Shown here: one piece after another, positions 1 through 64,000 of the stretch
Layout: each line of letters opens with the position of its first letter
Position numbering within the stretch: the stretch's first letter is position 1
Origin: Zhenpiania hominis
Lineage (GTDB): Bacteria > Bacillota > Clostridia > Peptostreptococcales > Anaerovoracaceae
Length of the DNA stretch: 64,000 nt
Direction of reading: 5' to 3'
NCBI RefSeq assembly: GCF_014333425.1
Contig: NZ_JACRYT010000011.1
Span: forward strand, 45,328-109,327
Made by a program: the position numbers and the translations under genes
The notes under the pieces: generated by a model
Told to the model about the DNA's origin: nothing
Seen by the model: the letters and a program-made list of their open reading frames with translations, nothing else
Database searches by the model: none

Positions 1-207
1 TTGTGATTGTCCCCCAGTATCATTTAACCAGTCTTCCCAATACTAATTCCCCTTCACTGTAGCCATTATATTCTCTTAGTATGATATTTTCTTGCCGGAA
101 TGTTTTATTTTGTATGGGGGTCTTATGAAATCTGGGCAAGCAATAGAAGGAGACGAAACAGCAGTTAGGGGTGAAATCTTCACCTAAAATAAAAGTTTCT
201 GAAATTA
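1..207. other. Gene-free stretch upstream of clpB
   Basis: No convincing coding sequence is seen on either strand here. The one long reading frame on the minus strand has no ribosome-binding site and an unremarkable composition. A short hairpin is visible at 166-186 (TAGG..GTGAA / TTCACCTA), just upstream of the CIRCE element. Its role is unknown. Confidence 0.5.
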
Positions 208-234
208 TTAGCACTCTTTTGAAGTGAGTGCTAA
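208..234 (+). promoter_or_regulatory. CIRCE element (HrcA operator)
   Basis: The inverted repeat TTAGCACTC, nine bases, GAGTGCTAA is an exact match to the CIRCE consensus bound by the heat-shock repressor HrcA. It lies about 100 bases before clpB and directly upstream of the likely promoter. This places clpB in the HrcA regulon. No CtsR-type heptad repeat was seen. Confidence 0.95.
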
Positions 235-242
235 AAAAGTTC

Positions 243-271
243 TTTACTTTTTGTTTACACCGAGTTACAAT
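243..271 (+). promoter_or_regulatory. Likely clpB promoter
   Basis: TTTACT (243-248) and TACAAT (266-271) are separated by 17 bases, which fits a vegetative sigma-A promoter. It starts 8 bases after the CIRCE element, so HrcA binding would block or hinder RNA polymerase. Confidence 0.6.
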
Positions 272-334
272 AGATATGTAAGAAAAAATTTCCTTGTTAA
301 TTATGCACATTAACAGGCTCGGAGGTGAAGATTA

Positions 335-2926
335 ATGAATTTAGATAAATACACACAAAATGCGCAGGGGGCAATCATGGATTGCCAGAATATCGCTATT
401 GAGGAGGGACATCAGCAGTTAGACGGCGAGCATTTACATCTTGCTCTTGTCATGCAGCAGGACGGATTGATCCCCAAGCTTCTTAAATTTATGGAAGTCA
501 ACGTTGGCGCGGTCATCGGCGATTTGCAGCAGGAGATGGAAAAGCTTCCCAAAGTAACCGGCGGCGCGGACAATATGTATTCGTCCCGGCGGCTTTCCCA
601 GCTTTTGATGAAAGCGGAGAAAATCGCGGCGGATTTTAAAGACGAATACGTCAGTGTGGAGCACATGTATCTGGCGTTGTTGGAAGAAAAGGGGACACCA
701 TCTTCTAAGATTTTCAAGAAGTACGGAATTACGAAAAATAAATTCCTGGAAGCGTTGGAAAAAGTCAGGGGAAACCAGCGGGTAACCAGCCAGAACCCGG
801 AAGAAAACTACGACGCGCTGAACAAATACGGGCGCGATCTGGTGGAAATGGCAAGAGACGGCAAGCTGGATCCGGTTATCGGTCGTGACAGCGAAATCCG
901 TCACACCATTCAGATTCTGTCCAGAAGGACAAAGAACAATCCGGTTCTCATCGGGGAACCGGGGGTCGGCAAGACCGCGGTTGTAGAAGGGCTGGCTCAG
1001 CGTATTCTTAACGGCGATGTACCGGAAGGTCTGAAGGACAAGACCATTTTCGCTCTGGACATGGGGGCTCTGATTGCGGGGGCGAAATTCCGCGGCGAAT
1101 TTGAGGAACGTCTGAAAGCCGTATTAAATGAAATTGAAAAATCCGAGGGCAGGATTATCCTGTTCATCGATGAAATCCATAATATTGTAGGCGCCGGAAA
1201 ATCGGAAGGCGCCATGGACGCGGGCAACCTGCTGAAGCCAAAACTGGCGAGAGGCGAACTGCACTGTATCGGCGCCACAACTTTGGACGAATACCGCAAG
1301 TACATTGAAAAAGACGCGGCGCTGGAACGGCGGTTCCAGAAAGTCATGGTGGATCAGCCGTCGGTAGAGGATACCATTTCCATTTTGAGAGGCCTCAAGG
1401 AACGGTTTGAAATTCATCACGGCGTGCGGATTACGGATAACGCCCTGATCGCCTGCGCTACTTTGTCGGATCGGTACATTACCGACCGGTTCCTGCCGGA
1501 CAAGGCCATCGACCTGATGGACGAGGCGGCTTCCAAAATCCGTACGGAAATCGACAGTATGCCGGCGGAACTGGATGAGATCTCCAGAAAGATCATGCAG
1601 CTGGAAATTGAAAAGCAGGCTCTCGGCAAGGAAACGGACGCCGCTTCCAAAGCGAGAATGGAGCATCTGGATAAGGAACTTTCCCAGCTTAAGGAAGAAA
1701 GCGCGACCATGCGGGCGCAGTGGGAAAATGAAAAGAAAGCCATTACAGAAGCCAAAGGCACCAAGCAGCAGATTGAAGAGGTCAAACTGCAGATTGAAGA
1801 AGCGGAGCGTAATTACGACCTTGAAAAGCTGGCCCAGCTCAAATACGGCACTCTGCCGGAACTGGAGAAAAAGCTGGAATCTGAAAAAGAACAGGCCGAT
1901 GAAGGCAAGGAAAACCGCCTGCTGAAAGAGGAAGTCGGCGAAGAGGAAATCGCCGAAGTGGTCGCCGGCTGGACCGGTATTCCGGTAAGCAGACTGGTGG
2001 AATCGGAACGTGAAAAATTGCTGCGGCTGCCGGAAATCCTGCACAAACGGGTAATCGGTCAGGATGAGGCGGTTGACGCGGTGGCCGAAGCGGTTCTGCG
2101 GGCACGAGCCGGATTGAAAGCCGAAAACCGTCCGATTGGTTCTTTTATCTTCCTGGGTCCCACCGGTGTCGGCAAAACGGAACTGGCAAAAGCCCTTTCC
2201 GAAGCCATGTTCGATTCCGAACGGAATATGGTGCGGATCGACATGTCCGAATATATGGAGAAACACTCCGTATCCAGACTGGTGGGAGCGCCTCCGGGAT
2301 ATGTAGGCTATGATGAAGGCGGACAGCTGACAGAGGCGGTAAGGCGTAAACCCTATAGCGTAATTCTGTTCGATGAAATTGAAAAAGCCCACCCGGATGT
2401 GTTCAACATCCTTCTGCAGCTTTTGGACGACGGGCGGCTGACGGATAATCAGGGGCGGACGGTAGACTTTAAGAATACCATCGTCATTATGACCTCCAAT
2501 ATCGGAAGCCAGTATCTGATCGACGGTATCCGGTCAGACGGCACAGTCGATGAAGCGGTGAAACTGGAAGTGGAAAACGAGACTAAGAAATACTTCCGTC
2601 CGGAGTTCCTCAACCGAATTGACGACATCGTGGTATTCTCGCCGCTGACGGAAGATCAGATTGGCAGAATCATCGAACTGTCCATGGGAGATATTGAACG
2701 GAGACTGGCAGACAGAAACATCCGCATCACCCTCACCGCCAGCGCCAAAGACTTTATTGCCAAAGAAGCCTACACGCCGGCTTACGGCGCGAGACCGGTA
2801 AAACGGTATCTGCAGAAGCATGTGGAAACCGAACTGGCCGGTGAAATCATCCGCGGCAATATTAAAGACGGCGACAGCGTAGAAGTAACGTCGGATGGCA
2901 CAGAACTTAAGTTTGAAGTGAAATAA
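335..2926 (+). CDS. clpB: ATP-dependent chaperone ClpB
   Basis: An 863-residue Hsp100 disaggregase of normal ClpB length. It has an N-terminal Clp repeat domain (about 1-150), a first AAA+ module with Walker A GEPGVGKT at 206, a coiled-coil middle domain (about 405-525, many E/K/L heptads) and a second AAA+ module with Walker A GPTGVGKT at 608. The middle domain separates ClpB from ClpA/ClpC, and there is no ClpP-binding tripeptide. The family hexamer threads aggregated proteins together with DnaK/DnaJ in the cytoplasm. GGAGGTGA lies 6 bases before the ATG. The gene stands alone, with CIRCE in front and a hairpin terminator behind, so it is a monocistronic heat-shock unit. Confidence 0.97.
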
Positions 2927-2937
2927 AAAATTTTCAG

Positions 2938-2983
2938 TGGGCCGCGCACCTGAGATTGATTCTGGTGTGCGGCTCGTTTTTTA
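2938..2983 (+). terminator. clpB intrinsic terminator
   Basis: GCCGCGCACC (2941-2950) pairs with GGTGTGCGGC (2964-2973) and is followed by CGTTTTTT. It is a classical rho-independent terminator 12 bases after the clpB stop. Confidence 0.9.
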
Positions 2984-3230
2984 TAATGTAGGAAATATCG
3001 TTAGAACGATATTTACGGAATGGCAAGATAGGGGGGGAGAACAAATCCGCTCAAAATGTGTACAGAACAGGAGCTGATAGCTTTCTGCACACATGACATG
3101 GGACACTTTCGTAAACGTTTTCTGCCAGACACAGGCGAAATATGTGGAAATTTGTCGAAACGGGAATATAAATGCAAAATAATTAATAACCATTTCTACG
3201 TTTTCCGGAATTCCGGATTTGCATAAAATA
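2984..3230. other. Gene-free stretch with several inverted repeats
   Basis: No supportable coding sequence. It holds a perfect 10-bp inverted repeat at 2993-3014 (AAATATCGTT, AG, AACGATATTT), a stem of 11 bp at 3057-3067/3083-3093 (one G-U pair) and a 14-bp perfect palindrome TCCGGAATTCCGGA at 3204-3217. The neighbouring genes converge on it, so an operator role is not obvious. A small RNA or a remnant of lost DNA is possible. Confidence 0.5.
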
Positions 3231-3276
3231 AAACGTGTACACTTCCTATGATTCAGCGGGAAATGTACACGTTTTT
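3231..3276 (-). terminator. Terminator-like hairpin (bidirectional), end of EcsC-family gene
   Basis: AAACGTGTACA (3231-3241) pairs perfectly with TGTACACGTTT (3264-3274). There is a T-run on the plus side and an A-rich tract on the other side, so it could stop transcription from both strands. It lies about 75 bases beyond the stop of the minus-strand gene. Confidence 0.65.
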
Positions 3277-3349
3277 CTTGAAAAGAGGCATGAGCTTTAA
3301 TCAGCCGCGCATATTCATTCCTCTTTTCGGACTGCGGAACGGTTTCCGC

Positions 3350-4162
3350 TCATGGCTGCTGGGCGGAAGAGGCTGTTTCGGGATCCCTCTGCATCGTCAG
3401 AAACCGCCGATAATATTTCAAAGACGCGTAGGCGGTGATCTTCTTTAAATACACGGCGTCCGAAAGTCCGCCAATGATTCCGGCGATGGGAATTCCCTGA
3501 AGGAACTTCAGGTAGAGCAGCTCCTGCGACAGCGTATCGGAAGCCGAGCGGATGGCGCGGGAAAGCTCCTCCGAGCCGCACTCCGAGGGAACTCCGTCTT
3601 TAATGAGGCGATCGATGGCAGCGTTTTCCGATTCCAGCTCCCTGCCTTTTAAAAGCGAAGTCCGGATAAGGGAGAGAATGAAACGCCGCTCGCCGTCGGT
3701 ATCATAGGAAAAGCCGTAGCTGAGGGCGATTTCGTAAATGCTTTTCAGGATCATGCCGATGAAAAGAGGAATATCGGGAAGCCCGATGCCCGGAATTCCG
3801 GTGGCAACGCCTTCGCCGAGAGAAATGGCCAGGTTGCGCGCGTTGGAAAGGCGGCTGCGGCGGGAAAAGGCCCGCAGATTTTTACGGGTTGCGGAAAGCT
3901 CCAGGGCATAAGCGTCCACTTTATGAGCATGATCTTTCTTCTCTTTAGAATAGGTTTTTTCGATTACCGCCGTCCCCTTTTCAAACACAATCTGAAACCC
4001 TTTATAAAAGGCAAGATCCAGCTTTTCCTGCAGCTTATCAGGGACACGCTCCTCCAGCTTGCGGTTCAGGATAAATTCCTGCTTTTCAGAGTTGTTTTTC
4101 AGATAGCGGGTTTCTTTGCGCATCAGCGCGTCCCATTCTTTCTCGTACGGAGTTTTTCTCAT
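3350..4162 (-). CDS. EcsC family protein
   Basis: A 270-residue protein resembling the EcsC family (Pfam EcsC). The central part reads GIPGIGLPDIPLFIGMILKS, a short hydrophobic stretch with conserved Gly/Pro typical of these proteins, and a second Gly-rich hydrophobic patch GIPIAGIIGG lies near residue 230. The N-terminal 100 residues are rich in K/E/R and probably helical. In Bacillus EcsC is encoded with the EcsAB ABC transporter, but here no ecsA or ecsB is adjacent. The molecular function of EcsC is not established. AAAGGGGAAA precedes the ATG. It looks monocistronic. Confidence 0.75.
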   Translation of the reverse strand: MRKTPYEKEWDALMRKETRYLKNNSEKQEFILNRKLEERVPDKLQEKLDLAFYKGFQIVFEKGTAVIEKTYSKEKKDHAHKVDAYALELSATRKNLRAFSRRSRLSNARNLAISLGEGVATGIPGIGLPDIPLFIGMILKSIYEIALSYGFSYDTDGERRFILSLIRTSLLKGRELESENAAIDRLIKDGVPSECGSEELSRAIRSASDTLSQELLYLKFLQGIPIAGIIGGLSDAVYLKKITAYASLKYYRRFLTMQRDPETASSAQQP

Positions 4163-4231
4163 ATCAGAATTTCCCCTTTCTGTATCCAGGCAATCGGAGC
4201 AGGCGAACTGCCCGAACCGATCACATAAAAG

Positions 4232-4282
4232 AAAGCTGTCCTCAGGCGCAGCGACGATAAAGGCCTTGCTGAAGACAGCTTT
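4232..4282 (-). terminator. Terminator of the nfeD-stomatin operon
   Basis: AAAGCTGTC (4232-4240) pairs with GACAGCTTT (4274-4282). Read on the minus strand it follows the stomatin stop by about 11 bases and runs into CTTTTATG, a modest U-tract. Confidence 0.65.
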
Positions 4283-4293
4283 TCCTTTTGAAG

Positions 4294-5274
4294 TTATTTG
4301 GCAGGACCCTGCGGCGGCGCTTCACGGCGGGGTGCCGATGGCGCCTGGGCAGGCATTTTCGGCACGGCAGGTGTCTGGGGATCTTTGACGATCTCCGTAA
4401 GGGCGCTGGCAAGACCCGCGATGCCCTGAATTTCCGATGGAATAATCAGCTTCGTGGCTTTTCCGTCCGCGGCGGCCTGGAACGCTTCCAGACTTTTGAT
4501 GGTGAGGATCTCCTGGGACGGGTTGGCCGCGGTCAGCATGCGCAGCCCGTCCGCTTCCGCCTGCTGCACCATGCGGATGGCTTCCGCCTGACCTTCGGCT
4601 TCCTTGATGGCGGACTGTTTGGCGGCTTCCGCTTCCAGAATGACCGCCTCTTTATTTCCTTCCGCGATCAGAATCGCGGATTTCTTTTCTCCTTCCGCTC
4701 GCAGAATGGCTTCACGCCGCTCTCGTTCGGCGCGCATCTGCTTTTCCATGGCCATCTGGATATCTTCCGGCGGATTGATATTTTTTACTTCTACCCGGTT
4801 GATTTTGATTCCCCAGGCGTCGGTGGCTTCGTCCAGTACCAGGCGGATCTTGGAATTGATGTGTTCCCGGCTGGTAAGGGTACCGTCCAGCTCCAGCTCG
4901 CCGATGATGTTTCGCAGGGTGGTGGCTGTCAGGTTTTCAATGGCCGCCATGGGATTTTCCACGCCATAGGCGTAGAGTTTGGGATCGGTGATCTGAAAAT
5001 AGACAACCGTGTCGATTTCAATGGTTACATTATCTTTGGTGATAACCGGCTGCGGCGGGAAGTCGATGACATGCTCCTTTAAGGAAACTTTCTTCGCCAC
5101 CTTGTCGATGAGTGGTATTTTAAAATGAAGCCCCACCTGCCAGGTCGAGTGGTAGGCGCCGAGCCGTTCCACAACGTAAGCGTTCGCCTGCGGAACGATG
5201 CGGATGTTGGTTACGATCAGCCAGATAATGATGATAATCAGGATGATCGGAGCAAGTATTGACATAAAACTCAT
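4294..5274 (-). CDS. SPFH/Band 7 (stomatin-like) membrane protein
   Basis: A 326-residue slipin/QmcA-type protein. One N-terminal membrane anchor (about 5-22, nearly all I/L/V) is followed by the Band 7 domain (about 25-180, with the typical start NAYVVERLGAYHSTWQVGLH). A long Ala/Glu/Arg coiled coil (about 175-245, with repeated AEG and AE motifs) and a Pro-rich tail end the protein. Such proteins oligomerise into membrane scaffolds and work with an NfeD partner, which is the gene just upstream (33 bases apart). AAAGGAGAG precedes the chosen ATG. The stomatin-NfeD pairing supports the family call; no specific client protease or process can be read from the sequence. Confidence 0.9.
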   Translation of the reverse strand: MSFMSILAPIILIIIIIWLIVTNIRIVPQANAYVVERLGAYHSTWQVGLHFKIPLIDKVAKKVSLKEHVIDFPPQPVITKDNVTIEIDTVVYFQITDPKLYAYGVENPMAAIENLTATTLRNIIGELELDGTLTSREHINSKIRLVLDEATDAWGIKINRVEVKNINPPEDIQMAMEKQMRAERERREAILRAEGEKKSAILIAEGNKEAVILEAEAAKQSAIKEAEGQAEAIRMVQQAEADGLRMLTAANPSQEILTIKSLEAFQAAADGKATKLIIPSEIQGIAGLASALTEIVKDPQTPAVPKMPAQAPSAPRREAPPQGPAK

Positions 5275-5307
5275 AGTTCTCTCCTTTTCTCTGGCCTCTC
5301 CCGGAGC

Positions 5308-5760
5308 TTACGCGCAGGGAGTGACAATCAGTTTTACCCCTTCAATGTGTTCCACCTTTACGGCAGTGCCCCTTTCAATCGTCATATGCGGGTCTGCCGC
5401 CGCCGCGGACCATTCCAGTCCGTCCAGCTTTACCTGACCGGCGCTGAAAGGCCGGATGGTCTCAAGCACGAGTCCTTCTTTACCAATCAGAGCGTTGACA
5501 TTTGTCTTTTCTCCGCCGACTTTCAGCTTTTTTTTCACAATAGGCCGGGTAAAATAGAGGAGCAGGATGGAAACGACGAGGAACAGGAGTCCCTGGAGCC
5601 AGATAGGAGCGCCCGCCATGGCGCTGATGGCGGCGACAACCGCGCCTCCCGCGAACCAGATGGTCGTCAGACCGAGGGTCGCGGCCTCGATAACCGCCAA
5701 AACCGCGGCGGCAATGAGCCATACAACAGCCGCGCTCAGGGTGATTCCAAAAATCGTCAT
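5308..5760 (-). CDS. NfeD-like membrane protein
   Basis: About 150 residues from the preferred start at 5760 (GAAAGGTG upstream). An upstream in-frame start at 5793 lacks a better site. Two or three membrane segments fill residues 1-75, followed by a soluble beta-rich OB-fold domain. The domain holds the typical NfeD string NALIGKEGLVLETIRP and ends in a short VKVEHIEGVKL strand pattern. NfeD1b proteins are encoded next to stomatin/slipin genes and bind them through the OB domain; the downstream gene is that partner. The membrane-plus-OB form without a ClpP-like protease domain marks it as the short NfeD type. Confidence 0.88.
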   Translation of the reverse strand: MTIFGITLSAAVVWLIAAAVLAVIEAATLGLTTIWFAGGAVVAAISAMAGAPIWLQGLLFLVVSILLLYFTRPIVKKKLKVGGEKTNVNALIGKEGLVLETIRPFSAGQVKLDGLEWSAAAADPHMTIERGTAVKVEHIEGVKLIVTPCA

Positions 5761-5811
5761 AAGAATCTGCACCTTTCTTTCAGTGATACACAATACAATA
5801 ACGTTTCGAGT

Positions 5812-6492
5812 TTATTTTATCATATTATCGATCTGTTTACACCGTCTTTTTTTGGAGTTGTCGATGTGGCGCTCCATGGCTTCCGCCCCCGCTTCCACGT
5901 CCTTTTCCGTAAAGGCTTTGAAGATCAGCCGGTGCTCTTCCAGAACTTCCGTCAGGTAATTGTTCGCGTAGATATCTTCTTCCGACCGGTATTTGAAATA
6001 GGTCTGATAAGAGGAAAGCAGCTGCCGCAGCATCCGGTTGTGGGATGCTTCATAGATGATCTGGTGAAATCCCGCGTTGATGGTGAGCATTTTGTCCACA
6101 TCATTGCGCAGCGTGTAAAATTCCATGAATTCAAAGGTTTCCTCCAGAGCGTCCATTTCGTCGTCCGTAATCCGTTCGATGGCCCATTTGACTGCCTGGA
6201 TCTCATAGATTTTGCGCAGCTGGAACATATCGACAAAGTCCTGTTGGGACAGGCCGATGACAAACGAGCCGCGGTTTAAGATATTTTCCACGAGCCCGTC
6301 CATTTCCAGCTGACGCAGAGCTTCCCGCACCGGAGTCCGGCTCACCTTGTATTCCTTGCAGATCGCCTGCTCCGTCAGCTTCTGACCGGGTTTCAATTTC
6401 CCGGTCAGAATGTCTTTCTGTAGCTGCGAAAAGAGACTGCTGGAGATGGGAGCGTTCCCTTTCGGTTCGTCCGAATGCTTATAAAGTACCAT
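5812..6492 (-). CDS. GntR family transcriptional regulator (FCD type)
   Basis: A 226-residue FadR/FCD-subfamily GntR regulator. The winged helix-turn-helix spans about 15-80 (KLTEQAICKEYKVSRTPVRE, then a GLVE..RGSFV wing). The all-helical FCD effector domain spans about 90-215, with candidate metal-ligand positions D/H typical of the family (H residues in GFHQII and EEHRLIF). It is the last gene of the aconitase operon, 12 bases after the isocitrate dehydrogenase stop, with AAAGGAG before its ATG. Its likely target is the operon's own promoter, where a TTGTATACAA palindrome overlaps the start region. The effector is unknown; citrate or a related tricarboxylate would be a natural guess. Confidence 0.9.
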   Translation of the reverse strand: MVLYKHSDEPKGNAPISSSLFSQLQKDILTGKLKPGQKLTEQAICKEYKVSRTPVREALRQLEMDGLVENILNRGSFVIGLSQQDFVDMFQLRKIYEIQAVKWAIERITDDEMDALEETFEFMEFYTLRNDVDKMLTINAGFHQIIYEASHNRMLRQLLSSYQTYFKYRSEEDIYANNYLTEVLEEHRLIFKAFTEKDVEAGAEAMERHIDNSKKRRCKQIDNMIK

Positions 6493-6504
6493 AGCCTGCT
6501 CCTT

Positions 6505-7632
6505 TTAGAGATTCTCCGTTACAAAATCCGTAAAGTCCGAAGCGGTATTGCCCGTTCCGTCGCCGGGGAGATCCAGAGCCTTTTGCGCTTTGTCCAGAGC
6601 ATCTTCCAGCTGAGCGGCTTTTTCGCTGTATCCGATGTGGCGCAGCATCATAACCGCGGCGCGGGAGATGCTGGACGGGTTGGCGTATTCCCCGATGCCG
6701 TCGGCGATCATGCGGGGAGCGGAACCGTGAATAGCTTCAAACATAGCGTAGCGGCCGCCCACGTTGGCGCTTCCCGCGGTTCCGACGCCGCCCTGAATCT
6801 GGGCCGCCTCGTCAGTGATAATATCGCCGTACAGGTTGGGCAGGATCACAACGTTGAAATTGCTGTTGATCTGATCGTTTACCAGGTTCGCCGCCATAAT
6901 GTCCACATACCAGTCGTCGGTCTTGATTTCCGGATAATCCCTGGCCACGTCGTAGCAGAGGCTGAGGAATTTTCCGTCTGTCTTTTTCATAATGTTCGCC
7001 TTGGTTACGATGGAAACGTTCTTGTTTCCGTTTGCTTTGGCGTATTCAAAAGCCGCGCGAGCAAGGCGGGTGGTTCCCAGGGTTGTGGTGACTTTAAAGT
7101 CGATGGAAATGTCGTCGTTAATGTCCACGCCCCGGCTTCCCAGAGCGTATTCACCCTCAGTGTTTTCCCGGTAGAAGATCCAGTCGATGTTCTTTTCCGG
7201 AATGACCACCGGACGCACGTTGGCGAAGAGATCCAGCTCTCTTCTCAGTGTCACGTTGGCGCTTTCAATGTTCGGCAAATTGTCCCCTTTTCCCGGCGTG
7301 GTGGTCGGTCCCTTGAGGAGGACATGGCATTCTTTGATTGCCGCCAGCACATCCGCGGGAACCGTTTCCATCTTAGCGATGCGGTTCTCCAGTGTCAGGC
7401 CGGGGATTTCCCGGATTTCGATTTTTCCCGCTGCCAGCTCGTCCGCCAGCAGCTTTTCCAGGATTTTGCGGCAGGAATCCATAATGATGGGGCCGATGCC
7501 GTCGCCGTCAATGGTTCCGATGATGATTTTATCCAGTTTGCTGTAGTCGGTCAGCTCGGAGGTTTCCGCGAGGCGCTTTACACGCGCGAGCTGATCCTTT
7601 ACGATTGTTTCAAATGCTTCCATATAGCTCAT
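6505..7632 (-). CDS. Isocitrate dehydrogenase (isocitrate/isopropylmalate dehydrogenase family)
   Basis: A 375-residue beta-decarboxylating dehydrogenase converting isocitrate to 2-oxoglutarate. Family marks include the early GTIDGDGIGPIIMDS, the substrate-phosphate loop with NIESANVTLRRELDLFANVRP, the tyrosine region FYRENTEGEYALGS, the catalytic Lys region KANIMKKTDG, the metal-binding PNLYGDIITDEAAQIQGG and the cofactor loop AIHGSAPR. Isopropylmalate dehydrogenase is the alternative within the family, but the adjacent aconitase makes isocitrate the likely substrate. NAD versus NADP preference cannot be fixed by eye. It starts 13 bases after the aconitase stop with only a weak ribosome-binding site, so translation is probably coupled. 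Confidence 0.85.
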   Translation of the reverse strand: MSYMEAFETIVKDQLARVKRLAETSELTDYSKLDKIIIGTIDGDGIGPIIMDSCRKILEKLLADELAAGKIEIREIPGLTLENRIAKMETVPADVLAAIKECHVLLKGPTTTPGKGDNLPNIESANVTLRRELDLFANVRPVVIPEKNIDWIFYRENTEGEYALGSRGVDINDDISIDFKVTTTLGTTRLARAAFEYAKANGNKNVSIVTKANIMKKTDGKFLSLCYDVARDYPEIKTDDWYVDIMAANLVNDQINSNFNVVILPNLYGDIITDEAAQIQGGVGTAGSANVGGRYAMFEAIHGSAPRMIADGIGEYANPSSISRAAVMMLRHIGYSEKAAQLEDALDKAQKALDLPGDGTGNTASDFTDFVTENL

Positions 7633-7645
7633 AGTTGATTACCGA

Positions 7646-9565
7646 TTAACCTTTCATATAGTTGATTTTTCCGCCTTTTAAGATCAGCGCGATCTCCAGA
7701 TCCGAGAAGTTGGTGGCTGTCCGATAAGTTTTGCCGTTTGTTTCATTTTTGATTTCAATGACGCCGGATTTTACCTGCTCCTGAGCGTTTTCGATGACCA
7801 GCTTGTCTCCCAGTTTGAAGTCGTCGTAATCCGCAGGGTTTTCAAATACCAGAGGCATGATTCCGCTGTTGATCAGGTTGGATCTGTGGATTCTGGCAAA
7901 GGATTTGGCTACCACGAATTTTACGCCCAGATACAGCGGAGCCAAAGCGGCGTGTTCCCGGCTGGATCCCTGTCCATAGTTGTCGCCTCCAATGATGGCG
8001 CAGCTTCCCACTTCCTTGCATCTTCCGGCAAAGTCCTTGTCGATCTTTTCAAAACAGTAATTGGCAAGGTGCGGAATGTTGGAGCGGTAAGGCAGCAGTC
8101 TGGAGTCGGAGGGCATGATATCGTCGGTTGTAATGTTGTCTCCCGCGTGGAGAGTTACCGTGGCTTCCACTTTTTCCGGCAGAGCGGTGTTTCTCGGGAA
8201 CGGCTTGATGTTCGGTCCCATGGCTACCGGCGTGTTTTCCGTGTTGGTTCCTTCCGGATAAACGATGAAGTTATCGTTGAATTCAAAATCCGTGTCCGCG
8301 ATTTCAGGCAGCGGCTGTCCGGTTTTGCTTCCATCGGTCAGAACGCCGGTGATCGCGGAAATAGCGGCAGTTTCCGGGCTGACAAGGTAAACATCCGCGT
8401 CCAGGGTGCCGCTTCTTCCTTTGAAGTTCCGATTGAAGGTTCTCAGGGAAACCGCGCCGGATTTCGGGGACTGTCCCATGCCGATGCACGGACCGCAGGC
8501 GTTTTCGATGATTCTCGCGCCGGCAGCGATGATGTCCGCCAGCGCTCCGTTTTCCGCCATCTTGGTGAGGATTTTGCTGGAACCCGGAGAAATAACCAGG
8601 CTTACATCCGGATGCACTTTTTTCCCTTTGAGGATCGCGGCAACCTTCATCAGGTCGGTGTAGGAGGAGTTGGTGCAGCTTCCGATGGCCACCTGATCCA
8701 CCTTGATTTCGCCGATGTTGGCAACCGTATCTACATTGTCCGGGCTGTGGGGCTGCGCTGCCAGCGGCGTCAGCTTGTCCAGATCCACGATCAGCTCCTG
8801 GTCGTAAACCGCGTCCGGATCGGCTGCCAGGGGCGTGTAATCTTCTTCTCTGCCCTGGGATTTTAAGTAAGCCTTTGTGTTTTCATCACTTGGGAACACG
8901 GAAGTGGTCGCCCCCAGCTCCGCGCCCATGTTGGTGATGGTCGCCCGGTCGGTAACAGAAAGGGATTTTACGCCTTCGCCGGTGTATTCCACGATTTTGC
9001 CGACTCCGCCCTTTACGCTCAGCTGCTGTAGAACGTAGAGGATTACGTCCTTGGCGGAAGTCCACGGGTTTAATTTTCCTTTTAATTCTACCTTAATTAC
9101 TTTTGGAGCTACCAGGCTGTAGGTGCCTTTGGCCATGGCAACCGCCACGTCCAGTCCGCCCGCGCCGATGGCGATCATGCCCAGCCCGCCGCCGGTCGGA
9201 GTGTGGCTGTCAGAACCCAGCAGGGTTTTTCCCGGTTTTCCGTAGTTTTCCAGATGCAGCTGGTGGCAGATTCCGTTGCCCGGCTTGGAAAACAGTACGC
9301 CGTGTCTCTGAGCCACACTCTTGATGAAAGCATGGTCATCGGCGTTTTCAAATCCCGTCTGCAGGGTGTTGTGGTCGATGTAAGCGACGGAAAGTTCTGT
9401 CTGAACCTTGTCGATGTCCATGGCTTCCAGCTGCAGGTAAACCATCGTGCCGGTGGAATCCTGCGTCAGCGTCTGATCGATTTTAATCGTGATTTCCTCC
9501 CCCGGCGTCAGATTGCCCTCCACCAGGTGGTTTTCCAGAATCTTATATGCAAGTGTTTTTCCCAT
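7646..9565 (-). CDS. acnA: Aconitate hydratase
   Basis: A 639-residue aconitase interconverting citrate and isocitrate. The 4Fe-4S cysteines are visible: C297 in GSCTNSSY, and C357 and C360 in CGPCIGMG. DSHTPTGGGLGM and the C-terminal swivel-domain string GDNYGQGSSREHAALAP are also diagnostic. The start at 9565 is preferred over 9607 because AAGGAGGTCAA lies 7 bases before it. It is somewhat shorter than the 890-residue AcnA type and matches the compact aconitase found in many Clostridia. It leads an acn-icd-gntR operon that would supply 2-oxoglutarate for glutamate synthesis. No citrate synthase gene is present in the window. Confidence 0.93.
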   Translation of the reverse strand: MGKTLAYKILENHLVEGNLTPGEEITIKIDQTLTQDSTGTMVYLQLEAMDIDKVQTELSVAYIDHNTLQTGFENADDHAFIKSVAQRHGVLFSKPGNGICHQLHLENYGKPGKTLLGSDSHTPTGGGLGMIAIGAGGLDVAVAMAKGTYSLVAPKVIKVELKGKLNPWTSAKDVILYVLQQLSVKGGVGKIVEYTGEGVKSLSVTDRATITNMGAELGATTSVFPSDENTKAYLKSQGREEDYTPLAADPDAVYDQELIVDLDKLTPLAAQPHSPDNVDTVANIGEIKVDQVAIGSCTNSSYTDLMKVAAILKGKKVHPDVSLVISPGSSKILTKMAENGALADIIAAGARIIENACGPCIGMGQSPKSGAVSLRTFNRNFKGRSGTLDADVYLVSPETAAISAITGVLTDGSKTGQPLPEIADTDFEFNDNFIVYPEGTNTENTPVAMGPNIKPFPRNTALPEKVEATVTLHAGDNITTDDIMPSDSRLLPYRSNIPHLANYCFEKIDKDFAGRCKEVGSCAIIGGDNYGQGSSREHAALAPLYLGVKFVVAKSFARIHRSNLINSGIMPLVFENPADYDDFKLGDKLVIENAQEQVKSGVIEIKNETNGKTYRTATNFSDLEIALILKGGKINYMKG

Positions 9566-9597
9566 TCTATTTGACCTCCTTAAAATAAACACGTCTA

Positions 9598-9635
9598 TTG
9601 TATACAAGTATACCAGTATGCGGAAGATAGATCAA
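9598..9635 (-). promoter_or_regulatory. acn operon promoter with overlapping GntR-type operator
   Basis: On the minus strand TTGATC (9630-9635) and TATACT (9607-9612) are spaced by exactly 17 bases. The perfect palindrome TTGTATACAA (9598-9607) starts at the -10 box and covers the expected start point, and a second GTATAC lies 8 bases away at 9608-9613. GT..AC palindromes of this kind are usual operators of FCD-type GntR proteins, and the operon's last gene encodes one. Confidence 0.75.
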
Positions 9636-9743
9636 GGAGGTTTTTCCAGGAATCAGGCTGCCGACGGGCTGGGCCAATGGGAGGGGGAAGGAGGCTCTGG
9701 CGCGGCAGGATAGTCGGTTAGGATAGGACTGGACTGGCTCCGG

Positions 9744-9920
9744 CGCGAACCGCGAACATGGAAGTGCGAAACGGCAGCCAGTGGCGGGCTCCGCGAACAT
9801 TTGGGGGAGAAAGGGAAAAAAAGGCGGGACCCGCGAACATTTGAATTCGAAAGCACAAGTTGCTGCGGTCCCCGCGAACATTTGCAACAGGAAAAGCAGT
9901 TGTTCGCGTCTAGCGCGAAC
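9744..9920 (+). repeat. Phased CGCGAACATTTG repeat array, left of a nuclease-like gene
   Basis: CGCGAAC begins at 9744, 9751, 9792, 9832, 9873 and 9914. From 9751 on the intervals are 41, 40, 41 and 41 bases. The best conserved core is about 18 bases (GCGGGNCCCGCGAACATTTG-like), followed by about 20 poorly conserved bases with a recurring GAAA. An inverted copy TGTTCGCG at 9901 forms a hairpin with the copy at 9914. The repeat is shorter and less exact than a CRISPR repeat, and no cas genes are nearby. It occupies the gap between the 3' end of the nuclease-like gene and the acn promoter. Confidence 0.85.
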
Positions 9921-10032
9921 TTTTCCTTTAAATATCGGAAAATGGTGCGGCAAAAACAGATTTTACAGGGGATTAAAGCGGATTGAAGGGAGAATTTTCA
10001 AAGAATACGCAATAGAATTGATGTGCGGGAGG

Positions 10033-10106
10033 AAATGTTCGCGCAAGGGGTAAGGGGAAATTGGACTGGCGCAGTTGGGGGAGTACCCGGCGGGGAAATG
10101 TTCGCG
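10033..10106 (-). repeat. Two inverted copies of the CGCGAACATTT motif
   Basis: AAATGTTCGCG occurs at 10033-10043 and 10096-10106, the reverse complement of the motif in the array to the left. They lie just beyond the 3' end of the nuclease-like gene and have the same orientation as that gene. Confidence 0.8.
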
Positions 10107-10173
10107 CCGGGCGCGGGAGGGGGGGAAGCGGTAGCAGTTACGGCAGGCTTTCCGCCCCCCAGCTTTGTACGGT

Positions 10174-11001
10174 TTATTTAAAGTATGGCACAATATTCTT
10201 CTCAATCACCTGGTAAATGAAAACGCTGCTACAGTTACCCCGGCTGTCATCCTGGGTCAGAATCAGATTTTTCCCAATTAAAAAGTCGTGCTTCTGATAG
10301 GTGTGCAGTTTTCGCGCGTTGTGGGTGCAATAGGACAAATCGTTCAGCATGCCGAGATGTTCCCAGATGAGACGGCAGCCATCCGCCAGAGGAATGGTAA
10401 AATCCGGATAATAAAAAGAACCGTTTTCGTCCGGGTAGGGGAATTGCTCCTCATAATGAAAAGGAATCCCATAGCTGTACAGCGCGTTGGCGATAATCAC
10501 TTCGGATTTGGAGCGCACCAGAATACCTGCCAGCGTTTCATGGATATGTTTTTCCGGATCAAAAGGAGCTTTGTGGTAAAAGGCGGACTGGTGTCTGGCA
10601 ATTTGCTGCTTTTTTCTGAGAGCAAGCACATCTCCATATTTCTTCGGCAAAGAGGAAATGAGGGAATCGCAGTCCAGCGCTTGGTAAGTGTTGGCGGTCT
10701 TTTCCAGAATGGGGAGGTTGTGGCGGCAGATCTTTATCATTTCCTCCGCCAGCTTTTTCTCGGCAAGGGCGAGGAGCGTATCGGGATCCCGTTTCAAGTT
10801 GCGGCTGCAGTTGGACCATCCGCTGGGTGTTTTTTCTTTTACAATTTGATAGGGCGTTTGTGAATTGCTCCGCTCCCGGATGAAAAGCCGGCCTGGCGGC
10901 GCGGATGCCAGAACAGCGCGGCTTTCCTCGAGAAAAGTCCGCTGGTTTAACTGCTCAAGGGAAATCGCCTGCTGAAAAGAATCAAAATGTTTTTTGTCCA
11001 T
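10174..11001 (-). CDS. Uncharacterised protein with a PD-(D/E)XK nuclease-like C-terminal half
   Basis: A 275-residue protein that I cannot assign to a named family. The chosen start at 11001 has AAAGGAGG 5 bases upstream. Residues from about 150 on fit the PD-(D/E)XK fold: RSKSEVIIANALYSYGIPFH (helix with the conserved Glu), then beta strands with YPDFTI (Asp), then RLIWEHLGM (Glu, in place of the ExK motif), then a helix with K and Y residues. The N-terminal half is helical and basic. No helicase, methyltransferase or toxin partner is adjacent. The gene is flanked on both sides by CGCGAACA repeats. A DNA-end or nicking nuclease role is inference; the ExK motif being E-H-L leaves catalytic activity uncertain. 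Confidence 0.6.
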   Translation of the reverse strand: MDKKHFDSFQQAISLEQLNQRTFLEESRAVLASAPPGRLFIRERSNSQTPYQIVKEKTPSGWSNCSRNLKRDPDTLLALAEKKLAEEMIKICRHNLPILEKTANTYQALDCDSLISSLPKKYGDVLALRKKQQIARHQSAFYHKAPFDPEKHIHETLAGILVRSKSEVIIANALYSYGIPFHYEEQFPYPDENGSFYYPDFTIPLADGCRLIWEHLGMLNDLSYCTHNARKLHTYQKHDFLIGKNLILTQDDSRGNCSSVFIYQVIEKNIVPYFK

Positions 11002-11037
11002 AAAAACCTCCTTTGCAAATACCAAACATGCAAACAT

Positions 11038-11313
11038 AAGATGTTAGAGAGCATAAAAAGTGCGGATAAATTCAAATAAATGTAAAATAATATATATTTT
11101 ACCATAGAAATAGTCCGAAGCCCAGCTATAAAAGATGATTTTCATGAAAAAATCGAAAAAAACGCAATTTGTAAAGGGGTTCCCACGCTTTGTTCGCGGG
11201 CAGCGCAAATAGCAAATAAAATCCAGTGTTTTGTTCGCGCGTTGCCCAAAATTCCATTCCTGCCCGGAAGCGGCAAAAATAATGAAGTTTTTATGATAAT
11301 TTTTCGTATTTAT
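11038..11313. other. AT-rich intergenic region between divergent units
   Basis: No gene is seen. The region is AT-rich near 11050-11110 and carries the right-hand repeat pair at 11191 and 11232. TTTGCA and TGCAAA half-sites bracket the start of the nuclease-like gene (about 11012-11034). I could not find a convincing promoter for that gene. Confidence 0.5.
11191..11239 (-). repeat. Right-hand TGTTCGCG repeats with 41-base spacing
   Basis: TGTTCGCG occurs at 11191-11198 and 11232-11239, exactly 41 bases apart, each preceded by T-runs (CTTTG, TTTTG). This is the same period as in the left array but inverted with respect to it. The nuclease-like gene therefore lies between convergently oriented arrays. 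Confidence 0.8.
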
Positions 11314-11342
11314 TTGAATTCCAGCGGCTGTTATGGTACTCT
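11314..11342 (+). promoter_or_regulatory. Promoter of the DUF5685-dnaJ-GGDEF operon
   Basis: TTGAAT (11314-11319) and TACTCT (11337-11342) are separated by 17 bases, about 20 bases before the start codon. Confidence 0.6.
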
Positions 11343-11362
11343 AAGGGACAGAAAGGGGCGGC

Positions 11363-12226
11363 ATGAGCATGTTGGGATATGTAACAGCAGATAAACCGGA
11401 GCTGAAAATGCGGGAATTTGAAGTCTACAGCGGATATTACTGCGGCGTGTGCAAATCCATTGCCAGGCGCTATGGGCAGATCCCGAGAATAGTTCTGAGT
11501 TATGACGCTGCTTTTCTGGCACTGCTTCTTGGAGGGCTTTCCGGGGAGGCTGACGAGCCGACGAGAGAACACTGTATCGCCCACCCCGCGAAAAAAAAGA
11601 CGATTGTAAGCAACAACGCAATTGATTATGCGGCGGATGTGATGTTGATTCTTGCTTGGTATAAACTGATGGACGACGCCCATGATGAGGGACGCCTGCG
11701 CGCGAAGGCAGCCCTAAAGGCATTCAGGAGAGTTTTTCGCAAACTGCAGCGCGCGAGACCGGAGCTTTGTGAAAAGGTAGATGAAAATTTAAAAGCATTG
11801 AGACGTCTGGAGGAACAAAAATGTGACAGTCTGGATGAGACGGCGGAGGCTTTCGCGAAAATTATGGAAGCGATTTTTGAAGAGGGGCCTTTGCCCGAAG
11901 GATTTAAAGAACAGCAGGTGCTGCGCCGAATCGGATATCATCTGGGAAAGTGGATTTATCTGATCGACGCGATTGATGATATTGATGAAAATATAGAGAG
12001 CGGCGCATATAATCCGTTGCTCTTCCGGTTCCATTATGAGGCGGAAGAAGAGGGATTTAAGTCCAGAATTATGAAAACTTGCAGGTTCAATCTGTTTCAC
12101 TATCTGGGAGAGATAGGAAAGGCGGTGGATCTGCTCGCGATTAAAAAAAACAGAGGTATAATTGAAAACGTGGTGTACAAGGGGTTATTAAGAAAAACAG
12201 AGTATATAACCCAGAAGGAGGAATAA
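11363..12226 (+). CDS. DUF5685 family protein
   Basis: A 287-residue protein with the family's characteristic start, [30 protein letters not shown]: a short strand, then CGVC in the position where these proteins carry a Cys pair. The rest is mainly helical. It contains a D-rich helix DDAHDEGR near 103-110 and [11 protein letters not shown] near 200, reminiscent of a metal- or polar-lined helical bundle such as terpenoid-synthase-like folds; that comparison is only visual. The start may be 11363 or the second ATG at 11369, with AAAGGGG before both. Its stop overlaps the ATG of the J-domain gene (TAATG), so the two are translationally coupled. Function is unknown. Confidence 0.7.
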
Positions 12227-12807
12227 TGGATCCATATGAAGTGTTAGGAGTCAGACAGGGGGCTTCCGAGGAAGAGATTAAGGCAGCGTACAAGGAACTG
12301 GTGAAAAAATATCATCCGGATAAATACCAGAACAATCCGCTTTCCGATTTGGCGGAGGAAAAGCTGCAGGAAGTAAATGAGGCGTACGATATGCTGATGG
12401 GGAAAAACCAGGGAAACTCCGGCTATCGAAACAATGGTTCCAGCTACGGCAGGGCAAACAGTTCGGCGGAGTTTAACCAGGTTAGAAGAAATATTGATAT
12501 GGGAAACCTGCAGGGCGCGGAAGAGATTCTCAATCGCAGTCAAAACCGTAATGCTGAGTGGATGTTTCTTTCCGGGATGTTGTCGTACCGGAAGGGCTGG
12601 TATGACGACGCGGTAAATAAAATACAGCAGGCGGTCAATATGGATCCCTACAATCCGGAATACCAGCAGGCGCTGAACCAGATGATGAATGTCGGAAGAT
12701 CCTATCAGAATACCGCTTACGGCAGAGGGTTTAACTCGACGGAAGACGCGTTCTGTAAGGCGCTGCAGTGCTACTGCTGTCTGGATATGTGCACGCCTGA
12801 TTGCTGA
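12226..12807 (+). CDS. J-domain (DnaJ-like) protein with TPR-like tail
   Basis: A 193-residue protein. The J domain occupies residues 1-65, with the HPD tripeptide in [12 protein letters not shown] that stimulates DnaK ATPase. A Gly/Asn/Ser linker (about 65-85) follows. Residues 90-160 hold helices that look like one or two TPR units ([20 protein letters not shown]). The end is Cys-rich ([12 protein letters not shown]), which may bind metal. There is no Gly/Phe region or zinc-finger core, so it is a class III J protein rather than DnaJ itself. Coupling to the DUF5685 gene suggests that protein as the client or partner. Confidence 0.85.
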
Positions 12808-12817
12808 GGTGACGGAT

Positions 12818-13384
12818 TTGACAAACAAAAAGACTTACCAATTAGCGCTGGGAGGAATTTGCCTGGCGCTTACCATTATCTTTATGTTCGGCGCGTCGAT
12901 CGTTCCAGGTGCGGAATTGACGCTTTACGCGATCAGTGCTCTGTTTATAGCGGTGATGATTCTGGAAAGCGGGGTCAAAGGCGGGATTGCGCTTTACATT
13001 GCGGCAGCTCTGCTGGGACTTCTGATTGTGCCCAACAAAGTTGGAGTGCTGCCATATATCGGCATGTTCGGGCTTTACGGAATTGTCAAGTTTTACATCG
13101 AAAAACTGAAAAATCCGGTTGCCCAGGTGATGCTGAAAGTTGTTTTTTTTGCGGCAGTGACAACCGTCGCGTTTACCGCTTTGAAAAGCCTTTTGTTCGG
13201 CGGCTCCAGCCTGCCGGACTTCCCAATATGGGTGTTAATTGGGGCAGGGATTATTATGCTGCTTCTCTACGATCTGATTTATACATTGTTGATCCGTATT
13301 TACTGTGATCGTTTTCGTAAAGAAAAAAAGATTCATTTTGAACTCTCAAAAAAAGGTGAGGAAGAAAATGAAAAAAACGAATAA
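12818..13384 (+). CDS. Multi-pass membrane protein, function unknown
   Basis: A 188-residue hydrophobic protein. The best start is the TTG at 12818: GAGGTGA lies just before it, it is 11 bases after the J-domain stop, and it yields a normal cytoplasmic N-terminus MTNKKTYQ. An ATG further upstream lies inside the J-domain gene. Five or six membrane helices are visible (about 8-28, 32-50, 52-72, 76-90, 100-125, 140-165). It ends in a charged tail rich in K and E. The layout resembles S components of ECF transporters or related small membrane proteins, but no signature residue confirms that. Confidence 0.65.
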   Translation: MTNKKTYQLALGGICLALTIIFMFGASIVPGAELTLYAISALFIAVMILESGVKGGIALYIAAALLGLLIVPNKVGVLPYIGMFGLYGIVKFYIEKLKNPVAQVMLKVVFFAAVTTVAFTALKSLLFGGSSLPDFPIWVLIGAGIIMLLLYDLIYTLLIRIYCDRFRKEKKIHFELSKKGEEENEKNE

Positions 13385-14498
13385 GGATAATGCTTATAAT
13401 GTACCGTTGAACAAAGCGGCGGAAATTCATATGCTGACCTTGTTTTGCACGGGAGCGGTGACGTTTGTTCTGGAAGTCCTTTTTTTCTTTCTCTTATCAT
13501 CTCAGGGAGTCATAGAAATTGGTACACAGAAATATTTTATCAAATATCTTTTGTTGCCCACGGGGTGCAACACGCTGCTGATTGTGAGCGGATATATTAT
13601 ATACCATTCAAAAAAAGCAGACGTGCGGCTGAAGAGTTATGCGCTCTCTATTTGTCTGGTTTTGAGTTCGTTTGTTATAGCGCTCGTACATGGGGTGTTT
13701 TCTGCGACCTGTTTGATTTTTGCGATGGCAATTATGATTACGGTATTTTATGGCGAGAAAATTCTGACGACCGTTATTTTTCTTTTGGCTGTTATCGGAA
13801 GAGTGATCAGTGTTCGGTTCTGCATTGATAAAAACGTAGTAACGGATGATACGTCCATTGCAAATTTGCTGCTATCTTTTGTAATTTTATTTGGGATGTA
13901 TGTGTTATCGCTTTTTATTATCCGACTGGAAAATGAAAAACGAGAAATGGTTACAGAAAGTATGCACGCATGGAACGAAATGCGCCAGACCAGCAGGACC
14001 GATGTGCTGACCGGACTTCATAACCGGCAGGCGTTGGAAGATTTTTTTGACGGTAAATTTGACGGTAAAGATGGACAGTACTACAGAGAGTGTAAACTGC
14101 CGGGTTTTTTCGCGCTCTGGGATATTGATGATTTTAAGAGATTCAATGACATTTACGGACATCTGCAGGGAGATGATGTTTTGCGTTATATCGGCGCGGC
14201 CTGCCGAGCGTGGTCGCCATGGATGGAATGCTTTCGCTATGGCGGAGATGAGTTCTGCGCGGTCATTTTTGACTCGGACGCGGGACACATAAAAGCGCAA
14301 CTGCGGGACTTTCAGCAGCAGCTTGCCGGATATCGAAATCGGGATGGCAAGAGTATTCCGATATCGGTGAGTATTGGCCTGACTCGTTTTACGGGAAAGA
14401 TGGAAACCGCGATTGCGGAAAGTGACAAAGCGCTATACCGGGCGAAAAAAGGAAAAAAGGGAAATATCGTATTCTTCAAGGAAGAAGCAAAAAATTGA
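13368..14498 (+). CDS. Membrane-bound diguanylate cyclase (GGDEF)
   Basis: A 376-residue protein starting at 13368 (GGTGAGGAAG upstream), overlapping the end of the membrane-protein gene by 17 bases. Six hydrophobic helices (about 20-190) precede a GGDEF domain: LTGLHNRQALEDFF, then WDIDDFKRFNDIYGHLQGDD, then an intact YGGDEF catalytic loop. No RxxD inhibitory site stands in the usual place before GGDEF, so product inhibition may be absent. The expected activity is synthesis of cyclic di-GMP from two GTP at the membrane. The sensor part is a 6-helix domain without a recognised ligand pocket. It is the last gene of a four-gene operon. Confidence 0.9.
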   Translation: MKKTNKDNAYNVPLNKAAEIHMLTLFCTGAVTFVLEVLFFFLLSSQGVIEIGTQKYFIKYLLLPTGCNTLLIVSGYIIYHSKKADVRLKSYALSICLVLSSFVIALVHGVFSATCLIFAMAIMITVFYGEKILTTVIFLLAVIGRVISVRFCIDKNVVTDDTSIANLLLSFVILFGMYVLSLFIIRLENEKREMVTESMHAWNEMRQTSRTDVLTGLHNRQALEDFFDGKFDGKDGQYYRECKLPGFFALWDIDDFKRFNDIYGHLQGDDVLRYIGAACRAWSPWMECFRYGGDEFCAVIFDSDAGHIKAQLRDFQQQLAGYRNRDGKSIPISVSIGLTRFTGKMETAIAESDKALYRAKKGKKGNIVFFKEEAKN

Positions 14499-14502
14499 AC
14501 AG

Positions 14503-14534
14503 AAAAAAGGACCGCGTAATTACGGTCCTCTTTT
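14503..14534. terminator. Bidirectional terminator between converging operons
   Basis: GGACCG (14509-14514) pairs with CGGTCC (14523-14528), with AAAAAA before and TCTTTT after. The hairpin lies between the GGDEF stop and the convergent hydantoinase stop and can serve both. Confidence 0.85.
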
Positions 14535-14542
14535 AATTGCCA

Positions 14543-15964
14543 TTAAAGCTGTGGAGTTTTCAATTTAATTGGCTTGCATTTGATGAATTTGCCATCGCCG
14601 CGCTTGCCAAGGAATTTACCATCTTTGTAGACCAGATTTCCTCTGCTGTAGGTGGCTTCGGGGTATCCCTTTAATTTTGCCCCTTCCCAGATCGTATGAT
14701 CGGTATCGCCATGCATGGCGTCATTTGTAATGGTGAAGACCTTTTTTGGATCGTAGATGACGATATCCGCGTCAAGTCCTATCTGCAGAGCGCCTTTCAA
14801 GTGATCCAGGCCGAACAGTTTGGAAGGGTTGGTAGCGCACAACTCCACCGCTTTGTTGAAGGAAATGCGGCCTTTATTGGCTTCGGACAGTATATAAGGG
14901 TACATATTTTCAATTCCCGCGCAGCCGTTTGGAATGGTGGTGAAGTTGCCGGGAGTTCCGTCTTTCTGGGTAATTCCCCAGTCTTTTTCCGCTTTTGTAA
15001 ACGGACAGTGGTCCGTTGCCACAGTTGAAATATCGCCGCGCTTGATGCCTTCCCACAGCGCGTCCTGGGATTCTTTTCCCTTCATCGGAGGCGAGCAGAC
15101 AAAATCCCGGGCTCTCAGATTCTGTTCCGGAATACCATCCTTGTAGACTTTGCTGGTAAAATACAGGTACTGCGGGCAGGTCTCCGCGAAAATCGGATAG
15201 CCCTGATCGCGTGCTTCCGTAACCGCGTCCATTCCCTGCTTATTCGCCAGATGCACGATGTAAAGCGAGGTACCGGCCATTTTCGCAAGGTTGATAGCTC
15301 TGACATCCGCTTCCCCTTCTACCGCTTCGTTTTTGGACATATAATGCCACCACGCGTCGGTCTTGCCTTCCGCCAGATACTGAGCGATGAGCACATTGTT
15401 TACATCCCGGTTTTCAGCGTGGACACCTACGAGCGCGCCGATTTCTTTCGCCTTTACTAATGTTTTGAAAAATTGCCCGTCATCTACCCCGAAATCGTAA
15501 ACCATGAATACTTTAAACGAGGTAACGCCATACGCCATGGCATCTTCCATGGTATCCAGCATTTCATCGGTGGTTACATCGCCGACGCCGATATGGAACG
15601 CGTAATCCACCGCCGCGTCAGGAGCGGCCAGCGCGTCTCTTCTCTTGATTGCGTCGAGCATAGGCTCCCCCTGTCCCTGAAGGACAAAATCAAAGACGGT
15701 TGTCGTGCCGCCGCAGGCAGCAGAACGGGTTCCCGCGTAATAGTCGTCTGTGGAAATGGTTCCGCCAAACGGCATAGCCAGATGGGTATGTCCGTCAATT
15801 GCGCCGGGGAGCACAAGCTTTCCCTTTGCGTCGACAACCTCTGTATTTTTTTCCGGTTTAAGATTCGCGCCGATTCCTGTAATTTTTCCATTCTTTACGG
15901 CTACGTCGGCTTTAAAGCTGGACTGTGCTGTTACCACCGTGCCGCCTTTGATTAATAAATCCAT
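14543..15964 (-). CDS. hydA: Dihydropyrimidinase / D-hydantoinase
   Basis: A 473-residue cyclic amidohydrolase from the start at 15964 (AAAAGGAGG upstream). The binuclear metal site of the family is complete: H59 and H61 in DGHTHL, the Lys to be carboxylated K151 in SFKVFMVYD, H182 in VHAEN, H238 in IVHLANKQG and D318 in ATDHCPF. The enzyme opens hydantoins or dihydropyrimidines to N-carbamoyl amino acids. The transporter gene directly upstream belongs to the NCS1 family, which includes hydantoin, uracil and allantoin permeases, so the two form a scavenging unit. Allantoinase is the main alternative. The cognate carbamoylase is not in the window. Confidence 0.9.
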   Translation of the reverse strand: MDLLIKGGTVVTAQSSFKADVAVKNGKITGIGANLKPEKNTEVVDAKGKLVLPGAIDGHTHLAMPFGGTISTDDYYAGTRSAACGGTTTVFDFVLQGQGEPMLDAIKRRDALAAPDAAVDYAFHIGVGDVTTDEMLDTMEDAMAYGVTSFKVFMVYDFGVDDGQFFKTLVKAKEIGALVGVHAENRDVNNVLIAQYLAEGKTDAWWHYMSKNEAVEGEADVRAINLAKMAGTSLYIVHLANKQGMDAVTEARDQGYPIFAETCPQYLYFTSKVYKDGIPEQNLRARDFVCSPPMKGKESQDALWEGIKRGDISTVATDHCPFTKAEKDWGITQKDGTPGNFTTIPNGCAGIENMYPYILSEANKGRISFNKAVELCATNPSKLFGLDHLKGALQIGLDADIVIYDPKKVFTITNDAMHGDTDHTIWEGAKLKGYPEATYSRGNLVYKDGKFLGKRGDGKFIKCKPIKLKTPQL

Positions 15965-15992
15965 AATAGAACCTCCTTTTCCCATGTATACT

Positions 15993-16023
15993 GCAGGAGC
16001 CTTTGGGTCGCAAAGGCTCCTGC
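15993..16023 (-). promoter_or_regulatory. Strong intercistronic hairpin between transporter and hydantoinase
   Basis: GCAGGAGCCTTTG (15993-16005) and CAAAGGCTCCTGC (16011-16023) form a perfect 13-bp stem with a 5-base loop. There is no U-tract on the minus strand, so it is not a standard terminator. It lies between the transporter stop and the hydantoinase ribosome-binding site, where such stems often set the ratio of the two messages by blocking 3' exonucleases. Confidence 0.75.
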
Positions 16024-16063
16024 GGTAATGCATATAGTTTGGCAGTAATTTTAAAACGTCTTT

Positions 16064-17671
16064 TTAAGATCTTCTGGTCAGAGTTTCGTGTTCGTCCTCT
16101 GTCATGAAAGAATCCTTGGCCAGGCTGGTCTTCATCAGCAGCAGGTATACGACAAAGCCGACAACAAAGGACCAGATGTAGTTGATGGAATTGATAAATG
16201 TCCAGAATGCTCCCTGCACTCCAAAGTAAATAAAGAGCGGGAGGATGAAAGCGACTACCCAGGCGATAATGGCAGCCCAGTTAACGCCATTGTGATAATG
16301 ATACCTTCCGTCCTGTCCTTTGAAGAGAGCCGCAATATCCACATATCTTTTCTTGCAGATAAAGTAGTCGGCAATGAAGATCGCGGCAATTGGAGCCAGG
16401 ATTGTGCCGTAGGCGTTCATCCAAGTGAAGAATGCTCCGCCGGAACCATAGATCCACCATGCCTGCAGAATAAAGAAGGCAATAAAGACAGCGATCAGTA
16501 CTCCCTTCTTGTAGGAAATCCGCTTTGGCGACAGGTTGGAGAATCCGTTTGCCGGAGCGACTACGTTCGCGGCTACACAGGTTGTAATCGTCGCCATGAT
16601 AACACCGATGGAAGCGATGAGCACGATAATTTTGCTGTTGATGTTGTAAAGTACCGATACAACGTCGAACGGATTGTAATACCCGGCCTGCCCTGCCTGA
16701 AGTCCATTGGATGTGTTATGCAGTTCCGCGGACTGGGCATAGAGAGCGCCGACGAACGCGCAGAACGCCATCGGAAGCGGCATACCATAAAGCTGTCCTC
16801 TGAACTGAGCCTTCTGGGAAGACGCGTATCTGGAAAAGTCCGGAATGTTCAGAGCCATTGTGGCCCAGAAGGCGATATTGCCCATCAGGCCGACCAGATA
16901 GATAACGGTAAAGTTCCCTCCTGACGCGTCGATCAGCTCCTGATTATTCGGCTGACCCATAATTTCTCCAAAGGAGAAACCCGCGTCGCTTCCGATTTTG
17001 ACGGACCAGAACATCAAAGCGATCATGAGGACAATCAGAATCGGACCGCCGATGTTCTGTACCCACTTGATTCGCTCCACTCCGTTATAGGCAACCCACG
17101 CGACAAATACCATAAAAATGATATAACCGATGAAGGTTCCCGCAGAAGTTGTCTGCATTCCGCCCCAGGAAGGGAGATTGATCGTCCAGTTCGCGTCCAT
17201 GAATTTTGGCGCGAAACAGCCGATAATCGCGGCGACCGCGCCGCCGCCAACCCAGGCCTGAATCGCCGTCCAGCCGCAGGCGGTGATCGCCCTCAAAAGA
17301 GCCGGAACGTGCGCGCCGATTGAGCCGAAGGTCAGTCTGGCAAAACCAGGGAACGGGATGCCGTACTTACATCCGATCTGAGAGTTGAGCTGAATCGGAA
17401 TCAGGATGATGATGTTCCCCAGCGCTACATTCAGAACCGCGAGCCATGGAGAAACCCCCTGGCTTACAAGCCCTGTAGCGAGGGAAAGAGCCGGAACGCA
17501 GATGGACATGCCGACCCATAGCATTGTGATGTTGTATGTAGTCCATGTTCTCTGAGATACGGACGTAGGAGCAAGGTCTTCGTTATAGTATTTGGAAGAC
17601 ACCAGTTCCGCACGCGCCTCGTCGGTCAATTCAAATAGACCGTTTTTCTCAATTTGTGTATGCGTTGACAT
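16064..17671 (-). CDS. NCS1 family nucleobase/hydantoin:cation symporter
   Basis: A 535-residue membrane protein with about twelve hydrophobic helices. NCS1 marks are the N-terminal stretch NEDLAPTSVSQRTWTTYNITMLWVG-like region ahead of helix 1, broken helix 1 with NITMLWVGMSICVPAL, and GIPFPGFARLTFGSIGAHVP in the helix 3 region. The N-terminal motif NEDLAP is typical of hydantoin, allantoin and uracil permeases. ATGGAGGTG precedes the ATG by 6 bases. It is followed by the hydantoinase, which points to hydantoins or dihydropyrimidines as cargo; exact specificity cannot be read off. Confidence 0.9.
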   Translation of the reverse strand: MSTHTQIEKNGLFELTDEARAELVSSKYYNEDLAPTSVSQRTWTTYNITMLWVGMSICVPALSLATGLVSQGVSPWLAVLNVALGNIIILIPIQLNSQIGCKYGIPFPGFARLTFGSIGAHVPALLRAITACGWTAIQAWVGGGAVAAIIGCFAPKFMDANWTINLPSWGGMQTTSAGTFIGYIIFMVFVAWVAYNGVERIKWVQNIGGPILIVLMIALMFWSVKIGSDAGFSFGEIMGQPNNQELIDASGGNFTVIYLVGLMGNIAFWATMALNIPDFSRYASSQKAQFRGQLYGMPLPMAFCAFVGALYAQSAELHNTSNGLQAGQAGYYNPFDVVSVLYNINSKIIVLIASIGVIMATITTCVAANVVAPANGFSNLSPKRISYKKGVLIAVFIAFFILQAWWIYGSGGAFFTWMNAYGTILAPIAAIFIADYFICKKRYVDIAALFKGQDGRYHYHNGVNWAAIIAWVVAFILPLFIYFGVQGAFWTFINSINYIWSFVVGFVVYLLLMKTSLAKDSFMTEDEHETLTRRS

Positions 17672-17717
17672 TTAAACACCTCCATTTTGCATAATGAGAA
17701 AATAATTGCGTATTTAA

Positions 17718-17745
17718 ATTATACTATAAATTTCCATAGATGTAA
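17718..17745 (-). promoter_or_regulatory. Promoter of the NCS1-hydantoinase operon
   Basis: Read on the minus strand, TTACAT (17740-17745) and TATAAT (17718-17723) are 16 bases apart. The expected start lies about 40 bases before the transporter ATG. Confidence 0.6.
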
Positions 17746-17758
17746 CTAGTTTTTTAAA

Positions 17759-17786
17759 ATAATATTTAGAAAAATCTAAATATTAT
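17759..17786. promoter_or_regulatory. 28-bp perfect inverted repeat with CodY-box similarity
   Basis: ATAATATTTAGA (17759-17770), AAAA, TCTAAATATTAT (17775-17786) form 12-bp arms. AATATTTAGAAAAAT at 17761-17775 matches 12 of 15 positions of the CodY consensus AATTTTCWGAAAATT. It lies just upstream of the -35 box of the transporter operon and about 90 bases from the nth promoter. CodY is encoded in this window. The assignment to CodY is tentative. Confidence 0.5.
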
Positions 17787-17854
17787 CCCGGATTCAAACA
17801 AAACAAAGTCGCGTGGTTTTTGCCGGGAATGGAGGGAGAAAAAGAGAAACCGGG

Positions 17855-17884
17855 TTGTAAACAGGAAGGCTTACATAGTATAAT
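17855..17884 (+). promoter_or_regulatory. nth promoter
   Basis: TTGTAA (17855-17860) and a perfect TATAAT (17879-17884) are separated by 18 bases, about 30 bases before the nth start codon. Confidence 0.65.
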
Positions 17885-17912
17885 CGTATTCAGCTTTTAA
17901 AGGAGGTATGTT

Positions 17913-18545
17913 ATGTCTTTTTGTCAATCAGAAGTGAATGAGATACTGGACAAATTGGAAGACCGGTATCCGGACGCGGACTGCGCGCTGGAACACGGCA
18001 GCGTATTTCAACTGCTCGTCGCTGTTGTTTTATCTGCGCAGACGACAGATAAAAGTGTGAATGTAGTGACAAAGGATCTTTTTGCGAAATATCCGGACGC
18101 TTATGCTCTGGCAGAAGCATCTCAGGAAGATGTCGCGGAGATGATCAAGCGGATTGGCATGTATAAAACAAAGTCCAAAAATATTCTGGCGCTGGCAAAG
18201 ATGCTGGTAGAAAAGTACGATGGGCAAGTACCCGAAGATTATGACAGACTGATTGAGCTTCCGGGCGTAGGTCGGAAAACTGCTAATGTCGTGCTGGCAG
18301 TGGGGTTTGGTCATCAGCGTATCGCGGTGGACACCCATGTATTTCGGGTTACGAATCGGATTGGACTGGTAGAGGAAAAAGACGTGCTGAAAACAGAATT
18401 GGCGCTGATGAAGATACTGCCGGAGAACCGTTGGTCCAGAGCTCATCATAGTTTTATTTTTCACGGACGTTATTGCTGCCACGCGAGGAAGCCGGAATGT
18501 GAGAGTTGTGTAATCGGTTACATATGTGAAAAGAAGGGGCTGTGA
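17913..18545 (+). CDS. nth: Endonuclease III
   Basis: A 210-residue DNA glycosylase/AP lyase for oxidised pyrimidines in base excision repair. The helix-hairpin-helix LPGVGRKTANVVL supplies the catalytic Lys and VDTHVFRV the catalytic Asp. The C-terminal 4Fe-4S loop has the right spacing, C-x6-C-x2-C-x5-C (from CHARKPEC to the last Cys in GYIC). Length and order are normal for the family. AAAGGAGGT precedes the ATG. It seems to be transcribed alone. Confidence 0.95.
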   Translation: MSFCQSEVNEILDKLEDRYPDADCALEHGSVFQLLVAVVLSAQTTDKSVNVVTKDLFAKYPDAYALAEASQEDVAEMIKRIGMYKTKSKNILALAKMLVEKYDGQVPEDYDRLIELPGVGRKTANVVLAVGFGHQRIAVDTHVFRVTNRIGLVEEKDVLKTELALMKILPENRWSRAHHSFIFHGRYCCHARKPECESCVIGYICEKKGL

Positions 18546-18594
18546 TGAATGCTTCGAGGCTTTGCGAACTGGGCAGCCAGCCGTCAATGTGATA

Positions 18595-18678
18595 TGTTCC
18601 CAAACAGGCCAGATAAATTGGCTGGACACAAAAATGGAAAAAGTCTGTTCCCAAATTTCAAAAAGACCGATTTGGCCA
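18595..18678 (+). repeat. Imperfect 51-base direct repeat after nth
   Basis: TGTTCCCAAA occurs at 18595-18604 and 18646-18655, 51 bases apart. Each copy is followed by a GGCCAG/TTGG-containing segment. The period is a multiple of three, and the + frame read here gives two CSQ..(I/W) units, but no start or ribosome-binding site supports a gene. The surrounding 18546-18706 region holds nothing else recognisable. Confidence 0.4.
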
Positions 18679-18706
18679 GAAAAAAAGGCCCTCGCCACCT
18701 TCCAAG

Positions 18707-18750
18707 ACCAAAAAGAAAAGAAAACCGGCCCCCCCACAAAGAGGACCGGC
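18707..18750 (-). terminator. Terminator of the hom-SEC-C unit
   Basis: On the minus strand CCGGTCC pairs with GGGCCGG (18743-18749 with 18725-18731, one G-U pair), followed by TTTTCTTTTCTTTTT. It starts about 10 bases after the SEC-C gene stop. Confidence 0.7.
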
Positions 18751-18760
18751 AAGAAAGCTT

Positions 18761-19255
18761 CTAGCGTCCGCAGCACTTTTTGTATTTTTTACCGCTTCCG
18801 CAGGGGCAAGGATCGTTACGTCCGATTTTCTTTCCCTTTACAACCGTCTTGGATTTTTTATAAGCTTTTGTGATTTCCTGACGTTTTTCCGCAGTCAAGA
18901 GCCTGTCCCACTGCGGCAGGGAATACAGATAATCCGCGTCTGCCGCCAGCATATTAAAATACAGTTTTTCAAGGTCAATATCCAGCGTTACCTGTGATGA
19001 CTCGTCAAAGTTTTCAAAGTCCAGTTCCTGACGCAGGCTGGTGTTGATTCCATCGAGGAAGCCCATGAATATCACAGGGCGGGTTTCATATTTTTCCGCA
19101 AGCTCACCTAATGTGCCGGACACAATTTCTTCGGGATTATCCAGAATACTGCTGTAGATCCTCGTTTCCGCGCCGCTGTATTCCTCCCAGAAGTTTTTAA
19201 ACGTAGCTTCTGTCTGATTTTCAATCAGATCGCGCCATTCCTTAAATAATGTCAT
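18761..19255 (-). CDS. SEC-C motif protein
   Basis: A 164-residue protein from the start at 19255, which has GGAGGAAAT 5 bases upstream and begins 3 bases after the hom stop. The C-terminus carries a textbook SEC-C zinc-binding motif, [18 protein letters not shown], as found at the end of SecA and in many stand-alone proteins. The first 130 residues are acidic and helical ([20 protein letters not shown]), and no further family was recognised. SEC-C motifs bind zinc and can contact ribosomes or SecB-like partners. The coupling to hom is probably only transcriptional. Confidence 0.85.
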
Positions 19256-19257
19256 TT

Positions 19258-20232
19258 CTATTTCCTCCCGCATAATTTTGCAATTTCAAGAACATCGCCC
19301 ATTACAGCGCTGCCGGTAGGCAGAGGGCCCGCGCCCTTACCGTAAAACATCAGCTCGTCCACCGCGTTGCCTTTGACAAATACCGCGTTGAATTCATTAT
19401 TGATCGATGCCAGAGGATGGGAATTTGGAAGCTGTGTGGGCTTTACACTATATTCCAATTTGCCGTCTACCAGTTTGGCGGAAGCAATCAGTTTAATTTT
19501 ACATCCATTCACCGCGGCCGAAGTAATGTCTTTTCTGGTAATTTGAGTGATTCCGGTCGTTGGAATATCCTCAGGAGCAACATAAGTATCAAAAGCCAGG
19601 GCCATGAGAATCGAAAGCTTATTGGCAACATCGATCCCCTCTACATCCGCGGTCGGATCTGCCTCCGCGAATCCCTTTTCCTGGGCTTTTTTCAAAACAT
19701 CTTCATAACGCAGTCCGTATTCGGTCATCTGTGTCAGAATGTAATTGGTGGTGCCATTAAGAATGCCAAGAATTTCCTCAAATTGGTTGGAACGGAGTAC
19801 GGTTGTAATCGCGTTGAGAATCGGAATCCCGCCTCCTACGCTGGCTTCAAACCGAAATTCAACGCCGTTTTCACGGGCCGTGTTCATCAGTTTATCAAAA
19901 TTAGCGGCTACCGCGGCCTTGTTGGCGGTTACCACATGTTTGCCGTTTTCCATAGCGGAAAGCATGAAGGTTGTCGCAGGCTCGATCCCGCCCAACAGTT
20001 CGATTACAATATCAATTTCCGGATCTTTAAAGATAGAGTCCGGATCTTGCGTGAACTGTTCCGGACGGACGGTAATATCCCGCTCTCTATCCACGTCTCT
20101 TTCCAGAATTTTTGTAATTTCAATTTTACATTCAGCAGCAGCTTCAATTTGCGCTTTATTCATTTCCAAGGTTTTATATGTGCCGGTTCCGATGTTGCCG
20201 AGCCCCAGCAATCCAACCTGTACTGTTTTCAT
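19258..20232 (-). CDS. hom: Homoserine dehydrogenase lacking the ACT domain
   Basis: A 324-residue NAD(P)-dependent enzyme reducing aspartate semialdehyde to homoserine for threonine and methionine synthesis. It has the Rossmann start [17 protein letters not shown], then [19 protein letters not shown] and the substrate-domain stretch [14 protein letters not shown] with [20 protein letters not shown]. The usual Gram-positive enzyme is about 400-430 residues with a C-terminal ACT domain for threonine inhibition. This one ends right after the catalytic domain ([17 protein letters not shown]), so it is probably insensitive to threonine. AGGAGGTAT precedes the ATG. Confidence 0.93.
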
Positions 20233-20321
20233 TCAGCTATACCTCCTACGAACTCTAAAATGCATTGATTAAAAAATTATATAACAAAAAAATAAATTTG
20301 TCTTTACTATTTTTTATTTTC

Positions 20322-20350
20322 TTGACTTTTCTGTCTCCAGTCTGCAAAAT
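20322..20350 (+). promoter_or_regulatory. trmL promoter
   Basis: TTGACT (20322-20327) and CAAAAT (20345-20350) are 17 bases apart, 26 bases before the chosen trmL start. The -10 box is weak. Confidence 0.4.
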
Positions 20351-20375
20351 GGAAAGAGTGCGAGGAGGAAAAAAT

Positions 20376-20846
20376 ATGGCAATTCACATTGTATTAGTAG
20401 AACCTGAAATCCCGCCAAATACGGGAAACATCGCAAGGAGCTGCGCGGCGACAGGAAGTGTTCTCCACCTTGTAGAACCGCTGGGTTTCTCGATTGATGA
20501 CAAAAGCCTCAAGCGGGCAGGGCTGGACTACTGGCCTTATGTGCAAGTGGAGATTCACCCGGGGCTGGACGCGTTCCTGAAACAATACGAGGGAAGAAAC
20601 ATGTATCTGGCGACTACGAAAGGCTCCCGGCTGTATACGGAAGTTTCTTATCAGGATGAAGATATGATCCTTCTGGGAAAAGAGACGGCAGGCCTGCCGA
20701 AAGAGCTGATTCAGGCCAATGAGGATAAAGCGATCCGGATCCCGATGAGTGAGGAAACAAGACTTCGTTCTTTCAATCTATCCAATTCCGCCAACATTAT
20801 TTTATTCGAAGCCCTCAGGCAGTTAGACTTTCCTAATTTGAGATAA
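20376..20846 (+). CDS. trmL: tRNA (cytidine(34)-2'-O)-methyltransferase TrmL
   Basis: A 156-residue SPOUT-family enzyme that methylates the wobble ribose of tRNA-Leu. The start at 20376 (GAGGAGG upstream) gives the canonical N-terminus MAIHIVLVEPEIPPNTGNIA. An upstream start at 20265 would add an AT-rich hydrophobic leader with no site before it. The SPOUT knot motifs are visible: LGKETAGLPKEL and IRIPMSEETRLRSFNLSNSA. Length equals the usual 155-160 residues. Confidence 0.93.
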   Translation: MAIHIVLVEPEIPPNTGNIARSCAATGSVLHLVEPLGFSIDDKSLKRAGLDYWPYVQVEIHPGLDAFLKQYEGRNMYLATTKGSRLYTEVSYQDEDMILLGKETAGLPKELIQANEDKAIRIPMSEETRLRSFNLSNSANIILFEALRQLDFPNLR

Positions 20847-20906
20847 AAGCCTAGAAAAAGGCATGAAATATGGTATAATAAATGCGTATAATTTTAGAGG
20901 TGTTAA

Positions 20907-22355
20907 ATGAGTATGCGACTGGGATATGATTTAACAATTGAACAGACACAGAAGCTGGTCATGACTCCGGAATTGATCCAGGCGATCCAGATCCTGCAGT
21001 TTAATACACAGGAACTGGATTCCTATGTGCAAGAACAGTTGCTGACAAACCCTGTTTTAGAGCAGGGGGCGTCGCAGCCTGGCAGTGAAGGACAGGAACG
21101 CCGGGAAACAGATCGTGGACAGGAGAATGAAACTCCTCAAAGCGATTCGGGACTTTCGGAAAACGATATTGACTGGAAGGAATACCTGAAAGAACGGCAG
21201 TATGATGATATCAGCTATCGGCAGTGGGAATACAAGGATCCGGATGAAAAGGAAAATTCCTATGAGCAGTATACCACGTCGGATATTACCCTGCCGGAGC
21301 ATCTGATGTTTCAGCTTCAGTTTGCTTCCCACAAAAAGGGATGTCGGCTCGTAGGGAGATATATTATTGAATCTCTGGATGAAAACGGATATATGACCCT
21401 TACTGTGGAAGAAATCGCGAGAGCAACCGGCGCTCCGGAAGACAAAGTTGAAGAAGTGCTGGATATTATACATACTTTTGACCCATCGGGCGTAGGCGCC
21501 AGAGATCTGAAGGAATGTCTGATGATTCAGCTGGAGCACAAGGGAATCCTTGATGAAAGCTATGAAAGAGTTTTATGTGAACATCTGGAAGATCTGGCTG
21601 CCAATCGACTGGGAGCTATTTCAAAAGACATGGGAATCAGTGTAAAAGAAGTCCAGGAAATGGCGGATGAAATTAAAAGGCTGGAGCCAAAGCCGGGCCG
21701 CCAGTTTGCCAGCCAGACAGATACTCGGTACATTGTGCCGGATGTACTTGTAGAAAAAGTGGACGATGATTTTGTCGTTACGGTAAATGACAGCAGCACG
21801 CCTCATCTGATGGTAAGTTCTTATTACGAACGGCTTTTGAGCGAGGCGGAAAAGGACTCCAATCTGTCCAAATATCTGACAGATCGTCTGAACTCTGCGG
21901 TCTGGCTGATAAAGAGCATTGAACAGAGAAAACAGACCATCTACAATGTTGTCGAGGCAGTCGTAAAATATCAGAAAGAATTCTTTGAAAAAGGAAGCAA
22001 ATATCTGAAAACCCTGACTCTAAAGCAGATTGCGGAAGAAGTTGGAATTCACGAATCCACCGTCAGCCGGTCTATCAACGGAAAGTATCTGCAGAGTCCT
22101 ATGGGAGTCTTTGAGATTAAATACTTTTTCTCCGGCGGCGTTACGGGTGGAAGAGGGGGAGAAGGAATTTCTTCCAAGAGCATCAAGAGCTTTATTAAAG
22201 AAATCATTGACGGAGAGGATCCGAAATCACCGTACAGCGATCAGGATATGGTGAAGATGCTGAAGGAAAAGGGCATCGATATATCAAGACGAACCGTAGC
22301 AAAATACAGAGATGAGATGCATATCCTGTCCTCATCCAAACGGAGACGTTATTAG
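20907..22355 (+). CDS. rpoN: RNA polymerase sigma-54 factor
   Basis: A 482-residue sigma-54 (SigL). Region I is Gln/Leu-rich (LTIEQTQKLVMTPELIQAIQ), followed by an acidic linker (about 55-110), the core-binding domain, a helix-turn-helix (EEVGIHESTVSRSINGKYLQ near 385) and the RpoN box near the C-terminus (SRRTVAKYRDEM) that reads the -24 element. TATAAT at 20874-20879 provides a -10 box, but no good -35 was found. It stands directly upstream of gap, where many Bacillota have cggR after sigL. Sigma-54 needs AAA+ activators, and none is encoded in the window. Confidence 0.95.
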   Translation: MSMRLGYDLTIEQTQKLVMTPELIQAIQILQFNTQELDSYVQEQLLTNPVLEQGASQPGSEGQERRETDRGQENETPQSDSGLSENDIDWKEYLKERQYDDISYRQWEYKDPDEKENSYEQYTTSDITLPEHLMFQLQFASHKKGCRLVGRYIIESLDENGYMTLTVEEIARATGAPEDKVEEVLDIIHTFDPSGVGARDLKECLMIQLEHKGILDESYERVLCEHLEDLAANRLGAISKDMGISVKEVQEMADEIKRLEPKPGRQFASQTDTRYIVPDVLVEKVDDDFVVTVNDSSTPHLMVSSYYERLLSEAEKDSNLSKYLTDRLNSAVWLIKSIEQRKQTIYNVVEAVVKYQKEFFEKGSKYLKTLTLKQIAEEVGIHESTVSRSINGKYLQSPMGVFEIKYFFSGGVTGGRGGEGISSKSIKSFIKEIIDGEDPKSPYSDQDMVKMLKEKGIDISRRTVAKYRDEMHILSSSKRRRY

Positions 22356-22408
22356 TTTATACTATAACTAAAATATAAGATATTCAGTTAATCGAGGAGG
22401 ATTACAAA

Positions 22409-23425
22409 ATGGCAATTAAAGTTGGTATCAGTGGTTTTGGCCGTATTGCGAGAGTGGTAATTCGCGCGGCGATGGACGATAAGGACATCGACATCTGCGG
22501 AATCAATGTGCGCAACGCGGACAAGGAGTATATGGTGTATATGCTCAAATACGATTCGATTTTCGGACGTTTTCCCAAAGACCTTGCTGTATACGAGAAC
22601 GGAATTGTAATCAACGGCAAGAAAGTGCCGGTCTACAGTGAGAGCGACGCTTCCAATATCCCGTGGAGCGAATGCGGCGCGGAATATATTGTAGAAGGTA
22701 CAGGCGCGTACAATACGACGGAAAAAGCGATGGTACATATCAATCAGGGAGCGAAAAAAGTAATCATCACCGCCCCGGCGAAGGATAAGACAACGCCGAC
22801 CTTCGTAATGGGTGTTAACCATATGAATTACAAGAAAGATATGGACATTGTTTCCAACGCGTCTTGTACGACGAACTGCCTGGCGCCTCTGGCAAAAGTC
22901 GTTGAGGACAACTGGGGGATTGAACAGGGACTGATGTCCACCATTCACGCGGCGACGGCAAAGCAGAAGGTTGTAGACGCCCGTTCGCTGAAAGACTGGA
23001 GAACCGGAAGATCCGTCTTTAATAACATTATCCCGTCAACAACAGGAGCAGCTAAGGCGGTAGGACTTGTAATTCCTTCTCTGGTAGGAAAGATGACAGG
23101 AATTTCCTACCGGGTTCCGACTGCGGATGTATCCGTAATCGACCTGAATATCATGACCAAAAAATCCGCTTCCTACGAAGCGATCTGCGCGAAAATAAAA
23201 GAGGCGTCCGAGGGTCCTATGAAAGGCATAATCGAATATGTAGACGATGAAGTGGTATCCAGCGACTTTATCGGCGATCCGCACACCTCCATTTTCGACG
23301 CGAGAGAGGGAATCCAGCTGAACGATAAATTCTTTAAGCTGATTGCTTTTTATGACAATGAATTTGGGTATTCCAGCAAAGTCCTTTCACTTATAAAACA
23401 TATGAATAGTGTTGATACTAAATAA
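22409..23425 (+). CDS. gap: Glyceraldehyde-3-phosphate dehydrogenase, type I
   Basis: A 338-residue glycolytic GAPDH. The NAD fold starts with KVGISGFGRIARVVIRAA. The catalytic Cys is in SNASCTTNCLAPLAK, and the C-terminal half has the usual NEFGYSSKV. GAGGAGG lies 8 bases before the ATG. It opens a gap-pgk-tpi-eno cluster covering the lower glycolytic steps except phosphoglycerate mutase. A strong hairpin separates it from pgk and may allow different message levels. Confidence 0.96.
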   Translation: MAIKVGISGFGRIARVVIRAAMDDKDIDICGINVRNADKEYMVYMLKYDSIFGRFPKDLAVYENGIVINGKKVPVYSESDASNIPWSECGAEYIVEGTGAYNTTEKAMVHINQGAKKVIITAPAKDKTTPTFVMGVNHMNYKKDMDIVSNASCTTNCLAPLAKVVEDNWGIEQGLMSTIHAATAKQKVVDARSLKDWRTGRSVFNNIIPSTTGAAKAVGLVIPSLVGKMTGISYRVPTADVSVIDLNIMTKKSASYEAICAKIKEASEGPMKGIIEYVDDEVVSSDFIGDPHTSIFDAREGIQLNDKFFKLIAFYDNEFGYSSKVLSLIKHMNSVDTK

Positions 23426-23451
23426 AAGGACAGGATAAGCCTGCCATGAAA

Positions 23452-23476
23452 GACAGCCGATCACGCATCGGCTGTC
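23452..23476 (+). promoter_or_regulatory. Intercistronic hairpin between gap and pgk
   Basis: GACAGCCGAT (23452-23461) pairs perfectly with ATCGGCTGTC (23467-23476) across a 5-base loop. No T-run follows, so it is more likely a message-processing or stability element than a terminator. Confidence 0.65.
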
Positions 23477-23516
23477 GTCGTATCAGATATTTTCTGGGAA
23501 AGGAACAGAGAGCATT

Positions 23517-24700
23517 ATGAAAAAAACAGTCAGAGACATTGAAGTCAGAGGAAAGCGGGTGTTGGTGCGGTGTGATTTTAACGTACCGATGCAGGATGGT
23601 AAAATCACCGATGATATACGGATTACGTCTGCGCTTCCGACGATTCAGTATCTGCTGGATCACGGAGCGAAAGTGATTCTCATGTCTCATATGGGAAGGC
23701 CGAAAGGCGAGGCCAAAATGGAGTATACTTTAAAACCGGTAGCGGATCGTCTCGCGGAGCTATTGGATAGAGAAGTCATCTTTATCAGCGTACCGGAGGT
23801 TGTAAACCAGCAGATTGTGGAAACGGCAAACGGTTTGCAAGAAGGACAGGTAATGCTGCTGGAAAACGTGCGCTTCCGTAAAGAAGAGACGAAAAACGAA
23901 TCCGTTTTTTCAAAAGAACTGGCTCAGTTAGGCGAAATCTTTGTAAATGACGCCTTTGGAACCGCTCACCGGGCGCACTGCTCTACAGCCGGAGTGGCAG
24001 ACTATCTGCCGGCGGTTTCCGGATTCCTTATTGAAAAGGAAGTGAAATTTCTGGGAGACGCGCTGGAAAACCCGCAGAGGCCGTTTGTCGCTATCATGGG
24101 CGGCGCCAAAGTAGGGGATAAAATTCCGGTTATTGAGAATCTGCTCAAAAAAGTGGATACGCTGATTATTGGCGGAGGCATGAGCTATACGTTCTTTAAA
24201 TCGATGGGGCTGGAAATCGGAACCTCCATTCTGGATGAGGAAAGTGTGGAACTTGCGGGAGAACTGATGAAAAAGGCAGAAAGCGCAGGGGTCAAGATGC
24301 TGCTTCCGATCGATGTGGTCTGTGCGAAAGAGTTTGACAATAACAGCGAAAAAATCGTGTGCGACAGGGAAAACATCCCGGCAGACCGTATGGGTATGGA
24401 CATCGGCCCTAAGACCGCGCGGCAGATTCGTGAAGAACTGCTGCAGGCAAAAACCGTTGTTTGGAACGGACCGATGGGCGTGTTTGAAATGCCGAATTTT
24501 GCGGAAGGCACGAAACAGGTTGCGGAAAGCCTGGCGGAAAGCGACGCGGTATCCATTATCGGCGGCGGCGATTCGGCGGCGGCGGTTCAGCAGTTTGGCT
24601 ATGGCGATAAAATGACCCATATTTCCACGGGCGGCGGAGCGTCCCTGGAATTTTTAGAGGGCAAGGTTTTGCCGGGAATTGCGGTATTGGAGGAAAAAGA

Positions 24701-24704
<4 letters not shown>
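23517..24704 (+). CDS. pgk: Phosphoglycerate kinase
   Basis: A 395-residue monomeric kinase making ATP and 3-phosphoglycerate from 1,3-bisphosphoglycerate. Family marks are [28 protein letters not shown], the hinge segment [16 protein letters not shown] and the C-terminal [13 protein letters not shown] with [15 protein letters not shown]. Length is normal. GGAAAGGA precedes the ATG. Its stop overlaps the tpi start (ATGA), so the two are translationally coupled. Confidence 0.97.
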
Positions 24705-26757
<2,053 letters not shown>

Positions 26758-26786
26758 AAGCAAATAGTAAGGAAACCGATTAGAAA

Positions 26787-26836
26787 AAAAGCAGCCTATG
26801 AGTCTATTTGATTTATGTGCTGCTTTTCCTTTTTTG
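26787..26836 (+). terminator. Terminator of the glycolytic operon
   Basis: AAAAGCAGC (26787-26795) pairs with GCTGCTTTT (26819-26827) and is followed by CCTTTTTT. It closes the rpoN-gap-pgk-tpi-eno run. Confidence 0.85.
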
Positions 26837-26944
26837 TGGAAAGGTACATTTGGATACTACAAAAGTGCTATCTTTATGTGAGTTCTGAAACAGATAATTA
26901 TAGCTGTCTAAACCCCGCAACCACTGAAAATCCGACAAAACCCC

Positions 26945-26973
26945 TTGATTTTTGAAGTGCCCTGTGGTAGACT
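26945..26973 (+). promoter_or_regulatory. secG promoter
   Basis: TTGATT (26945-26950) and TAGACT (26968-26973) are 17 bases apart, about 30 bases before the secG start. Confidence 0.6.
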
Positions 26974-27003
26974 TTATAAGTCACTTTACGAGGAGGTAAA
27001 AAA

Positions 27004-27237
27004 ATGCAGACATTTCTCATGATCATACTGGCACTTGCGAGTGTTGTTCTGATTATAAGTATACTGATGCAATCCAGCAATAGCGCCGGTTTATCAGGAT
27101 CGATCGGAGGAGGAGCGGAGCAGTTGTTCGGCAAGAAAAAAAGCCAGGGTTATGAAGGAATCCTCAACCGGATTTCCACAGTATCCGCTATTTTGTTTAT
27201 TATACTGTCGCTGATTCTTGTTATGATGGAAGGTTAA
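27004..27237 (+). CDS. secG: Preprotein translocase subunit SecG
   Basis: A 77-residue protein with two membrane helices (3-22 and 53-75) joined by a Gly/Ser-rich cytoplasmic loop containing GGGAEQLFGKKKS, the SecG hallmark. It assists SecYEG protein export at the cell membrane. AGGAGGTAAAAA precedes the ATG. The position downstream of eno is the same as in many Bacillota. Confidence 0.95.
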   Translation: MQTFLMIILALASVVLIISILMQSSNSAGLSGSIGGGAEQLFGKKKSQGYEGILNRISTVSAILFIILSLILVMMEG

Positions 27238-27302
27238 AAGCAGAAGCACGGCAGATTTACGAATTTGTTTAATAAAAATTTTAAATATCACTTTTCCGGC
27301 GA

Positions 27303-27326
27303 AAGAGGTGTCCTGCGACATCTCTT
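27303..27326 (+). promoter_or_regulatory. Hairpin upstream of the membrane pyrophosphatase
   Basis: AAGAGGTGTC (27303-27312), CTGC, GACATCTCTT (27317-27326), with one G-U pair. No U-run follows. It lies 37 bases before the hppA start, in the secG-hppA gap, and may affect translation or stability. Confidence 0.5.
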
Positions 27327-27362
27327 ATCATTGTGCAAAGGTGAGAGGGAGGTATTATTTCT

Positions 27363-29396
27363 ATGGACATTTTATCGTTGATTGCCCCCATAGCAGCGAT
27401 AATCGGTCTGATTGTGGCGTTTTCACTTGCCACATGGATTTCGAAGGCTGATGAGGGCAATGACCGCATGAGAGAGATTGCGGGACACATCAGAGAGGGT
27501 GCGATGGCATTCCTGAAGAGAGAATACAAGGTGATGGCAATTGTAATCATCGTCATCTTCCTGGTAATCGGCATCTTCATTGGCTGGGTGACAGCGCTGC
27601 TTTATGTAATCGGCGCGCTGCTTTCCGTTCTGGCAGGCTTCTTTGGAATGAATGTTGCGACCAAAGGTAACGTAAGAACTGCGAATGCGGCTCATGAAAG
27701 CGGAATCAACAAAGCGCTGAAAATCGCTTTCCGTTCCGGAGCGGTTATGGGACTTTGCGTATCCTGTCTGGGACTGCTGGGACTTGGCGTGATTTTCGTC
27801 GTAATGGGCGTTGATTGCGCAAATGTCGTAACCGGATTTGGTCTGGGAGCTTCTTCTATGGCGCTGTTTGGACGTGTAGGCGGCGGTATCTATACGAAAG
27901 CGGCGGATGTTGGCGCTGACCTGGTAGGTAAGGTTGAAGCGGGAATCCCGGAAGATGACCCGAGAAACCCGGCGGTTATCGCGGATAACGTAGGCGATAA
28001 CGTAGGAGACGTTGCCGGTATGGGGTCAGACCTGTTTGAGTCCTATGTAGGTTCTATTATTTCCGCGATTACAATCGCGGTTATCGTTCCGACGATTACG
28101 CCGGATTTTGGCACGAGTTTTGAACTTCCGCCTCTGGAAGGTTCCTTATTCCCACTGATTCTTTCCGCAGTTGGTATCATAGCCTCTGTTATCGGAATCC
28201 TGTGCGTAAGAGGGAAAGAAGGCAAAAATCCTGCCAGCGCGCTGAATATGGGTACGTATATCAGCGGTATCATCGTAGTTATCGTTTCCCTCATTCTGAG
28301 CAAAACAATGCTGGGAAATTACAACTGCGCGATCGCGATCATCGCGGGTCTGATTGTAGGAATCGCGATCGGAAAAATTACAGAAGTTTATACATCCGGA
28401 GATTTCAAATCGGTTAAGAGAATTGCGGATCAGTCTCAGACGGGTGCCGCTACAACTATTATCAGCGGACTGGGCGTTGGAATGCTGTCCACAGTATGGC
28501 CGATTATCTGCATTGCGGTTGGAATCTTCGTTGCAAACGGATTTGCCGGACTGTACGGTATTGCTCTGGCTGCGGTCGGCATGCTGTCCACAACCGGTAT
28601 GGTAGTAGCAGTTGACGCGTACGGTCCTGTATCCGATAATGCAGGCGGTATTGCGGAAATGTCCGAACTTCCTCCGGAAGTAAGAGAGATTACGGACAAG
28701 CTGGATGCGGTTGGAAACACAACAGCTGCTATTGGTAAAGGCTTTGCTATCGGATCTGCTGCTCTGACAGCTCTGGCGCTCTTCGCGTCCTTCTCTCAGG
28801 TAGCGAAAATTGATTCCATCAGCCTGCTGGCGCCAATGGTAATCATCGGACTGTTTATTGGCGCCATGCTGCCGTTCCTGTTCTCCGCTATGACGATGAA
28901 CTCCGTAGGTAAGGCGGCAAACCATATGATCGAAGAAGTAAGAAGACAGTTCAGAGAAAACCCTGGCATCATGGAAGGAACCGCAAAACCGGATTACGCG
29001 ACTTGCGTTGACATTTCCACAAAAGCGGCTCTGAAAGAAATGATGGCTCCGGGCCTGATGGCGATTATCGCGCCTCTGGCAGTGGGTATCATTCTGGGCG
29101 TGGAAGCTCTGGGTGGAATGCTGGCTGGTTCTCTCGCGGCAGGCGTACTGTTGGCTATTATGATGGCCAATGCCGGCGGCGCGTGGGATAATGCCAAGAA
29201 ATATGTTGAAGAAGGGCATTATGGCGGCAAGGGTTCGGAAACCCATAAGGCCACGGTTGTAGGCGACACGGTCGGCGACCCGTTCAAGGATACGTCCGGT
29301 CCGTCCATCAACATTCTGATCAAGCTAATGACGATTGTAGCAGTTGTATTCGCGCCTCTGTTCCTGAGTATCGGCGGTGGCGGCGGTCTTCTGTAA
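27363..29396 (+). CDS. hppA: K+-dependent membrane-bound pyrophosphatase
   Basis: A 677-residue ion-pumping pyrophosphatase with about 16 membrane helices. The hydrolytic centre is complete: [20 protein letters not shown], then [19 protein letters not shown], and near the end [25 protein letters not shown] has Ala, not Lys, at the position that separates K+-dependent from K+-independent enzymes, so K+ dependence is expected. Whether it pumps H+ or Na+ cannot be decided by eye. It recovers energy from pyrophosphate as an ion gradient. GGGAGG lies upstream of the ATG. A trk potassium operon occurs 14 kb away, which would suit a K+-requiring enzyme. Confidence 0.93.
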
Positions 29397-29420
29397 ACAA
29401 AAAATCAACTTTTGAAGAGA

Positions 29421-29459
29421 AAAAACGAGACAAGGGCTTAGCCTTTCGTCTCGTTTTTT
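29421..29459 (+). terminator. hppA terminator
   Basis: ACGAGAC (29425-29431) pairs with GTCTCGT (29448-29454), extended by AAAAA/TTTTT, with a small inner AAGG/CCTT helix. It follows hppA by about 25 bases. Confidence 0.9.
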
Positions 29460-29698
29460 CGTATATACAGCATAGGGATTTTGCAGAAAAATCATTACTA
29501 TTTTTACTAAAATTTCCTTCGCGTCTTACCCTTCCTTTGCGCCTAAATCTCTTTTTTATAGAATTCTCAAATTGTAAAAAGGAGTGTCTCAATATCAAGA
29601 AAAACAAATTGTCAAGAGCCAAGTTTTACATTAAAAAGTCCAATTGTTACAATGTTTCAAAGTAACTTTTTTGTTGGACATAAAAGCTTTCAAAGCCC
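29460..29698. other. AT-rich gene-free stretch before the insertion element
   Basis: No coding sequence or RNA gene was recognised. The sequence is AT-rich and may be an upstream activating region of the strong promoter that follows it. Confidence 0.5.
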
Positions 29699-29727
29699 TT
29701 GACAAAATCTGGATAGGGTAATATATT
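29699..29727 (+). promoter_or_regulatory. Consensus promoter cut off by the IS element
   Basis: A perfect TTGACA (29699-29704) and TATATT (29722-29727) are separated by 17 bases. The insertion element begins 6 bases after the -10 box. Removing the element would put this promoter about 45 bases before the start codon of the large secreted protein, so it is probably that gene's original promoter. Confidence 0.75.
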
Positions 29728-29904
29728 GCTGTGGGGCTGTCGCGTTAACGAGAAATAAGCGTTAGTGCACAGCCCTTTCTTCATGCGTTGAAAAATGGCG
29801 GATGAATCAGGCAAGGGTGCTCCGTCATTCGTTCTTTTTATATAATGCAAACAGAGACAGCCTGGCTGTCCCCAATATTTTTGTATCATATTTTTGTTAC
29901 AAAA

Positions 29905-31545
29905 TTATGCAACTTTCTCTGTGTCTTCTTTCAATTCATAAAGGTGCAAATCAAGCTTGTCTTTCTGGATTCTGCTATGCAGCCAGCCAAGATTATGTGC
30001 CATGGCATAAAGGACATATTCTGCAAATACATTATCCGTTCCCCGGCACAAAAACCTGGTGAATCCACTGTCTCCTTTAATGTCTGCAAATCCGCCTTCT
30101 GCCTGGATGCTTCGGTTCATACGGAGTTGCTTTCCCTCTTTGGAATTGATCAGACGGTATTCTTCTTCCCTCAGCTCTTCAAACAATCTGGATACAATCA
30201 GTTTCTTGTAACGTTTTTCCAGAGGCTTTTTCCAGTTCCTTCCTGACAGACACTTTTCCCTGTAAGGGCAACCTCCGCATTCCCGGCATACATAGTGGGT
30301 TTCCTCACGGCAGTATCCGGATGACGTCTTTCTGGTTTTCTTCCCTGCTTTTTCTACCTTCTTTCCGTTATGACAGATGTAAAAGTCTCCCTCCCTGTCG
30401 TAGGCCATGTTTTCCTTTTTCCCGATTTCCTGCGAGAATTTCTTCGTTCCCAGCTGCTCATAATTGGATGGTTTGATGTAGGCTTTAATCTCTTTATCTC
30501 TTAGAAATACTAAGTTTTCCTCACTCTCATACCCCGCATCGGCAACGATACGTTCAAACTGAAACTCCAAAGACGCTTCCATCTGCTCCATAAATGGTTT
30601 CAGGGTCAGCACATCTGACGGATTCGGATAAACACCTACAGCCACAATGAATCCGGAATTGACGGCATGCTGGATATTGTAGGCAGGCTTCAGCTGCCCG
30701 TTCATCCTATGGTCGTCCTTCATGTGCATGAATGTAGCGTCAGGATCCGTTTTGGAATAGCTGTTACGGTTTCCGCATCTGCGGAGTTTGTCTTCATACT
30801 CGTTAATCTTTTTCAACGCAGCTTCCAGATCCTCGATGTCCTTTTGCAATTGTTCTTTTCTTTTACCACGTCCGGATACAAATTCAAGTTTTGCTTCTTC
30901 TGCTTTCCTCCACAGCTTTTTCAGAATCTTTTTTACATGTTGTTTCTTCACTTCCTTATGCCAGAGAGGTTTCATTTCATACCGGTCGATTATTTCGCCC
31001 ACAAGTAATGCCGTTTTCTGCAGCAGCCTGGCTTGGTGTTTGGTTACAGATTTCTTCCATACAAATGTGTATTTATTGGCAGAAGCCTCAATCTTTGTTC
31101 CGTCAATGAAGACTTCCGTTGTCGTAATCTGCTCCAATTCCAACAGCATACGAGCCATTTGCGACAGAAACAGTTCCGCACATTTTCCAAAGTGTTCGCT
31201 GCGGAAACGTGCGATAGCGGAATGGTCCGGTGCCTGTCTGCCTTCAAGAAGATACATGTAATTGATGTCACGTTTACAGTTTTTCTCGATGCTTCTGGAC
31301 GAGATATCTTTCCTTTCATGATAAGCATAGAGCATGATTTTCAGCATAATTTCAGGAGACGCGTATTTCTCTGATGGCATTCTTTCATAAGTATCATAGA
31401 GAGCAGTCAGATCCATTTCCTCCACAAACTGACTGATGAGCCTCACACAATCATTAGCTGGTATACATGCATCGATTTCCATTGGAATTTTCAGTTGATA
31501 TTCCTTCGTATTTAAAGTATACTCTTTACGTAAGATATTTTTCAC
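29905..31545 (-). CDS. IS1182-family transposase
   Basis: A 546-residue DDE transposase. Order: an N-terminal helix-turn-helix part with CIPANDCVRLISQFVEEMDL and RSIEKNCKRDINYMYLLEGR, the first catalytic Asp in EVFIDGTKIEASANKYTFVW, a long charged coiled coil (about 190-255), the second Asp in VADAGYESEENLVFL, a Cys cluster CRECGGCPYREKC, and the final Glu in QAEGGFADIKGDSGF. The listed start is a GTG without a clear ribosome-binding site; an ATG 21 codons later (31482) is also possible. The family copies and pastes or cuts and pastes its own element. It is opposite in direction to the flanking genes. Confidence 0.93.
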   Translation of the reverse strand: MKNILRKEYTLNTKEYQLKIPMEIDACIPANDCVRLISQFVEEMDLTALYDTYERMPSEKYASPEIMLKIMLYAYHERKDISSRSIEKNCKRDINYMYLLEGRQAPDHSAIARFRSEHFGKCAELFLSQMARMLLELEQITTTEVFIDGTKIEASANKYTFVWKKSVTKHQARLLQKTALLVGEIIDRYEMKPLWHKEVKKQHVKKILKKLWRKAEEAKLEFVSGRGKRKEQLQKDIEDLEAALKKINEYEDKLRRCGNRNSYSKTDPDATFMHMKDDHRMNGQLKPAYNIQHAVNSGFIVAVGVYPNPSDVLTLKPFMEQMEASLEFQFERIVADAGYESEENLVFLRDKEIKAYIKPSNYEQLGTKKFSQEIGKKENMAYDREGDFYICHNGKKVEKAGKKTRKTSSGYCREETHYVCRECGGCPYREKCLSGRNWKKPLEKRYKKLIVSRLFEELREEEYRLINSKEGKQLRMNRSIQAEGGFADIKGDSGFTRFLCRGTDNVFAEYVLYAMAHNLGWLHSRIQKDKLDLHLYELKEDTEKVA

Positions 31546-31558
31546 ACAACTATTTTAC

Positions 31559-31605
31559 ACCAACAGCCCGTGATGTTACGACATTTTAGGGCTGTTTTTT
31601 GTTGT
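31559..31605 (+). terminator. Plus-strand terminator inside the IS right end
   Basis: CAACAGCCC pairs with GGGCTGTT, followed by TTTTT. It faces rightwards, towards the secreted-protein gene. It would stop transcripts that enter the element from the left-hand promoter. Confidence 0.65.
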
Positions 31606-31707
31606 TTTTTGCGTACACAAAAAAGCTGTCACACTAACAGTCATTTCCCGTTAATGCGACAGCCCCATCCGATTATTTTTTTACATATTTAAGACAAGGA
31701 GGAAAAC

Positions 31708-34700
31708 ATGGAAGCAAGAAAAAGTGCGAAGCTTTTGGCATGGCTGATTGCGCTTGCAGTGGTGTTTACCATGACGCTGCCATCGTCCGTTGTATGGGCG
31801 GCAGAAGATAATGCGTCTGACAACGCGGCAAAGATTGGCGATCAGGAATATGCGACCCTTCAAAAAGCAGTTAATGCAACTAAAGGTGATGCGACAATTC
31901 AAATGCTGAAAGATGTTAAGGAAGATGTGACTATTGCAGAAGATGATACAGTCACAATTGACCTGAATGGGAAAACAATTACTAATGAAACGAAAACTCA
32001 TACCATCACTAATGAAGGAAATCTAACAATTACTGGTGAGGGTATCGTGGACAATGTGACACATCAAACAGCAGCAATCCATAATGCGCAGGGTGGAACA
32101 GTTGTCCTAAATGGCGGAACATATACCCGCAGCAAGGAGAATGGACAGAGCGCTGAAGCTAGCGGCGGGAATTCATTTTACAATATCCGCAATTATGGAA
32201 AAATGACGATTAATGAAGGTGTCACCGTTAAACAGGATGGACATTTTTCTAGCTTGATTGAAAATGGTTACTATGATGGAAACCAAAACACAGCAAAAAT
32301 AAATGCTGAAATGATTATTAATGGCGGTACTTTTGAGGGAGGACTCAATACAATTAAAAATGATGACTATGGAGTTCTTACAATCAATGGTGGTACCTTT
32401 AAAAATGTAACACAGGCCGCTTTCCTCAACTGGAATGAAGCGACAGTGACAGGAGGAACTTTCACAGTAGCAAGTGAAGCAGAAGGTCCGGCAATTTTAA
32501 ATGGAAAATTAAATGACACCATGGACAAGGGTGTTCTGAAAATTTCAGGTGGGACTTTTACTGCTGGTGGAAATCATGCCGCTATTGAGCAGATGGGAGG
32601 CTCTACTTCTATTGGTGATATCTCCATCACCGGAGGAACCTTTAGCACAAATCCGGATAAATATATTGCAGATGGATATCTGGCAGATAAAACGGAAGAT
32701 GGATATCAGATCATCAAAGAAGGTGACACAACAGAAAATGTGGCGCTGGTAGGAAAAACCTATTATCCAACTCTGAAAGAAGCCATTGACGCGGCAGAAG
32801 CAGGCGACACCGTAACCCTGCTCAAAGACATCACTGTAGATATGGGTGATAAGGATGCGGCGGCAATTGCTATTACAAAGAAACTGACATTAGATGGAAA
32901 CGGTAAAACCATCGCTGCAAACAAAATCGACGCAAAGGAAGGAATGGGCCATATCCTGGGAATCCAAGGCGCTAACGTAAAAGTAAGAGATCTTACAATT
33001 GACGGTACGGACAAATCCGCGAGACATGGTATCCAGGTTTATGGAGAAGGCAGCAAGGCGACACTGTACTCTGTAACAGTAAAAAACTGTTTCGGATATG
33101 GACTGGTTGTAAACGGAGCGACAGCGACAGCGACCAGACTGACGACTGATGGAAACGGCTGGGGCGGCGTAAATGTTACCAAAGGCGTTAATATCACAGA
33201 CAATCCGTCTTTCACACTGAACAGCGGAACTCTGACTGACGAAAATCCGATTCAGATAGATGTAGAAAAGGGCGATTTAGATGCTGATTGGGTAACCTTT
33301 GGTGAAGGTGCCGGAGAATGGGATATCATCACAGACGCAGAAACTGGTGATGGTAGACCAGCGATCCAGTGGAAACCGGCAAAAGGCGAAGCAGTTGCTC
33401 AGGTAAATGGATCCAACTATGCGACCCTTGAGGCAGCGATTACAGCAGCGAAAGAAAACGCGACTGTAAAACTGCTGAAAGATATCACAGTAAAAACAGT
33501 TAAAAAGGATTCTCCGATTATTTTGCTCAACAAGACCCTGACGCTGGATGGAAATGGAAAGACTATTACGGCTGAACTCGGCGACATTAAGCCGGCTGAA
33601 GACGCTGAGAATAAGGGTATGAGCCATGTTCTCGGCTTGCAGGCAAAAGACATTGTGGTAAAGAATCTGACGATCAATGGCGGAGATGCGGCAAGACATG
33701 GCGTGCAGACTTACGGAGCAGACAATAGCGCTACTCTGGAAAATGTGATGATCAAAGACTGTACCGGATATGGCGCGGTAGCCAATGGTTCAATCCTTAC
33801 CGTTAACGGACTTAACACCAGTGGAAACAACTGGGGTGGCATCAATGTATCCAAAGGAAGTAATGTGACAAATACGCCTACACTTCAGTTCAATAAAGGA
33901 ACATTGGAAGAAGAAAATAAGATTCAGCTGGATAATGTAGATGGCTCATCTGTAGTTGATACAGTGGTTGAATTCGGTGATGAAGCGGGCCCATGGCATG
34001 CGGAAAAATCTGCAGATGAAAATATTATTAAGTACTTGCCAGGCGCGGATATTACAGGTATTAAACTGAATGTGACAGAGATGACTCTGGAAGTAGGCGA
34101 TAAAGCACAGTTAATCGCCACTGTATCTCCGGAAAACGCTTACAATAAAGACGTAACATGGTCCGTTCCAGAGGGCACAACAGAAATCCAAGTAGATGCT
34201 GACACAGGTGTTGTAACAGCATTCAAAAAGGCTGAGAAGGTAGAGGTTACTGCAACTGCAAAAGATGGAAAAACGACTGCGACGTGTAATATTACGGTTA
34301 CAGAAGACGCAGACGAGACAACAACCCTCACCGTACAGCCGTCCGTTACTGATACTACGATGAATGCAGATGACATCGTTACCGCCATTAACAATGCGGA
34401 TGATGCGGATGAAATTCTGGTTAACGTTCCGAGTGATACCAATAATGTAATTAGCAAGGACGTATTCGCGGCAGCTAAAGAAGGAAATGCGGGTAAACTG
34501 ATTATTAAAACGGAAAAGGCCACTTTCACCTTTGACGCGGCTCAGATTGAAAACGCGGCGGATGTGAACGTAGAGATTACAGATGCAAAGGATGTAGATG
34601 TTGATGAATGGCTTCCGGGAGCTACAACAGAAGCGATCGAGCTGACTCACGACGGAAACTTCCCGGCACCGGCAACTATTACTTACACTTTAAGCAGTGA

Positions 34701-35985
34701 CAGTGGCATTACTGCAGGTGCTACCGTATATCTCTATTACTATAACGATTATAACGACGGCGCTCTGGAGCTGATGGCCCAGGATGCGCTGACTGTGGCG
34801 GATAACTCGGTTACCTTTACGCTGGCTCATGCTTCCGCTTATGTATTCAGTGCAGAGCAAATCGAAGCTACAACAGTTGCGGAGAATATTGAGGAAGTAA
34901 TTGCGGCCATCGGTACGGTAACATATGGAGATGAGACAAAAGCTGCAATCGAAAAGGCGAGAGAACAGTATGATCTGTTTGCGAAGCAGTATCCGGAAGA
35001 TACCGATAAGGTGGGAAATCTGGATACTCTGACTGCGGCGGAAGCTGCTTACAAAGCGCTGGACGATGAAGTTCAGGCCTTCAAGTCAGAGTTTGACGCC
35101 TTCTATGACAAAGTTAAAGATGGCGGCGTAATGTCTTATGAAGAGCAGCAGCAGGTTCCGAAGCTGAGAGCGGCGTTTGAAGCACTGGATGACAGCCAGA
35201 AGAAAGCATTGGAAGCTTATGAGCAGGATTTGCAGACAGTAGAAGATATCTGCAAAGCTTCCCAGGAAGGTGAAGTCGTATCCCAGGCGAACCGCGTAAG
35301 CAAAGCAGTCGCGGAAAAACTGCCGACAAACGTGGCATTCACAACTGCGGTTAAGAGCCAGATTGACGCGGTAAGAGCGCTGTATGACAGTGTTGTAGCG
35401 GAAACTCCGGATGCGAAAGTTCTGCTGACCTCCGAGCTGGCGGCAATTGAAAAAGCGGAAGCTGCGTATAAGACAGCGAAGAGAGCGGCGTACAGCAGCG
35501 CGAAGATTTCTCTCAGCACAACGAAGTACACTTACAACGGCAAGGCAAAACGGCCGACCGTAAAAGGCCTGAGCGCCTTTGTAAATGGAACGGATTACAC
35601 CATCGCTTACAAGAGCAACGTGAAATCCGGAAAAGCAACGGTAACGGTAACTGGTAAGGGCGACTGCGCGGGATTCTCCGCGAAGACTGCGACCTTCCGC
35701 ATTGTTCCGAATAAAGCGGCTATCAGCAAGCTGACAAAAGGCAAGAGAAACATGAAGGTTCGGATTAAGAGCCAGAAAAAAGCGGCTGTAAGCGGCTACC
35801 AGATTGCTTATAAATACGGAAAATCCGGAAAATACAAAAAGGTTACAACCACGAAGCTGACGAAGAAGATCCGCAAGCTGAAGACGAAGAAGTACTACTA
35901 TGTAAAAGTTCGTGCTTACAAGAAGATCGACGGCAAGAAATACTACGGAACTTACAGCAAAATCAAAAAGATCAAAGTTCGTTAA
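31708..35985 (+). CDS. Large secreted beta-helix protein with Big2-like domain
   Basis: A 1425-residue secreted protein. It has a signal peptide (about 1-33, ending VVWAAE) and a right-handed beta-helix built from short NGGTF/TITG repeats (about 60-330). Two tandem copies of a 170-190-residue module follow (about 349-535 and 567-750, each with TLDGNGKTI, RHG and WGGVNV/WGGINV). After these come a bacterial Ig-like Big2 domain (about 780-865, LEVGDKAQLIATVSPENA, then VTW), helical repeats (about 1050-1260), and a very basic C-terminus (KKYYYVKVRAYKKIDGKKYYG) resembling a fibronectin III fold. No LPXTG or SLH motif is seen, so attachment may be through the basic domain. Adhesion or glycan binding is a reasonable guess. 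AAGGAGG precedes the ATG, but the native promoter appears separated by the IS. Confidence 0.8.
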   Translation: MEARKSAKLLAWLIALAVVFTMTLPSSVVWAAEDNASDNAAKIGDQEYATLQKAVNATKGDATIQMLKDVKEDVTIAEDDTVTIDLNGKTITNETKTHTITNEGNLTITGEGIVDNVTHQTAAIHNAQGGTVVLNGGTYTRSKENGQSAEASGGNSFYNIRNYGKMTINEGVTVKQDGHFSSLIENGYYDGNQNTAKINAEMIINGGTFEGGLNTIKNDDYGVLTINGGTFKNVTQAAFLNWNEATVTGGTFTVASEAEGPAILNGKLNDTMDKGVLKISGGTFTAGGNHAAIEQMGGSTSIGDISITGGTFSTNPDKYIADGYLADKTEDGYQIIKEGDTTENVALVGKTYYPTLKEAIDAAEAGDTVTLLKDITVDMGDKDAAAIAITKKLTLDGNGKTIAANKIDAKEGMGHILGIQGANVKVRDLTIDGTDKSARHGIQVYGEGSKATLYSVTVKNCFGYGLVVNGATATATRLTTDGNGWGGVNVTKGVNITDNPSFTLNSGTLTDENPIQIDVEKGDLDADWVTFGEGAGEWDIITDAETGDGRPAIQWKPAKGEAVAQVNGSNYATLEAAITAAKENATVKLLKDITVKTVKKDSPIILLNKTLTLDGNGKTITAELGDIKPAEDAENKGMSHVLGLQAKDIVVKNLTINGGDAARHGVQTYGADNSATLENVMIKDCTGYGAVANGSILTVNGLNTSGNNWGGINVSKGSNVTNTPTLQFNKGTLEEENKIQLDNVDGSSVVDTVVEFGDEAGPWHAEKSADENIIKYLPGADITGIKLNVTEMTLEVGDKAQLIATVSPENAYNKDVTWSVPEGTTEIQVDADTGVVTAFKKAEKVEVTATAKDGKTTATCNITVTEDADETTTLTVQPSVTDTTMNADDIVTAINNADDADEILVNVPSDTNNVISKDVFAAAKEGNAGKLIIKTEKATFTFDAAQIENAADVNVEITDAKDVDVDEWLPGATTEAIELTHDGNFPAPATITYTLSSDSGITAGATVYLYYYNDYNDGALELMAQDALTVADNSVTFTLAHASAYVFSAEQIEATTVAENIEEVIAAIGTVTYGDETKAAIEKAREQYDLFAKQYPEDTDKVGNLDTLTAAEAAYKALDDEVQAFKSEFDAFYDKVKDGGVMSYEEQQQVPKLRAAFEALDDSQKKALEAYEQDLQTVEDICKASQEGEVVSQANRVSKAVAEKLPTNVAFTTAVKSQIDAVRALYDSVVAETPDAKVLLTSELAAIEKAEAAYKTAKRAAYSSAKISLSTTKYTYNGKAKRPTVKGLSAFVNGTDYTIAYKSNVKSGKATVTVTGKGDCAGFSAKTATFRIVPNKAAISKLTKGKRNMKVRIKSQKKAAVSGYQIAYKYGKSGKYKKVTTTKLTKKIRKLKTKKYYYVKVRAYKKIDGKKYYGTYSKIKKIKVR
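32752..33960 (+). repeat. Tandem duplicated module within the secreted-protein gene
   Basis: Two consecutive modules, about 32752-33320 and 33405-33960, encode similar proteins. Both share the order ATL/TLKEAI, LLKDITV, LTLDGNGKTI, H(I/V)LG, DLTI/NLTI, RHG, GYG, WGG and (K/R)G..L..EN. The copies have diverged in sequence but keep length, which indicates an old internal duplication. Confidence 0.7.
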
Positions 35986-36004
35986 GAACCATCCTTAGAA
36001 CAAC

Positions 36005-36050
36005 AAGAAAAGCGGGGCTGCCTGAAAGGGCAAGCCTCGCTTTTCTTGCA
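36005..36050 (+). terminator. Terminator after the secreted-protein gene
   Basis: A long stem AAGAAAAGCGGGGCT / AGCCTCGCTTTTCTT with one mismatch lies about 20 bases after the stop. It is A-rich and T-rich at its ends, so it may also serve the convergent tetR gene. Confidence 0.85.
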
Positions 36051-36072
36051 TATTACATTCCAGCAGAGGCAG

Positions 36073-36645
36073 TTATTCTAAAAACTGCCCGCCGTGAAGC
36101 GACAGCTCCGCCGCGAGAGCGGCGATTTCCTCTGGGCTTTCCTTCATGCCGGTATCCAGCCAGGTCTGGATCAGGCCGATGTGGCCGCTGATGATAAAGG
36201 CGTAAAAATACTCGAACTGCCGGGCGTCGATATGCTCGTATTTCTTCTCCCAGGTCTGAAAACACTTATCATGAACCAGCCCTTTGAGCCGCTCCAGGAA
36301 GGTGATATCTCCATTTTCTCCCAGAAACGCCGCGCATAGATCCGCGTTTTCCGCCAGATATGCGTAGATGCGGGAAAAAAGGGGCAGCAGGGAGCGGGAA
36401 AGCTCCTCATCGGAAACCGAGTCCAGAATTCTTTGAAACTCCGTCATAATCGTATCTTCGATTTTTTCCACCATATCGTAAATGTCCCGGTAATGGAGAT
36501 AAAAGGTCCCTCGGTTCATATCCACCAGATCGGTCAGCTCCTTGACCGTAATTTCCTTCAGGCTTTTTTTCAGCATCAGCCTGGCAAGCCCCTGCCGAAG
36601 CTGATTTTTTGTTTTGCGGACCCGGCGATCGACCGGCTTTTCCAT
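36073..36645 (-). CDS. TetR family transcriptional regulator
   Basis: About 190 residues from the ATG at 36645, which has AAGGAGG at a good distance; an in-frame TTG 9 bases earlier is too close. The helix-turn-helix covers residues about 8-55 (KEITVKELTDLVDMNRGTFYLHYRD). The ligand domain behind it resembles the DhaS/TetR_C group (PLFSRIYAYLAENADLCAAFLGENGD). It diverges from the MMPL exporter operon. Two AATGTTCATTA direct repeats in the shared promoter region are candidate operators, so it probably represses the exporter and itself. Confidence 0.9.
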   Translation of the reverse strand: MEKPVDRRVRKTKNQLRQGLARLMLKKSLKEITVKELTDLVDMNRGTFYLHYRDIYDMVEKIEDTIMTEFQRILDSVSDEELSRSLLPLFSRIYAYLAENADLCAAFLGENGDITFLERLKGLVHDKCFQTWEKKYEHIDARQFEYFYAFIISGHIGLIQTWLDTGMKESPEEIAALAAELSLHGGQFLE

Positions 36646-36685
36646 TTTAAACAACCTCCTTCCAAAATCAACACGCGCCGCTGGG

Positions 36686-36785
36686 AATGTTCATTATTCT
36701 ACAGCAAAAGCGGAATTGCTTATTGAAAAATCCGTTAAAATCATTATAATAAAATACAGCTGATAAATCAACACAATGTTCATTA
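36686..36785. promoter_or_regulatory. Candidate TetR operator repeats in divergent promoter region
   Basis: AATGTTCATTA occurs at 36686-36696 and again at 36775-36785, one near each divergent gene. The second copy is followed by ATAGAAT and a nearby GTTGAT. AATCAACAC is also repeated (near 36665 and 36768). The paired arrangement suggests regulator binding at both promoters. Confidence 0.55.
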
Positions 36786-36824
36786 ATAGAATCTTGTTGA
36801 TAAATGAAAACAAAAGGGGGATGT

Positions 36825-38897
36825 ATGAATCGTTTTTTTCGGGGAGTCTTAAGCCACAGAAAATTTGTTATCGCTCTCTTTGTGTGCTGCGCCATCGCGG
36901 GAGCGATTCTTTCCTTAGGGGTAAAAGTCAATTATACCTTTGCGGATTATCTGCCGCAAAATACGGCTTCCACCGTGGCGCTGGAGACCATGAATGAAGA
37001 ATTTGACGGAGGGGCTCCCAACGCGAGACTGGTGATTCCGGATGTGACGATTCCGGAGGCTCTGGAGATGAAAGAGAAGATCGGCGGTATCGACGGAGTA
37101 GACGGGATTACCTGGCTGGATGACGCGGCGGATATCGAAGGCCCGCTGGAGCTTATCGAGGAAGAGGTTCTGGAAGAATATTATAAAGATGGAAAGGCAT
37201 GCTTTTCCCTGACCATTGATTCGGATAGAATTCTGAGCACGGTTACGGAGGTAAGGAAGCAGGCGGGGGAAGACGCTCTTATGGAGGGTTCGGCGGTCAA
37301 TACGGCGGTGGCCACCGAAACAACGGGAACGGAAGTCAGCCATATTATGATCATCGTCGTGCCTCTGTGCCTTGTGATTTTGCTTTTGACCACCACATCC
37401 TGGTTTGAGCCGATTTTGTTCCTTTTGACGATTGGGATAGCCATTCTCATCAATATCGGAACCAATCTGTTCTTCGGAGAAATTTCCTTTGTCACAAAAG
37501 CGGCTTCCAGCATTCTGCAGCTGGCGGTTTCTATGGATTATTCCATCTTTCTGCTCCACCGGTTTTCCGCGTACAGGAAAGAGGGGATGGACGTCCGGGA
37601 GGCCATGATAAACGCCATGCATAAATCCTTTTTCACGATTACCGCCAGCGGACTTACGACTGTAATCGGTTTCGCCGCGCTGATTTGTATGAAATTCCGT
37701 ATCGGGCCGGATATGGGCGTCGTCATGGTAAAAGCCATCGCCCTGTCGCTGATCTCGGTACTGGTGCTGCTGCCTGCCATGGCGCTGGTAAGCTACCGGC
37801 TGATCGACCGCACCCAGCATCGGCCGCTGCTTCCGGAATTCGGGAAATTCGCCGGGCTGGTTTTCAAAATTCGCGTTCCGGCGATGATTCTGTTTCTGCT
37901 GATTATCACGCCGGCGTTTTTGGCGCAGGGGGACAATGACTTTCGCTATGGGGCGGGAGACATGTTCGGTAAAGGCACCCAGGTCTATGAAGACCGGATT
38001 AAGGTGGAGAGCACCTTTGGAAAAACAAACCAGATGGTTATGATGGTGCCGAGGGGTGATACGGCAAAGGAAAAGGAACTCAGCGACGCGATTTATGAAA
38101 TCCCGCAGGTGACGAACGTGATTTCTTATGTGGATACAGCAGGCGCGGAGGTTCCGATTGAATATCTGGATGAGGATACTCTGAGCCAGCTTGTTTCTGA
38201 ACATTACAGCCGCATGGTGATTTCCGTCAGCACAGAGCCGGAGGGGAAAGACGCCTTCTCGGTGGTGGAAAAACTGCGGCAGCTGGGGAAGAAGTATTAC
38301 GGCGGAGAATATCTGCTGGCAGGAGACAGCGTGTCCACCTACGATATGCGAGAGGTGACGACGTCCGATATGCAGGTGGTTAATTTCATCGCCATCGGAG
38401 CGATTTTCCTGATTTTGCTTCTGACGATGCGCTCCCTGTCGATCCCGGTCGTATTAGTCCTTGTGATTGAAACTGCCGTATGGATGAACCTGTCGGTGCC
38501 ATACTTTACGGGAGAACATCTCCAATATATCGCCTATCTGATTATCAGTTCCATACAGCTGGGCGCGACGGTGGATTACGCGATTCTGATGGCAAGCCGC
38601 TATCTGGAAGAGCGGAGCATCCGGCCCAAAGGCGAGGCTGTGCTGGAAGCGGTGAAGAATACGAGCCTTTCGATTCTTACATCCGCTTCCATCCTTACCC
38701 TGGCCGGATTGATTCTGGGCGCCATCTCCACAAACGGAGTGCTGAAAGAACTGGGAGTGCTCGTAGGACGGGGAGCGATTTTCTCCGCGATCCTGGTGCT
38801 CCTGGTTCTGCCGGGAATTTTATACCTGCTGGATAAGGTGATAGAGAAAACAACGTGGAAAGCGAATTTTTTCAGGGAGGATAAACAACATGGGTAA
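36825..38897 (+). CDS. MMPL/RND family membrane exporter
   Basis: About 690 residues from the ATG at 36825 (AAAGGGGG upstream; an earlier ATG at 36804 has no site). It has the twofold MMPL plan: one membrane helix, an extracytoplasmic domain (about 35-165), five helices (about 170-340), then helix, domain and five helices again. SMDYSIFLLHRF and the equivalent GATVDYAILMASRY carry the conserved Asp-Tyr pair of each half. The family exports lipids or hydrophobic compounds, driven by the proton gradient. It overlaps the next gene by 8 bases, and a TetR gene diverges from it. Confidence 0.9.
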   Translation: MNRFFRGVLSHRKFVIALFVCCAIAGAILSLGVKVNYTFADYLPQNTASTVALETMNEEFDGGAPNARLVIPDVTIPEALEMKEKIGGIDGVDGITWLDDAADIEGPLELIEEEVLEEYYKDGKACFSLTIDSDRILSTVTEVRKQAGEDALMEGSAVNTAVATETTGTEVSHIMIIVVPLCLVILLLTTTSWFEPILFLLTIGIAILINIGTNLFFGEISFVTKAASSILQLAVSMDYSIFLLHRFSAYRKEGMDVREAMINAMHKSFFTITASGLTTVIGFAALICMKFRIGPDMGVVMVKAIALSLISVLVLLPAMALVSYRLIDRTQHRPLLPEFGKFAGLVFKIRVPAMILFLLIITPAFLAQGDNDFRYGAGDMFGKGTQVYEDRIKVESTFGKTNQMVMMVPRGDTAKEKELSDAIYEIPQVTNVISYVDTAGAEVPIEYLDEDTLSQLVSEHYSRMVISVSTEPEGKDAFSVVEKLRQLGKKYYGGEYLLAGDSVSTYDMREVTTSDMQVVNFIAIGAIFLILLLTMRSLSIPVVLVLVIETAVWMNLSVPYFTGEHLQYIAYLIISSIQLGATVDYAILMASRYLEERSIRPKGEAVLEAVKNTSLSILTSASILTLAGLILGAISTNGVLKELGVLVGRGAIFSAILVLLVLPGILYLLDKVIEKTTWKANFFREDKQHG

Positions 38898-40533
38898 ACG
38901 ATGGATTGCAATCGGACTTGCAGTAGTTCTGGTCTGCACGGCGACGTCACCGGTTTTCGCGGCGCAGGCGCCCAGCGAAAAAGAAGAAGTGGTCTACGCG
39001 GATCTTAAGGATAACGGTCAGACGGAAGAGGTTTATGTGGTCAATATCTTTGAAAACCAGAAAAAGATTGAGGATTACGGAATCTATGAATCCGTGCGAA
39101 ATATGACTTCCACCGATGAGATCCGCCAGAAGGGGGATCAGATTCAGATCGCTACGGAGGATGATATTCTGTATTATCAGGGAAACTTAAGGAGTGGAGA
39201 AATTCCATGGGATATCGGGATTACCTGCTTTCTTGACGGAAAAGAATGTTCCGCGAAAGAGCTGGCGGGAAGCAGCGGACATCTGCGGATTCGCGTGAAA
39301 ATCCGCCAAAACCAGGACGCGGACCCGGAATACTTTGAAAACTACGCGCTGCAGGTGACGGCTGCCCTGAATACGGAGAATTGCAGGAATATCACGGCAA
39401 AGGGAGCCACAGAAGCCAACGCGGGAGGAAACCGGCAGTTTACGTGGACGCTGCTGCCGAAAACAGAAAAGACCCTGAATCTTACGGCGGACGTGGCAGA
39501 TTTTGAAATGGAAAGCATCTCCTTTAACGGCGTGAAAATGAACCTGGATGTGGATCTGGACAAAGACGCCCTTACCCGGCAGTTTGACGCTTTGGAAACA
39601 GCGGTAGCAGCTATTGATAAAGGCGCGAAAACCCTTGACAAAGGAACCGAGAATCTTTCGGAAGGCGCCGAGGAGCTCGATAAGGGCGCGCGGGAGCTGA
39701 AGGAGAAAACCGCGCCGCTGAAAAAGGAAAGTAAGGAACTGTCCAAAAAACTCAAACAGGCGGAAAAGCTGGAGTCCGCTTCCGGCCAGGTGAAGGGCGC
39801 CACCGAAGTCCTGGCGGAGGGAACTGAGAAGCTGAAAGAAGGGATCAGTTATCAGGCGTTTAAATCCGCTATGGCACAGCAGGGACTGGATCTGGACAGT
39901 CTGAAGTCCGGAAACCAGCAGATGCTCCAGCTCCTGAATCAGCTGGAAGGTCTGATCCCCGCGGCCTATCAGGAAAAGTTCGCGGAAGCGAAAAAATTGC
40001 TCCAGGGAAATCTGGGCGCCCTTTCCGGAATGGAACAGTATCTGAATCAGGCTTCGAAAAGCGTCAGCCAGGCGGATGAAGGCGCGGACGCGCTGGCGGA
40101 AAGCTACGCGGATTTTGACAAGGCGATCCGGTCTTTGAGCGGACAGCTGGAAGATGTGGACCTTTCCCAGCTGGGAAAACTGGCGGATGGCGCGGAGACC
40201 CTGGCGGAGGGGAGCGGCAGTCTCAAATCAGGAAGCAGCGCGCTGTCCGAGGGCAGCGGCAGCCTTTCTGTGGGAACCGGAGAGCTGAACAGCCAGACCT
40301 CCGGTATGAGCGAAAAAGCAGGAGAGGAAATAGACAGCGTCCTGTCCGGCATTTCCGGAACTGGGGAAACGGTAAAATCCTTTGTCTCAGAAAAAAATAC
40401 CAATGTAAAGGCGGTTCAGTTTGTGATTAAAAACGAAGCGATTACACTGCCGGAAAAAAGTGTTCCCAAGGAAACGAAAGCAGAAAGCCGCAGCTTGTGG
40501 CAGAAATTCCTGGATCTTTTCGGTATTTCCTGA
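38890..40533 (+). CDS. Secreted YhgE-like heptad-repeat protein, partner of the MMPL exporter
   Basis: A 547-residue protein with a signal peptide (about 1-24, ending VFAAQ). An N-terminal beta-rich domain (about 30-220) is followed by long stretches of seven-residue repeats with L..GA/G pattern (KGAKTLDKGTENLSEGAEEL and, near 435-480, ETLAEGSGSLKSGSSALSEG), as in YhgE/Pip-type proteins. The C-terminus has SLWQKFLDLFGIS, possibly a membrane-associating helix. YhgE-like repeats occur with MMPL or ABC-2 exporters and form an extracellular or envelope-spanning coiled stalk. Translation overlap with the exporter supports one complex. Confidence 0.8.
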   Translation: MGKRWIAIGLAVVLVCTATSPVFAAQAPSEKEEVVYADLKDNGQTEEVYVVNIFENQKKIEDYGIYESVRNMTSTDEIRQKGDQIQIATEDDILYYQGNLRSGEIPWDIGITCFLDGKECSAKELAGSSGHLRIRVKIRQNQDADPEYFENYALQVTAALNTENCRNITAKGATEANAGGNRQFTWTLLPKTEKTLNLTADVADFEMESISFNGVKMNLDVDLDKDALTRQFDALETAVAAIDKGAKTLDKGTENLSEGAEELDKGARELKEKTAPLKKESKELSKKLKQAEKLESASGQVKGATEVLAEGTEKLKEGISYQAFKSAMAQQGLDLDSLKSGNQQMLQLLNQLEGLIPAAYQEKFAEAKKLLQGNLGALSGMEQYLNQASKSVSQADEGADALAESYADFDKAIRSLSGQLEDVDLSQLGKLADGAETLAEGSGSLKSGSSALSEGSGSLSVGTGELNSQTSGMSEKAGEEIDSVLSGISGTGETVKSFVSEKNTNVKAVQFVIKNEAITLPEKSVPKETKAESRSLWQKFLDLFGIS

Positions 40534-40610
40534 AAAAATCTTAATTTCATAGATAAATTTGTACAAAAGCGCAAATAATATCTACGAAATTAAGAGAGGA
40601 GTGAAATACT

Positions 40611-40880
40611 TTGAAAAAAGCAAGAATGGTAATCGCGATGCTGCTTGCCTTATCCGTCTTTACTTTCGCGGGCTGCGGAAATAACGACAGCAACACAGAC
40701 AGCACGACGGAATCCCAGACTGTAGAAGAAACGACCGATAACGCGGCGGAAGATATCAAAGATGACGCGGAAGATCTGGGAGAAGATATGAAAGACGGCG
40801 CTGAGGATATGGCGACCGATGTAAAGGACGGCGCCGAGGATCTGCTGGATGGCACAGATAATACAAAAAACACCAATTAA
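40611..40880 (+). CDS. Small acidic lipoprotein with KDGAED repeats
   Basis: An 89-residue predicted lipoprotein starting at TTG (GGAGTG 8 bases upstream). The lipobox is FAGC at residues about 19-22. After the lipid-anchored Cys, the mature part is almost only D, E, N, T, A and K, with an 11-residue repeat DDAEDLGEDMK, DGAEDMATDVK, DGAEDLLDG. The repeat resembles amphipathic helices of YtxH/CsbD-like or LEA-like stress proteins, but no family match is claimed. A long hairpin terminator follows. Function is unknown. Confidence 0.75.
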   Translation: MKKARMVIAMLLALSVFTFAGCGNNDSNTDSTTESQTVEETTDNAAEDIKDDAEDLGEDMKDGAEDMATDVKDGAEDLLDGTDNTKNTN

Positions 40881-40956
40881 TAGCAGAACATTCAGAAGGG
40901 AAGTTCCCGGCGCGGAAACACAAAAGACTGCGCGGGGGCTTCCTTTCTGCTTTTGC
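40881..40956 (+). terminator. Long terminator between the lipoprotein gene and rnr
   Basis: Nested complementary segments AGCAGAA/TTCTGCT, GGAAG/CTTCC and CCCGGCGC/GCGCGGG form one long stem ending in TTCTGCTTTTGC. Confidence 0.75.
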
Positions 40957-40985
40957 AATAGCGACTCCTATGGTAAACTATACAT

Positions 40986-42929
40986 ATGAAGAAGAAAAAG
41001 AAAAGACCTGAAATCGCAGGCACATTGTCAAAGCACAAAAGAGGCTTTGGCTTTGTCAGAACCGAAGACGGAGAGAGCGATATCTATATTTCTGCCCGCA
41101 GTATTCACGGAGCCATGGACGGGGACCGGGTGCTGGTCGACCTGATTCCGCAGGCTCTGTGGGGAAGCTCACGGGAAGGGATTATCATAAAAATCCTGCA
41201 GAGGAATACCGTGGAAGTGGCGGGAACCTTCGAGAAAAGCAAAAAATTCGGCTTTGTCATTCCGGATGGAAAAAAGGGAGGAGAGGATATTTTCGTCCGC
41301 AAAAAGGATTTTAGCGGCGCTCAGAGAGGGGACAAAGTCTTGGTTCGGATTACAAAATACCCGGACAAAGAGAACAGCGCGGAAGGCAAAATCGTGGAAA
41401 TCATCAGCAGGAACGGACAGGCGGGAGGCGATATCAAGGCTCTGGCGCGAAGCTACGGGCTGAGAGAGACTTTCCCCAGCAGGGCGAACGCCGAGGCAAA
41501 GGCGGTCAGCAGAGAGGGAATCCACAGCCGAGATCTGGAGGGCAGAAGGGATCTGCGGGATAAAACGATCATTACCATAGATGGGGCGGACTCCAAGGAT
41601 TTTGACGACGCGGTTTCCGTAGAGATGCTCCCGGGCGGCAATTACCTTTTGGGCGTCCATATTGCCGATGTAAGCCATTATGTGGCAGAGGACGGATACC
41701 TGGACCGGGAGGCGCTGAAACGGGGGAACAGCGTCTATTTAATCGATCAGGTGATTCCCATGCTCCCTAAGAGTTTGTCCAATGGAATCTGCAGCCTGAA
41801 CCCGGATGAGGATCGGCTGACCCTGTCCGTGGATATGGAAGTCACTCCTCAGGGAGAGGTGGTCTCCCACGATATTTATGAGAGCGTGATTCATTCAAAA
41901 GAGAGAATGGTCTATTCGGAAGTATCGGACATGCTGGAAAAAAAGGATGATTCGCTGGTAAAAAAATACCGGGATATTTTTGAGGATCTTCTGATTATGA
42001 ACAAGCTGGCGGGTATTCTGCGAGAAAAGCGGGAAGCGAGGGGGAGCCTGGATTTTGACTTTGATGAGGCATACATCCGGCTGGATTCGTCAGGAGCCGC
42101 GGTAAGCGTGGATATCGCCGAACGGCGTACCGCCAACAAGCTGATCGAAGAATTTATGCTTCTTGCCAATCAGACTGTGGCAGAGCATTTTTTCTGGATG
42201 GAAGTGCCCTTTATCTATCGTGTCCATGAAGCGCCGACTCTCCGGAAGATGGAGGAGTTCCGTACTTTCCTGAGAGGGTTCGGGCTCAGTGTGAAAGGAA
42301 CGGCGGGGTCCGTACATCCGCGGACCCTCAATGAAATCCTCAAAAGCGTAGAAGGCAAAAGTTATGAGAATGTGGTAAATACAGTGATGCTCCGATCCAT
42401 GCAGAAGGCCTATTACGGTACAGAGTGCGACGGCCATTTCGGTCTGGCGCTGAATTATTACTGCCATTTCACTTCTCCGATCCGCAGATATCCGGATCTG
42501 TTCATCCACCGCGTTATCAAGGCGTGTCTGCATGGAACGCTGGACGCGGACAGCATGGAGCATTTTCGGAAAAAGGCGCAGGAAGCGGCAGATACGGCTT
42601 CGGCTACAGAACGTACGGCTATCGAACTGGAACGGGAAGTTGAGAAAATGAAAAAAGCCGAATACATGGCGGATCGGATCGGCGCGCGCTACGATGGTAT
42701 TATCAGCGGCGTAACGGGATTCGGAATCTATGTACAGCTGGAAAATACCGTGGAAGGCATGATCCGGCTGGATACTCTGCTGGACGACTACTATATCCAT
42801 GAACCGGAAAAATACCGGCTGATAGGAGAACGCACGGGCAGAGTTTACGGTTTGGGACAAAGCGTGCGAATCCAGGTGGATTCTGTGGACATTGAAAACC
42901 GGGAAATCAACTTCAGGATTGAAGGGTAG
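40986..42929 (+). CDS. rnr: Ribonuclease R
   Basis: A 647-residue 3'-5' exoribonuclease of the RNB family. Two cold-shock domains lie at about 1-140 (AGTLSKHKRGFGFVRTEDGE; GTFEKSKKFGFVIPDG). The RNB catalytic domain has ITIDGADSKDFDDAVSVEML, with the metal-binding Asp residues, and LGVHIADVSHYV. The S1 domain near the C-terminus has RYDGIISGVTGFGIYVQL. It is slightly shorter than E. coli RNase R because the basic tail is missing. No ribosome-binding site precedes the ATG; TAAACT at 40974-40979 would place the start of transcription at or next to the ATG, so a leaderless message is possible. Confidence 0.95.
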   Translation: MKKKKKRPEIAGTLSKHKRGFGFVRTEDGESDIYISARSIHGAMDGDRVLVDLIPQALWGSSREGIIIKILQRNTVEVAGTFEKSKKFGFVIPDGKKGGEDIFVRKKDFSGAQRGDKVLVRITKYPDKENSAEGKIVEIISRNGQAGGDIKALARSYGLRETFPSRANAEAKAVSREGIHSRDLEGRRDLRDKTIITIDGADSKDFDDAVSVEMLPGGNYLLGVHIADVSHYVAEDGYLDREALKRGNSVYLIDQVIPMLPKSLSNGICSLNPDEDRLTLSVDMEVTPQGEVVSHDIYESVIHSKERMVYSEVSDMLEKKDDSLVKKYRDIFEDLLIMNKLAGILREKREARGSLDFDFDEAYIRLDSSGAAVSVDIAERRTANKLIEEFMLLANQTVAEHFFWMEVPFIYRVHEAPTLRKMEEFRTFLRGFGLSVKGTAGSVHPRTLNEILKSVEGKSYENVVNTVMLRSMQKAYYGTECDGHFGLALNYYCHFTSPIRRYPDLFIHRVIKACLHGTLDADSMEHFRKKAQEAADTASATERTAIELEREVEKMKKAEYMADRIGARYDGIISGVTGFGIYVQLENTVEGMIRLDTLLDDYYIHEPEKYRLIGERTGRVYGLGQSVRIQVDSVDIENREINFRIEG

Positions 42930-43359
42930 GCGCGGAGACGGCGCAGATGGAAGAAAGGGCGTCCCCGGCCTCATCGATGAATACCGGACGGCGGGCAATA
43001 TCGGCCATGGAGAGCATACCGACAAGCCGGCCGTTTTTTGTGACCGGGAGGCGGCGCACCTGATATTTTGCCAGCAGCAGAGCCGCGTGATGGGTATTCA
43101 TTTCCGGGGAAGCGCAGACAAGACCGGTAGACATTATATCGCCGGCTTTCAGCTCGGCGGAAGGCTTCCCATCCCCTTCACGGGCGAGAGCGCGGATTAC
43201 CAGATCCCGATCCGTTACAATCCCCAGAACTTCTCCTTTATCATTGCAGACCGGAATCACGCCTACATCTTCCTGGCGCATCTGCCTGGCAATCTGGCTG
43301 AGGGGCGCCTTTTCCTCCACACAGCTGATGCCGGTGGTCATTAAATCTTTTACCTGCAT
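42913..43359 (-). CDS. CBS-domain pair protein
   Basis: A 148-residue protein consisting of two CBS domains (about 5-60 and 72-130). The first has VKDLMTTGISCVEEKAPL and IVTDRDLVIRAL; the second AGDIMSTGLVCASPEM and YQVRRLPVTKNGRLVGML. Such stand-alone proteins bind adenosyl ligands (ATP, AMP, SAM or c-di-AMP in some) and regulate partners. The start at 43359 has GAGAGGAT upstream. Its 3' end overlaps the rnr 3' end by 17 bases on the opposite strand. The gene lies behind the trk operon terminator; a link to potassium uptake is suggestive only. Confidence 0.9.
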   Translation of the reverse strand: MQVKDLMTTGISCVEEKAPLSQIARQMRQEDVGVIPVCNDKGEVLGIVTDRDLVIRALAREGDGKPSAELKAGDIMSTGLVCASPEMNTHHAALLLAKYQVRRLPVTKNGRLVGMLSMADIARRPVFIDEAGDALSSICAVSAPTLQS

Positions 43360-43392
43360 GTTATTATCCTCTCTGACTTTTAAAATCGGATC

Positions 43393-43420
43393 CAAAAAGG
43401 CATCCTGTGATTAGGATGCC
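43393..43420 (-). terminator. trk operon terminator
   Basis: GGCATCCT (43399-43406) and AGGATGCC (43413-43420) form an 8-bp stem. Read on the minus strand it is followed by TTTTTGG. It lies downstream of the second trkH gene. Confidence 0.8.
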
Positions 43421-43460
43421 CGGAAAAATTTTCTTTATACGGCGCCTTTTTCCATTTTAC

Positions 43461-44930
43461 TTAACGCTCTCTCCCCCAGAAACTTTTGGTAAAGAGAATG
43501 ACGATGGTAAACAGCTCCAGCCTTCCGATGATCATCAGTAGACTGAGATATAATTTCAGCGGAGCGCTGTATATGGAATAATCTCCCATAGAACCTACCT
43601 CGCCGAAGGCCATACCGGTGTTGCTCAATAGAGACGCGGCTGTAGAGATCGTTGTTTCCAGATCCAGATTCTGCAAAGAAAGCACCAGACAGGAAAAGAG
43701 AAACAAACACATGTACATGAGAATGAACACCGTGATCTCCGAAACCACCAGGGCGGGAACCGCTTTTTTCCCGATTTTGACCGCCACTACAGAGCGTGGA
43801 TGAATCCGTTTGTAAAATCCGCGGCCGATTAACTTTAATAGAACGACTACACGGATAACCTTGAGGGAACCGCTGGTGGAAGCCGCGCAACCCCCGATGA
43901 ACAGCAGGGTGAAGAGGATCATCTGGCATACGGCCGGCCAGATGGTATAATCTGCGCTGGAATATCCGGAGGTCGTAATCATGCTGACTACCTGGAAAAA
44001 GGAATCTCTCAGAGCCTGGAAAAAGTTCGGATAATTTCCGAGAAAATAAAGTCCAAGAGTGCAAAGCAGCACAGCCCCGATAATAATTCGCAAAAAGGAG
44101 CGCAACTCAACATCCCGCGCCACATAACCCCACTTTCCGGTAGCCGCGTAGTGGTAGAGAATAAAGTTGATTGAAGCAAGGATTGTAAAGACACTGATAA
44201 TAATCTCAACAGCTACGCTGTTATAGTAAGCGATACCGTCGGGATGGGCAAACAGTCCGCCGCTGCTGATACTTCCCATAGTATTAATCAGAGAATCAAA
44301 GGGGGTCATAAATGGGCACAGCAGAATAAATTCCAGGAGGCTCAAGGAAATATAGGTCAGATAGAGTATTTTCGCGGAATCACTCATGCGGACGGCCATT
44401 TTTTCTAATACAGGGCCAGGCGTTTCCGCGCGGGCAATCAGCTGGGCGTTGATCCCGAGAGCGGGAAGAATAGAAATGGCAAAAACTAAGATCCCCATGC
44501 CGCCCAGCCAGTGAGTAATCGCTTTCCAAAGGAGAAGGGCTTTCGGCATGATTTTGATTCCCATAGCGGTGCAGCCGGTCGTTGTAAACCCTGAGACAGA
44601 CTCAAAAAAGCTATCGGTAAAGCTGCTGGTAAAATCAGAAAAATAATAGGGCAGCGCTCCAAAGAAGGAACATATGAGCCAGCAGAGAGCTACTACAAGA
44701 TATCCCTCTCTTGCGCGAAATCGGGCTTTCGCCGGCTTTACAATGAGAATCACAAAGGAACCCGTAGCAATGGTGAGCCCCGAAGAAATCATCAGCGCCC
44801 GGATGTTTTCTGTTTCCCCATAGAAAACGGCGCAGAAAAGAGCGGGAAGCATGAAAAGCCCGATAATCAGCGTAACGATTCCAAGAATTTTTGCGATAAC
44901 CTGATAATTTAATTTAACATTCAATGACAT
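43461..44930 (-). CDS. trkH: TrkH/KtrB family potassium uptake subunit (second copy)
   Basis: A 489-residue membrane protein with the four pore-loop (MPM) repeats of K+ uptake channels. Filter regions are recognisable: SGFTTTGCTAMG (loop 1), MGSISSGGLF (loop 2), MITTSGYSS (loop 3) and AASTSGSLKV (loop 4). The fourth loop departs from the usual STAGGIK by having Ser in place of the second Gly. AAGGAAG precedes the ATG. It follows another trkH by 13 bases and is the last gene of trkA-trkH-trkH. Confidence 0.92.
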   Translation of the reverse strand: MSLNVKLNYQVIAKILGIVTLIIGLFMLPALFCAVFYGETENIRALMISSGLTIATGSFVILIVKPAKARFRAREGYLVVALCWLICSFFGALPYYFSDFTSSFTDSFFESVSGFTTTGCTAMGIKIMPKALLLWKAITHWLGGMGILVFAISILPALGINAQLIARAETPGPVLEKMAVRMSDSAKILYLTYISLSLLEFILLCPFMTPFDSLINTMGSISSGGLFAHPDGIAYYNSVAVEIIISVFTILASINFILYHYAATGKWGYVARDVELRSFLRIIIGAVLLCTLGLYFLGNYPNFFQALRDSFFQVVSMITTSGYSSADYTIWPAVCQMILFTLLFIGGCAASTSGSLKVIRVVVLLKLIGRGFYKRIHPRSVVAVKIGKKAVPALVVSEITVFILMYMCLFLFSCLVLSLQNLDLETTISTAASLLSNTGMAFGEVGSMGDYSIYSAPLKLYLSLLMIIGRLELFTIVILFTKSFWGRER

Positions 44931-44943
44931 GGCGGTACTTCCT

Positions 44944-46407
44944 TTAATGATTTGGATTCCAGAATCTAGGCGTTAGCAAAATAAACAGGGTAAACAGCTC
45001 CAGCCGTCCTGCCAGCATGAGAATGGACAGAAGGAACAGACCGGGTCCCGAATAAATGCTGAAATTGGCGGCAGGCCCTACAAGCTCCAGTCCGGGACCG
45101 ATATTTCCGATGCAGGTGAGCACGGAAGTAAATGTGGTAATCATATCAAAATTATTCAGCGACAGCAGAATCGTAGAAATGAAAACCACAGCGATATACA
45201 AAAACATATGGTTGGCGATAGCCGAAACCGTATCAGAAGGAATGTTTTTTCCGTTTATTTTAACTGTGACCACTGCGTTGGGATGAAGTCTGGTGGCAAT
45301 GCCCCGTCGAATCAGCTTTAAAAGAACCAGAATTCGTACGACTTTGATGCCGCCGCCGGTAGAAGAGGCGCAGCCGCCGATAAACATCAGGAGAATCAGA
45401 ATCATCTTGCTGAAGGTCGGCCAAAGGTCAAAATTATCTGTCGCGAAACCGGTTGTGGTAATGATTGTTGATGTTTGAAATACGGAATAACGCAGAGACT
45501 GACCAACGCTGGTGTAAAACCCGCTGAAAAAGAGATTGGCCGCGATGAGAATCGTGGAAGCTCCGATAATGAACAAATAAAAGCGAAACTCCGCGTCTCG
45601 GAAAATAGATGAAATTCCGTCTTTCAGCGACATATAATACAGATTGAAATTGGCGCCGGAGAGAATCATAAAAAATGTGATGACCATTTCCGCGTAAACA
45701 CTGTCAAAATGGGCGACGCTGTTATTATAATCGGAAAATCCTCCGGTACCTACGGAGCCGAAGGTGTGAAGCAGCGAGTCATAAAGACTGACGCCTCCCA
45801 GACACAGGAGAATGGTTTCTACAATCGTAAACACAAAATAAGTTGTGTACAGGGCCTTGGCGGTATCCGACATTTTGGGAGTAATTTTATCAAGAGTCGG
45901 GCCGGGAGCTTCCGAAACCGCGATATTCTGTCCGTTGATCCCTAAAGAAGGCATGAGCGCAATGGCAAAAATAAGAATCCCCATACCCCCGATCCAATGC
46001 GTGAAAGAACGCCAGAACAAGATGCTTTTGGGAAGGATTTCCACATCAGAAAGCGCTGTGGCGCCTGTTGTAGAAAAGCCGGAACAGGACTCGAAAAAAG
46101 CAACAAAAAAATCAGGTATGCTTCCGGAAAGCATGAAAGGCGCGGCCCCCAGAAGCGCGGATACAATCCAGCATACCGTTACAATCAGAAATCCGTCTCG
46201 GACTTTCAGGTGCTGTGTAGAAGGCTGTCCAAACCATAACAGAAAAAAACCGCAGACCGCCGCAAACAATATGGTACCTAGAAAAGCCAGAAACGAAACA
46301 GTTTCTTTATAAATAACCGCTACAATAAGAGAAGGAAACATGGAAAGCCCGATGACCAGCATCGCCAGACCAATGATTCTGCAGAATGTACGTAAACTCA
46401 GATTCAT
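44944..46407 (-). CDS. trkH: TrkH/KtrB family potassium uptake subunit (first copy)
   Basis: A 487-residue membrane channel subunit with pore loops SGFSTTGATALSD, SVGTGGFSD, TTTGFATDNF and CASSTGGGIKVVR, the last being the canonical form. The ATG at 46407 has AGAGGTGA 8 bases upstream; the GTG at 46419 overlaps the trkA stop and would place that site inside the coding region. It is closely related in plan to the following gene, so the pair arose by duplication. TrkA from the upstream gene would gate both. Confidence 0.93.
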   Translation of the reverse strand: MNLSLRTFCRIIGLAMLVIGLSMFPSLIVAVIYKETVSFLAFLGTILFAAVCGFFLLWFGQPSTQHLKVRDGFLIVTVCWIVSALLGAAPFMLSGSIPDFFVAFFESCSGFSTTGATALSDVEILPKSILFWRSFTHWIGGMGILIFAIALMPSLGINGQNIAVSEAPGPTLDKITPKMSDTAKALYTTYFVFTIVETILLCLGGVSLYDSLLHTFGSVGTGGFSDYNNSVAHFDSVYAEMVITFFMILSGANFNLYYMSLKDGISSIFRDAEFRFYLFIIGASTILIAANLFFSGFYTSVGQSLRYSVFQTSTIITTTGFATDNFDLWPTFSKMILILLMFIGGCASSTGGGIKVVRILVLLKLIRRGIATRLHPNAVVTVKINGKNIPSDTVSAIANHMFLYIAVVFISTILLSLNNFDMITTFTSVLTCIGNIGPGLELVGPAANFSIYSGPGLFLLSILMLAGRLELFTLFILLTPRFWNPNH

Positions 46408-46415
46408 AGCGGCGC

Positions 46416-47798
46416 TCACCTCTGTCTCTTACGTTTAAAAAATGGCAGCTTTTCATTATCCCTCAGCATTTTTTCCAGTTCCGGAAGCTCTGTCAGCAGG
46501 CTGAAGAAAATGACCCGATCCCCTTCCTGAATGATGGTGTCTCCATTTGGAATAATGACATTCAGTCCTCTGTGAATCGCGGCGACGATGACTCCGTCCG
46601 GAATTTCCAATTCAGATAATGGACGGTCGATGAGTTTCATGTGGTGGGAAGCGATGATTTCCATGATTTCAGCCTGTCCCTGAATCAGGACAGAAGAAAC
46701 GACCCGTTTGGAACCCTGGACAAAACGGAGAATTGTACTCGCGGTAATATCAATCGGATTGAGGGCCATATCGATTCCCATACTTTCAATGAGTTCCGAG
46801 TAGCTTTCGCGGCTTACTTTAGCGATTACATCTTCAATTTTATGTCGTTTGGCCATTAATGCCAGCAGCAAATTCTCTTCATCATATCCGGTCGCCGTTA
46901 CAAAGGCGTCCATCTCATCCAGATTTTCTTCTTCCAAAAGATCCAGATCCGTGGCGTCGCCGTGGAGGATCATAACGTCTTCCAAATGGGTGGAAAGGTA
47001 ATGGCATCGATTCTTGTCAATTTCAATGATTTTGACCGCAATTCCAAATTCGGAGAGTTTTTTCGCGAGATAATATCCGGTTTTTCCTCCCCCCACGATC
47101 ATGACTTTCTGCAGATCGGTGTACTTACCCTTTTCATGTACCTGCGCGTTCAGCTCCATGATGGGAATCCGTTCACCGATCACATAAAGCCCATCTTCGG
47201 GCTGGATAACGGTGTCCCCATGGGGAATAATGACTTTTCCGTTTCTGGATAAAGCGACAATCAGCATGTTCTCCAGCACAGCGCCTACATCATGCATCGA
47301 ACGACCGATGAGCGCGGAAAACTTTTTCGCGCTGAATTCCAGAAGCGCTACTTTCCCGCTGGAAAAAATACCATTGCTAAGGGTATATTTTTCCACCAGG
47401 TATTTATAGATTTCAACGGTAATTGCCAGATCCGGATTTACAATGTTGTCAATCCCCATAGTTTCTTTAATAAAACCAAGCTGATCCATATGCTCCGGAT
47501 CGCGGACTCTCGCAATGACTTTGGAGCAGCCAAGCTTTTTCGCGAAAGACGCGATGACGATATTGGTCTCGTCGCTTTCTGTTACAGCGATCAAATAATC
47601 ATAGGTGGCGATTCCCAGGTTCTTGAGAATTTTCGTCTCCTTCGCGTTCGCGTTAACGGTCATGACATCCAGATGGGAGCTGAGCTTCTGCAGAACATCT
47701 TCGTCCTGATCGAGAATGGTTACAGAATGATCTCCGCCCAGGAGCGCTTCCGTAACCTTCAGGCCCAGCTTCCCCGCGCCGACAATAGCAATTTTCAT
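46416..47798 (-). CDS. trkA: TrkA potassium uptake regulatory subunit
   Basis: A 460-residue protein with two RCK modules. The first Rossmann fold is MKIAIVGAGKLGLKVTEAL and the second KVMIVGGGKTGYYLAKKLSE; each is followed by a TrkA-C domain (HGDTVIQPEDGLYVIGE; NGDTIIQEGDRVIFFS). RCK rings bind nucleotides (NAD(H), ATP/ADP, or c-di-AMP on the TrkA-C part) and gate the TrkH pore from the cytoplasm. The start at 47798 has AAGGGAG upstream and is preferred over 47819. Promoter: TTGCCA and TACAAT with 16 bases between at 47838-47865. Confidence 0.94.
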   Translation of the reverse strand: MKIAIVGAGKLGLKVTEALLGGDHSVTILDQDEDVLQKLSSHLDVMTVNANAKETKILKNLGIATYDYLIAVTESDETNIVIASFAKKLGCSKVIARVRDPEHMDQLGFIKETMGIDNIVNPDLAITVEIYKYLVEKYTLSNGIFSSGKVALLEFSAKKFSALIGRSMHDVGAVLENMLIVALSRNGKVIIPHGDTVIQPEDGLYVIGERIPIMELNAQVHEKGKYTDLQKVMIVGGGKTGYYLAKKLSEFGIAVKIIEIDKNRCHYLSTHLEDVMILHGDATDLDLLEEENLDEMDAFVTATGYDEENLLLALMAKRHKIEDVIAKVSRESYSELIESMGIDMALNPIDITASTILRFVQGSKRVVSSVLIQGQAEIMEIIASHHMKLIDRPLSELEIPDGVIVAAIHRGLNVIIPNGDTIIQEGDRVIFFSLLTELPELEKMLRDNEKLPFFKRKRQR

Positions 47799-47837
47799 TT
47801 CTCCCTTTTGTACCTCCATAATGAAAATAACACCATT

Positions 47838-47865
47838 ATTGTATCACTATTTGTCGGTTTGGCAA
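47838..47865 (-). promoter_or_regulatory. trk operon promoter
   Basis: Read on the minus strand, TTGCCA (47860-47865) and TACAAT (47838-47843) are 16 bases apart, about 40 bases before the trkA ATG. Confidence 0.6.
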
Positions 47866-47903
47866 TACGCATTTTACAGGATATACAAAATTTCGTCTAA
47901 TTC

Positions 47904-49310
47904 TCAGATAGCCCCTAGAACAAAGAACCGGATTAGGAACAAAATCCCCAGTACGGCCGTTAGCCAGTGAATCTCGCGGACCTTTCCACACAGCAGTTTT
48001 ATAATAATGTGGGAAATCAGTCCCAGCGCGATTGCGGTGGCAATGGAGTAAGCAAACGGCATAGCGGCAATGGTAAGAAATGCCGGAACCAGCTGGGAAA
48101 AATCATCCCACTGAATATTTTTCAGAGACGGGAGCATCATAGCCCCGACAAAGATAAGGGCAGGCGCAGTAGCTGCCGAAGGGATGATCTGCACGAAAGG
48201 AAGGGCCAGGATAGAAAGCAGGAGCAGGACTGCGGTTGTAAGAGAGGTAAGGCCTGTTCGTCCTCCGGCGCCGATTCCGGAGATGGATTCCATGTAAGTG
48301 GTAACCGTGGATGTACCACAAGCCGCGCCGGCAGTTGTGGCGATGGCGTCGCACATAAGTGCTTTTTTCATACCCACCGGGTTTCCGTCAGCATCTTTGA
48401 AGTCCACCTTTTTGGAAACGCTGATCAGAGCTCCCAGGGTGTCGAACATATCTACAAGGGAAAAGGACAGCACCAGAATTAAAATAGTAAAAATTGTAGA
48501 AAGCAGATTCTGACCCGCAAATAAACTGCCGAACCCTTCGATAAACGAACCCAGAGAATAAGTAGTGAAATCCGAAAAAGGCTCTGAGAAATTCACAGAA
48601 AAGGATTCCGGAAGGGTGGTGACGCCCAGGGGAATTCCAATGATCGTTACCGCGATGATCCCGATAAGGATTGCGGCTTTTACATGAAGCGCATGGAGCG
48701 CGGCCATAATGAAAAGGCCAAGGAGGGCGAGCAGGCACCCATATACGGCAACTTTTTGATCCGGATCGCTGATTGCGGAAAAATCGGCGAACGCGATAAG
48801 GGTAGAGTCATTGTGGACTACAAGCCCGGCATTCTGCATTCCTACAAAAGCGATAAACATGCCAATACCAACGGGAAGCGCTTCCTGGACGCTGGTTGGA
48901 ATACATCGAATAATTAATTCTCGCAGGCCACATGCCGTAATGAGGATAAAGAGCACGCCTGAAATGAAAACAATGGCCAGGGCCTCCTGGTAGGTCATGC
49001 CGAATCCGACGATTACGGAAAAAGCAAAGAACGCGTTAATGCCCATTCCGGGAGCCTGCGCCAAAGGAAGCTTCGCGTAAAGAGCCATGAGAATCGTTCC
49101 AATAAAAGAAGCAAGGCAAGTAGCAATTAAAACTCCGTTAAAAACAGCGTCAGACGGACCACCGGCTGCCGCGACACCGGAAGCGATAAGCTCCGGATTT
49201 ACAAGAATAATGTAAGACATGGTGATGAAGGTGGTAAACCCGGCGGCAATTTCCGTTGAGACTGTGGTCTTGTGATCTTTCAGCCTGAAAAAATGCTCCA
49301 AACGCTCCAT
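47904..49310 (-). CDS. AzgA-type purine permease (NCS2 family)
   Basis: A 468-residue membrane protein starting at 49310 with AAGGAGG upstream. Family marks of hypoxanthine/guanine/adenine permeases are the early HKTTVSTEIAAGFTTFITMS stretch, APGMGINAFFAF, VFISGVLFILIT, SLVDMFDTLGALI and GTSTVTTYMESISGIGAGGRTGL. About 12-14 helices are present. It imports purine bases with protons. No purine riboswitch was seen in the short 5' region, only a TATAAT-type -10 box on the minus strand near 49350. Confidence 0.92.
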   Translation of the reverse strand: MERLEHFFRLKDHKTTVSTEIAAGFTTFITMSYIILVNPELIASGVAAAGGPSDAVFNGVLIATCLASFIGTILMALYAKLPLAQAPGMGINAFFAFSVIVGFGMTYQEALAIVFISGVLFILITACGLRELIIRCIPTSVQEALPVGIGMFIAFVGMQNAGLVVHNDSTLIAFADFSAISDPDQKVAVYGCLLALLGLFIMAALHALHVKAAILIGIIAVTIIGIPLGVTTLPESFSVNFSEPFSDFTTYSLGSFIEGFGSLFAGQNLLSTIFTILILVLSFSLVDMFDTLGALISVSKKVDFKDADGNPVGMKKALMCDAIATTAGAACGTSTVTTYMESISGIGAGGRTGLTSLTTAVLLLLSILALPFVQIIPSAATAPALIFVGAMMLPSLKNIQWDDFSQLVPAFLTIAAMPFAYSIATAIALGLISHIIIKLLCGKVREIHWLTAVLGILFLIRFFVLGAI

Positions 49311-49397
49311 GATAAATAAATCCTCCTTAATCAATAAAAATTACAAATACCATTATACTGAATAATGCGAAAAAGAAAAAGTTGTTTTTTATATTTT

Positions 49398-49427
49398 TTG
49401 GACGAAAACAGTACCTTGTGATAGAAT
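49398..49427 (+). promoter_or_regulatory. Promoter of the hydrolase-phosphatase pair
   Basis: TTGGAC (49398-49403) and TAGAAT (49422-49427) are separated by 18 bases, about 40 bases before the start of the metallo-beta-lactamase-fold gene. Confidence 0.55.
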
Positions 49428-49464
49428 AGTTGAGGAAAAGGAAAATAAAAAAGGGGGAGAAAGT

Positions 49465-50070
49465 ATGAAGATAAAACGGTTTATCGGCGGCGTTCTGCAA
49501 AGTAATGGTTATGTGATTTATCAGGAAGATAGGGGATGCTGCTATGTGATTGACCCCGGATATAGCGCGGGGGTATTCCGCGATTTTATTGAAAAAAAGC
49601 ATTTGGATATGCGGGGGATCCTGCTGACCCACCACCATCATGATCATACAGGCGCTGTTCAGAAGCTGAAGACAATGTTTGATTGCCCGGTTTCCATTCA
49701 TCGGCAAGATGTGGACTTTTGTAAATTTGAGGTGGAACATCCGCTGGAAGATGGAGACAGAATCCTGCTGGAAGATGAGGAAATCCGCGTGGTTCATACG
49801 CCGGGCCATACGGCGGGAAGTGTTTGCTTTTTCTCAGAGCGGGGAAAACTGGCTTTCACAGGGGATACAATTTTTAATGTAGACCTGGGAAGAACCGATT
49901 TGGAAGACGGTTCAGAATCGGATATGATCCGGTCTTGCCGTGAGGTTATTAATAAATGGAACAATGAGATTTTTATTTATCCGGGGCATGGGGATGGATG
50001 CAACATGAAGAAGGTACGGAAAATCAATCATGAATTTCTGGAGATTGTAGGAGATGGAAAATGGCAATAA
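49465..50070 (+). CDS. Metallo-beta-lactamase-fold hydrolase (glyoxalase II-like)
   Basis: A 201-residue MBL-fold enzyme. The first metal motif THHHHDHTG is complete, followed by HTPGHTAGSVCF, the Asp in FTGDTIF and the last His in IYPGHGDG. Length and plan fit the short glyoxalase II-like hydrolases common in Bacillota, whose substrates are mostly unknown; the C-terminal glutathione-binding domain of real glyoxalase II is absent. AAGGGGGAG precedes the ATG. It overlaps the downstream phosphatase gene by 10 bases. Confidence 0.9.
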   Translation: MKIKRFIGGVLQSNGYVIYQEDRGCCYVIDPGYSAGVFRDFIEKKHLDMRGILLTHHHHDHTGAVQKLKTMFDCPVSIHRQDVDFCKFEVEHPLEDGDRILLEDEEIRVVHTPGHTAGSVCFFSERGKLAFTGDTIFNVDLGRTDLEDGSESDMIRSCREVINKWNNEIFIYPGHGDGCNMKKVRKINHEFLEIVGDGKWQ

Positions 50071-50882
50071 AACTGATAGCTTTGGATTTGGATGGGACTA
50101 CCTTAAATGACGATCGGGTAATCAGCCGCGCGAACAGGGAAGCTTTGGAAGCCGCGATAGAAAAGGGCGTCAATGTAGTAATTGCCACAGGAAGGGCATA
50201 CTCAGCCCTGCCGGAGGATGTTTTTGAGATAAAGGGAATCCAGTATGTCCTGACTTCCAATGGCGCGGTGATTACAGATCTGCGGACGAAGGAGGTTATT
50301 TACGAAAACTGCATCGCTCCTTCAGCAGTGGAGAAGGCAGTGGAACTGTTGAAGCAGTATCCCTTTATGGTAGAAGCTTTCACGGGCGGCGGCGCGTATA
50401 TTGAAAAAGCCGAGTACGATCATATTCGGGAAACAAGGCTCAGCTTTCGCCATGTGGATTATGTGCTGACGACCCGCCAGCCGGTAGACGGGCTGTACGA
50501 TTTCATTCTTGACCATAAAGAGCATATTGAAAATATCAACGTGAACTTTGAAAATCAGAAAGATCGGTCTATGATGCGGGAGATTCTCAGCGGCCTTGCC
50601 GATACAACCCTGACGACCTCATTTGATCACAATCTGGAAATTGGCGGCGCTACAACCAGCAAAGCCGAGGCGCTGCGGGAGTTGGAACATATTCTGAATG
50701 TAAAGTCGGAAGAAATGATGGCAGTGGGAGACAGCCCCAATGACATGGCGATGATGCGTCTCGCGGGCCTTCCGGTAGCGGTGGAAAACGCGAAAGAGGA
50801 AGTTAAGGCGATTGCCAGATATGTGACTGCTACCAACCATAAGGACGGAGTTGCGCAGGCGGTGCGTAAATTTGTGCTGTAA
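50061..50882 (+). CDS. Cof-type HAD phosphatase
   Basis: A 273-residue haloacid dehalogenase superfamily hydrolase of the Cof/YidA group. HAD motif I is ALDLDGTTLND, motif II is VIATGRAY, motif III has the Lys in TTSKAEALRELEHIL, and motif IV is VGDSPNDMAMMRLAG. A C2B cap lies between motifs II and III. Such enzymes dephosphorylate sugar phosphates, flavin or pyridoxal phosphates, often with broad range. It is translated in overlap with the upstream hydrolase. Confidence 0.92.
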   Translation: MAIKLIALDLDGTTLNDDRVISRANREALEAAIEKGVNVVIATGRAYSALPEDVFEIKGIQYVLTSNGAVITDLRTKEVIYENCIAPSAVEKAVELLKQYPFMVEAFTGGGAYIEKAEYDHIRETRLSFRHVDYVLTTRQPVDGLYDFILDHKEHIENINVNFENQKDRSMMREILSGLADTTLTTSFDHNLEIGGATTSKAEALRELEHILNVKSEEMMAVGDSPNDMAMMRLAGLPVAVENAKEEVKAIARYVTATNHKDGVAQAVRKFVL

Positions 50883-50937
50883 ATATGGAAAAGCGGTTTG
50901 ATCTGTTTTTATAAACCGAAAAAACAATATATACTTG

Positions 50938-50956
50938 CCACGCGTTATACGCGTGG
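50938..50956. terminator. Short GC-rich hairpin upstream of yraN
   Basis: CCACGCGT (50938-50945) pairs with ACGCGTGG (50949-50956) over a 3-base loop, followed by TATTTGTATT. It may be a weak terminator for the phosphatase pair. Confidence 0.5.
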
Positions 50957-51005
50957 TATTTGTATTGGAAGGAAATAATAATGCGGGAAGAAAAAGAAAA
51001 TTTTC

Positions 51006-51032
51006 TTGACAAAACAAAATCCTTAATATAAC
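51006..51032 (+). promoter_or_regulatory. Promoter of the yraN-to-hslU gene run
   Basis: A perfect TTGACA (51006-51011) precedes TATAAC at 15 bases, or TAACAT at 17 bases. It lies about 45 bases before yraN and is the only clear promoter until codY. Confidence 0.55.
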
Positions 51033-51075
51033 ATAAATGTAAAATAAATACATTTAGTTAAAAGGGGTAGAGAAA

Positions 51076-51411
51076 ATGACAAATCAGCAACTTGGAAGAA
51101 TAGGAGAAGACACGGCCAAAGCTTTTTTGGAGTGTAAAGGGTATCGCATTTTGCACAGAAATTTTCGGTGCAGGGCCGGAGAAATTGATTTAGTAGCGTT
51201 AAAGGGACGTATTTTGCATTTTATAGAAGTAAAGACAAGACAGGGAGACTCCTACGGGCATCCGGCGGAAAGCATAACGCCGAAAAAACTTGGATGTATG
51301 AAAGCGGCCGCATGCAGTTATCTGGCGGCCAAGGGGGGACAAAAAATGGCTTTTGGGCAGATGCAGTTTGACGCCATTGAAATTGAAATTAACCATATTG
51401 AGAATATCTAG
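51076..51411 (+). CDS. yraN: UPF0102 family protein YraN
   Basis: A 111-residue protein with the typical endonuclease-like fold of the family: GRIGEDTAKAFLECKGYRIL, then NFRCRAGEIDLVA and FIEVKTRQGDSYG, i.e. E...D...ExK. It is similar to archaeal Holliday-junction resolvases. The function in bacteria is not established, although the gene constantly accompanies comM/dprA. AAGGGGTAG precedes the ATG. Confidence 0.93.
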   Translation: MTNQQLGRIGEDTAKAFLECKGYRILHRNFRCRAGEIDLVALKGRILHFIEVKTRQGDSYGHPAESITPKKLGCMKAAACSYLAAKGGQKMAFGQMQFDAIEIEINHIENI

Positions 51412-51423
51412 GAGGGAAGGTTG

Positions 51424-52983
51424 ATGCTGTCGAAAATAATTACCGCCTCCCTTTTGGGGATGGACGCGGAAGTGATAACTGTGGAAACCGATTTGCAACC
51501 AGGGCTTCCGGCCGTTCATATGGTAGGTCTTGCGGACACGACAATCAAGGAAGCCAGGGAACGAATTCGGGCGGCAATCCTTAATTCAGGTTTGGAATTT
51601 CCCAGGCGGCGCATTACGGTCAATCTTTCGCCGGCGGGGAGGCCAAAAGAGGGCAGCCATTTTGATCTGCCTATAGCCATGGGAATTTTAATGTTAGAAA
51701 GGCATGCGGAACCTATGATCGAAAAAACCGCTTTTTTAGGAGAGCTTTCTTTGGACGGACAAGTAAAGCCGATCCGCGGCGCGCTGCCGCTTGCCATGGG
51801 GCTGCGTCAGCAGGGAATTCGCAGACTGGTGCTTCCGGAAAATAATTTGCGGGAAGTTGCCCTGTTGAAGGATATGCGGCTTTATCCGGTAAGAACCCTA
51901 GCGGAAAGCCTGGCATACGCCAGGGGCAAAAAACAAAAAAATTGGGTCACAATGCAAGCGGAGAATGACTGTGAGGTGGATTCTGCCAGAGAGGAATTCC
52001 GTGACGTCGCTGGACAGGAACGTGTTAAACGGGCAGCTTTAGTTGCCGCAGCAGGAAATCATGGTATTTTCATGATCGGGAGCCCGGGAAGCGGAAAAAC
52101 CATGATAGCGAAACGAATCCCGTCTATCATGCCGGAGATGAGCTATGAAGAACGGCTGGAGGTAACAAGAGTGTATAGTGCGGCAGGCCTTCTGGATGAC
52201 AGGTGTCAGGTTGTGAGAAGTCGCCCTTTCCGGGCACCCCACCATTCCATTTCAAAGGCGGCCTTTATCGGAGGAGGGAGGATTCCTGGACCGGGAGAGC
52301 TTTCGCTGGCCCATAATGGAATTCTCTTTTTAGATGAGTTCGGTGAGTTTGATCCGGCGCTGTTGGAGACGCTGAGGCAGCCGGTTGAAAAAGGAACCAT
52401 CACAATCAATCGTTCCTGGGGAAGTGTATCCTTTCCCTGTAGGGTGATGCTTGTAGCGGCCTCCAATCCGTGCCGCTGTGGATACTATGGTGATCAAAAT
52501 CATCTCTGCACCTGCTCAGAACGGGAACTCGCCCGTTACTATTCGCGGTTTTCCGGACCGCTGCTGGATCGGTTCGATCTTCACATACAGGTGCTTCCAG
52601 TTCCCCGAAGCCAGATCACGAGCGGCGGAAAAGGAGAAGACAGCTACAGTATGAGGCAAAAAGTCGCTGTTGCGGCGGAAATTCAGACGGACAGATACAA
52701 GGACGCCGGAATTCGTTTTAACAGCAGGCTTACAGAGAAGCAGACAGAAGCTTTCTGTCCTATGACAGAAGAATCGCGGCGCTTTCTGCAGAAAGCATAT
52801 GAAACGCTGGGGCTCAGCATGCGGGCCTATTATAAAATGATTAAGGTCTCAAGGACGATTGCGGATCTGGAGCAAGAACCGCTTATTCATACGGCCCATA
52901 TAGCGGAAGCTCTTCAATACCGCCAGTTAGAGCCCTTTTATAGGAGAATGGAATATGATCGTTCAAGAAGTATATATAAATGA
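51424..52983 (+). CDS. comM: YifB/ComM family Mg-chelatase-like AAA+ ATPase
   Basis: A 519-residue protein. The N-terminal ChlI/Lon-protease-like domain (GLPAVHMVGLADTTIKEARE) precedes an AAA+ domain with Walker A GSPGSGKTM and Walker B GILFLDEFGEF, and a C-terminal Mg_chelatase_C domain with CNPCRCGYYGD-like Cys cluster (SNPCRCGYY). ComM is a hexameric helicase aiding branch migration in natural transformation and recombination. The preferred start is ATG at 51424 with GGAGGG upstream. It overlaps the dprA start. Confidence 0.93.
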   Translation: MLSKIITASLLGMDAEVITVETDLQPGLPAVHMVGLADTTIKEARERIRAAILNSGLEFPRRRITVNLSPAGRPKEGSHFDLPIAMGILMLERHAEPMIEKTAFLGELSLDGQVKPIRGALPLAMGLRQQGIRRLVLPENNLREVALLKDMRLYPVRTLAESLAYARGKKQKNWVTMQAENDCEVDSAREEFRDVAGQERVKRAALVAAAGNHGIFMIGSPGSGKTMIAKRIPSIMPEMSYEERLEVTRVYSAAGLLDDRCQVVRSRPFRAPHHSISKAAFIGGGRIPGPGELSLAHNGILFLDEFGEFDPALLETLRQPVEKGTITINRSWGSVSFPCRVMLVAASNPCRCGYYGDQNHLCTCSERELARYYSRFSGPLLDRFDLHIQVLPVPRSQITSGGKGEDSYSMRQKVAVAAEIQTDRYKDAGIRFNSRLTEKQTEAFCPMTEESRRFLQKAYETLGLSMRAYYKMIKVSRTIADLEQEPLIHTAHIAEALQYRQLEPFYRRMEYDRSRSIYK

Positions 52984-53821
52984 AGATAAATATCCGGAAC
53001 TTCTCAAGGAGATTAAAGAGCCGCCGAATCCTCTGTATTACGTAGGAAATCTGGAGTTGATTCACAGAAGATGTGTGGCAGTGGTAGGATCCAGAACGGC
53101 AAATGAATATGGAAGAAATATCGCCAGAAAACTGGGCGCGCGTTTGGCGCAGTGCGGTGTAACGGTGATAAGCGGAATGGCCAGAGGCATTGACACATGT
53201 GCCCATCTGGGAGCTTTGGAAGAAGGAGCAGGCGCTCCGGGCAATACGGCGGCGGTCCTGGGATGTGGGGCGGATATCTGCTATCCGGCCTCGAACCGAA
53301 GGCTACGGGATGAAATTGGCAGACGTGGGCTTCTGTTATCCGAATACCCGCCGGGCACTGCGCCGGCCAGATATCGCTTCCCCAGACGAAACCGGATTAT
53401 CAGCGGTCTTGCGGAAGCGACCGTTGTCGTTCAGGCGCCTAACAGCAGCGGAGCGCTGATTACAGCGGAGCTTGCGGCAGAACAGGGGAGGACTGTCTAC
53501 GCGGTACCGGGACCCATTAACAGCGCCTACCATCTGGGGAGCAACAAGTTGCTGAGGGACGGCGCGGTTCCCCTGGTGGTTCTTGAGGATTTAATATCGG
53601 AAATGGGATTTGAGATATGTGAAACGGGATATGATGAAAAAAATCTGGGACGCGATGAAAAGAAAGTTGTGGAACTTCTGCGTGGCCACGGAGAAATGAC
53701 ACAGGATCAAGTATGCGGAGCCTTGGGAAAACCCGCGTCATTTGTCAGCGGAATCCTTACAATTTTGGAGATAAAAGGTGTAATTTGCACATCAATGGGG
53801 AAAATTTTTATTGCAAAATAA
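52955..53821 (+). CDS. dprA: DNA processing protein DprA
   Basis: A 288-residue DprA/Smf. The Rossmann domain carries VAVVGSRTANEYGR, VISGMARGIDTCAHLGAL, the characteristic FPRRNRIISGLAEATVVVQA and SGALITAELAAEQGR, then VYAVPGPINSAYHLGSNKLL. A small winged-helix DML1-like domain ends the protein (about 225-285). The N-terminal SAM-like part is short, as usual in Clostridia. It loads RecA on incoming single-stranded DNA. The ATG lies 29 bases inside the comM gene. Confidence 0.94.
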   Translation: MIVQEVYINEDKYPELLKEIKEPPNPLYYVGNLELIHRRCVAVVGSRTANEYGRNIARKLGARLAQCGVTVISGMARGIDTCAHLGALEEGAGAPGNTAAVLGCGADICYPASNRRLRDEIGRRGLLLSEYPPGTAPARYRFPRRNRIISGLAEATVVVQAPNSSGALITAELAAEQGRTVYAVPGPINSAYHLGSNKLLRDGAVPLVVLEDLISEMGFEICETGYDEKNLGRDEKKVVELLRGHGEMTQDQVCGALGKPASFVSGILTILEIKGVICTSMGKIFIAK

Positions 53822-53912
53822 CAAAAAAACGATATAATAAGCATTTAGAACATACATTTAGGAAGTTCCTCTGTATCAGACAGAAATCAGATAGAAGTTT
53901 AGGAGGTTTTTT

Positions 53913-55976
53913 ATGGCTGCTGCCAAAAAGAATTTGGTGATCGTGGAGTCGCCGTCAAAAGCAAAGACAATTGGAAAATTCCTGGGAAGCAGATATAAAG
54001 TGATCGCGTCGGTAGGACATGTGCGGGATCTGCCCAAAAGTAAGCTTGGAATTGATATCGAAAATGATTTTGAGCCGCAGTATATTTCCATACGGGGGAA
54101 AGGCGATGTAATCAAGGAGCTAAAGAAAGAAGCAAAGGCCGCAGCAAAAGTTTATCTGGCAACGGACCCGGATCGCGAGGGAGAAGCGATTTCGTGGCAT
54201 CTTGCGTACCTGCTTGGAATTGATCAGAACAAACCCTGCAGGATTGTGTTCAATGAGATTACAAAAAAAGCGGTTCAGGCAGCGATTAAGAACCCACGCC
54301 CCATCGATCTAAAGCTGGTTGACGCACAGCAGGCCAGGAGGGTCCTGGATCGTCTGGTAGGTTATCAGATCAGCCCTCTTTTGTGGAGAAAAGTGCGCAG
54401 AGGACTTTCCGCCGGGAGAGTGCAGTCCGCGGCATTGAAAATTATCTGCGATCGAGAAAACGAAATTAAGGCCTTTGTTCCTCAGGAATACTGGACGATT
54501 ACGGCAGAACTGAAAAAAGGAAAGAAATTTTCGGCAAAACTTGCGGAATATAAGAATAAAAAAATTACAGTTGAGAATAAAGAACAGGCCGATCAGATTG
54601 TAAGTGAGTTGAAAGCAGGGACCTATCTGGTAAAAAAAGTTGAAGAACGGGATCGTTCCCGAAAGCCATATGCGCCTTTTACAACCAGCAGCCTCCAGCA
54701 GGAAGCGTCTACCAAGCTGGGATTTTACACGAGAAAAACGATGCTGATCGCACAGCAGCTCTATGAAGGCGTGGAAATCAAAGGCCATGGCACAGTAGGG
54801 CTTGTTTCTTATATCCGTACAGACTCTGTGCGGATTTCCGATGAAGCGCGTGCGGCGGCTAAAGACTATATTCTTGAGCAGTTTGGCAGTGAATTTTATC
54901 AGAACAATGTTTACTCTAATAAGAAAAAAGATGTTCAGGACGCCCATGAAGCAATCCGTCCAAGTTATGTGGAAATGGATCCGGAATCTATTCGTGATTC
55001 TCTGAGCAAAGATCAGTATAATCTTTACCGGCTGATCTGGTCCCGCTTTATGGCTAGTCAGATGTCTCCCGCCCGTTTTAAAGGGGTTTCCGCGTCCATC
55101 GTAAATGGCGATTACGGGTTCAAAGCAACTGGGTCAAAACTGGTCTTTGAAGGGTATTTGAAGGTTTACGCATCGTCAAAGGATGAGGAAAATGACAAAC
55201 TCCTTCCTCATCTGGAAGAGGGCGAATCGTTGGAAAGCACGGATCTGCTGTCCGAACAGAACTTTACTCAACCGCCGGCGCGGTTTACAGAGGCGAGTCT
55301 TGTGAAAGATCTGGAGGAAAAAGACATTGGCCGGCCGAGTACCTACGCGCCTATTATCGCAACCATTATCGATCGTAAATATGTGACAAGAGAGAAAAAA
55401 ACATTGATTCCGACAGAACTGGGATTTATTGTGACTCAGATGATGGAAGATTATTTTAAGGAAATTGTCGATACCGGATTTACTGCCCAGATGGAAGATA
55501 AACTGGATGAAGTAGAAGTTAAGGATGTGGACTGGAAGGACATTATCCGGGATTATTATGGTACTCTGGAGAAAGAATTGGAAGTGGCGGATAAAGAAAT
55601 TGAAAAGGTAGAGTTTAAAGAGGAACCAACCGGAGAATTATGTGAAAAATGTGGAAAACCGATGGTGATTAAACACGGTCGGTTTGGCGAATTCGCGGCG
55701 TGCACGGGGTATCCGGAATGTAAAAATACAAAACCGATTGTAAAATCCATCAATGTGAAATGCCCGAAATGCGGCAAGGACATTGTGGCCAGAAGGAGCA
55801 AAACAGGGCGCGTCTTTTATGGTTGCAGCGGTTATCCGGACTGCCAGCAGTCCTATTGGAACAAACCGATTGATCGAAAGTGCCCCAAATGCGGTAGTCT
55901 TCTGGTAGAGAAAAACACGAAAAAAATCAAATACGCGTGCTCAAACAGCGAGTGCGATTATAAAGAAGAACAATAA
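53913..55976 (+). CDS. topA: DNA topoisomerase I
   Basis: A 687-residue type IA topoisomerase. Toprim motifs are VIVESPSKAKTIGKFL and ATDPDREGEAISWHLA; the catalytic Tyr is in GLVSYIRTDSVRIS. Three C-terminal zinc ribbons follow (CEKCGKP..CTGYPEC; CPKCGKD..CSGYPDC; CPKCGSLL..CSNSEC). It relaxes negative supercoils. TAGGAGG precedes the ATG. In Bacillus the next genes are trmFO and codV before clpQY; here hslV follows directly. Confidence 0.97.
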   Translation: MAAAKKNLVIVESPSKAKTIGKFLGSRYKVIASVGHVRDLPKSKLGIDIENDFEPQYISIRGKGDVIKELKKEAKAAAKVYLATDPDREGEAISWHLAYLLGIDQNKPCRIVFNEITKKAVQAAIKNPRPIDLKLVDAQQARRVLDRLVGYQISPLLWRKVRRGLSAGRVQSAALKIICDRENEIKAFVPQEYWTITAELKKGKKFSAKLAEYKNKKITVENKEQADQIVSELKAGTYLVKKVEERDRSRKPYAPFTTSSLQQEASTKLGFYTRKTMLIAQQLYEGVEIKGHGTVGLVSYIRTDSVRISDEARAAAKDYILEQFGSEFYQNNVYSNKKKDVQDAHEAIRPSYVEMDPESIRDSLSKDQYNLYRLIWSRFMASQMSPARFKGVSASIVNGDYGFKATGSKLVFEGYLKVYASSKDEENDKLLPHLEEGESLESTDLLSEQNFTQPPARFTEASLVKDLEEKDIGRPSTYAPIIATIIDRKYVTREKKTLIPTELGFIVTQMMEDYFKEIVDTGFTAQMEDKLDEVEVKDVDWKDIIRDYYGTLEKELEVADKEIEKVEFKEEPTGELCEKCGKPMVIKHGRFGEFAACTGYPECKNTKPIVKSINVKCPKCGKDIVARRSKTGRVFYGCSGYPDCQQSYWNKPIDRKCPKCGSLLVEKNTKKIKYACSNSECDYKEEQ

Positions 55977-56015
55977 TAGAGAAAAAAACAGGCAAATAAG
56001 AATGGAGGTAGAATT

Positions 56016-56555
56016 ATGGTACAGTTCCACGCAACAACGATCGTCGCAGTCAGAAGAAGTGCGGATGACGTATGTATCGGCGGTGACGGACAGGTAACGA
56101 TGGGCGAGACGTCCATTATGAAAAACGGCGCGAAAAAGGTGAAGAAGATCTACCGCAATTCGGTGCTGACCGGATTTGCTGGTTCCGTAGCGGATGCCTT
56201 TTCCCTTACGGAAAAATTTGAAAGCAAGCTGGATGAACATGGCGGAAATCTCAAGCGTGCGGCAGTTGCCCTGGCGCAGCTGTGGCGATCGGATAAAGCT
56301 ATGCGCAGCCTGGAGGCGCTGATGATCGTAGCGGATAAGGAAAGCCTGCTGGTCGTATCAGGAAACGGTGAAGTGATCGAACCGGATCAGGATTTCATCG
56401 CGATCGGATCCGGAGGAAATTACGCTTATGCCGCGGCAAAAGCCCTTTATAACAATACAGATATGACTGCGGAAGAAATTGTGAGAGAAGCGCTGAATAT
56501 TGCTTCTTCAATTTGTGTTTATACAAATGATAATATTACAGTAGAAAAACTCTAG
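56016..56555 (+). CDS. hslV: ATP-dependent protease subunit HslV
   Basis: A 179-residue proteasome-like peptidase (ClpQ). The mature form would begin at Thr7 in [11 protein letters not shown], the position equal to Thr1 of E. coli HslV; six residues precede it. GDGQVTMGE and [12 protein letters not shown] are family marks. In Bacillus ClpQ the corresponding N-terminus MSSFHATT works through a Ser; here residue 2 is Val, so that mode is not available and Thr7 after removal of a short propeptide is the likely nucleophile. ATGGAGGTAG precedes the ATG. It forms a complex with HslU. Confidence 0.95.
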
Positions 56556-56564
56556 GAGGATACG

Positions 56565-58013
56565 ATGGCGAATAAACTATACCAAATGACTCCCAAAGAA
56601 ATTGTAGGAGAGTTGGACAAATATATCATTGGGCAGGACGAAGCCAAAAAGTCTGTGGCAATCGCATTGCGGAACCGTTATAGAAGAAGTCTTCTTTCTG
56701 AAGAAATGCAGGAAGAAATCACTCCTAAGAACATCTTGATGATGGGTCCGACTGGCGTTGGAAAGACGGAAATCGCGCGGCGTCTGGCGAAGTTGATGGA
56801 TGCTCCGTTTGTAAAAGTGGAAGCAACAAAGTTTACAGAAGTCGGTTATGTGGGCCGGGATGTGGATTCTATGGTAAGAGATCTGGTGGAAGCTTCCATC
56901 CGTATTACAAAGCAGAGTCAGCTTGATGAAAAATACGCAATTGCGGACGAAATTGTAGAGGATCGTATCATTGAAGCGATTATACCCGGAAAGAAGAAAC
57001 CTGCCAATGATCCGGGCCCTAGCAAAAATCCCTTTGACTTCCTGCTGAACAGCGGCGGCTATCAGAGCCAGAAACAGCAGTACGAACAGCAGCAAGCACA
57101 GCAGGCTGGAAGTGAGAGCCAGGGGGAAAAGCAGGATGTCCAGCTGGCCAGAGAACAGGTGCGGCAGCAGCTCAGACAGGGACTTTTAGAAGATCAGTTT
57201 ATTGAAATCCAGGTAACAGAAGCGCCGAAAACGAATACCCTTGACCTGAATGGCGAAGGGATGGGTATTGCAATCGGAAATATATTCGGCGATATGATGC
57301 CTCAGAAAAAAAAGAATAAAAAAGTAAGAGTGCGGGATGCAAGAAAAATTTTGCGGGAGGAAGAAGCTCAGAACCTGATCGATATGGATCAGGTAATAGA
57401 AGACGCCCTTCATAATGCGGAGCAGAACGGAATCATTTTTATTGATGAAATCGACAAAATTGCCTCCGGATCCAGTTATCGGTCGGGAGCAGATGTTTCC
57501 AGAGAAGGTGTGCAGAGAGATATTCTTCCTATTGTAGAAGGGAGTGTAGTCAATACCAAGCACGGGCCGGTCAAGACAGATCATATTCTGTTTATCGGGG
57601 CGGGAGCTTTTCATACGGCAAAACCAACCGATCTGATCCCGGAACTGCAGGGGAGATTTCCGATTCGCGTGGAGCTTGAAAACCTGGACAAGGAGACGTT
57701 CCTGAAAATTTTGACTGTTCCGGAAAATGCCCTCATCAAGCAGCATAAAGCTTTGCTTGAAACAGAAGGAGTGGAGATCGAGTTTACAGATAGTGCCATT
57801 GAGGAAATCGCGACTATGGCTTTTTTGATGAACGAGCAGACCGAAAATATCGGAGCAAGACGGCTGCATACAATCTTGGAGAAGCTTCTGGAAGATATTT
57901 CGTTTAATATCCCGGATATGGAAGAGGACAAGTTTGTAATTGATCAAGAATATGTAAAAGAAAAATTTATGGAAAAAATTCATCCGGAAGATATCGATCG
58001 CTTTATTTTGTAA
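56565..58013 (+). CDS. hslU: ATP-dependent protease ATPase subunit HslU
   Basis: A 482-residue AAA+ unfoldase (ClpY). It has ELDKYIIGQDEAKKSVAIAL at the N-terminus, Walker [10 protein letters not shown], the pore loop GYVGRD, the I domain (about 110-240) with a Gln-rich linker (QQYEQQQAQQ), Walker B IIFIDEIDKIA, sensor GAFHTAKPTDLIPELQGRFP, and the conserved C-terminal EDIDRFIL that docks into HslV. Length is slightly above the usual 440-470 because of the linker. It begins 9 bases after hslV. Confidence 0.97.
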   Translation: MANKLYQMTPKEIVGELDKYIIGQDEAKKSVAIALRNRYRRSLLSEEMQEEITPKNILMMGPTGVGKTEIARRLAKLMDAPFVKVEATKFTEVGYVGRDVDSMVRDLVEASIRITKQSQLDEKYAIADEIVEDRIIEAIIPGKKKPANDPGPSKNPFDFLLNSGGYQSQKQQYEQQQAQQAGSESQGEKQDVQLAREQVRQQLRQGLLEDQFIEIQVTEAPKTNTLDLNGEGMGIAIGNIFGDMMPQKKKNKKVRVRDARKILREEEAQNLIDMDQVIEDALHNAEQNGIIFIDEIDKIASGSSYRSGADVSREGVQRDILPIVEGSVVNTKHGPVKTDHILFIGAGAFHTAKPTDLIPELQGRFPIRVELENLDKETFLKILTVPENALIKQHKALLETEGVEIEFTDSAIEEIATMAFLMNEQTENIGARRLHTILEKLLEDISFNIPDMEEDKFVIDQEYVKEKFMEKIHPEDIDRFIL

Positions 58014-58115
58014 GGTGCTCCCGGATTTTGAGCAAAAACTCTACAATTTTGACAAACTGATACGAAAAACACCTGTCAAGACAGCAATAAAGTCGTAGTT
58101 TTCGCATTGAGAAAA

Positions 58116-58130
58116 ACTTTTTAGAAAACT
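58116..58130 (+). promoter_or_regulatory. Candidate CodY box upstream of codY
   Basis: ACTTTTTAGAAAACT matches 12 of 15 positions of the CodY consensus AATTTTCWGAAAATT. It lies 12 bases upstream of the codY -35 box, so autoregulation is likely. Confidence 0.55.
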
Positions 58131-58141
58131 CTAAAAAATGC

Positions 58142-58170
58142 TTGTCAATTTTTGATCAATCATATATAAT
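58142..58170 (+). promoter_or_regulatory. codY promoter
   Basis: TTGTCA (58142-58147) and a perfect TATAAT (58165-58170) are spaced by 17 bases. It separates codY from the upstream hslVU transcript. Confidence 0.8.
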
Positions 58171-58236
58171 ACCATATATCATCAGAAGTATTGGAAATTT
58201 TGTACAACGCAACGGTTGTAGGAGGAGAGATATTAT

Positions 58237-59079
58237 ATGGAAAATCAACTTTTGACAAAAGTAAGAAAACTGAACTGGGTACTTCAGGAAAGCGCGGCAG
58301 GAGTTTTTTCGTTTAATGAGTTATGCGCGATTCTGAGCGATTTGATGGACGCCAATGTGTATATTGTAAACCGGAAGGGAAAAGTAATTGGTGTAAACTA
58401 TAAGATTAAATCGGATAGTTCAACCATTTCGGATCCGGAGACGGGGACGGAGAAGTTCCCGATTGAATACAATGAAGCATTGCTCAAGGTTACTACGACG
58501 CAGGCAAACTTGACTGCTGATGAAGCTTTGAAGATTTTTAAATATGATTATGATACATCGGATAAGCTGCATACCGTCATTCCAATTCTTGGAGGCGGCC
58601 ACAGATGGGGGACGTTGGTTGCTACACGCTATGAACCTGAATTCAGCGAGGAAGATCTGGTACTCGGAGAATACGGAGCTACGGTGGTAGGTCTGGAAAT
58701 TCAGAGAAGAAAAGCTCTGGAGGAAGAAGAAGAAGCAAGACAGAGAGCGGTTGTGCAGATGGCCATTGGAACTCTGTCCTATTCGGAAATTGAAGCAGTT
58801 CAGCAGATTTTCGCAGAACTGAAGGGAAACGAAGGGCTTCTGGTAGCCAGCAAAATTGCGGATCGTTCAGGAATCACCAGATCTGTTATTGTGAATGCTT
58901 TGAGAAAACTTGAAAGCGCAGGTGTCATTGAATCCAGATCTCTTGGAATGAAAGGGACTCACATTAAGATTGTAAATCCGAAATTTAACGAGGAATTTGA
59001 ATATTTAATTTGTACAGGACAGGAACAGAAAGCCTCTGCCGTTCATATAGTGAAAGAACGGCGGAGGTGTTTTTTATGA
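58237..59079 (+). CDS. codY: Global transcriptional regulator CodY with C-terminal extension
   Basis: A 280-residue CodY. The N-terminal GAF domain (about 1-155) senses branched-chain amino acids and possibly GTP. The winged helix-turn-helix (about 195-262) contains VASKIADRSGITRSVIVNAL, nearly identical across Bacillota. The usual protein ends near the point of KIVNPKFNEEF (about 259); here 18-20 further residues follow. The DNA for this tail folds into a 12-bp hairpin whose 3' arm is the next gene's ribosome-binding site. AGGAGGAGAG precedes the ATG. CodY represses amino-acid uptake and catabolic genes when nutrients are plentiful. Confidence 0.94.
   Translation: MENQLLTKVRKLNWVLQESAAGVFSFNELCAILSDLMDANVYIVNRKGKVIGVNYKIKSDSSTISDPETGTEKFPIEYNEALLKVTTTQANLTADEALKIFKYDYDTSDKLHTVIPILGGGHRWGTLVATRYEPEFSEEDLVLGEYGATVVGLEIQRRKALEEEEEARQRAVVQMAIGTLSYSEIEAVQQIFAELKGNEGLLVASKIADRSGITRSVIVNALRKLESAGVIESRSLGMKGTHIKIVNPKFNEEFEYLICTGQEQKASAVHIVKERRRCFL
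59033..59075 (+). terminator. Terminator-like hairpin inside the codY 3' end, covering the yunB ribosome-binding site
   Basis: CCTCTGCCGTTC (59033-59044) pairs with GAACGGCGGAGG (59056-59067) with one G-U pair, followed by TGTTTTTT. The stem and U-run fit a rho-independent terminator, yet the codY stop codon lies after it. GGAGG at 59063-59067 in the 3' arm is the ribosome-binding site of the next gene (ATG at 59076). Ribosomes finishing codY would melt the stem. Confidence 0.8.
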
Positions 59080-59747
59080 GCAGGAGAAAAAAATGGAGAC
59101 AGCGACAGACGATTGTACTGCCATTGTCTTTGTTTTTGATTGCTTTTGCGATATTTCTTTCCCTGTGGTGGCTTTTTACAATGACCGTGGAACCAAATAT
59201 TGAGGAGGTCGGAAGAATCCGCGCGAAAACCATGGTTACGAAAATGATCAATAAAGCAATCAACGATCAGTTTCTGGAAGAAGCAGATACGGAAAACCTG
59301 CTGATCCGCCAGACAAATGAAAAGGGCGAAACCGAAATGATTCAGGCTGATACAAAAGCGATGAATTTACTGATTACGGAAATTTCAAAAGAATTGCAGG
59401 ATGAATACGCAAAGATGCAGGAGGATACGGTAAAGGTGCCGATTGGAGCGCTTGTAGGAAGTGAAATTTTTTCTCAGACAGGACCAAGTGTAGAGGTGAA
59501 GGTGCTCCCTTTAAGTGTGTCGGGTATGGACTTTAAAACAGAATTTGAAGCGCAGGGAATTAACCAAAGCAAGTATAAAGTTTATATTACAATAAACAGT
59601 CAGGTAAAAGTTATGGCGCCGGCATCGTCTGTGAATTTGGACATTTCCAGCACTGTCCTTATTGCGGAAGCTGTAATTTTAGGAGGAGTTCCCAACAGTT
59701 ATGTTCAAGTACCCAAAGAAGATATTCTTGATGTGACAAATGAGTAA
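59076..59747 (+). CDS. yunB: Sporulation protein YunB-like
   Basis: A 223-residue protein with one N-terminal membrane anchor (about 11-34) after a very basic start (MSRRKKWRQRQ). The exported part has the family pattern PNIEEVGRIRAKTMVTKMINKAI, then VPIGALVGSEIFSQTGPSV and a C-terminal LIAEAVILGGVPNSYVQV. In Bacillus yunB is a sigma-E mother-cell gene needed for normal sporulation. Its ATG overlaps the codY stop (ATGA), and its ribosome-binding site lies in the codY hairpin. It indicates a spore-forming ancestry. Confidence 0.88.
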   Translation: MSRRKKWRQRQTIVLPLSLFLIAFAIFLSLWWLFTMTVEPNIEEVGRIRAKTMVTKMINKAINDQFLEEADTENLLIRQTNEKGETEMIQADTKAMNLLITEISKELQDEYAKMQEDTVKVPIGALVGSEIFSQTGPSVEVKVLPLSVSGMDFKTEFEAQGINQSKYKVYITINSQVKVMAPASSVNLDISSTVLIAEAVILGGVPNSYVQVPKEDILDVTNE

Positions 59748-59798
59748 GAAAAACGAAAATAGTAGCGCGCGCAGCGGCAGTTGTGGTAAGATAGGAGC

Positions 59799-61079
59799 AT
59801 GGTCAGATTTAATGAGAAAAACGAGATTATAAAAGAAGAGGAATATAGAGCGATTCTGGTAGGTATACAGCTGGATGAGGATATTTCCTACTCTATGAAA
59901 GAGCTTGCGGGGTTGGCGCAGGCGGCTGGGGTTACTGTTTTAGGAGAGGTGGTGCAGAGTCTTCCGCGGCCAAATCCGGCGACACTGATTGGAAGCGGAA
60001 AGGTCGCTGAATTGGCCCAGCTATGCGCGAATATGGAGGCGGACACCATTATTTTTAACGATGAACTTTCCGGGATGCAGCTGCGGAATCTGGAGGAAAC
60101 CCTTTCTGTAAGAGTGATTGATCGAACCATTCTGATTCTGGATATTTTTGCCGCGAGAGCGACATCCAAAGAAGGAAAACTGCAAGTGGAATTGGCGCAG
60201 CTACAGTACCGCATGCCAAGGCTTACGGGATTTGGGAAGTCCTTATCCCGTCTGGGCGGCGGAATTGGCACCAGGGGGCCGGGAGAAAAGCAGTTGGAAA
60301 CGGATCGACGCCACATTTCCAGGAGAATGGAAGATATTCGTAAAGAACTGGCACAGATTAAAACTACAAGAAGCGTACAGCGGAGCAGGCGGGAAAAATC
60401 GGACATCCCGGTGGTTGCTCTTATGGGATATACGAATTCGGGTAAATCGGCTCTGATGAACCGGATGCTGGCTCTGTCTGAAAAGGACGATAAGGCTGTG
60501 GCGGAAAAGGACATGCTATTCGCTACGTTGGATACTCAGCAGAGGAGCATTTGCTTAGATGCTTCTCACAAATTTATTTTGATTGATACCGTCGGATTTG
60601 TCAGTAAGCTTCCACATCCCCTTGTGCAGGCTTTTAAGGCTACCTTAGAAGAAGTAATATATGCGGATTTGCTGCTTCAAGTAGTGGATGCTTCTTATGA
60701 AAACTATGATTTCCATATCGAAGTAACAAACCGTGTTATCAACGAAATCGGAGCGGGAAGCAAAGAAAAAATTATGGTTTATAACAAAATAGATTGTCTC
60801 GAAGAATTACCGGTAGATGCTACAGGGTGCGAATGCGCGTTTATTTCCGCAAAGCAGGGGGATGGTATCGAATCACTCCTAGAGCTTATACGGGAAAATC
60901 TGTTCTCGTCCAGGAAGAAGGTGTCGTTGCTGATTCCGTACAGTCGCGGAGATATTTCCTCATATCTGTGTGAGAAATCAGAGGTACTTTCTATGGATTA
61001 CCAGGAAGAGGGAACTTGTTTTGAAGTGGAGCTATCCGAGGCGGATTATTGCAGGTTAAAAGAATATGAAAGAATATAA
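59799..61079 (+). CDS. hflX: GTPase HflX
   Basis: A 426-residue ribosome-associated GTPase. The N-terminal HflX domain has TLIGSGKVAELAQLC and IIFNDELSGMQLRNLEE; a linker has GGGIGTRGPGEKQLETDRR. The G domain has G1 GYTNSGKSALMNR, G3 DTVGFVSKLPH and G4 NKID. HflX splits stalled ribosomes under heat or antibiotic stress. The ribosome-binding site is weak (TAGGAGC). It overlaps the following gene by 14 bases. Confidence 0.95.
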   Translation: MVRFNEKNEIIKEEEYRAILVGIQLDEDISYSMKELAGLAQAAGVTVLGEVVQSLPRPNPATLIGSGKVAELAQLCANMEADTIIFNDELSGMQLRNLEETLSVRVIDRTILILDIFAARATSKEGKLQVELAQLQYRMPRLTGFGKSLSRLGGGIGTRGPGEKQLETDRRHISRRMEDIRKELAQIKTTRSVQRSRREKSDIPVVALMGYTNSGKSALMNRMLALSEKDDKAVAEKDMLFATLDTQQRSICLDASHKFILIDTVGFVSKLPHPLVQAFKATLEEVIYADLLLQVVDASYENYDFHIEVTNRVINEIGAGSKEKIMVYNKIDCLEELPVDATGCECAFISAKQGDGIESLLELIRENLFSSRKKVSLLIPYSRGDISSYLCEKSEVLSMDYQEEGTCFEVELSEADYCRLKEYERI

Positions 61080-61695
61080 AACGATCAGAAAAGAGGCTCA
61101 GGCGGAGCAGATAATTGAACGATCTCGGTTCATTGCTCACGTAAAGCCGGTGGAAACCCGGCAGGAGGCAGAGCGGTTTATCGCGGCGGTACGGGCGGAC
61201 TACAAAGACGCGACCCACAATGTTCCGGCCCTGGTGATTGGTGATCAGTTTCAGATACAATGGGCCAGCGATGATGGCGAGCCACAGGGAACTTCCGGAG
61301 CGCCCATCGTTCAGATGCTGGTAAAAGAGGGAATTACAAATATAGCAGTTGTGGTGACTCGATACTTCGGGGGAATCAAATTAGGGACAGGAGGCCTGGT
61401 TAGAGCCTATACGAGCAGCGCGAAGCTGGGACTGGAGGCCGCGGGACTGTGTGTTGTGAAAGAAATGGCGGTGCTTTCCTTTAAACTTGACTATTCTTTT
61501 CTTAGCAAAGCGCAGAATATGGAAAAGAAAGGTGGATTTTATATTGAGGATATCACTTACGCGGAAGCGGTTACTCTTAAAATCGTGACAAACTTGGAGC
61601 AGGTAGATACCGTAAAGGAATTGTTTGCCAATCTGACAGCGGGTAGCGCGGCCCTTCTTTCAGAGGAAATCAGCCTTGAAAAAAATCCTGTATAA
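61066..61695 (+). CDS. yigZ: YigZ/IMPACT family protein
   Basis: A 209-residue protein with the UPF0029/Impact N-terminal domain: SRFIAHVKPVETRQEAERFI, then DGEPQGTSGAPIVQML, VVVTRYFGGIKLGTGGLVRAY. A ferredoxin-like C-terminal domain follows (about 135-205). The precise role is unknown; eukaryotic IMPACT regulates translation through GCN2. It is translated in overlap with hflX. Confidence 0.92.
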   Translation: MKEYKTIRKEAQAEQIIERSRFIAHVKPVETRQEAERFIAAVRADYKDATHNVPALVIGDQFQIQWASDDGEPQGTSGAPIVQMLVKEGITNIAVVVTRYFGGIKLGTGGLVRAYTSSAKLGLEAAGLCVVKEMAVLSFKLDYSFLSKAQNMEKKGGFYIEDITYAEAVTLKIVTNLEQVDTVKELFANLTAGSAALLSEEISLEKNPV

Positions 61696-61710
61696 ATTTT
61701 CAAATTCTGA

Positions 61711-61739
61711 TTGACACGCAGGCAGGGCTATGCTAATAT
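61711..61739 (+). promoter_or_regulatory. tRNA-Asn promoter
   Basis: TTGACA (61711-61716) and TAATAT (61734-61739) are spaced by 17 bases, 25 bases before the first tRNA. Confidence 0.85.
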
Positions 61740-61764
61740 ATAAAAGCTTCAACTGTTTCAGTGT

Positions 61765-61839
61765 TCCAAGGTAGCTCAATGGTGGAGCAACCGGCTGTTA
61801 ACCGGTAGGCTGTGGGTTCGAGCCCCACCCTTGGAGCCA
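61765..61839 (+). tRNA. tRNA-Asn (GTT)
   Basis: Acceptor TCCAAGG/CCTTGGA, anticodon GTT at 61797-61799, T loop TTCGAGC, encoded CCA. First gene of the array, with its own promoter. Confidence 0.97.
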
Positions 61840-61943
61840 ATTAAAAAGATAGGAGGAGTACGCGGCAAAGTTCTGTGTTGCGGGGTCTGCGAATTCGCAC
61901 AGGTGGCATTGAGCAGACAAAAAAATAAAAAATAAAAAAATGC
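61840..61943 (+). other. Spacer with palindrome between first and second tRNA
   Basis: No gene. A 12-bp perfect palindrome TGCGAATTCGCA lies at 61888-61899, within GTCTGC/GCAGAC arms (61885-61890 and 61914-61919), followed by an A-rich tract. Its function is unknown. Confidence 0.5.
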
Positions 61944-61972
61944 TTGACAATCGAATGAAAATGCTGTATAGT
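61944..61972 (+). promoter_or_regulatory. Main tRNA array promoter
   Basis: TTGACA (61944-61949), 17 bases, TATAGT (61967-61972), 37 bases before tRNA-Val. It probably drives the remaining fifteen tRNA genes. Confidence 0.88.
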
Positions 61973-62009
61973 TAATAAATGTGTCGAGTAGATAAGAACA
62001 CTTGAATGT

Positions 62010-62085
62010 GGGCGTTTAGCTCAGCTGGGAGAGCATCTGCCTTACAAGCAGAGGGTCATAGGTTCGAGCCCTATAACGCCCACCA
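62010..62085 (+). tRNA. tRNA-Val (TAC)
   Basis: Acceptor GGGCGTT/AACGCCC, anticodon TAC at 62043-62045, encoded CCA. Confidence 0.97.
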
Positions 62086-62134
62086 TAATCGGTTTGACGT
62101 TTGGCTGAAAAAGCGGACGTGTTATCAAGGATGC

Positions 62135-62211
62135 GGTCCGGTAGTTCAGTTGGTTAGAATGCCAGCCTGTCACGCTGGAGGTCGACGGTTCGAGCCCGTT
62201 CCGGATCGCCA
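62135..62211 (+). tRNA. tRNA-Asp (GTC)
   Basis: Acceptor GGTCCGG/CCGGATC with one G-U pair, discriminator G, anticodon GTC at 62169-62171, encoded CCA. Confidence 0.97.
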
Positions 62212-62242
62212 ATTTTATCAGAACCGACGACGAATTTAGTTT

Positions 62243-62317
62243 GCTGGCGTGGCTCAACGGTAGAGCAGCTGATTTGTAATCAGCAGGTTGGGGGTTCGAT
62301 TCCCTCCGCCAGCTCCA
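62243..62317 (+). tRNA. tRNA-Thr (TGT)
   Basis: Acceptor GCTGGCG/CGCCAGC, anticodon TGT at 62275-62277, encoded CCA. Confidence 0.97.
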
Positions 62318-62323
62318 TATTAT

Positions 62324-62408
62324 CGAGGGTTTCCCGAGTGGCCAAAGGGGGCGGACTGTAAATCCGTTAGCTGAGCTTTCGGTGGTTCGAATCCACCACC
62401 CTCGACCA
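62324..62408 (+). tRNA. tRNA-Tyr (GTA) with C1:G72 acceptor pair
   Basis: A class II tRNA of 85 bases with long variable arm, anticodon GTA at 62358-62360, encoded CCA. The acceptor is CGAGGGT/ACCCTCG with discriminator A, so the first pair is C1:G72. Bacterial tRNA-Tyr usually has G1:C72, while C1:G72 is the archaeal and eukaryotic identity pair. Confidence 0.95.
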
Positions 62409-62426
62409 ATTAATTTCATTATGTGT

Positions 62427-62501
62427 GCGGAAGTGGCTCAGGGGTAGAGCATCGCCTTGCCAAGGCGAGGGTCGCGAGTTCGAATCTCGTCTTCCGCTCC
62501 A
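62427..62501 (+). tRNA. tRNA-Gly (GCC)
   Basis: Acceptor GCGGAAG/CTTCCGC, anticodon GCC at 62459-62461, discriminator T, encoded CCA. Confidence 0.97.
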
Positions 62502-62506
62502 TTTAT

Positions 62507-62580
<74 letters not shown>

Positions 62581-62585
62581 TTTTT

Positions 62586-62662
62586 GGGCTCATAGCTCAG
62601 TTGGATAGAGCAACGGCCTTCTAAGCCGTGTGTCCGGGGTTCGAATCCCTGTGGGCTCGCCA
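62586..62662 (+). tRNA. tRNA-Arg (TCT)
   Basis: Acceptor GGGCTCA/TGGGCTC with two G-U pairs, discriminator G, anticodon TCT at 62620-62622, encoded CCA. Confidence 0.95.
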
Positions 62663-62673
62663 TTTTTCGAGAT

Positions 62674-62750
62674 TGGGGTATAGCCAAGCCGGTTAAGGCA
62701 ACGGACTTTGACTCCGTCATTCGTAGGTTCGAGTCCTGCTACCCCAGCCA
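62674..62750 (+). tRNA. tRNA-Gln (TTG)
   Basis: Acceptor TGGGGTA/TACCCCA, with the U1:A72 pair usual for tRNA-Gln, anticodon TTG at 62708-62710, encoded CCA. Confidence 0.97.
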
Positions 62751-62753
62751 TAC

Positions 62754-62829
62754 GACCCATTAGCTCAGTCGGCAGAGCACTTGACTTTTAATCAAGGTGT
62801 CCGGAGTTCGAATCTCCGATGGGTCACCA
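62754..62829 (+). tRNA. tRNA-Lys (TTT)
   Basis: Acceptor GACCCAT/ATGGGTC, anticodon TTT at 62787-62789, encoded CCA. Confidence 0.97.
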
Positions 62830-62871
62830 ATTTTTTTAGGTATGGTGTAGCAGAACAAAAACTTACAATAC

Positions 62872-62960
62872 GGAGAGGTGTCCGAGTGGTTTAAGGAGCT
62901 GGTCTTGAAAACCAGTGACTCCGAAAGGGGCCGTGGGTTCGAATCCCACCCTCTCCGCCA
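62872..62960 (+). tRNA. tRNA-Ser (TGA)
   Basis: Class II tRNA of 89 bases, acceptor GGAGAGG/CCTCTCC, anticodon TGA at 62906-62908, discriminator G, encoded CCA. Confidence 0.97.
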
Positions 62961-63010
62961 TAAGGAACTGAGAATCCCGCAGTGAACTATGTCGGAATTT
63001 TATTTAGCCT

Positions 63011-63105
<95 letters not shown>

Positions 63106-63106
63106 T

Positions 63107-63182
63107 AGGGGTATAGCTCAGTTGGTAGAGCAGTGGTCTCCAAAACCACGTGCCGTGGGTTCAAATCCTACTGCCCCTGCCA
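63107..63182 (+). tRNA. tRNA-Trp (CCA)
   Basis: Acceptor AGGGGTA/TGCCCCT with one G-U pair, anticodon CCA at 63140-63142, discriminator G, encoded CCA end. Confidence 0.97.
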
Positions 63183-63204
63183 TTTTTCGAACGCAGCCTG
63201 TTTT

Positions 63205-63281
63205 CGGGGTGTAGCGCAGCTTGGTAGCGCAACTGGTTTGGGACCAGTGGGCCGCGGGTTCAAATCCTGCCACCCCGACCA
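63205..63281 (+). tRNA. tRNA-Pro (TGG)
   Basis: Acceptor CGGGGTG/CACCCCG, with the C1:G72 pair normal for tRNA-Pro, anticodon TGG at 63239-63241, encoded CCA. Confidence 0.97.
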
Positions 63282-63302
63282 CTTTTAAGGAAGTGTTTCA
63301 TT

Positions 63303-63379
63303 GGGCCATTAGCTCAGTTGGTCAGAGCATCCGGCTCATAACCGGCAGGTCCGGGGTTCAAGTCCCTGATGGCCCACCA
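63303..63379 (+). tRNA. tRNA-Met (CAT), probably elongator
   Basis: Acceptor GGGCCAT/ATGGCCC, anticodon CAT at 63337-63339, encoded CCA. A paired first base argues against initiator tRNA. An Ile tRNA with lysidine-modified CAT cannot be fully excluded. Confidence 0.9.
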
Positions 63380-63401
63380 TAAGAATTAAATTTTACTTTA
63401 T

Positions 63402-63477
<76 letters not shown>

Positions 63478-63485
63478 TTTGAAAG

Positions 63486-63528
63486 GTAATCTTTCGCTGA
63501 CGTTAGGTCCGAAGGGTTACTTTTTTTT
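63486..63528 (+). terminator. tRNA array terminator
   Basis: GTAATCTTTCG (63486-63496) pairs with CGAAGGGTTAC (63510-63520, with G-U pairs), followed by eight T residues. Confidence 0.88.
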
Positions 63529-63563
63529 ATGATGTAAGATGCGTTGTTTTTTAAGGAGTATGT

Positions 63564-63863
63564 ATGAAAGCAAAGAAAGAAGATCTCGTATCAGGCGGAA
63601 TTGTTGGATTTCTGATATTGTGTTCTGCAGTTGTAATTTTCCAGATGAGCGGCCGATACTCTATCGTGGGAGGAAATCCGGGGGCGTTTCGACAATTTGT
63701 TTTTTTTAACTGGTGGGGAATTCTCGCGGCTGCAGTGGCGCTTTTTTACGGGCTGTCTAAAACGGTATACACGGAAAATCGCCTGTGGAAATACGGAATA
63801 CTGATTTTGTCGGCTATGCTGCTTATCTATGCGGTGATTTCGTTGCTTCTGTGGATCATATAG
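63564..63863 (+). CDS. Small membrane protein, unknown
   Basis: A 99-residue protein with AAGGAG 7-8 bases before the ATG. Three hydrophobic segments are visible (about 9-27, 47-65 and 76-98), with a basic N-terminus (MKAKKEDLVSGG) that would stay inside. I recognise no family and no conserved motif. It stands between the tRNA array and the end of the window and may be monocistronic. Confidence 0.65.
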   Translation: MKAKKEDLVSGGIVGFLILCSAVVIFQMSGRYSIVGGNPGAFRQFVFFNWWGILAAAVALFYGLSKTVYTENRLWKYGILILSAMLLIYAVISLLLWII

Positions 63864-64000
63864 AATATTTGAGAAACAAATAGAAAGCTAACTATATAAA
63901 AGTCAAGTGAAATATATAGATTTAGCTCAAAAAGTTACAACTTGTTACTTGATGTAATTTGAACATTGAAAAGTGAATAGTGGATAAAAAACGGCATGGC
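63864..64000. other. AT-rich stretch to the window end, possibly an rRNA leader
   Basis: No gene is seen. GAACATTGAAAAGTGAATAG at 63961-63980 resembles stretches found in rRNA operon leaders and spacers of Clostridia. The window ends before any rRNA sequence, so this is only a possibility. Confidence 0.25.

Follow-up and report, generated by a model that had tools for sequence, protein, structure and literature searches.

The Nuclease-Like Gene and Its Repeats

The window analyzed here, the whole stretch of 64,000 nucleotides from a gut-type Clostridia bacterium, carries a single nuclease-like gene set among short repeats, with an aconitate hydratase gene on one side and a DUF5685-family gene on the other. 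The features of the locus are as follows.

7646..9565, minus strand: aconitate hydratase gene (acn), flanking syntenic anchor
9637..11274: gene and arrays together, the likely extent of the module (1,638 bp), in place of 65 bp in a relative (L094), no exact ends
9744..9921, plus strand: left array of CGCGAAC(A/T), copies at 9744, 9751, 9792, 9832, 9873 and 9914, main spacing 40-41 bp
9873..9908: inverted pair CGCGAACA-N20-TGTTCGCG, copies at 9873 (plus) and 9901 (minus), 28 bp from start to start
10036..10106, minus strand: two inverted copies (10036-10043 and 10099-10106), 63 bp apart, with GGAAATGTTCGCGC common to both
10174..11001, minus strand: stand-alone PD-(D/E)XK nuclease-like gene, 275 aa, between the arrays
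11191..11239, minus strand: pair of copies upstream of the gene (11191-11198 and 11232-11239), 41 bp apart
11363..12226, plus strand: DUF5685-family gene, flanking syntenic anchor

The word CGCGAACA occurs nine times within positions 9751-11239 (1,489 bp), where about 0.05 copies would be expected (Poisson 5e-18). Four copies lie on the plus strand (9751, 9792, 9832 and 9873) and five on the minus strand (9901, 10036, 10099, 11191 and 11232), with CGCGAAC once more at 9744 and CGCGAACT at 9914. Direct spacings in the cluster are 40-41 and 63 bp, and one inverted pair (9873/9901), which the original prediction did not point out, lies 28 bp apart, a geometry found again in other family members. 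The original prediction had read CGCGAAC from 9751 to 9914 at intervals of 41, 40, 41 and 41, along with inverted copies at the five minus-strand positions, the last two 41 bp apart, and every one of these copies was recovered at its place. The window as a whole contains 11 exact matches to CGCGAACA against 2.1 expected, a number that 0/100 shuffles reached; of the two copies outside the cluster, one lies at 50129 and the other, at 5961, falls within a gntR-like gene. No cluster of repeated 8-mers that a sliding scan found in the window is stronger than that of CGCGAACA (7 in 1.2 kb). The second strongest is formed by GATTCGAA (6 copies) and lies where 16 plus-strand tRNA genes are clustered (61765-63474).

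The Encoded Protein and Its Neighbors

The 275-aa protein has no match at cut-off in Pfam or NCBIfam. Its confident structure model contains a PD-(D/E)XK-type domain, with I-Bth0305I and TnsA as the nearest folds, and the PD-(D/E)XK character first proposed for its C-terminus is thereby upheld at the level of structure prediction. Residues S164, K165, S166, E167, D200, E214 and H215 are invariant in 38/38 aligned rows, and the protein combines the predicted catalytic fold with the conserved acidic residues of the PD-(D/E)XK/EDxHD nucleases. The N-terminal part gave no confident fold match. Among the candidate defense models of PADLOC, the end of PDC-S68 is matched with an E-value of 1.9e-31 and PDC-S69 with 3.8e-8, the latter over model positions 164-260 of 289 only; full-length membership in PDC-S69 was rejected, as the catalytic part alone matches.

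Five neighboring proteins were scanned, namely the aconitase, a GntR-type regulator, the DUF5685 protein, a DnaJ-domain protein and a membrane protein with a weak DUF2232 match. None of these five is a Cas protein, a restriction-modification methyltransferase, TnsB, TnsC or another transposase or AAA+ partner.

The chromosomal slot can be compared with that of Anaerovorax odorimutans SL.3.17 (L094), whose aconitase is 96.5% identical over 401 residues; judged by such neighbors, the bacterium of the window is probably close to Anaerovorax. In L094, acn and the DUF5685 gene are separated by 292 bp, and neither gene nor repeat was found in the slot; the comparison revealed neither defined ends nor a target-site duplication. 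In a second relative (L002), a homologue occupies the same slot, interrupted by in-frame stops and altered around the SKSE residues, and the best repeated word around it is not significant (87/100 shuffles as strong). In a third relative (L003), a homologue adjoins the DUF5685 gene and is flanked by a different word, GACAGCAA, at 52-bp spacing, a layout that we read as the same as that of the window locus. A second repeat at that locus, GGCAGTAAAAT (2431-2567), has a period of 41 and stands beside the GACAGCAA sites in that gene's flank.

Flanking Repeats Across the Family

The survey of the family drew on 80 loci kept of 330 relatives, on 17 of 30 loci from the family to which G001 belongs (349 genomes, of which 190 matched at 1e-30), the remaining 13 being genes already in the first locus set, and on 31 of 40 further regions, the other nine being repeats of included loci. 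At each locus, the commonest 8-mer on both strands within 600 bp on each side of the ORF was compared with 200 first-order Markov shuffles. A significant flank word was found at 43/101 stand-alone loci at p<=0.01 and at 52/101 at p<=0.05; one locus, negative both times, is counted twice among the 101 (L034 and L177). At the stricter threshold, the share was 11/27 for close homologues, 17/45 for wider homologues of the same family and 15/29 for other stand-alone genes, many of them from Lachnospiraceae, while the flank word of a Treponema bin (L041) reaches p 0.025 only. As 58/101 stand-alone loci fail at p<=0.01, either the link does not extend to all members or decay has overtaken many of the arrays.

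Loci in which the domain lies within an ORF of >380 aa served as a control and gave 0/27 significant results (28 listed), mostly for the downstream side, since in 24 of the 28 the ORF, in most cases of >1,100 aa, reaches the start of the fetched stretch and leaves the downstream flank alone testable. When downstream flanks are compared like for like, 21/96 stand-alone loci are significant versus 0/27 larger ORFs (Fisher 0.007), or 20/90 versus 0/27 when duplicates are dropped and coding-type repeats are treated as negative (Fisher 0.0065); with a control that is mostly one-sided, this significance is moderate. For the upstream flank alone, the count among stand-alone loci is 21/90 at p<=0.01. 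Distal windows 1.5-2.1 kb away, a control that took in three groups and left out the wider homologues, which had no distal sequence, gave 1/24, 4/28 and 0/23 at p<=0.05, and 0, 2 and 0 loci at p<=0.01. As far as the larger-ORF control goes, the repeats belong with the stand-alone gene rather than with the nuclease domain in general. In the larger ORFs (among L024-L080, many >1,100 aa), the same nuclease domain lies at the ORF end, and these proteins are likely of the PADLOC PDC-S68 type.

Flank words differ from locus to locus. Examples are TGCGACCA (L001), GACAGCAA (L003), CATGGCGC (L018), TAGGATAA (L065), GTGGCATA (L057), TTACCTAA (L056) and GTGACTAA (L028 and L050), and arrays in the family are amplified in tandem to as many as 16-17 copies. 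The original prediction had regarded homologues lacking the repeats as evidence against a linked module. Close homologues indeed have no CGCGAACA arrays, yet the word itself changes from member to member, and that test would have been misleading.

Spacing and Helical Phasing

Spacing was analyzed in 36 of the 43 significant loci. Those dropped (L031, L032, L182 and L133-L136) are near-duplicates, loci with multiples-of-three spacings, which suggest coding repeats, and one possibly coding cluster. The smallest same-strand spacing of at least 18 bp per locus falls near 21, 32, 41, 52, 62, 73, 84 or 104 bp, which corresponds to phasing at about 10.5 bp (R 0.70, 36 loci, 0/3000 random sets as strong). 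When all 75 collapsed same-strand distances are used, R is 0.54, again with 0/3000 random sets as strong. The helical phasing proposed from the window locus thus holds family-wide for same-strand spacings, and it points to double-stranded DNA being bound on one face. Inverted pairs follow a rule of their own: 13/29 loci having any inverted pair within 130 bp have one at 27-29 bp, which 0/5000 random sets match, and the commonest spacing is 28 bp (9 loci).

Protein and word similarity show a weak, above-chance correlation (Mantel r 0.18, 3/5000) in a set of 36 loci that includes L030 and L037 and leaves out L133 and L136. Two genes on one contig (L012 and L014) encode proteins that are 45% identical and own the different words ATGGTGCA and TACGGTCA; two others (L028 and L050) encode proteins with 39% identity and have the same word, GTGACTAA. 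The spacers of the GTGACTAA pairs differ, being N19-20 in G030 and N17, once N16, in G360, and a common word with unlike spacers suggests a geometry determined by the protein.

Dispersal of the Words in Their Own Genomes

Each of the words probed was found dispersed in the genome of its own gene. Seven genomes probed with the word of their own gene contain 7-21 exact pairs each, a count that includes the pairs beside the gene and to which diverged copies would be additional. Pairs of TGCGACCA number 9 in G001 and 0 in six other genomes; TATGCCMC pairs number 14 in G351, 11 in G352, 1 in G353 and 0 in three others; TAGGATAA pairs number 21 in G350 and 0 in 11 others; GTGACTAA pairs number 7 in G030, 10 in G360, 1 in G353 and 0 in 12 others; and TTACCTAA pairs number 10 in G353 and 0 in 14 others. 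Reversed-pattern controls gave 0 pairs, except for one site in G350 with TTACCTAA that matches in both directions. Searched as a direct repeat, the G001 word matched 11 times, and its backward control once.

Places that lack the gene are among them. In G351, arrays lie on five contigs and the gene on one, and blastn detected no similarity among the dispersed arrays at E<=1e-6; gene-less array places also occur, within the fetched flanks, in G352, G350, G001, G030, G360 and G353. Some dispersed arrays stop at contig ends, so the places may number fewer than the contigs. Outside ORFs of at least 150 aa lie 23/24 rows examined (20/21 distinct places). Repeats without the gene had been named as a finding that would speak against the module; such copies do occur, yet they match the word of the gene in the same genome. 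In G350, with one locus listed twice (L065 and L249) counted once, spacers share an identity of 0.68 if they come from one place and of 0.41 if they come from two, random letters giving 0.37; the corresponding values in G351 are 0.60, 0.41 and 0.31, so that spacers from different places are slightly above random.

G001 presents an exception. Five of its dispersed copies (L214, L215, L218, L219 and L220) belong to a longer element, whose copies align over 134 to 382 bp with 72-83% identity and contain a fixed core of three TGCGACCA sites, found in both orientations with respect to the remainder.

Comparison With Known Systems

The closest likeness is to the REPIN-RAYT system. According to PMC8049555, a REPIN consists of two inverted REPs with a short, highly diverse spacer and is duplicated by RAYT. 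As far as that description goes, both systems pair a single enzyme gene with a population of short inverted repeats that have diverse spacers and are dispersed and locally amplified, and in the relatives of the window locus this layout of inverted short repeats, short diverse spacers and dispersal is found. The enzymes differ, with an HUH/Y1 transposase in REPIN-RAYT and a predicted PD-(D/E)XK nuclease here; the Pfam listing for 38 members contains no Y1 transposase family. REPs are described in PMC3733652 as carrying GTAG or CGTC at one end. In the nuclease family, GTAG appears among significant words only in L130 (GGTAGACC) and CGTC only in the longer word CGTCTGAAA of L013, and, set against that description, the arms of 8-9 bp have no general tag. 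Same-strand sites of the nuclease family are helically phased over arrays, unlike those of REPIN-RAYT, and 7-21 exact pairs per probed genome compare with about 100 or more REPINs in E. coli. The family works like REPIN-RAYT and is not a member of it: the layout matches, and enzyme and tag differ.

Other systems share single features. I-Bth0305I, an EDxHD homing endonuclease, is a phage-type homing enzyme, and the accessible account of it describes no private repeat arrays. A homing endonuclease cleaves the allele without its gene and is then copied there; for the window gene, L094 offers an example of an empty slot. The window gene differs from TnsA of Tn7 in having no TnsB, TnsC or other partner among the neighbors scanned and in showing no common ends or duplication; a Tn7-like transposon was rejected on the missing TnsB/TnsC. 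A restriction-modification system was likewise rejected, no methyltransferase being encoded by the five neighbors. The PADLOC candidates PDC-S68 and PDC-S69 have their C-terminal nuclease domain in common with the window protein, and they differ in that larger ORFs with this domain show 0/27 significant flank repeats, mostly on the downstream side. A CRISPR array, which the original prediction had already discounted, was rejected as well: the repeat core is 8-9 bp and occurs in both orientations, long direct repeats with unique spacers are lacking, and none of the five neighboring proteins scanned is Cas. Within the open-licence PMC literature, as distinct from subscription papers and preprints, we found no report of private repeats linked to a nuclease. 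A small nuclease-like gene among evenly spaced copies of one word, with many relatives among words of their own, points to an undescribed kind of enzyme-plus-repeat system.

A Model and Its Alternatives

The gene-plus-site module originally proposed can now be restated for a family. Its members tend to own a word each, and in the probed genomes the word is dispersed in the genome's own DNA. The association of gene and sites stands; binding or cutting of the sites and movement of the element would go a step further. Arms and spacing are conserved while the spacers drift, a pattern that points to half-sites bound by protein, and we infer a family of single-gene modules in which a stand-alone PD-(D/E)XK nuclease would recognize words of 8-9 bp private to the enzyme, set around the gene and, in checked genomes, at other mostly intergenic places. 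The protein may bind in dimeric form, such that its N-terminal half reads one arm of an inverted pair and the two catalytic domains sit over a spacer that is commonly 17-21 bp. I-Bth0305I has been reported in PMC3943268 to act as a dimer on a target of nearly 60 bp, and on that account a pair of 36 bp could reasonably accommodate a dimer. Same-strand sites whole helical turns apart would align neighboring dimers on one DNA face. Occasional cleavage and repair could then expand, homogenize and spread the arrays, and words and spacing would persist under such spreading while spacers drift. Within pairs, spacers do not vary clearly more than linkers do (6/9 comparisons, mixed), so no trace of cutting is seen there.

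That these loci encode dimeric nucleases with cognate half-site repeats, similar in working to REPIN-RAYT and built on an unrelated enzyme, is in our judgment an even call. A bolder version is offered tentatively and is somewhat improbable as it stands: the family would be a second, independently evolved bacterial intragenomic sequence population, in which a restriction-fold dimer reads paired 8-bp arms, cuts between them and spreads arrays by break repair, enzyme and word co-evolving fast enough that the paralogues L012 and L014 own different words.

Several other explanations address the same observations. The protein could be a nuclease-derived DNA-binding regulator or nucleoid organizer that cleaves little, with arrays as operator or architectural sites selected for their benefit to the host. 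Arms and spacings are kept where the other sequence is unrelated, as in selected binding sites, the 23/24 rows (20/21 distinct places) lie outside ORFs of at least 150 aa, and the sites are helically phased. Against this stand the invariance of the catalytic residues in 38/38 rows, a pace of word change between homologues that is unusual for a regulator with many fixed targets, the empty slot of L094 and tandem amplification to 16-17 copies, and we regard such a role as rather unlikely. A transposable element consisting of one gene for a TnsA-like nuclease, with the arrays as its ends and the dispersed arrays as gene-less MITE-like relics, appears less probable still, given that no transposase or AAA+ partner is found among the five neighbors, that neither common ends nor a duplication was seen and that the dispersed arrays of G351 have no common sequence detectable by blastn at E<=1e-6.

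The matches to PDC-S69 (E 3.8e-8) and to the end of PDC-S68 (E 1.9e-31) would fit a single-gene anti-phage nuclease that arrays mark or titrate on the host chromosome. Only the catalytic part matches, however; the five neighbors are metabolic, regulatory or of unknown function, none being a known defense gene; and the PDC entries are themselves candidates, a status that carries no tested function. Defense is accordingly an improbable explanation. That the repeats are ordinary intergenic low-complexity sequence or chance clusters, unlinked to the gene, is scarcely credible: some homologues do lack repeats, but the larger-ORF (downstream) and distal controls are low, dispersal is specific to the word, with reversed controls at 0 except for the one G350 site, and the sites are helically phased.

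If the dimeric-nuclease reading is correct, the family, found in Anaerovorax/Emergencia-type and Lachnospiraceae genomes, constitutes a second case besides REPIN-RAYT, one built on an unrelated enzyme. Natural pairs of enzyme and word number some 36 in the survey alone. Provided that the word is what the protein reads, these pairs would amount to a ready-made set of nuclease-borne DNA specificities that evolve, with a spacer geometry that varies by member, and it would become directly testable how bacterial repeat populations arise and are maintained.

Other Repeated Elements

Repeats of other kinds were met in the same material. In G029 and G111 (L102 and L254-L257), a dispersed family consists of palindromes of the form GTTGGCGA-N21-22-TCGCCAAC in pairs 132-135 bp apart, the two members of a pair being little alike; one of them lies in the slot between acn and the DUF5685 gene. 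Three nuclease genes were retrieved from G029 and G111, and the GTTGGCGA/TCGCCAAC word accompanies none of the three. A 20-bp tandem repeat, CGCGAACACCTCTGTCATTG, at G108:C55:28810-28897 has a layout unrelated to that of the nuclease-linked arrays.
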